The notes beneath the pieces were generated by a model. The model was not told where the DNA came from, made no database searches, and saw nothing but the letters and a program-made list of their open reading frames with translations. Of a DNA stretch of 25,569 nucleotides, positions 1 through 25,569 are shown piece after piece (within the stretch, counting starts at the first letter, position 1; every line of letters begins with the position of its first letter). The DNA lies in the IMG/VR virus record IMGVR_UViG_3300025769_000752, positions 1 to 25,569 of that record, one strand, 5' to 3'. A program made the translations under genes and the position numbers. The stretch comes from a virus.

Positions 1-2374
1 TGGTGTTGCGGCGGAGATACATTGGAACACCACCAGCGCGAGTCACTTGAACTTCGCCGTGATCCATTATTTCCGTACCTGCCACTGCAAAATCAACAGC
101 AGTTTTACCCACCAACACGTTGCCTGATGTGTCGATACGCATACGTTCTGTATTACCACCAGCATGAAAAACTAAGTGAGCAGAATTTAAATCATAACCT
201 AAACAACCTATGCCTGCTCCAGACGTTGAAGCCCCAGCAGTAAGCTGTATTCTTGCTCCGTCATTGGCAGAAGTTCCTTCATTCTGAAATCTTGCAACAT
301 CAATGAGACCAGAGCCATTACTTCCTGTTGATCCGTGTAAAATACAACTAGGACTTGTAGTTCCAATACCAACTCTATCATTACCACCATCAACAAATAA
401 CATATTAGCGTTGCCATTAGATTCAACACGGAAGTCTGCATCTATTGAACCTTCGTTAAAGACTGCGTGTCCACCAGCAACTGGTGTAACCACAAATCCG
501 CCATCGTCTTTTATTCTAACTCTCTCTGCTGTAGACCCTCCGCTGGGCTGTGTGAAAAAAGCTATTTCAGAACCAGAAGAGCTGTCATATGTTAAAAATC
601 TAGCTAAGTTTGTTGACCAATCAATCAACATTCCCTCTGAAATACCAGCACCTGCTGCACCATTTATTTCAATAGCTGCACTGGCTGTTAAAAGACCATC
701 AATATCTACAACGTCTAAGTTACTTATGCCATCAACATCAATATTTCCACTTACATTTATTGTAGGAGCAACTAGTGTTCCAGTCATTGTACCACCAGCT
801 AGCGACAGTTTAGCGGCAATGTTGTTAGTTACAGTAGTACTAAAGTTAGCATCATCACCGAGAGCGGCGGCAAGCTCGTTTAACGTATTCAGAGTGGATG
901 GAGCGCTGTCAGCAAGAGCGGCAATTGCGGCGTCAGTATATGCTGTCGTAGCTATTCTGGTTGAGTTATTACTGGCTGACTGAGTTGGAGCGACAGGATT
1001 GCCAGTAAACGTAGGTGATGCAAGAGGTGCATAGTAAGAACCATGTTGACCATCAAGGAGATCAGCGTCTAATCCGGAGCTTGCCCCATCAACAGTCTTA
1101 ATAGCAGTTAAGATCTCTGAAGCTGTTTGATCTGCGGTAGCTGAAGCCTCTATTGCATTTAGTTTACTGTGGTCAGCATCTGTAAAGACGTTACTATCAG
1201 AAGCCGCTTCTACTGCGGCTCTAATTTCCGCATCTGTCTGGTCTGCCGTTGCGTTGCTTTCAATTCCATCTAATTTAGTGCCGTCAGTAGCAACATCTCT
1301 ACCGTCAAATGTAGAATTAGTTGTTATAGCACCTGTCATAGCTCCACCGCTTTTTGGTAAAGCATTAGTTGCTAATGTTCCCTGCGCGGCTGTTGCATAT
1401 TCACTAGCATCAAAAGCCTTAACTTCTGAGAGGTTTGTTACCTCACTGTCCATCAATGCTCCTGCGGCGGTTACATTTGCTGTATCTGTTACATCAGCAC
1501 TTGCCTCTATTGCATTTAACTTAGAATGGTCAGCATCCGTAAAAACATTACTGTCACTTGCCGCTTCAACTGCGGCTCTAATCTCTGCGTCTGTTTGATC
1601 TGCGGTAGCTGAAGCCTCTATTGCATTAAGCTTAGTATTTAAAGCTGTTGTGTAACTTGCGGTGGTGGCATCGAGAACTGAGGAGTGTGCTTGGACTTGA
1701 CCACCAATAGCGACACCTAAATTAGATCGTGCTGTGGAGGCATTGTTTAGATCAGAGAGGTTATTAGAAATCTGTAGAGTGCCTGACAGTGTTGCAAAGG
1801 TGTTGTCCCAGGCTGAACCGTCATAAACTTTCATGTTGTTATCAGTTGTATTGTACATGAGTGTACCTACAACAAGAGAGTTACCATCTAAATCAGTCGT
1901 TCTATTTGATGAATGAGCGCCTAAGTATTGATCCGTGAAATTATCTAGGGCTGTCTCTGCGGCTGTCTTTGCTGTTTCTGAGGCAGTCTTAGCTGTCTCT
2001 GAAGCAGTCTTAGCCGTTTCTGCGGCAGTTTTAGCTGTTTCCGATGCCACCTTCGATGTTTCAGAGGCAGCGGCACTGCTAGCGCTTGCAACGGCACTGG
2101 AGGCCGCTTGACTAGCACTTGTTGATGCTGCTGACTGAGCTGTCTCTGCGGCTGTCTGAGCGGCTTGTGCAGAGGTTACAAATCCAGTTATTGAGGAGGC
2201 CGATGACGCTGAAGCTGTGGCACTACTTGCTGAGGCTGTAGCTGAGGCTGCTGCTGCATCTTCAGATACTTTAGCTGCGTTCTTTGAAGCTGTAGCCTCA
2301 TTAGTCAAAGAAGTGATTGAGTCTACGTTTGATGCTGTTGTGCCACCATCAGTGTAAAATGAACTCTTAGCCAT
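1..2374 (-). CDS. Large tail fibre protein, 3' end outside window
   Basis: The frame stays open from ATG 2374 to the left edge, about 791 codons, so the C-terminus is missing. The start follows an AAGGATAA ribosome site and lies 16 bases past the adaptor stop. Residues 1-145 are rich in Ala, Ser and Thr, with heptad-like repeats (106-143) that suggest a trimeric coiled-coil shaft. A 36-residue segment is then duplicated about 119 residues apart. Later come the motifs RVGIGTTSP and ERMRIDTSGNVLVG, which are typical of phage fibre shafts that often end in a self-cleaving S74 chaperone domain; such a domain would lie outside the window. It probably trimerises on the tail and contacts the host surface. 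The receptor is unknown. Confidence in 'tail fibre' is high from composition and motifs. Confidence 0.85.
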   Translation of the reverse strand, partial: MAKSSFYTDGGTTASNVDSITSLTNEATASKNAAKVSEDAAAASATASASSATASASSASSITGFVTSAQAAQTAAETAQSAASTSASQAASSAVASASSAAASETSKVASETAKTAAETAKTASETAKTASETAKTAAETALDNFTDQYLGAHSSNRTTDLDGNSLVVGTLMYNTTDNNMKVYDGSAWDNTFATLSGTLQISNNLSDLNNASTARSNLGVAIGGQVQAHSSVLDATTASYTTALNTKLNAIEASATADQTDAEIRAAVEAASDSNVFTDADHSKLNAIEASADVTDTANVTAAGALMDSEVTNLSEVKAFDASEYATAAQGTLATNALPKSGGAMTGAITTNSTFDGRDVATDGTKLDGIESNATADQTDAEIRAAVEAASDSNVFTDADHSKLNAIEASATADQTASEILTAIKTVDGASSGLDADLLDGQHGSYYAPLASPTFTGNPVAPTQSASNNSTRIATTAYTDAAIAALADSAPSTLNTLNELAAALGDDANFSTTVTNNIAAKLSLAGGTMTGTLVAPTINVSGNIDVDGISNLDVVDIDGLLTASAAIEINGAAGAGISEGMLIDWSTNLARFLTYDSSSGSEIAFFTQPSGGSTAERVRIKDDGGFVVTPVAGGHAVFNEGSIDADFRVESNGNANMLFVDGGNDRVGIGTTSPSCILHGSTGSNGSGLIDVARFQNEGTSANDGARIQLTAGASTSGAGIGCLGYDLNSAHLVFHAGGNTERMRIDTSGNVLVGKTAVDFAVAGTEIMDHGEVQVTRAGGVPMYLRRNT
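1146..1610 (-). repeat. Duplicated fibre segment, two copies 357 bp apart
   Basis: Two copies of about 105 bp lie near 1146-1250 and 1503-1607 inside the fibre gene. Both encode nearly the same 36 residues, including TDAEIRAAVEAASDSNVF and TDADHSKLNAIEAS. The protein match is closer than the DNA match, because third codon positions differ. This suggests an old duplication kept for its structure rather than a recent copy. Confidence 0.8.
1946..2059 (-). repeat. Heptad-coding tandem repeat in tail fibre
   Basis: About five imperfect 21-bp units encode residues 106-143 with the pattern (A/S)ETAKTA. The seven-residue period with alternating Ala and Thr fits a coiled-coil shaft. Units differ mostly at silent positions. 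Confidence 0.8.
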
Positions 2375-2390
2375 TTATTATCCTTGTGAA

Positions 2391-2999
2391 TTAGTCTGTG
2401 AAAGTTGCGGAAGGTCGCATAACCTGGAGAGAGCCAGAGGCATCAGCATCATCTGATTGACCTTGTAACTCAGCAATGAATTGTCCGAATTTACCTGTAA
2501 AGAGATCAGCTCTCTCATCTAAGAAGTAGTCAGCTGCGTATGTGAGAGCTGCGTATATGATTGCATCAGATGCTACTTTAGCGAGTGTGTTCTCATCACT
2601 GTCTAAAGTCATAGCTGGGAACTCAGCGTAATAGTTAACGACAACGGTACCTGTAGCTGGCTCTGGGTATAATAGTAACGTAGATCTTTCTCTTGTGAAG
2701 TACATGGGCGTACCTGTTTCACCGATATCCTTCATCTGGAGCATCTCTTCTAGGGGAACTCTCGTTAAAGTTGTCTTATCGAAGTAGATATCCATAAGCT
2801 CTAACATATCTGAGGGTACAACAATTGATGCTGTTTGAACTGAGATAGCGTAAGTTTGCTGAGCTTCCATGATTGGTATTCGCAGTTGACGCTGTATCCT
2901 AGCGATACCTTGATCGATGAACGTGTCAGCTAATGTATTAGTGATGTCAGAACGATTGAGAACGGCTATAAAGTGAGACCGTAAGTTACCCTTGTTCAT
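2391..2999 (-). CDS. Probable head-tail adaptor (tail tubular A-like)
   Basis: A 202-residue protein, mostly helical by composition. It starts with MNKGNLRSHFIAVLNRSD, followed by a helix containing FIDQGIARIQRQLRIP. A middle section rich in beta-type residues (LLLYPEPATGTVVVNYYAEFP, about residues 108-130) is followed by a helical C-terminus. This layout and its place after the capsid gene and before a fibre gene resemble adaptor or connector proteins that sit under the portal ring and receive the tail. No catalytic motif is seen. The adaptor role comes from context and general resemblance; a small minor capsid role is the alternative. Confidence 0.55.
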   Translation of the reverse strand: MNKGNLRSHFIAVLNRSDITNTLADTFIDQGIARIQRQLRIPIMEAQQTYAISVQTASIVVPSDMLELMDIYFDKTTLTRVPLEEMLQMKDIGETGTPMYFTRERSTLLLYPEPATGTVVVNYYAEFPAMTLDSDENTLAKVASDAIIYAALTYAADYFLDERADLFTGKFGQFIAELQGQSDDADASGSLQVMRPSATFTD

Positions 3000-3011
3000 A
3001 TGAATAAATCC

Positions 3012-3344
3012 TTAATGTATTGTTTTGTCGGTAGCCATGAAGAAACCTAAGTCTTCATTTTTAAGACGCTTGACGATGGCTGCCCCGGTTTCCTCGAAGA
3101 TATCGAAGCCTTCTCGCTTCCACTTATCAACGACAGCCACTGGTATTGATGCTACCCTCATGAAGTCACCTTCGCGCTGCTTTGTTGATTGAATGCGGCT
3201 ATCTTTTAGATCATCTAAGAACTCCTGGGAGATATACTGGGTCTGCTTGGTTGCTAGTCCTTCGGCATTCTCTAGCCAGTCTAAATTAACATCATGCATA
3301 CCAAGCTGGCTCTTAGGTTTCTTATCGTCTTCTTTGCTGCTCAT
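3012..3344 (-). CDS. Small virion-region protein, function unknown
   Basis: The frame is open upstream to 3404, but ATG 3344 is chosen because AAAGGAG sits just before it and because the extension would run through the inverted repeat at 3368-3427. The product is 110 residues, charged, with a Lys- and Asp-rich N-terminus. Its C-terminal half contains RVASIPVAVVDKWKREGFD and ends with a short alpha/beta-like stretch (AAIVKRLKNEDLGFFMATD). It lacks a signal peptide, membrane segment or cysteine. It sits between the major capsid and adaptor genes, so it is probably a head accessory or completion protein. That role is inferred from position only. Confidence 0.7.
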   Translation of the reverse strand: MSSKEDDKKPKSQLGMHDVNLDWLENAEGLATKQTQYISQEFLDDLKDSRIQSTKQREGDFMRVASIPVAVVDKWKREGFDIFEETGAAIVKRLKNEDLGFFMATDKTIH

Positions 3345-3367
3345 TGGTTTCTCCTTTAGAAATAAAT

Positions 3368-3427
3368 TATGAGAAGAACCAAGACGCAGGAAAGGAGAGC
3401 GCAAAACCTTTGCCCTGGTTCTTCATA
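3368..3427 (-). promoter_or_regulatory. Long inverted repeat between capsid and next gene
   Basis: TATGA-(GA)-AGAACCA at 3368-3381 pairs with TGGTTCTTCATA at 3416-3427. This gives a 12-bp stem with a two-base bulge, or a continuous 9-bp stem GAAGAACCA/TGGTTCTTC. A second small hairpin, GCAAA/TTTGC around 3 bases, lies inside the loop at 3401-3413. No T-run follows on the minus strand. In RNA it could stabilise the abundant capsid message, or weaken read-through into the 3344 gene. Confidence 0.6.
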
Positions 3428-3429
3428 GT

Positions 3430-3447
3430 TAGACCCCGAAGGGACTA
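3430..3447 (-). terminator. UUCG-loop hairpin after the capsid gene
   Basis: Seven bases past the capsid stop, the minus strand reads TAGTCCC-TTCG-GGGTCTA: three C-G pairs closing a UUCG tetraloop, a T-T mismatch, then three more pairs. This very stable loop is common in terminators and in mRNA-protecting hairpins. The usual U-tract is absent, so partial termination or 3'-end protection is more likely than full termination. Confidence 0.5.
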
Positions 3448-3454
3448 ATTAGTA

Positions 3455-4339
3455 TTAAGACAAGCCAGTGATCATGCCACTGTCGCTGAAGTTTGAGTGC
3501 TTCAATGAGTACTCACCAACGATTTGATGCTTGTCAGAGTCACCTGTCACAGAAAGTAACTTCCGTGAGAAAGGACGTAACACTGTTGACTTAAACATTG
3601 CTGGATCGACCAGGAATGCGTGTGTAGTCAATTGGTGTCTGTTTAGTACGACTTTGTATTCGCCGTATGGAGAAACGTACAGATCAACCGCATTAACAAG
3701 CGATTTAGACTGTTGGATTTCTCGGTTCCTACCACTTGCAGCTGCAAAGCCAGCGACAATTTGAGCGTCGGCTGGTTTTATCATGAACACGCTTGGATCA
3801 GATCCATTTGTGTAGCAAGTTTGCCCTAATGTCAGAAGTTTTGCTTCTGTCAAAGCATCGGTGGAATTTGAGCCAGCGTCGAGTGCTGTAGAGATCAGCT
3901 GTGTAGCTGATGCCATCTTACGAGCTGTAGAGGCATTACCGGCTACTGCGGCTTGATCTACGCCTACCATAGCTCTCTCTAGATCGCGTTTGATCTCTTT
4001 GAGGGCCTTACCTAGTTGGTAAGCAGTCTCTTTTGCTCTACCGTGAGTCTTAATCGCGTCTGCTGTGGCGCTCACTTGCAAACTTTTTTGCAAAATTTGA
4101 GCCGTCCCAGTGCGTTCTGTAGTGGCGGACAAGGTACCAATACTCGCGTCGGCACCCTCGATTGCTGCGTTTACCGCAGCTGCTGCAAGTGAATCTTCCA
4201 TATAAGAGTAAGTTCTTGCGTGTACTTTCTCTGATTTAATTAAAGAAAAGAAGGGTGTGTCTGAGGGTGTAATATTAACAATAATATCACTCATATCCTC
4301 AGATTTTCCCACCTGATCGTAGGTCGAAAATGTCGCCAT
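3455..4339 (-). CDS. Major capsid protein, SU10/DUF5309-like
   Basis: A 294-residue protein. The N-terminus carries the pattern of SU10-type capsid proteins (DUF5309): TYDQVGKSEDMSDIIVNI, then SDTPFFSLI, then DSLAAA and EGADA around residues 49-65. An Ala-rich helical part (about 95-170) would correspond to the spine region of an HK97-type fold. Later segments such as VSPYGEYKVVLNRH and LLSVTGDSDKHQIVGEYSL look like the core beta sheet. It is preceded by AAAGGAA and lies directly after the scaffold gene, the usual order. Alone among the head genes, it is followed by a 110-base gap with strong hairpins, as expected for the most abundant virion protein. Family assignment is by recall of the motif pattern. 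Confidence 0.85.
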   Translation of the reverse strand: MATFSTYDQVGKSEDMSDIIVNITPSDTPFFSLIKSEKVHARTYSYMEDSLAAAAVNAAIEGADASIGTLSATTERTGTAQILQKSLQVSATADAIKTHGRAKETAYQLGKALKEIKRDLERAMVGVDQAAVAGNASTARKMASATQLISTALDAGSNSTDALTEAKLLTLGQTCYTNGSDPSVFMIKPADAQIVAGFAAASGRNREIQQSKSLVNAVDLYVSPYGEYKVVLNRHQLTTHAFLVDPAMFKSTVLRPFSRKLLSVTGDSDKHQIVGEYSLKHSNFSDSGMITGLS

Positions 4340-4369
4340 GATTTAATTCCTTTCGTGGCATTTGATGGT

Positions 4370-5401
4370 TTAGGTTTCCCAGCGGTTCATCAAAACGTCA
4401 GCAATCGCATCGAGATCCCCAGATAAACCTGAGCTGTCATTCAGAGCTTTCATAGCTGCTGCCTGACGCTTAACTTTACCTTCATTGATATTGGTTGGGG
4501 ATTTCTTAGACCGAAGCACCTTGACTGGTGCCTTAGCTGCCTTCTTCTTGGCGGCTACCTTCTTACCGGCATCGTAAAGTCGAGCCTTATTGAGGATCTG
4601 GATAACATTGGGATCAACAATAGTGTCGACTTGCTCAGACGGTAATCCTTGAGTGACAGCATAAGAACGAATGTCATTATATAAGTCATTCGACCAATCT
4701 GGAACTTCAGCTTGTAACGTCTTGATACACTCTTTTGCAGCTGTCTGCATCTGAGTGGTCTGTTCAGCTTTTAGGTCCTCATAGAACTTATTGCTTTCTT
4801 CCTTCAAGAATTTGAGGTCGTCTTCCGCTAGTTTAGCTTCATTGCGAAGTTGGGCAAAATCTTCATTAGACATTTGCTTTGCAGCAATCATCATGTCTAC
4901 TTCAGAATAAGGCTTCCAACGCTCTTCAGCGCGTTCTAGCATCTTTCGATAGTTTGCATCGGCTTTTTGTATAGCTTCTTCTGCTTGTTTACGACTAGCC
5001 GCTGTCTCTTGAGACTTTCTTGTGAGTGAAGCTTCCTGACCGTACAACCTCTTAAGGTCTTTGACAGATGCCTGTTTGGTTTCACCGTCGATTTGGATGT
5101 CGATCATAGTCTCGTCGCTTAATGCTGCGACTGGTTCTACTTCATCGTCCTCTTCTTCGGTTTCTTCCTCGTCAGGGTCTGTCTCAACTTCTTCAGTTGT
5201 ATCGTCTTCGTCTACTTCATTTTCAGATGAGGTATCGTCTGTCTCATCGACAATATTGTCCTCTTCTGTTGCCTCTAGAGCATCTTCGGATGCCTGATCT
5301 TCATCAGGGTCCGTCCATCTGCCTAGAATTGCATCAGCAGCATCGTCCATAGATAACGCTACTGGTTCTGAGTTCGGGTCTTGCTGGACGTTGTCACTCA
5401 A
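4370..5401 (-). CDS. Capsid scaffolding protein
   Basis: A 343-residue protein with strong charge zones: residues 30-90 are almost a continuous run of Asp, Glu, Thr and Ser; 120-240 is helical and coiled-coil-like; 275-310 is Lys-rich (AAKKKAAKAPVKVLRSKK). A compact segment, DETMIDIQIDGETKQASVKDLKRL, sits at 96-118 (split here as DETMIDIQID and GETKQASVKDLKRL). Scaffolds guide capsid assembly inside the procapsid and then leave; an acidic N-terminus, central coiled coil and basic C-terminal contact region fit this, as does its place between portal and capsid genes. ADAILGRW near the N-terminus and IADVLMNRW at the C-terminus resemble each other. Its start overlaps the previous stop as ATGA. 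Confidence 0.8.
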   Translation of the reverse strand: MSDNVQQDPNSEPVALSMDDAADAILGRWTDPDEDQASEDALEATEEDNIVDETDDTSSENEVDEDDTTEEVETDPDEEETEEEDDEVEPVAALSDETMIDIQIDGETKQASVKDLKRLYGQEASLTRKSQETAASRKQAEEAIQKADANYRKMLERAEERWKPYSEVDMMIAAKQMSNEDFAQLRNEAKLAEDDLKFLKEESNKFYEDLKAEQTTQMQTAAKECIKTLQAEVPDWSNDLYNDIRSYAVTQGLPSEQVDTIVDPNVIQILNKARLYDAGKKVAAKKKAAKAPVKVLRSKKSPTNINEGKVKRQAAAMKALNDSSGLSGDLDAIADVLMNRWET

Positions 5402-5682
5402 TGGTCCGTTCCTTCCTCTTCCTGGTTGTCAGTTGTTTTATTCTTACCGAGAATTTCATCGCGTACTGAGATCTGCTGTTTCAGTGTGTTTACAATGTCT
5501 ACCGTAGCTCGGTAATGATGGTAGGTCTTTTCTCTAGCCTCAGCTTCTTCTGGCTTCGAATTAACGAAAGATTGGAAAGTTGCTTCGACTATAGAATTGA
5601 TAGTCTTGCCAAAAGCTTCTGTACTTAGAAGCGCTTCAGCATTGTTGCCAGCTTCCACTAGCATTTCTTCTTGGTTGCTCAT
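5398..5682 (-). CDS. Small portal-scaffold linker gene, unknown
   Basis: A 94-residue acidic, probably all-helical protein lying between portal and scaffold. It has a good ribosome site (AAAGGATAAATAAGG) and overlaps the scaffold start by four bases (ATGA), so the two are translationally coupled. There are no cysteines, membrane segments or known motifs. The N-terminal half is Ala- and Glu-rich and the C-terminal half (KTYHHYRATVDIVNTLKQQI) looks like a long helix. A head assembly role is inferred from position. Confidence 0.7.
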   Translation of the reverse strand: MSNQEEMLVEAGNNAEALLSTEAFGKTINSIVEATFQSFVNSKPEEAEAREKTYHHYRATVDIVNTLKQQISVRDEILGKNKTTDNQEEEGTDH

Positions 5683-5706
5683 CCTTATTTATCCTTTCTT
5701 AGATGT

Positions 5707-7743
5707 TTAACCGTTAGGGCTTGCGATAGCTCTAACATCATCAGTTGATTGAGCGAGGATCATTTCAGCTTTATCGATTAGTTTCTTATGCTCGAATTGT
5801 GCCTCTTTAAGATCAACTGTATCAGACTGAATAGCGAAGGATTTCTCTGCCTTCATCTTCTCTAGTTCTAATTTCATTTGCTGTACTTGTGCTTCAAGCT
5901 GAGCTTTCTGCTCTGCGACAGCTGTTTGTCTTTCTTGTAATTCAATTTGCTTCTGAGCCATTTGCATTTGCATCTCACCAGCTGGATCTGGCTGCTCTTC
6001 GGGTAGCTCATTTGGCGGTGTTAGATACGACTTAACATTCTTAATGCCGGTCATCTCCATCACTTTAGATATCAATGCATATTGATTTTCTGGAAGATAC
6101 ATCTTCTGTAAGCTTGGGTCAGCTTGGAATGCTGTATGCATCTCTAGGTACTTTTGAGCTTCTCTTTCTTGCTCACCGTATCCTAGTGCTAACTCAACTG
6201 TGACGTCTCGCTTGTCAGTCCAGGCAGCTGGTGTGATCTCTACATATTGACCACCCGATAATTCAACGATCTTAGCTTCCTCTTCGTTCTCAACACAGAG
6301 TTGGTAAACTTTGTGGAAAAGAGGCTTTAAGAAACCGTTGGCAAAGTTCCTAGCAATGATCTTCTGACGCTGCTGAGACATTGTTGCCAGCTGCTCAACC
6401 ATTGCAGCTGAGTTTTGCTTACTGATCGCATCTTTATTTAAACCTTGTGATAGCCTAGAGACACCGGTGTTCTCTTCTTTGTCTTCATCAAGCATCTGTA
6501 TGGTTTGGAAGATAAATGGGTTGAGAGGTGCTTGCATCATTGGGGCAATAGCATCCGGGCGTGTGACGTTAACGATGCCGCCTACTCTGTTATCAATGAG
6601 TTCTCGTGGGTTCGTTAGTCCACCTTTTACAACTGTGTAGCGTGGGTTAGTTGTAACGACAGCATGGTCGAGGATCGATCTCGTTAAGACTGTTCTGGCG
6701 TTTTGAGTGGAGATTACTTTAGATCCAAAGTTGCTTCCATAAAAGCTGTGAGGGATGGGGAGCGGAACGAATGCTACGAATGGCTTCCTGGTCACTATGT
6801 CCTTTGAAAGTAGGGTATTACCAGCCTTTATGATACGATATAGTTCGGCAACCCCAGTCCCTTCACAATCAAGTTCCATGTAAGCTTCATACACTGTGAT
6901 GTTGCGAACTTGGTCTTGATAGTTGTTTGAGCCAAATCCTCTGTCAGCTCCGACATCTTCATGCCTAGCTAATACTTCCGGATCTGTCTCTAAATCGACG
7001 TCGTCGTGGTCCCCTATTCTTTCTAGCAGCTTTTCGTCGTAGCCTTCTTCTCTTAGCTCCGACATTGTTTTCCGAGTTCTGTGAGCGCAGAACAACACAT
7101 CCTCTAATGAAGTTGCTTGTGGTGATATAATGAACTCTTCTGGAGGTATCGCATCAATCATGACCTGGGAGGTGTCCCTGGTGATTGCAAGGGTACCGGA
7201 GACAAGACCTAACTCGTCTTCTTCAGTTACTTCATCAATCTCTGTTCCATCCTCAGCTAACATCATATCGAGAACGTCTTGAGTAATGTTTTCAAATGGC
7301 TCAATTGTTGTATGGTCTTGAACTTGCCAGAATACTTTAGCGATACCAGCGCGAGCTATAAGGCCATCGTGGATGACGCTGCCCATGACACTGAAAAGAT
7401 CGTTCTGACGATTACAGACGTAATCAGTGTATTCTGAGCATACCTCTGCCATTGCAACATCATCAGCGTTTTGAGGCGCAAACTTTACAGTTTTGTTGCC
7501 GGCTGAGAAGGTTTCTAACAGAGCTGCTTTCATACTCTCTACAGCATCGTAGACATCTTGGGAGACATACTTTGAGTTACCATCGTGAGCTGGCCGTGGA
7601 AGAGTTGCGTTGTAGTAATCTACGACCCTTTTACGTTCTCTTGAGATTTGACTATCGTAGTAGCCTATAGATCTTCGAATATTTGAATCAACAAGCGTAA
7701 CTATATGCTCGTCATCAATCTTCTTGTAATCTGTTTTCTTCAT
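5707..7743 (-). CDS. Portal protein
   Basis: A 678-residue protein starting MKKTDYKK. The frame is open to 7809, but ATG 7743, one base after the terminase TAA, avoids overlap and fits the tight packing. The N-terminal region has RRSIGYYDSQISRERKRVVDYY-type helices, followed by YVSQDVYDAVESMKAALLETF, common in portals of marine podoviruses. A middle section has PLPIPHSFYGSNFGSKV and NTGVSRLSQGLNKDAI, matching the conserved stem region of such portals (family memory). The last 120 residues are Gln- and Lys-rich coiled coil. The ring of about 12 copies would form the DNA gate of the capsid and bind the terminase. The place between terminase and scaffold supports this. Confidence 0.85.
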   Translation of the reverse strand: MKKTDYKKIDDEHIVTLVDSNIRRSIGYYDSQISRERKRVVDYYNATLPRPAHDGNSKYVSQDVYDAVESMKAALLETFSAGNKTVKFAPQNADDVAMAEVCSEYTDYVCNRQNDLFSVMGSVIHDGLIARAGIAKVFWQVQDHTTIEPFENITQDVLDMMLAEDGTEIDEVTEEDELGLVSGTLAITRDTSQVMIDAIPPEEFIISPQATSLEDVLFCAHRTRKTMSELREEGYDEKLLERIGDHDDVDLETDPEVLARHEDVGADRGFGSNNYQDQVRNITVYEAYMELDCEGTGVAELYRIIKAGNTLLSKDIVTRKPFVAFVPLPIPHSFYGSNFGSKVISTQNARTVLTRSILDHAVVTTNPRYTVVKGGLTNPRELIDNRVGGIVNVTRPDAIAPMMQAPLNPFIFQTIQMLDEDKEENTGVSRLSQGLNKDAISKQNSAAMVEQLATMSQQRQKIIARNFANGFLKPLFHKVYQLCVENEEEAKIVELSGGQYVEITPAAWTDKRDVTVELALGYGEQEREAQKYLEMHTAFQADPSLQKMYLPENQYALISKVMEMTGIKNVKSYLTPPNELPEEQPDPAGEMQMQMAQKQIELQERQTAVAEQKAQLEAQVQQMKLELEKMKAEKSFAIQSDTVDLKEAQFEHKKLIDKAEMILAQSTDDVRAIASPNG

Positions 7744-7744
7744 T

Positions 7745-9331
7745 TTAAACCATTTCAATATAGTAGTTATCTGTGGATTTGATTGGCTCCCAAGCACCAG
7801 TGTGGACATGGTTTGCCAGGGCTAACGACATCACGCAGTCGTCAAAGCAGCCTTGTTCGGCTTGCATAGCGCCACTTTCTGTAACGATGTATGACATCAT
7901 TTCTCTTAGAGTGACCTTATCGTTCAGCTCTAGTTCATCCTCGCGCATCGAGGCTCTAAGCTGATCGATCACTAAGGGTTTCGTTTTAGCAGTCGTAGAA
8001 AAACCTAACTTAATCGTCTCTCGATCAGTTAACTTATCCATGACTACTTCAGTATAAAAGTTAGGGTATGCCAGGTCTTTTCCTAGTCTAGTACAAGTCA
8101 ATATCCCATGTGAGTTATTCTCTACACATATGAAAGCTTCATTGTAAAACGATCCTAAAGCATACAGAACTTGAGCGAAGTAATCTGGGTGGACATGGCC
8201 TCTCCAGATTGCAACTTGGCGTTTCTTACTGTCGAGTACTTGTGCAACACTGTAGTCGCCATTTCTGACACCCATAGCGACATCAGCTCCAATGACATAC
8301 TGCTCACCTTCAACGTGTTTTCTAAAGGTAGACAGCTCGCCTCTTGCATTATGGAGGAACTCTTCTCCTTCTAAGGCAAATCTCTCTTCGAGATCCCTCG
8401 TTGTTTTAATCTTCTTTTGCAGCTGGTCTGGATTAAAGACTGGACGACCAGTTGTTAAGAATGCCTCCTCTGGTTCTGATGGATACTCTTGTCTAAATAA
8501 GTCTATGCCGTTTTGAGCGATCTTTCGACGCCTAAACATAAGCTGCCCATCGTCTAAGTCATATTCTTTCGCAAGATCGTTCTCCTCTGGTGTTCTCTCA
8601 AAGTTCTCAGGAACATCTTCACGATATTCTGGGTCAACGAACCAGGGAATAAACACCGGGACATAACCATTCTTTCCATCTACTGCTCCTCGCCATAAAT
8701 CATAGAATATCCCATTGACGCCGTTGGCTGTACTTTCCACGAAAACAGCTGTCCCAGGAGTATTTGGTACAGCTTGTGTTAAACCGTTCCAGTTATCCAA
8801 AGAGCTGCTCTTAGGCCAGAATGCGAGTTCTGATGCGTGTATATGAGTTAGTGTTTCACCTCGACCAATACTTTCGCCACCAGCTGTAGCGACAACATAA
8901 GAGCTGTCGAGAACATCGAAGTTCATCTCTCTTCTGGAGCTGTACTTAGTGTGAGGCTTCAGTATCTCAGGGCAATGCTCATGATATCTTTTAGTCATAT
9001 CAAATAGAGCCCTAGTACTATCAGCATGGTGCGTTACAACCATGGCTTTTCGAGCTGGTCTTTGGCTAACGGCATAATAAAGATAGCCACCGGTATAAGT
9101 TGATAATCCTTGCTGCCTCGCCTTTAAGATAATAACGCGGATCTTACCTTCAGTCTCTAACTGGGCAGTAACAGCGTCGTTTAGAATTATCTGGGCTGGG
9201 TTTAGCTTAAGCTGGGCTATTTCACCGGCTTTAGTTCTAATCTTTAGGGATGCATTAGCGTAGTATTTAAAATCAGTTAATAAGCGTTTTCGAACTGCTT
9301 GTAGTTTCTTGTCCATCATCGATGTGTTCAT
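7745..9331 (-). CDS. Terminase large subunit
   Basis: A 528-residue packaging motor with ATPase and nuclease domains. Visible motifs: Walker A variant LKARQQGLST (69-78); a Walker B-like segment LTHIHASELAFW (161-172) with its Glu at 168; a coupling-type motif VFVESTANG (197-204 region); then a nuclease domain with YVIGADVAMG (Asp 350), FICVENNSHG (Glu 404) and CFDDCVMSLALAN (Asp 497/498), the three acidic positions of the RNase H-like fold. It pumps genome DNA into the procapsid through the portal and cuts concatemers. ATG 9331 is preceded by a weak purine-rich site; ATG 9319 and 9316 are possible but have none. It overlaps the small subunit gene by 59 bases. Confidence 0.95.
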   Translation of the reverse strand: MNTSMMDKKLQAVRKRLLTDFKYYANASLKIRTKAGEIAQLKLNPAQIILNDAVTAQLETEGKIRVIILKARQQGLSTYTGGYLYYAVSQRPARKAMVVTHHADSTRALFDMTKRYHEHCPEILKPHTKYSSRREMNFDVLDSSYVVATAGGESIGRGETLTHIHASELAFWPKSSSLDNWNGLTQAVPNTPGTAVFVESTANGVNGIFYDLWRGAVDGKNGYVPVFIPWFVDPEYREDVPENFERTPEENDLAKEYDLDDGQLMFRRRKIAQNGIDLFRQEYPSEPEEAFLTTGRPVFNPDQLQKKIKTTRDLEERFALEGEEFLHNARGELSTFRKHVEGEQYVIGADVAMGVRNGDYSVAQVLDSKKRQVAIWRGHVHPDYFAQVLYALGSFYNEAFICVENNSHGILTCTRLGKDLAYPNFYTEVVMDKLTDRETIKLGFSTTAKTKPLVIDQLRASMREDELELNDKVTLREMMSYIVTESGAMQAEQGCFDDCVMSLALANHVHTGAWEPIKSTDNYYIEMV

Positions 9332-9794
9332 TAGTTTGCTCTTCTTCTTGTAGGAGTAAAGACGATAGGAAATCTTCTGCTTTTCCTAGCGTTACTTCTG
9401 ATTTAGATGCCGGCTTTCCACGAGTAAAATCGAGGACTAGTCGTGCAGCTGCTAGACGCTCTCGCGTTTCGCCTGGTACACGCATAACTTCCACGGCAGT
9501 TGTAAGAGCTTCTTTTGAATACTCATCTTCAATGTTGTATTTCTTAGACATGATATTAACGATATCCTTTGCTTCTTCTTTTGCCTTCTCCCTGATTGGT
9601 TTGATTTCTTCTGTCCTGTAGCCATCCGGAGTGCCTTTTGGGCGACCACCATTCTTCCGGGGACGTGTCGACCATTCGCGTCTCAATGCTCTCCCCTCCG
9701 GTGTACTCATAAGCGTCGCAAAGTAATTATTCTTTGGTGCTTTGTGAGGTTCTTTAGGGACCCGAGGTGGTGACTTCTTCCTTGGTTTCTTCAT
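9273..9794 (-). CDS. Terminase small subunit (probable)
   Basis: A 173-residue basic protein. The N-terminus is Lys-, Arg- and Pro-rich and contains GGRPKGTPDGYR (49-60). A helical centre follows, then ERLAAARLVLDFTRGKPASK and SEVTLGKAEDFLSSLL, a pattern found in small terminases or packaging-associated proteins of marine podoviruses (family memory). The tail is acidic. It would recognise the packaging site and load the large subunit. The overlap with the large terminase gene supports the pairing. It starts one base after the stop codon of the 1708-residue protein gene. Confidence 0.75.
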   Translation of the reverse strand: MKKPRKKSPPRVPKEPHKAPKNNYFATLMSTPEGRALRREWSTRPRKNGGRPKGTPDGYRTEEIKPIREKAKEEAKDIVNIMSKKYNIEDEYSKEALTTAVEVMRVPGETRERLAAARLVLDFTRGKPASKSEVTLGKAEDFLSSLLLQEEEQTNEHIDDGQETTSSSKTLIN

Positions 9795-9795
9795 A

Positions 9796-12700
9796 TTAGA
9801 TCATTAGTCCACTTAAGGCAGCTGGAGGAGGTGTTAAGGCTCCTGGAGGTGCTTGCATGAGGCGGTTTCTCTCTTCGTCCTCTGCATCCTTAGCTGCTAA
9901 TGATGCCATAACAATTGCTAGGATTGTTGCTAGAGGGAAAGTGTAGAATGTCACTGGGTTCTTTGGACCACCAAAGTTATTGAAGAGATACCTAATCTTC
10001 TTGGATACTGTGGGAGCTAACTCTTTTGCCATCTTGGGATTAGATATGTACAACATAAGAGGATCAACAGCTAGTTCGTTAACATCCCTGGTGTAGGTCA
10101 TACGATGTGATTTAAGGGCCTTGTCTACAGCTCTGTTCATACGACTTTTCTCGGTATTGACAAATTCTCTTATGATGCCTGATTTTTGAGATGGGGTCAG
10201 TGTCATATCTACATCACGAAGCTGACTTTCTATCTCTTTTAAAGCTTGGTTTTCTGCTTTCTTTGATGAGACTTCTCTTGTTTTTCTAAAACCTCTTATT
10301 GCACTTTTCCCAAGCTCTGGCCTGTTTTCAAAGACTACATCTACGTTTTCTTGTAGGTTTATAATCTCTTTGATAATTGCAATTTGTTCTTCGTTATTTA
10401 AGCCTGTTGCATCTAGAATAAAGTCTTCAAAAGATCCTCTATGAACTGAAAGGTTTGCAGCTTTTGATTGTTGATTAACTAAAGGATTATTTCTGAAACC
10501 TATTTCACCTTCTGGTGTCACTTCTCTGTCTATCCTTGGCCTACCGAGAGCGTGTGCTATCTCATGTGAAACTGTAGTCAATTCGTCTATCTCAGTGATA
10601 ATTTCGCCTGAGTATGCTGGGTGGTCAGAGCCTTTTCTTAATGCTTTGATTGCACCGCCAACATTTCTATAATTAGCGTAAGTACCAGATGAGCCACCAG
10701 GTAATTTATCTACTAATTCAATAGTTACATTTAGGGCGTTAGCTAGTCTTTGAGCTTTTTCCATGGTATCGACACCATTTTCAAACTCGCTACCCTTTTT
10801 GCCAATCTCAAAGACTTCTTTAGCTGGTTGTAGGTGGGGCTTTACTTCCTGGAGGCTAAGATTGGAACTTGGGGTTGTAAGTGCTGCTCCTGGTAGTCCA
10901 CTTCCTGGGATTGCTGGGCTTTGGGATCTAAGGATTCCTCCTTCTTCTTGGTTGCCTCTGCCAGCATCTCGATAAACTCCTTCATCAGGTGTGGCGGTAC
11001 CTGTTCTATTATCGACTTCTCCGTCTCGCTCTGACTGGGGGAGTGCTTCTTGGATTTGGTCATTTGATATCCCTTCCTTCTGTGCTAACAACCTTGCAGC
11101 ATCTAGATAATCATTATCTGAGCCATTACCAGGTTGCACACCTAACTTTCTATACAATAATTTCTCAGGATACCACATCAAAGCTTGAAAATCAGCTGTT
11201 GTAATGTCTATTCCTTGTTCTCTAAGCTTTTCTAAGGCTCTTGCAGTTACTCGACGCATATATGGACGATCTGCTGGGGTTGGCTGAGCCTGTAGCTGCT
11301 TCACCATGTTCTTGGTATATGTACCGGTACTTTGGAACAACTGCGGTTTGTTGTGGTTGACGCCATTATCCTTTTTATACTGCCGATAGAACTTTTGGTA
11401 TCTCTTTTCTAACGCTTCTATAAATGCTTCAAACCTTGCTTTATCTTTGTACAAACCTTTTCTGGTTTCGTTAGTTGATTTGAGCGTTTCATTGATAAGC
11501 TTTCGCTCTAAACCAGTCGATTTCTTAATTTGATCAGCTAATCCTTTTCTAGACTTACTCATAAATTCTGGAGATTTGGTGGTTACAAAAGGACGACCAA
11601 CCATTCTGTTCCACATTCTCATCCACCAGATATCCATGGTTAGTGGCTCGTAGTTACCTCGTATATTTTGATAAAAACCTTGGCCTATCTTAGGTCCTAA
11701 TATGTATGATCCTTTAACAGGCGTATTAACTGTTTCTGAGCTTGGGACTTTTATATTAGTACCATGCTCTTTATTAAACTCGTTAATTGTATCATTTAAT
11801 GTAGCAACGGTAAAATCTCTGTCTAAGAACATTTGGATAGGCTCATTAACACCTGATTCATTGTAAGCATTAAAGAACTCAAAAGCTGTTCTCATAGCTG
11901 CATTACGCTCACCACCCTGTTTGAAGTTGGTAGGCATTTTGCCTGTATCCATAAATTGCCGGAAAACATCGACTGCATACTCAAAGTTCATTTCGACAGC
12001 TTGACCGTTTGATGTAACAGCCAAAGCAAAATCAAATGCTGCTTCTGCGTCAGGCGATTGAGTTATTCTAGGCTCAATTAATGACAAGACTCGTTTTGCT
12101 GCTTTAATTTTCCTGTCATACCATCCAATAGCGTTGCCATCTTTGCTTAAGTTGTTGACAGCCTCTCTTGCCATTGCATCAGAGATGACTTCGACGTTTT
12201 CATCATTATACTCAAAAGGCTCTTCACGCCCGGTAATAAGTTTCCATCTATCGTTAAGTAAGTTTGCTGCGTCGACTAACTTTCGTTTATCTTCTGGAAC
12301 AAAAGTACCATCTCGCATTGCTATGACTTCTTCGTTTGTTGGAAGTATGTCTTCATTTGTTATCGATTGTTCTAATGCCGGGACTTCTGGTAATCTGGAT
12401 TCAAATGTCTCTGTGTCTATGTTAGGAGCTTCCATAGTCTCATTGACTGGCTGATCCATTTGAGGAGCAGTATTCTGTTGATTAGCTATGCGATCCACAT
12501 ACGGCTTGATGTACATACCGACAGCTTGAGCATTCACATCGTTTGCCAGGAGTTTATCGTGGATCTGCTGGGATGTTGTCATTGGGTCGGAACCTAAGTT
12601 TCTAGACATTGTGTCTAAGGCAGTTAGGATTTGACCTTTGTCTTGTAGGGATAGAGATGTGTCTTTGTTTGCTCGCTGCTGTAGATCGCCGACAAACATC

Positions 12701-14922
12701 TTATTGTCTTCGATGCCTCGTAAGTAGCCTGGAGATGTGTTTGTGGTTACGCCTCCAGCCTGAAAACCTCCTCCGATTTCAGTTTGGACGTTTGGTTCAG
12801 ATTGGCTGTTTGTTTGAACAACAGCTCTCACTGTGGTCAATAGTTCTGGGAAATCCCCTTCTACATTTTTACCCAATGGGATATTTTTGATGTAACTGTC
12901 AGCAGCTTCTCTCAACTCTGGGTTCATTAGAACAGCATCATTAATTAAAGTGATGATTTCTTCGTCTAGTTCCCTTGTGTCTCGGTTATCAACTCTCTTC
13001 TTAGTTGCATCGTCCACATAACCAGCAGCCATCCACATAGCTCCTCTTGGAGATGGCCTCTCACCTTCCCAATAAGGTTGGACACCATTTTCGTAGCCTT
13101 GCTTGCGAACAGCTGTAGTTTTCTTATCTGCCTCTTCTTCTCGTACTTTTTCTTGCTCAGCAATTGTTAAACCGCCTGTTGGTGGCTTAAAGCCCGGTAA
13201 TTGCTTGTTATCTCTTATGTACTTAGCAACTCTTGATCTACGACCAGAAAGCATATCAAGAAATCTACCACCGCCACCGATTGCGAGCTGGCCTCCTACT
13301 GCGAGTGCGCCTGGCGCACCACCACCAGCTAAAGAAAAAGTACCTACACCAAGAGCAACACCAGCTGCTTTGTTTAGAGTATTACTGGCTGCGTAACTAG
13401 GCTGGTTACTGAATGGGAGGAATACATCTGTAAAACTACTAATTCCACCTTTGTAACCGGAGTTATGGAGAGCTGTTAATTGGTTTGTCTCACGCATTAA
13501 GTTAATTAACTGCTGGCCTTTAGTTGTGTGGCCTACAAGTTTTTCTAAAGCTGTTAACTCAGCTTGCGTGACACTACCTTTTGTTTTTGTCTTTGCATCA
13601 CGATAGGCAATATGAGACAAAAGAGCGTCAACTCTTGCCTCTTGTTCAGCTTGGTTGGAACCTGATGGAATTTTAAGTTCGCTTTTAAGCTCTTTCCATA
13701 AAATCTTCATCTCTTCTGATATTGTAGAATGAGCTTTTGCGACTAGTTTTACTGCACCAAAGTCAGCACCTGGTTTTATATTCTTTACACGCCACTTAGG
13801 ATCTTCAGTAATTAATTTACCAAGTCTACCAGCAAAGGCACCAGCAGCTCTTAAATCCTCTTCAGTCATGTCAGCTGGACGTGTGAAGCCATTACCGACC
13901 CACTTAGCTGCACCTACTGCTTTTTGACCTGATTGGACAGTAGTTTGTATACCGCCACCCATTGTACCGCCAAGAACGGCACTATCAACTAACCTATCAA
14001 TTACTTCTTGCTTATCGTAAGAGTTACCTTGAAGATAAGTGTTAAGCATGACGTTGGCATCTTGAGTGCCCTCAGTAATACCTTCTCTTCCCATCGCCCT
14101 CAAAATTGCTTTTACCGCTGCAAACTTCTTTGCTTTAGTCAAAACTTTTATTACTTGATCGGCTGTCATTTTTCTAAGTTTATTAGTTGGTATTACACCC
14201 CTCGCGCCAAATCTGTCTAATAGTGTATTTAGAAGTCCAAAAGATAAGTCACTTAAAGGATTGCCTCCATCAGGAAGCTTTTCTTTTGCTTCCTCTGCGA
14301 CTTCACCAATATTCATTAAACCAGTCATCCCAAAAGTCGATGCACCCAGTAGATATGATAATGGTACTGAAATAGGGTATGTAAGTGCAGCTGCACCATA
14401 ACCACCTAGAGCAGCAAGACCGGAAGCTGCATTCTCAGCAGAACGTCTACCAGCCCAGTTAAATGCATCGTTCCAATGAATATCATCAGTTGTAAGCTCA
14501 GACATTGGCTTGTCTCCACCAAACAATGCCTGTCTAAAGTTTTCATTTATTGGTGAAACATAGTTTCTATCGGCTATCTGTTTCTCGTTACGAGCTATCT
14601 GAGCCTGACCAATATCTATTAATTTGTCGCCGACTTCTAAGTTTTGCCCACCCACTCTGTTGAAAAGATATGGACTGACATAATTTATACTTTTTCCTAA
14701 AGTCTCTGTACCAGATCCAATCATCTTTTGTAGCACATCTACTGAATTAATGACTGCATCTACTTTAGACGATGTAGGAGCGACAACTTGATTACTAGGT
14801 AGAGTTGAGGTCGGAACCATGTCTACTTCTGTAAATGCTTTAGCTACGCTGTCCCATTCGGGGGTACCTTTGAGATGGGCATTATCTGTCAGCCACTTAG
14901 CAAAGTTTTCTTTGTCTGACAT
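9796..14922 (-). CDS. Giant internal virion protein with zincin-like motif
   Basis: A 1708-residue protein, a fifth of the window. The N-terminus (AKWLTDNAHLKGTPEWDSVA, 8-27) resembles a short motif at the start of many phage internal proteins. Hydrophobic Gly/Ala-rich stretches at about 166-204 and 510-550, and a clear membrane-type helix near 1657-1677 (FYTFPLATILAIVMASLAA), suggest insertion into a host membrane during DNA ejection. A zinc-peptidase motif, TVSHEIAHALG, places His 1453, Glu 1454 and His 1457; Glu 1616 in VNELAVDPLMLY is a possible third ligand, as in gluzincins. By size and position next to two other probable internal proteins, it resembles the large ejection proteins of podoviruses. 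No lysozyme motif was recognised. Peptidase activity is inferred. Confidence 0.75.
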   Translation of the reverse strand: MSDKENFAKWLTDNAHLKGTPEWDSVAKAFTEVDMVPTSTLPSNQVVAPTSSKVDAVINSVDVLQKMIGSGTETLGKSINYVSPYLFNRVGGQNLEVGDKLIDIGQAQIARNEKQIADRNYVSPINENFRQALFGGDKPMSELTTDDIHWNDAFNWAGRRSAENAASGLAALGGYGAAALTYPISVPLSYLLGASTFGMTGLMNIGEVAEEAKEKLPDGGNPLSDLSFGLLNTLLDRFGARGVIPTNKLRKMTADQVIKVLTKAKKFAAVKAILRAMGREGITEGTQDANVMLNTYLQGNSYDKQEVIDRLVDSAVLGGTMGGGIQTTVQSGQKAVGAAKWVGNGFTRPADMTEEDLRAAGAFAGRLGKLITEDPKWRVKNIKPGADFGAVKLVAKAHSTISEEMKILWKELKSELKIPSGSNQAEQEARVDALLSHIAYRDAKTKTKGSVTQAELTALEKLVGHTTKGQQLINLMRETNQLTALHNSGYKGGISSFTDVFLPFSNQPSYAASNTLNKAAGVALGVGTFSLAGGGAPGALAVGGQLAIGGGGRFLDMLSGRRSRVAKYIRDNKQLPGFKPPTGGLTIAEQEKVREEEADKKTTAVRKQGYENGVQPYWEGERPSPRGAMWMAAGYVDDATKKRVDNRDTRELDEEIITLINDAVLMNPELREAADSYIKNIPLGKNVEGDFPELLTTVRAVVQTNSQSEPNVQTEIGGGFQAGGVTTNTSPGYLRGIEDNKMFVGDLQQRANKDTSLSLQDKGQILTALDTMSRNLGSDPMTTSQQIHDKLLANDVNAQAVGMYIKPYVDRIANQQNTAPQMDQPVNETMEAPNIDTETFESRLPEVPALEQSITNEDILPTNEEVIAMRDGTFVPEDKRKLVDAANLLNDRWKLITGREEPFEYNDENVEVISDAMAREAVNNLSKDGNAIGWYDRKIKAAKRVLSLIEPRITQSPDAEAAFDFALAVTSNGQAVEMNFEYAVDVFRQFMDTGKMPTNFKQGGERNAAMRTAFEFFNAYNESGVNEPIQMFLDRDFTVATLNDTINEFNKEHGTNIKVPSSETVNTPVKGSYILGPKIGQGFYQNIRGNYEPLTMDIWWMRMWNRMVGRPFVTTKSPEFMSKSRKGLADQIKKSTGLERKLINETLKSTNETRKGLYKDKARFEAFIEALEKRYQKFYRQYKKDNGVNHNKPQLFQSTGTYTKNMVKQLQAQPTPADRPYMRRVTARALEKLREQGIDITTADFQALMWYPEKLLYRKLGVQPGNGSDNDYLDAARLLAQKEGISNDQIQEALPQSERDGEVDNRTGTATPDEGVYRDAGRGNQEEGGILRSQSPAIPGSGLPGAALTTPSSNLSLQEVKPHLQPAKEVFEIGKKGSEFENGVDTMEKAQRLANALNVTIELVDKLPGGSSGTYANYRNVGGAIKALRKGSDHPAYSGEIITEIDELTTVSHEIAHALGRPRIDREVTPEGEIGFRNNPLVNQQSKAANLSVHRGSFEDFILDATGLNNEEQIAIIKEIINLQENVDVVFENRPELGKSAIRGFRKTREVSSKKAENQALKEIESQLRDVDMTLTPSQKSGIIREFVNTEKSRMNRAVDKALKSHRMTYTRDVNELAVDPLMLYISNPKMAKELAPTVSKKIRYLFNNFGGPKNPVTFYTFPLATILAIVMASLAAKDAEDEERNRLMQAPPGALTPPPAALSGLMI

Positions 14923-15857
14923 TAACCACCTATAATCTTACGAGCGTTTAAGACATTCTCTGACTCTCCAGATCCTTGGTAGGTTCCAGCTGCATTATCT
15001 GTTGAGGTATCCATGGTGTATGGGTGATTACCTGGACCGTGTACAACATTGTTATATTCTACTCTAAGCCTTCTAAGGTTGTACAATAATTGTTCTGAAG
15101 TCATTGACTGGTCTAATGAACCGAACACAGATTGTAGAGATTTTAATTCTTGGTTTGACACCTGACCTAAAGCACCACCAGTTGGGGATGCCTCTCTCAT
15201 TGCCTGTAGCTTATCAAAACCAATGTTAGCTTCAATCGTCTGCAACATATTAGCTAAGGCATTTGCATCACTCTCTGGAATGTATTTAAATATCGACCCC
15301 ATACCAGTTGCGCCAATCCACCCTTTATCACTTTCGCCAATAAAATCTATAGCTCTGAAAATCTCGTCATTTACAACTCTACCGGCGTAGGGATCTTTTA
15401 CCCCGGCTTCACCTAACCCAAGCTTTTTAAATGCATTTGCTTCATTTATATATTTAGAGACATCGCCAGCTCGATTGTAATCTTGAATTGCACCATACTG
15501 AGCTAAACCATCTGAGTAAGCCTGTAAGCCACCTTGCTGTGCGCCTCCCATAACTGCACCACCAGTTCTCATAAGCATCTCATTGACGCCTATCTTGTGA
15601 TCTGGATAAGCGAGCATTGAGTTCCTGGCGTTACCGGTGTTCGCTGTACTTGCTTTTTCAACTACCGGTGAAACACCAGTAGGTCTTTTCACAATTTGAT
15701 CCTCTCCAGCTTGTCCATATTGCATCATATAATTAGGATTGTTTCCTCGAATTAAACTTGCATCAAGCTGTGCAGCAGCTTGCATTTCTGGACTTAATAC
15801 ACCGCCATTATATTGAGGAACCATAGGAGCCATGAAAGGTTGATTTAATATAGCCAT
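14922..15857 (-). CDS. Probable internal or ejection protein
   Basis: A 311-residue protein. The N-terminus is Met-, Pro- and Gln-rich (MAILNQPFMAPMVPQYNGG), with a Gly-rich middle (GGAVMGGAQQGG, about 98-109). Residues 215-265 carry FDKLQAMREASPTGGALGQ followed by VSNQELKSLQSVFGSLD, a motif found in many phage proteins of the ejection or internal-core group (family memory). Its stop overlaps the start of the 1708-residue gene (TAATG), so the two are coupled. It probably works with its two neighbours in moving DNA across the cell envelope. The exact role is not shown by sequence. Confidence 0.65.
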   Translation of the reverse strand: MAILNQPFMAPMVPQYNGGVLSPEMQAAAQLDASLIRGNNPNYMMQYGQAGEDQIVKRPTGVSPVVEKASTANTGNARNSMLAYPDHKIGVNEMLMRTGGAVMGGAQQGGLQAYSDGLAQYGAIQDYNRAGDVSKYINEANAFKKLGLGEAGVKDPYAGRVVNDEIFRAIDFIGESDKGWIGATGMGSIFKYIPESDANALANMLQTIEANIGFDKLQAMREASPTGGALGQVSNQELKSLQSVFGSLDQSMTSEQLLYNLRRLRVEYNNVVHGPGNHPYTMDTSTDNAAGTYQGSGESENVLNARKIIGG

Positions 15858-15862
15858 CTTAA

Positions 15863-16876
15863 TTACACTCCATATCCGAACATATTTTGATTACTGTAGG
15901 GTTTAGTCATCCAAGGTTGGTTCTGCATCCAATTACCGAACTTACCGCCAGCTCCCCAGCCAGCCATCGCACCGCCTACGCCAGCAGCAAATGGATCGAC
16001 ATTATTGGGTTGTATCCCTGATACTGATGTTGGGGCACCACTCATGACACCACCGAAGTTATTCAAGGCATTAAAACCAAAGTTTAGGTTTTCGTTGTAT
16101 TTGTTCTTGGCGTCATTAAGCTTAGCTTGCTCATAAGCACTCAAGGCATTACCAGCCCCAGTACCGTAATCAGCAGATGTACCAATAGCACCCAAGCCAG
16201 TATTAAAGGCATTAGCTAATCCAGCGTTAGCAGCCATAGCTGCCTTAGCATCTGTATTATACTGGCCTAGATACTGATTTCTTAGATCTTTCTGTACAAC
16301 AGTATCTAAATAACCTCTTCGATCATCGACAGCTCGATTTGCAAGGGCATCAGCTACGCCAGCTCGACTAGAGTTTACATTACCTGATCCAGATGCTGCT
16401 TTATTAATGCCGGTGAGTGTATTCTCATTTAGATTTCTAACGTCATCACGCATTGCTGCATCAACGAGAGCATCTTTGTTATCTAAAGCATATTGAGAAG
16501 CTTCGTTAAGCGCACCGCCACCCATCGCTTTATTGTACATATCTTGGTAATTACTGCCGAAGCCAGCCCCAGTATTTGCCATGTTAAAGGCATTATCCAT
16601 GAGGCCACCCGACATACCGCCGATTTTATTATACGCATTAATTGCAAAGGGATTTGGACCAGCAAGCGTGTTGCCTGAGTAAGGGCCTTTGTTAAGGTAG
16701 TCTGTGTAAGCACTTCCGGCTCCTCCATATAATTGTTCTAGGTATGGTCGTGATAAGTTAAAGCCAGCCATGTTTGCGTCTGTCGCTTTGTCCATTGCAT
16801 CTTTTTGCTTGTTGGCTGCCATCATACTGCCGCCAGCACCGATCAATGCTCCTAATACGTGTCCCCATACCGTCAT
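15863..16876 (-). CDS. Probable internal virion protein, Gly/Ala/Asn-rich
   Basis: A 337-residue low-complexity protein. The N-terminus (WGHVLGALIGAGGSMMAANK, 4-23) is a short hydrophobic Gly-rich helix, followed by KQKDAMDKATDANMAGFN, a layout often seen in small podovirus ejection proteins. Long stretches are Gly-, Asn- and Ala-rich (for example GINKAASGSGNVNSSRAG), and the C-terminus has GGAMAGWGAGGKFGNWM. It has a strong ribosome site (AAGGAAAA). It lies immediately before two other probable internal proteins, and the three likely act together at DNA entry. Confidence 0.6.
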   Translation of the reverse strand: MTVWGHVLGALIGAGGSMMAANKQKDAMDKATDANMAGFNLSRPYLEQLYGGAGSAYTDYLNKGPYSGNTLAGPNPFAINAYNKIGGMSGGLMDNAFNMANTGAGFGSNYQDMYNKAMGGGALNEASQYALDNKDALVDAAMRDDVRNLNENTLTGINKAASGSGNVNSSRAGVADALANRAVDDRRGYLDTVVQKDLRNQYLGQYNTDAKAAMAANAGLANAFNTGLGAIGTSADYGTGAGNALSAYEQAKLNDAKNKYNENLNFGFNALNNFGGVMSGAPTSVSGIQPNNVDPFAAGVGGAMAGWGAGGKFGNWMQNQPWMTKPYSNQNMFGYGV

Positions 16877-16903
16877 TGAGTTTTCCTTCTTTGTTTTAAT
16901 TCT

Positions 16904-19747
16904 TTAGTTAACTGTGATTGTCACGCGACCAGCTGCACCAGAGCCGCTGCCGTAAGCACCACCACCTCCAGGAGCTGCACCAGCCGCACCAGAGGAGTTG
17001 CCACCTCTACCGCCTACTCCAGATGTCCCAGAGGCAACGCCACTGCTCCTACCGCCTGTACCAGCGTAACTTCTGCTTTGATTAGAAGAGTATGTCGCTG
17101 GCCCATCACCGCCGCCTTCTGTTATTCTATTTATTGCTATTGAATGGCTACTTGTAACGCTGTCCCCACCATCAGCAGATGTTTCGTCTTCAGGACCAAA
17201 TGGGCCATTACCGTTATCACCGTTTTCTGATTTAAAAATAGCTGTACCACCGATAGCGGCAGTAAATGATATCTGTGAAAAGTTGTTACCACCTTGGCCT
17301 CCAGTGCCAACAGTAACTGTGATTGCACTGCTGATATCTGAAGCTAGCAAAACTATTCGTTGATAAGCACCACCACCGCCACCAACAGCTGAGTTACCAT
17401 TACCACCAGCACCCCATATTTGGATAACGACAAAGTTTGTACCATTAGGTACCGTGTAGCTTCCAGATGAGTTAAAGATGGTTTCTGTGGTTTGTGGCTT
17501 CCATTCGGCGTTACCTGATGACGAGTTAAATGATAACTTGTAACCATCTTGAGCGCCTGTAACTGTTAGTCGATCAAGTGTAAGTGATCCAGTTGTAATA
17601 GAAGAAGCGTTGATGTCTAAAGCGTTAACAACCGATGCAGTTACAAGTTCTGCCTGTAGTGCAGATGTATTAACTTGATTGGCTGAAATTGTACCAGTGG
17701 TAATGTTACCGCCATCAATGGTCGTTGTGTTGTTAGCATTGTTTATGGCTGAGGCTAAATCTTGCTGTACCCAATCTGTAGACGATCCAGCGACTGTTGA
17801 TATAAAAGTCGTATACCCCCAGTCAGTTGCATAGATAATGTCGCCGATGTTCTTAGACTGCGGAAATGTGTAACCAGACGTGGAGTTACCAATATTCTGC
17901 CTAAAAATGGTTGGTAGTGAACTTATTGTTGTTGTACCACCTGAGTTTGTTTGCTCTAAGACCCTGTTGTTTGAATTACTGAATCTTACGATACCATCAA
18001 ACGTAAAAACTTTTGTTGGTGTAGCGACAGTCACTGTAACAGAGCCACCAGAGGATGCTTCTATTGCTGTAAACCTTGCTTGCCAGTAACTTCCAGCACT
18101 CTGCGTGTTTACTGTAGGAGGTGTCTCAGTCCAGTTTGTAGGAAGTGTTGATCCAAATCCGGGAGGCGTACTTGAGAAGCTGTAGACACAAACAGAGTTA
18201 CTTGGAACAGGAGTTGACGGTGGATTAGCTTGAGCGGCAGTATAGTAAATCAATCCACTCGTAGACTTTAAACCTGTTGCACCTGTTGCTCCATCTTGAG
18301 CGAGCTTGCCTACTGTCCAAGTTAATGATGTGTCAATACCAGTAGGGCCGAGGACTGAAGCTAAGGCAGTTGCACCATAAAGCGTATTTGTTCCTGATGG
18401 GATAGTAGTATACCAACCGGTTGGGGCTGTCAGCGTATTCGTTGTAAAGTTATATTGACCGCCAGTTGGTGTACTTGGTGTATTTGCATCTCTTCTAAAT
18501 ACTGTCGCTAAGTAGGTTGAACGACCATCTGCACCATCTGATCCATCCTGAGCCATCAGCCTGACTGTTCCCCAAGTACCGGCTGTCTGAGATCCAGTGT
18601 CACCAGTAATTGAGAACTGGAAGTTACAGACATAAATGGGATCACTGCCAGAGGGAATACTAATACTCCATCCACTAGGAGCCGTTAAAACGTTAGTACC
18701 AAAGTTAAATGAGCCACCACTTGGGCTAGATGGAGCTGATGTTGCTCGTTGAAAGATTAGAGCCTGAAAGGTAGATTTACCGTTGTCACCCGGATTGCCA
18801 TTGGTGCCGTTCTGAGAGAGAACAACAGGTGTTGACCAGGTTAATGAGCTGTCTGTTCCTTCATTGCCAACAATCTGAGCTGAGGCAAGTGATGTATAGA
18901 TAGGATCGGTGCCAGATGGTACAGAGGTATTCCATCCAGTCGGAGGTGTTAAAGTTTGATTAGTAAAATTGAATGACCCACCAGTTGGTGCAGATGTAAT
19001 AGCTGAAGAAGATCTTTTGTAAATTTGAAGTTGAGCAACAGATCGACCATCATCTCCATCAACAGCGTTTACGCCTGGGTTGCCTTGTATACCTTGAGCG
19101 CCATCAGAACCATCAGATCCAGAAGCAGCCATAACCTTGGCAGTTGTAAAAGCTGAAGCGGCTACTGTGACTGTCTCTGTTGTACCGACTGCATAAGCAC
19201 TGATGACCCAGAGAAAGGAGCCTTGAGGTACGGTTGGTACATATGTGAGCCATCCATTAAAGTTAGCTCCACTTTGAGCAACAATGGTGGCATCAGAAAA
19301 GTCGTAAGTAAAATTACCATTCACAGTCGATGGTGCCGTCGAGCTGCTTGTGTTTACTTGGTATAAAAAAACTTGTGTATTGTTTGATGAGTTAGCATTG
19401 TTTCCTGGTGCGCCTGTAGAACCGGTGGCTCCAGTGGCACCAACGAGAGTTACCCATGATGAACCGTTGTAGACGACAGGACCATTACCAGATCCAGTTG
19501 GGTCCCAAGGGGAGACTGCATATCTGATCTGACCGCGCTTGGGATTAGAAGGTGCAGCGTCTGCTGACTGCATAGAATTTTCAGCTAGTAATCGGATTGC
19601 ATCTTCAATACTCTGAAGTTCATCATTAATTGGACCAGTGTTATCGTCAGTAAAACCAGCGTGAGTTCCAAAAGAGGTTGTTCTAGGTTTTATTTGATTG
19701 CGTAAAACCATTTTTACAATGGCATCAGTTTTGTCATTAACTGCCAT
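16904..19747 (-). CDS. Modular collagen-like and glycine-rich adhesin
   Basis: A 947-residue, Gly-, Ser- and Thr-rich protein. The N-terminal 100 residues look like a virion-anchoring part (NDELQSIEDAIRLLAENS helix, then YNGSSWVTLVG). Five short collagen-like Gly-X-Y spacers follow (about 103-117, 210-235, 313-324, 401-409, 485-493), separating related 75-95-residue modules with the pattern PTGGSFNF...LTAPTGW...IPSGTDPIY. The last 150 residues are a glycine-rich domain (YTVPNGTNFVVIQIWGAGG onward, then GGRGG and GGGGAYGSGSG) like those in host-recognition tips of phage adhesins. It probably trimerises and binds the host surface. GGGAGGCG precedes the ATG, and the upstream stop is four bases away. 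Confidence 0.8.
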   Translation of the reverse strand: MAVNDKTDAIVKMVLRNQIKPRTTSFGTHAGFTDDNTGPINDELQSIEDAIRLLAENSMQSADAAPSNPKRGQIRYAVSPWDPTGSGNGPVVYNGSSWVTLVGATGATGSTGAPGNNANSSNNTQVFLYQVNTSSSTAPSTVNGNFTYDFSDATIVAQSGANFNGWLTYVPTVPQGSFLWVISAYAVGTTETVTVAASAFTTAKVMAASGSDGSDGAQGIQGNPGVNAVDGDDGRSVAQLQIYKRSSSAITSAPTGGSFNFTNQTLTPPTGWNTSVPSGTDPIYTSLASAQIVGNEGTDSSLTWSTPVVLSQNGTNGNPGDNGKSTFQALIFQRATSAPSSPSGGSFNFGTNVLTAPSGWSISIPSGSDPIYVCNFQFSITGDTGSQTAGTWGTVRLMAQDGSDGADGRSTYLATVFRRDANTPSTPTGGQYNFTTNTLTAPTGWYTTIPSGTNTLYGATALASVLGPTGIDTSLTWTVGKLAQDGATGATGLKSTSGLIYYTAAQANPPSTPVPSNSVCVYSFSSTPPGFGSTLPTNWTETPPTVNTQSAGSYWQARFTAIEASSGGSVTVTVATPTKVFTFDGIVRFSNSNNRVLEQTNSGGTTTISSLPTIFRQNIGNSTSGYTFPQSKNIGDIIYATDWGYTTFISTVAGSSTDWVQQDLASAINNANNTTTIDGGNITTGTISANQVNTSALQAELVTASVVNALDINASSITTGSLTLDRLTVTGAQDGYKLSFNSSSGNAEWKPQTTETIFNSSGSYTVPNGTNFVVIQIWGAGGNGNSAVGGGGGAYQRIVLLASDISSAITVTVGTGGQGGNNFSQISFTAAIGGTAIFKSENGDNGNGPFGPEDETSADGGDSVTSSHSIAINRITEGGGDGPATYSSNQSRSYAGTGGRSSGVASGTSGVGGRGGNSSGAAGAAPGGGGAYGSGSGAAGRVTITVN

Positions 19748-19750
19748 CTT

Positions 19751-21373
19751 CTAGCGCCTCCCAGTTACTGCCACCTCAAAGTCAAATCCTGACAGGGAGA
19801 AGTCTTTTACAGTTGTAGATTCTTCGAATTTATATGAGAGGTAGCGACCACTTGCTCGGCTATCTAACTTGTAGTCTGTCGAGATGTTTAGGGTCTGCGT
19901 AGTACTATAGGAGGGTGCATCGCTCGATAGGTTGGCTGCACCAAATGTAAACTTAAAGTCCTTATCACTGTTTGTTGTTGTTACCTGGGGAATGATCTTT
20001 GAGATAACTTTGTAGCCACTTAAAGGAACTTGCATCTCATCTAAGTCAATACCAACTCTCTCAAGTTTAACTGGGAATGAAATCTCTGGATCTTTCTGTT
20101 GGGTCATTGATCCTAGATCCATTGAGTCTATCCCAAATATCCGGTGTGTGGATATCCCATTCGCTGCATCTGTGGCAGCTGCCATAATTAAGTGGCGGTC
20201 ATGTCCAGACTCTTGAGAGTAGTAGGTGCCACCCACGTTTGCGTAAGTAATACCAGCGTCAATACTTTGGTAGGTTTCAGTTGTATCTACTGAAGCCTGA
20301 CATCCGCTAAATACATTAGGGAGATCCATGAAAGACCAGGTGTTGTATCTGTAGTTGTAAACTGCGGCTCTGTTGCACCCATCTGTGTTTGTCATGGATA
20401 CCATGTCGTCACCACTAGGGTAGCAAAAGTAGATCTCTTCGAGGTCTTTGTTGCATACGACAAAGCATCTGTTTGTCTTAGAGTTATCTAAGGAAGCAAA
20501 GATGTAGTCTTTAACTTTGTTCTCAGCTATTGATTGCTGGGTGTTACCATCGGTGATGTAGATGTCATTGGTATCAAAGACGTAGTGTTTGCCTTCTACC
20601 TCGACAATACAGTTCTGATTGATGACGCCTACGTCACTAAAGAGCTTACGAAACTGGAAGATAAACTGACCACCTACGAAATCCATTCGCCATACCTGGT
20701 CGGTACTGTAGATTAAAAATGAGTTGCCTAAAGTGGCACCATCGATAATAGGCGTCGTCATCTCAACTAGGTCATTAAAACCAGCTGACTTGGTTGCGTC
20801 AGTTGCATCCCAGGAGCCAGGTACTGAGTTAGCTAGGGCAATGTCTGAGAAGCGAACTCGGTTAGGATAACTGCTGCTGCCCTCAGTGAGGTTCAAAGCT
20901 AATAAGAAGTCACCATAGGATCGAATAGCGTCACACCGCCAGGTGCTGTCCCAGTTAGGGAGGTTCGTAAAGTTTGTCGCTGAGGGTGTTCTGTGGATGG
21001 GTACACGTTCATTTCTGTTGATGTAGACAACATCCGCTAGTTGGGCACTCGTAAAGGGTACAAAGCTGCCAATGGTACTATTCATGTTACCACGGCTAGT
21101 TTGAGCTAATCCCTCGATAACCTCAAATCTAAAGTTAACGTAGAATAAAGTATCGTATCCGCTGCTGGATTTAAGAGAGAAGACGTGATGGGGAGCTGTA
21201 TCGGTACCGGTGTTACTGTTGATGACACGTCTGAATATCGGGGATCGGCTAACCTCGCCATTACTAAAGCGTACATTGTTAGCACGAGAGTAAGCATTGG
21301 GAGGTAAGTTAAATGAAGATACATCTGTGACGACACCAATAGAGCCTAGCTCGCGGATAGGTACATTAGCCAT
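19751..21373 (-). CDS. Probable tail protein (nozzle or stabilisation type)
   Basis: The frame is open to a GTG at 21415, but ATG 21373, five bases past the fibre stop, gives MANVPIRELGSIGVVTD and is preferred. The 540-residue product is beta-rich throughout, with FNLPPNAYSRANNVRFSNGE near the start, a pattern seen in many podovirus tail structural proteins (family memory). Other features are YNYRYNTWSFMDLPNVFSG around residue 330 and repeated short hydrophobic strands that may form a propeller, as in tail-nozzle proteins. It has no signal peptide or membrane helix. It sits between two fibre-type genes, so a tail tube, nozzle or fibre-attachment role is likely. The exact component is uncertain. 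Confidence 0.6.
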   Translation of the reverse strand: MANVPIRELGSIGVVTDVSSFNLPPNAYSRANNVRFSNGEVSRSPIFRRVINSNTGTDTAPHHVFSLKSSSGYDTLFYVNFRFEVIEGLAQTSRGNMNSTIGSFVPFTSAQLADVVYINRNERVPIHRTPSATNFTNLPNWDSTWRCDAIRSYGDFLLALNLTEGSSSYPNRVRFSDIALANSVPGSWDATDATKSAGFNDLVEMTTPIIDGATLGNSFLIYSTDQVWRMDFVGGQFIFQFRKLFSDVGVINQNCIVEVEGKHYVFDTNDIYITDGNTQQSIAENKVKDYIFASLDNSKTNRCFVVCNKDLEEIYFCYPSGDDMVSMTNTDGCNRAAVYNYRYNTWSFMDLPNVFSGCQASVDTTETYQSIDAGITYANVGGTYYSQESGHDRHLIMAAATDAANGISTHRIFGIDSMDLGSMTQQKDPEISFPVKLERVGIDLDEMQVPLSGYKVISKIIPQVTTTNSDKDFKFTFGAANLSSDAPSYSTTQTLNISTDYKLDSRASGRYLSYKFEESTTVKDFSLSGFDFEVAVTGRR

Positions 21374-21378
21374 ATAGC

Positions 21379-22278
21379 TTAACTTATCAAATATGCTTTG
21401 ACGATGAGGTTCCACTTCGAGCTATCGATTGTACTACCGCCTCCGTCGCCTTGATTGGTGTATTCTGCTATGCCTGATGATCCTACGCGGATGTATACAT
21501 TCGTGGAGTCCTTGCGAATACTGACACCCTCGTTTCCACCCGATGGATCTGCGTGTCCACTAGAGATTTGTATGATTTCACCAACTGCGTATCCTAAGTC
21601 AATGGATGTACATACGAGATCTAAAGTTACGAATGTAGGCACAGCTCCCAAAGAGTGAGTGTGGGTGTACAGGGTACCATTTGCAAAACTAGCGGCAGAG
21701 CTTTCAAACTTCGTTATGCCACTTGTAGCATCGACATAAGCCTTCACGGACTGCTGGGAGGGTACTGCCGTAGCTGAATTAGATGCCATGTCGTCTTCAT
21801 CTAAGAAGTCTAAAGTAGAGGCTGCGGTAGCTGAACTAAAGTATGGAACCTTGTTAGTAGCCTGGGTAAGACCGGCGAGGTCTGTAAGGATGTCATTCAA
21901 GCCTTGTCTAGCGTCCAGCTGCGTTTGTATAGCTGAGGTAACGCCATCGACGTAGTTGAGTTCTGCTGTGGTGGCTGTAACGCCATCGAGTAGGTTCAAT
22001 TCAGCTGCGGTTGATGTGACACCATCGAGGATATTTAGCTCAGCTGCTGTACTGGTAACTCCATCGAGAATGTTGAGTTCAGCTGCCGTACTTGTGACGC
22101 CATCCAGGATGTTGAGTTCAGCATGGGTCGCTGTGACTGCGCCGGTTACACCTGGGAATGAAGCTTTGATAGTACCTTTGATGAGGCGTAGGTGGTCATC
22201 AGCTGCTGAGAGGGCGTCGGTTGAGGCTGGGTTTGAACTATTGAGGCTATCAATGTACGTTCCGGATTCTAGAGCCAT
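21379..22278 (-). CDS. Tail fibre with 13-residue repeats
   Basis: A 299-residue protein preceded by AAAAGGTAATAAACC. The N-terminus (YIDSLNSSNPASTDALSAAD, then DHLRLIKGTIKASFPGVTG) is the standard opening of many short phage fibres. Residues 53-116 hold five 13-residue units of AELNILDGVTST(A/T) type, which form a stalk in other fibre proteins. A coiled-coil hinge (VPSQQSVKAYVD) follows, then a compact beta-rich tip (180-299) with LGAVPTFVTLDLVC and YAVGEIIQISSG. It probably makes a trimer at the tail. It is the first virion gene after the long intergenic region, so it is likely first in the late transcript. Confidence 0.85.
   Translation of the reverse strand: MALESGTYIDSLNSSNPASTDALSAADDHLRLIKGTIKASFPGVTGAVTATHAELNILDGVTSTAAELNILDGVTSTAAELNILDGVTSTAAELNLLDGVTATTAELNYVDGVTSAIQTQLDARQGLNDILTDLAGLTQATNKVPYFSSATAASTLDFLDEDDMASNSATAVPSQQSVKAYVDATSGITKFESSAASFANGTLYTHTHSLGAVPTFVTLDLVCTSIDLGYAVGEIIQISSGHADPSGGNEGVSIRKDSTNVYIRVGSSGIAEYTNQGDGGGSTIDSSKWNLIVKAYLIS
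21931..22122 (-). repeat. 39-bp tandem repeat, five units, in fibre gene
   Basis: Five units of 39 bp encode AELNILDGVTST-type segments. All keep the frame, so a gain or loss of a unit would lengthen or shorten the fibre stalk without breaking it. Units differ at several silent positions, which suggests protein-level selection. Confidence 0.9.
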
Positions 22279-22444
22279 GGTTTATTACCTTTTGTGTAAT
22301 CTTAGGAGAGGCAGTGCCTCCATGTTTTAAAATTGGCCCTCTACTTAAGAAGGCCGAACAACAACAACAACAAGCCGAACCCTTTAACGGCATTTTGAAA
22401 TCATTAGACATTTCTGGGTACCGGGGGTCGTTTTTGGCAGCCAT
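22250..22444 (-). CDS. Doubtful cysteine-rich mini-gene
   Basis: A 64-codon frame from ATG 22444, with alternative ATGs at 22411 and 22393. The shortest version begins MPLKGSACCCCCSAFLSRG. Five consecutive cysteines come from a short TGT repeat. No start has a convincing ribosome site, and the frame runs 29 bases into the fibre gene. Cys-rich small proteins do exist in phages, but chance is as likely here. If real, it could be a metal-binding or lipid-modified peptide. Low confidence. Confidence 0.2.
   Translation of the reverse strand: MAAKNDPRYPEMSNDFKMPLKGSACCCCCSAFLSRGPILKHGGTASPKITQKVINHGSRIRNVH
22308..22320. promoter_or_regulatory. Dyad in fibre-gene leader
   Basis: GAGGCAGTGCCTC is a perfect dyad (6 bp each side of one central base) 30 bases before the fibre ATG. 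It could be a repressor operator or a small 4-bp hairpin in the mRNA leader. It also overlaps the doubtful mini-gene. Confidence 0.35.
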
Positions 22445-22504
22445 GGTACCAGAATTGGCACTACAATAGGCTAAGTCATTGATATTGCTAGGTTTGCATG
22501 AACG

Positions 22505-22521
22505 TCAGATAAACTATCTGA
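22505..22521. promoter_or_regulatory. Perfect 7-bp hairpin
   Basis: TCAGATA and TATCTGA flank three bases. No T-run follows on either strand, so it is a possible operator, RNA-processing stem or weak terminator in the leader of the virion genes. Confidence 0.45.
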
Positions 22522-22545
22522 GGGTCATCATGAGTATACTTTTGA

Positions 22546-22567
22546 GACATTAGGCTTTGGACATTAG
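22546..22567. repeat. Direct repeat GACATTAG, two copies 14 bp apart
   Basis: GACATTAG occurs at 22546-22553 and 22560-22567, followed by GC and CC. AGGCT/AGCCT (22552-22556 and 22566-22570) also form a small dyad across them. This could be a paired protein-binding site; chance is possible for so short a repeat. Confidence 0.35.
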
Positions 22568-22575
22568 CCTCTGAA

Positions 22576-22612
22576 ATTTGTCGGCATAAGGCCTTTTATT
22601 TTAACGACAAAT
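22576..22612. promoter_or_regulatory. 8-bp inverted repeat with AAGGCCTT inside
   Basis: ATTTGTCG (22576-22583) and CGACAAAT (22605-22612) are perfect complements around a 21-base AT-rich loop containing the palindrome AAGGCCTT (22588-22595). It looks like a protein-binding dyad or a stem-loop. The AT-rich loop would melt easily. Confidence 0.45.
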
Positions 22613-22633
22613 CGGGACATGGTTCATACTATA

Positions 22634-22695
22634 GTTACTCCTAAGTCTCGACTAAGAGCTTGCCTTATAGCGGAAGCGGCAAGCTTCTGAGTAAC
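22634..22695. promoter_or_regulatory. Two-tier inverted repeat
   Basis: An inner stem AGCTTGCC/GGCAAGCT (22657-22664, 22678-22685) closes a 13-base loop. An outer stem GTTACTC/GAGTAAC (22634-22640, 22689-22695) encloses it, with a 16-base unpaired left arm. It borders the box array at 22705. No U-tract follows, so it is not a standard terminator. Confidence 0.5.
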
Positions 22696-22704
22696 CTCCA
22701 AGGT

Positions 22705-22815
22705 CCACCAATGATATCCAATGATACCACTAATGAATGACCAATGATACCACCAATGATATCCAATGATACCACCAATGATATCCAATGATACCACCAA
22801 TGATATCCAATGATT
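22705..22815. repeat. Iteron-like array of ten CCAATGAT boxes
   Basis: CCAATGAT starts at 22708, 22718, 22741, 22753, 22763, 22775, 22785, 22797 and 22807, with one decayed box (CTAATGAA) at 22730. Spacings are 10, 12, 11, 12, 10, 12, 10, 12 and 10 bp, averaging one helical turn, so all boxes face the same side of the DNA. The array is built of 22-bp units, each with two boxes; the last three units are near-identical and join end to end. The 22-bp period is not a multiple of three, and no gene covers it, so it is noncoding. It is likely a protein-binding array: origin iterons, a transcription control region or a packaging or partition site. Confidence 0.85.
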
Positions 22816-22874
22816 ATATGCACCGCGTCGGACATGACCTCAGTCTATCTCTTATAGGTCGCCATGGAGTTAAT

Positions 22875-22890
22875 CCCTTGTAGACAAGGG
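22875..22890. promoter_or_regulatory. Perfect 7-bp hairpin CCCTTGT/ACAAGGG
   Basis: CCCTTGT and ACAAGGG flank AG (or a six-pair stem with a TAGA loop). On the minus strand it is followed by ATTAACTCC, not a U-tract. It may be a terminator-like stem or an operator between nrdJ and the virion genes. Confidence 0.45.
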
Positions 22891-22917
22891 CTACATCAGT
22901 ACCTATATGTTGTACCA

Positions 22918-22992
22918 GGTAACCCATGGGAGTGCAGTTACCCTAGCTACTTCACGGTGGCACGACTGGGTGCAATCTCCTCATGGGTTGCC
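22918..22992. ncRNA. 75-base nested inverted repeat, possible structured RNA
   Basis: The outer arms 22918-22928 and 22982-22992 pair over 11 positions. Inward, GGAG (22929-22932) pairs with CTCC (22977-22980), TGCA with TGCA (22933-22936, 22971-22974), CCC with GGG (22941-22943, 22968-22970) and AG with CT (22945-22946, 22966-22967), leaving a 19-base terminal loop. Small bulges break the stem, as in natural RNAs. At the third outer position the plus-strand RNA makes a G-U wobble, while the minus-strand RNA has a C-A mismatch, so a plus-strand transcript folds better. This would run against every gene in the window. It could also act as a DNA cruciform or as part of the minus-strand leader. 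Confidence 0.5.
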
Positions 22993-23067
22993 GCCTTACT
23001 ATCTTAGTACTCTTTCTTTAACAGAAATCCCAGATTAAACTAATGTATTCAATGGTTTATGAGGTAC

Positions 23068-23090
23068 TTGAGGCGCGACTGACGCCTCAA
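23068..23090 (-). terminator. Hairpin just past the nrdJ stop
   Basis: Six bases past the nrdJ stop, TTGAGGCG and CGCCTCAA form a perfect GC-rich 8-bp stem around a 7-base loop. The position is right for ending the replication-gene message, but the next bases (GTACCTC on the minus strand) lack a U-tract. It may be a weak terminator or a 3'-end protecting stem. Confidence 0.55.
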
Positions 23091-23096
23091 CCACCG

Positions 23097-24860
23097 TTAT
23101 TCACAAGACTTCTGACCTGTCAGGGGATCAATGTAGCAAGCTTCTCCTCCTCCTCCTCCAGTAGCTATCTCCTCCTCCTCCTTCTCCTCCTTCTCTTCTT
23201 CCTCATCAGTCTTCACCATTGGTACTTCATTGAGGATGCCATAGCGTTTACCTGATGCTCTGAACGTAGTGATGCCTTTGCATCCATTCCTCCATGCATC
23301 CAGGTACAGATCCTTGAACTGTTCATAGGTAACACTGTCGCCAACATTACAGGTCTTAGAGACTGCACTATCAACGAACTGACTAGCGACACACAACACC
23401 TCAAGGTGCTTCTCAGCTGTTATCTCATTGGCTGTCTTACCTTTAAAGCCACGAGCATAAGCGTAGTCTTGGACTAACTCAGTTCTAGTGCCCTCAAAGG
23501 TTGTCAATGTCCTTGTGTATTCATTAGAGAACGGTGGCTCGATGCCAGAGGAGATGTTGTCGGCTACCAAGCTGATTGTCCCGGTTGGAGCGATAGATGT
23601 CAGGTGGCTATTCCTGATGCCAAAGGCGCGGATCTTCTCTTGTAGCCACTCAGGTAACTCTTTGATGAAGCTGCTCTTCAGATAGTCTTTTGATCGATAC
23701 ATCGGGAAGCTACCCTTCTCTTCAGCTAGGTCAGCTGATGTAGAGTAAGCTGCATTCCTCAGTATCTCCAGGACTTGCCTGGTGAACAGGAGGAAGCTAG
23801 CTGTTCCATACTCGAGGTTCATCATTGATCCAGCATTAGCTAAGCCAGTGATACCCAAGCCCATCCTTCTCTTGTTCTTAGCTTCGTCTTCTTGATGAGG
23901 TAGCGGATAGATTGTTCTATCAATGACATTGTCCATGGCTCTAACGACATGAGTTATGTCCTCTTCGAACTCGATCCAGTTGAATTGACCACAGCCATCT
24001 AACATTCCTACATACTGAGTTAGATTGAAGGAGCCTAGCAAACAGGCGCCATAAGGTGGGAGTGGCTGCTCACCGCATGGGTTCGTTGCAGCGATCTCTT
24101 CACAGTAGTAGAGGTTGTTCTCTGCATTGATTGTGTCGATGAATAAGACACCTGGCTCAGCCCAGTCCCAAGTACCTCTCATGATTGCATCCCATAGTCC
24201 AACCGGGTCTACACTATCGTAGACCTTGCCTTCGAACTTAAGATCAAATGGCTTCTTAGCATCCAGGCACTCCATGAACTTATCAGTGACGCCAACTGAT
24301 ATGTTGAAGCCAGTGAGCTTATCTGAGTTGTGCTTGGCATTGATGAACTCCATGATGTCTGGGTGATCGATCCTCAGTACACCCATCTGTGCCCCTCGTC
24401 TTGCCCCAGAGGAGCTGATCGTCTGACAGATGGCATCGAAGATACCCATGAACGACACCGGTCCTGATGCCTTGCTATCTAAGCTCTTAATGAGGTCACC
24501 ACGGGGTCTAATGTGACTGAAGTCATAACCAATGCCTCCACCCTTCCTCATGGTCTGTGCAGCTGATGTAGCAGCACTCATGATAGACTCCATGTCATCA
24601 TTAATTTGCTGAGAGACGAAGCAGTTGTAGGCTGTTGTCTGTCGAGCTGCACCCATGGCATTCTGGACACGACCAGCCGGGAGGAACTTCATCTCACGAA
24701 GGATATCTCTCATAGCATCAAAGTGTTGATCATTGTCAGCGAGGGCATGAGCTATCCTGGTACACTTGGCACCGAAGTCTTCGCCAGTCTGTCTGTATTT
24801 CATTTCGTCGATCTCATTAGACAGCTCTAGAGTTGGACCATACTGGCGATTAGATATCAT
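23097..24860 (-). CDS. nrdJ: Class II (B12-dependent) ribonucleotide reductase
   Basis: A 587-residue enzyme reducing ribonucleotides to deoxyribonucleotides with adenosylcobalamin. Visible: redox Cys 80 (AYNCFVSQ); RKGGGIGYDFSHIRPRGD (106-122); GARRGAQMGVLRIDHPDI (152-169); the active-site loop NPCGEQPLPPYGAC with Asn 260, Cys 262, Glu 264 and partner Cys 273; and APTGTIS (424-430). The 11-residue Cys-Cys spacing matches class II enzymes. It has no N-terminal ATP-cone, so ATP/dATP on-off control is probably absent. The tail is unusual: an acidic Glu/Lys run (552-564), a Gly5 linker, then Cys 575 and Cys 586, presumably the swinging redox pair. It overlaps the DUF3310 gene by 11 bases. No small (NrdB) subunit is needed or seen. 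Confidence 0.93.
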   Translation of the reverse strand: MISNRQYGPTLELSNEIDEMKYRQTGEDFGAKCTRIAHALADNDQHFDAMRDILREMKFLPAGRVQNAMGAARQTTAYNCFVSQQINDDMESIMSAATSAAQTMRKGGGIGYDFSHIRPRGDLIKSLDSKASGPVSFMGIFDAICQTISSSGARRGAQMGVLRIDHPDIMEFINAKHNSDKLTGFNISVGVTDKFMECLDAKKPFDLKFEGKVYDSVDPVGLWDAIMRGTWDWAEPGVLFIDTINAENNLYYCEEIAATNPCGEQPLPPYGACLLGSFNLTQYVGMLDGCGQFNWIEFEEDITHVVRAMDNVIDRTIYPLPHQEDEAKNKRRMGLGITGLANAGSMMNLEYGTASFLLFTRQVLEILRNAAYSTSADLAEEKGSFPMYRSKDYLKSSFIKELPEWLQEKIRAFGIRNSHLTSIAPTGTISLVADNISSGIEPPFSNEYTRTLTTFEGTRTELVQDYAYARGFKGKTANEITAEKHLEVLCVASQFVDSAVSKTCNVGDSVTYEQFKDLYLDAWRNGCKGITTFRASGKRYGILNEVPMVKTDEEEEKEEKEEEEIATGGGGGEACYIDPLTGQKSCE

Positions 24861-25134
24861 TAGCGTTATTCCCTTTAAGTAGATTGATCCTCATCTCGAT
24901 GTATCGAGCTGCTTTCTTCAGATCAGTGATTTCAGATTGTTTGCTGTCTTGTCCCTGGTAGTCTTTGTAACCAGCTCTCATGACATACTTGATTATGTTG
25001 CCTCTCCAGAACGACATACCATTCTCCATGATGAAGACGATGGGTTCGATCTTCCACCTGGTGTAGTGGTCAGGTCTTTTGATGATCTCTTTCTGATCAT
25101 CAGACTTCCATTCTTTCTCTCCCCATTTAGCCAT
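24850..25134 (-). CDS. DUF3310 protein (T7 gp1.7-like domain)
   Basis: A 94-residue protein. Residues 19-84 match the DUF3310 pattern: RPDHYTRWKIEPIVFIMENG, then FWRGNIIKYVMRAGYKD, then EITDLKKAARYIEMRI. The family is widespread in phages; T7 gp1.7, reported as a dGMP/dTMP kinase, is thought to carry this domain (recalled), so a nucleotide-metabolism role is plausible beside nrdJ. No P-loop is present, so kinase activity cannot be read from sequence. AAGGAG precedes the ATG, which overlaps the previous gene by eight bases. Confidence 0.85.
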   Translation of the reverse strand: MAKWGEKEWKSDDQKEIIKRPDHYTRWKIEPIVFIMENGMSFWRGNIIKYVMRAGYKDYQGQDSKQSEITDLKKAARYIEMRINLLKGNNANDI

Positions 25135-25321
25135 CCTGGAGGAACTCCTTCTTATCCCAGTTGCCCCACATCGTGTGGCCCCGGTGTAGTCCTCGGTCTT
25201 TCCATTTGCCTGGGTAAGGTGTCGACTTCTTCATAAGACGACAGAAGACTTCCTGTTCCTCTGAGGTCATGTTGTGATTAGAAAACGAATACCGAAGTTT
25301 TAACTGCTGCTGTAAGTTCAT
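25127..25321 (-). CDS. Small unknown protein in nucleotide cassette
   Basis: A 64-residue basic protein starting MNLQQQLKLRYSFSNHNM. ATG 25321 is preferred over ATG 25336 because GGGAG lies at a proper distance and the ATGA overlap with the exonuclease stop implies coupled translation; the upstream ATG has its purine run too far away. The C-terminal half contains HRGHTMWGNWDKKEFLQ, rich in Trp and His. It has no recognised domain. Confidence 0.65.
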   Translation of the reverse strand: MNLQQQLKLRYSFSNHNMTSEEQEVFCRLMKKSTPYPGKWKDRGLHRGHTMWGNWDKKEFLQDG

Positions 25322-25569
25322 CTCTTTGGCTCCCATAGTTTAATAATAGATTTCTCCTCGTCCCAATCGGACCACCGGAGTATTCTGGCAAGCCTTGCCT
25401 GGAGCAAAGCATCTTCCCTGGTTAATCCCTTCTTGAGGTAATGGTTCTCGACTAAAGACCAGTCCGGCCTCTTACCTAAGATCTTAGTTGCAGCCACTGG
25501 TCCAACACCCTTGATGCCGTAGTATCCATCAGTGGGATCTCCGGTTAAACATTGGGTGTAGAAGGCGTA
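25318..25569 (-). CDS. 5'-3' exonuclease, C-terminal part only
   Basis: The frame enters from the right edge with no start in the window: 83 residues and a TGA. It begins YAFYTQCLTGDPTDGYYGIK then GVGPVAATKIL, the Asp-containing metal-binding and helix-turn-helix (H3TH) segment of T7 gp6-type and PolI-type 5' nucleases (pattern TGDPTDGYxGIKGVGP). LLQARLARILRWSDWDEE follows, also typical of the C-terminal end. It removes RNA primers and degrades host DNA, feeding nucleotides to the dNTP pool. It overlaps the next gene by four bases. Confidence 0.88.
   Translation of the reverse strand, partial: YAFYTQCLTGDPTDGYYGIKGVGPVAATKILGKRPDWSLVENHYLKKGLTREDALLQARLARILRWSDWDEEKSIIKLWEPKR

Follow-up and report, generated by a model that had tools for sequence, protein, structure and literature searches.

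Gene order at the early/late junction

The window, by which we mean the whole 25.6-kb stretch of DNA analysed, is a fragment of a marine phage with its main genes all on the minus strand. On that strand a 5'-3' exonuclease, a DUF3310 protein and a class II ribonucleotide reductase (RNR) are followed by a gap of 818 bp (22279-23096) and then by the virion genes, which encode a tail-fibre-like protein, large virion proteins, terminase, and a portal and a capsid protein of the SU10 type (Table 1). Right behind the RNR gene there is a stem-loop (23063-23095, GGTACTTGAGGCG / CGCCTCAACCACC) lacking a T run on the gene strand, which is possibly the end signal of the operon. The tail-fibre-like gene contains a 39-bp tandem repeat (21941-22137) with the repeated peptide AELNILDGVTST.

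To gather relatives, we searched with the RNR, with the tail-fibre gene and the virion gene that follows it, and with a motif; more than 100 IMG/VR contigs share the gene order and the gap of the window. The group is large, uncultured and marine, and its early gene set is like that of pelagiphages and cyanophages. The core genes of 13 complete or nearly complete genomes comprise integrase, RNA polymerase, SSB, endonuclease, primase-helicase, polymerase, exonuclease, RNR and the virion genes; a tyrosine integrase is encoded in all 13, and each complete relative also has a T7-like RNA polymerase. The phage is a mosaic, in which a pelagiphage-like early module is joined to an SU10/LUZ24-like virion module, the kinship of the latter being based on weak similarity (about 30%) and Pfam matches. 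In genomes G002, G003, G004, G005 and G008 (loci L347-L354, L326-L328 and L358-L360), the early module, running from integrase to RNR and roughly 12-15 kb long, is inverted as a block with respect to the virion module.

The Autographiviridae P-SSP7, HTVC019P and Bylgja share this early order (int-RNAP-SSB-endonuclease-primase-pol-exo-RNR). Unlike these phages, which are essentially gapless at the corresponding junction, the present group has an SU10-like virion module starting there, and a conserved element fills the seam; in the inverted genomes it lies between the diverging modules. The location at a functional boundary of the genome, claimed in the original prediction, is conserved in related phages.

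Table 1. Features of the RNR/tail-fibre junction in the window
Feature	Coordinates	Strand	Basis
Class II ribonucleotide reductase, last early/replication gene	23097..24860	-	Pfam PF02867, E=2e-113
Candidate phage RNA polymerase promoter AACTCCATGGCGACCTATAAGAGATAGA / CATGGCGACCTATAAGAG	22844..22871	-	Position; 12/14 match (counted by eye) to the repeated motif TGTCGTCCTATAAG of G001
Phased array of ten boxes (ATCATTGG on the late-gene strand), period 22 = two boxes	22705..22815		TRF, spacing, relatives
Decayed box CTAATGAA	22730..22737	+	Sequence and spacing
Degenerate continuation of the array towards the late genes: ACCTTGGA (22697-22704), ACTTAGGA (22639-22646)	22639..22704	-	Similarity; ACTTAGG is a common box in relatives
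Conserved block TCCCGATTTGT..AAAA	22594..22617	-	Alignments of 38 and 96 nonredundant elements
Conserved block GACAAATTTC and two CTAATGTC motifs (22560-22567, 22546-22553)	22546..22585	-	Element alignments
Dyad GACCCTCAGA-TAGTTTA-TCTGACGTTC, candidate second integrase core-type site	22500..22526	-	Strongest covarying pairs; arms in relatives track attP
IHF consensus site TATCAATGACTTA (WATCARNNNNTTR exact)	22472..22484	-	Enrichment; near-fixed 36-37 nt after the dyad anchor
Covarying small palindrome TGGTACCA	22444..22451	-	Alignment columns 248/252; spacing to the IHF block quantised at ~11 bp
Conserved blocks CGACCCCCGG (22421-22430) and GATTTCAAAATGCCGTTAAAGGG (22380-22402)	22380..22430	-	Element alignments
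Conserved trinucleotide tract (GTT)5	22357..22373	-	Element alignments
First virion gene, tail-fibre-like, N-terminus MALESGTYI...	21379..22278	-	PHROG tail protein for the G010 homologue

The phased array

Exact boxes CCAATGAT start on the plus strand at 22708, 22718, 22741, 22753, 22763, 22775, 22785, 22797 and 22807; together with the decayed box these nine copies extend over 22708-22814, with spacings of 10, 12, 11, 12, 10, 12, 10, 12 and 10 bp (mean 11.0). Dinucleotide shuffling of the intergenic region (2000 rounds) yields CCAATGAT 0.024 times on average and never more than once, and TRF reports a period of 22, 5 copies and a score of 190. The nine intact boxes and one decayed box, with spacings mainly of 10 and 12, are thereby confirmed. 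A period of 11.0 bp gives sharp phasing (R=0.94) and one of 10.5 bp moderate phasing (R=0.52), with a drift of ~17 degrees per box and ~155 degrees across the array. Thus neighbouring boxes share a face of the DNA, as had been proposed for all of them, but the array as a whole winds slowly round the helix. All three plus frames and one minus frame are stopped within the array, but two minus frames are open throughout its 111 bp; the claim that the array is non-coding is therefore based mainly on the 22-bp period and on the divergence in relatives.

The array recurs in three near-identical contigs (L008, L013 and L014), one of them with an altered box. Distant relatives (RNR about 55-70% identical) have other boxes in the same place, namely CATTGGTCAAT, GACATTGGTCT, GACATGGGTCT, ACTTAAGAGT and GACTTAGGT-like ones. 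Hence a search of related phages for the 8-bp box and its spacing, as originally suggested, recovers the spacing at the same place but not the box beyond near-identical contigs: the sequence of the box varies, and a spacing of mostly 10 or 11 bp is kept. In agreement with this, the mean autocorrelation of 86 relatives has peaks at lags 10 and 11 and smaller ones at 20-22, 30 and 33. The phase of the boxes relative to the TCCC block shows no clear single value across genomes. In the otherwise nearly identical L020, L021 and L022, the intergenic region measures 774, 824 and 834 nt, and TRF sizes the array at 20, 25 and 26 units; such arrays thus expand and contract, which supports the recent expansion suspected in the window.

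On the late strand, a candidate promoter precedes the array. In the window it is weak and unrepeated, whereas in about 7 of 12 complete relatives a repeated promoter-like motif precedes the 3' core by 450-680 nt, which places it ahead of the array. Genomes G001, G006, G007 and G011 have more copies near the starts of early genes, e.g. integrase, RNAP and SSB. Where the early module is inverted, as in G003, the copy preceding the array is still on the late strand, and the copies of the early module are on the opposite strand. Judged by sequence and position, these motifs are likely to be phage promoters, in line with the T7-like RNA polymerase of every complete relative. An upstream activator array, which was one of the functions initially considered, does not fit this arrangement, since the array sits downstream of the phage-RNAP-like promoter.

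A conserved noncoding element

A conserved noncoding element of ~450 bp, present at the RNR/tail-fibre junction in more than 100 IMG/VR contigs, has the array as its upstream arm. The part on the late side of the array, ~300 bp long and containing an IHF site and an integrase-like core dyad, was overlooked in the original prediction. The late strand carries, in this order, the phage-RNAP-like promoter, the array, conserved blocks, a GA-N7-TC dyad, a site with the IHF consensus, further blocks, (GTT)5 and the first virion gene. Within the element, 96 nonredundant copies have the order TCCCGATTTGT, CTAATGTC, GAT-N5-ATC dyad, IHF-like site, GGTNCC palindrome, CCCCC, TTTCAAA..TAAAGG and (GTT)5. 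A gene starting with MALESGTYINSLN... nearly always follows these copies; in at least one contig (L249) a different open frame comes next. The (GTT)5 tract, which lies ahead of the first virion gene, is strikingly conserved in both the window and the relatives. A blastn search with the element of contig L167 against 50,697 cultured phage records gave no match.

Distances between several of the conserved blocks change in steps of one helical turn. In particular, the IHF block is 20, 31-32, 42-43 or 53-55 from the palindrome and 70, 82, 93 or 104 from TTTCAAA, and TCCC is about 80, 91, 102 or 110 from the dyad. The rule applies to part of the element only, and distances involving the CTAATGTC motif are not helically quantised. 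The IHF assignment is based on WATCARNNNNTTR, which is exact in 47 of 96 elements as compared with 4.7% of shuffles (~tenfold enrichment), and which lies 36-37 nt after the dyad anchor in 47 of 53; such a match at a constrained position is what would be expected of an IHF-bound architectural site.

We also considered that the element might serve the late operon as a structured RNA leader at its 5' end, as it is conserved, probably transcribed, and contains a hairpin-capable dyad with covariation. However, the folding MFE z is equal on both strands (p=0.85), with no difference between sense and antisense, and the dyad has no excess of G-U pairs, being richer in A-C mismatches. RNAalifold on the 96 elements returned zero energy, and Rfam searches of the window and relatives at gathering and relaxed thresholds gave nothing credible, the relaxed matches (e.g. 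HOTAIR) being far below the cut-off. A structured noncoding RNA was therefore rejected, as neither strand-specific stability, nor covariation tolerant of G-U pairs, nor an Rfam family was found, and a leader RNA is a very improbable explanation of the element. The absence of an RNA strand signal, combined with the helical-turn steps in spacing, indicates that the element acts as DNA in a nucleoprotein complex. These two observations, and a period of 10-11 bp with differing boxes in relatives, also sustain the initial notion of a protein-binding DNA array.

The dyad and the phage attachment sites

In six relatives, a tRNA 3' end resembling an attP site lies 175-890 bp from the integrase gene, and the arms of the element dyad resemble the anticodon-stem arms of the tRNA at the attP of the same phage. 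For instance, the element of G001 reads CAGTCGA-TATGTTA-TCGATTG and its attP reads CAGTCGA-CTCATAA-TCGATTG. The window ends before its own integrase gene, and this step is based on the relatives. The arm score is the better of two orientations. In the main test (n=13, including the exception G012), dyads score 10.46 of 16 against the tRNA arms of their own phage and 8.95 against permuted ones (p=3e-5). A wider tRNA search resulted in 11.12 for own and 9.28 for permuted pairs (n=16, z=5.3, with 0 of 100,000 permutations reaching the own score), but it demands A at loop position 6 and so excludes G012; the test including G012 is taken as the main figure. Both permutations treat related phages as independent, and the correlation is retained when each anticodon loop is represented by a single phage (n=7, p=0.0005). 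The first, unrestricted scan of arms around int was weaker (p=0.0025) because of noise, and limiting it to tRNA anticodon stems sharpened the signal. The attP remnants were not found by ARAGORN, since they are partial.

The correspondence is not uniform. On a genome-wide scale, the dyad matches better than any position other than attP in three of eight phages (G001, G007 and G009, among 77,000-86,000 positions), is close to the top with ties in G002 and G006, and ranks weakly in G010 and G011; matches between dyad and att arms are weak in G010, G011, G022 and G056. In G012, which has a tRNA-Pro site and two integrases, the dyad fails to match the att arms. With this exception, the dyad of the relatives has what would be expected of a core-type site, namely inverted arms, a spacer of 6-8 bp and a match to the arms of the own attP. 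GA-N7-TC, which does not vary in the dyad, is also common to the tRNAs used by the fitting phages; as GA and TC were preconditions of the constrained dyad search, this agreement is suggestive only. The spacer has 2-5 of 7 identities with the tRNA loop, and thus the dyad is not a copy of attP. In view of this mismatch and of the tRNA 3' ends near int, the element was rejected as the attP of the phage.

Two observations concern integrases and their sites in single genomes. Two tandem tyrosine integrase genes are present in G012 (L338) and G033 (L364, L381). G010 has a further dyad, CCAGAGAGGA-ATCATTA-TCTATTGA, near a tRNA remnant (L361, around 2400-2560); it has a 10-bp arm in common with the dyad of the element, and is perhaps an additional integrase core site.

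Possible function of the element

We consider it rather probable, from its sequence features, that the element is a nucleoprotein control site bound by integrase and IHF, with the array as one of its arms. The anatomy and conservation of the element, the helical spacing in part of it, and the correlation between dyad and att arms all argue for this at the sequence level. In the proposed mechanism, entry into the virion operon would be controlled by an att-like nucleoprotein site, of which the array would be the arm facing the promoter. Integrase would bind the dyad, IHF would bend the DNA, and some protein would coat the phased array; the wrapped complex might then block or delay the phage RNA polymerase entering the late genes for as long as integrase is abundant, and integration and virion production would become mutually exclusive. 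Since the 7-bp spacer of the site is unlike the attP overlap, integrase should bind there but not recombine the site with attP. Gating of the late genes taken alone is a plausible but tentative reading. Its more elaborate version, in which integrase is the lysis/integration switch and silences the late operon from a second, non-recombining core site with the aid of IHF and the array, taking the place of a dedicated repressor in T7-like phages that carry an integrase, is doubtful. The constant orientation of the element towards the late genes could be due to common descent.

The main rival to gating is the resolution of concatemers by cutting at the element. The integrase would recombine two copies of the element within replication concatemers and release monomer circles fit for integration, the array and the IHF site serving as accessory sequences that impose topology. 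The geometry of the dyad is that of a cleavable tyrosine-recombinase site, its 7-bp spacer being retained with T and A usual at the edges, and a spacer so unlike attP would allow it to recombine only with itself; the helical spacing rules and the precedent of Cre/loxP, which keeps P1 monomeric (PMC2409434), are in favour as well. Nevertheless, multimer resolution or circularisation explains neither the order promoter-array-late genes nor why so much sequence is conserved towards the late genes, and we regard it as unlikely. Still less likely is a replication origin, with an iteron array and an IHF site, unwinding at (GTT)5 and neighbouring blocks, and firing by the upstream phage promoter, in the way a phage promoter fires the primary origin of T7. 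The direct repeats with a 22-bp period and the IHF site do resemble iteron plasmid origins (PMC4980987); the repeats are in helical phase, a promoter is located upstream of the array, and the element occupies an early/late junction that is divergent in part of the group. But no initiator was found among the core genes of the 13 genomes, although small divergent proteins could escape detection, and the tracking of attP arms by the dyad has no explanation in an origin. A GC-skew extremum is observed near the element in many genomes; it was discarded as evidence, since it follows gene orientation and the break at the element flips with the inverted early module. The specific suggestion of origin iterons in the original prediction is thus not upheld, and its interpretation as a whole is partly supported.

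The least credible alternative is that the element is the attP of the phage, or else a cos/pac site for DNA packaging in which terminase binds the array. In lambda, both cos and attP combine repeats, IHF sites and a dyad. The element joins the same components (for attP, see PMC4880445), but in most complete contigs the ends overlap and fall at varied positions, with no common end at the element, and the attP-like tRNA 3' ends mentioned above are away from it.

Taken as a nucleoprotein control site, the element is similar to the lambda-type attP intasome (about 240 bp) in its core dyad with a 7-bp spacer, flanking arms, IHF site and helical geometry (PMC4880445). In contrast to lambda attP, a separate tRNA-matching attP is found here beside int, the spacer of the element differs from attB, about ten boxes 10-11 bp apart lie downstream of a late promoter, and the G010 integrase (273 aa) apparently has no arm-binding domain. 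The loxP site of P1 and cer of ColE1 are likewise tyrosine-recombinase dyads, used there on copies of themselves, and cer carries phased accessory sequences. Unlike in these systems, the recombinase seems to be shared with tRNA integration, and resolution is putative; the array and IHF take the place of the ArgR/PepA sites of cer. The iteron origins of R6K gamma and pSC101 combine phased direct repeats (22 bp in R6K gamma) with an IHF site, as does the element with its 22-bp repeats; it differs in the 10-11 bp distance between boxes, the attached integrase-like dyad and late promoter, and in that no Rep initiator was found.

T7-like cyanophages integrate by means of integrase and attP without known repressor homologues or stable lysogens, and the reason why T7-like marine phages often carry an integrase without a known repressor is an open question (PMC8776855). 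Given such phages, a second integrase site would be informative under gating and resolution alike. The integrase-like site at the entrance to the late genes leads us to propose that integrase may act on late expression or on genome resolution in addition to integration. The element would then be a compact, helically quantised nucleoprotein site, of which box sequence, block spacing and att specificity vary naturally across relatives.

Finally, the arrangement differs in two cases. In G009 (end of L342, start of L341), ~750 bp with an apparent extra gene lie between the element and the tail-fibre gene. A SAR116 single-cell contig (L363:2500-7254) contains a decayed stretch of this phage type, in which the element is present and the tail-fibre gene is broken, adjoining frames that read as a bacterial ABC transporter; this suggests an alphaproteobacterial host and past integration. 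A match in Patescibacteria (L362) is located in a ribosomal-protein operon and was taken as chance.
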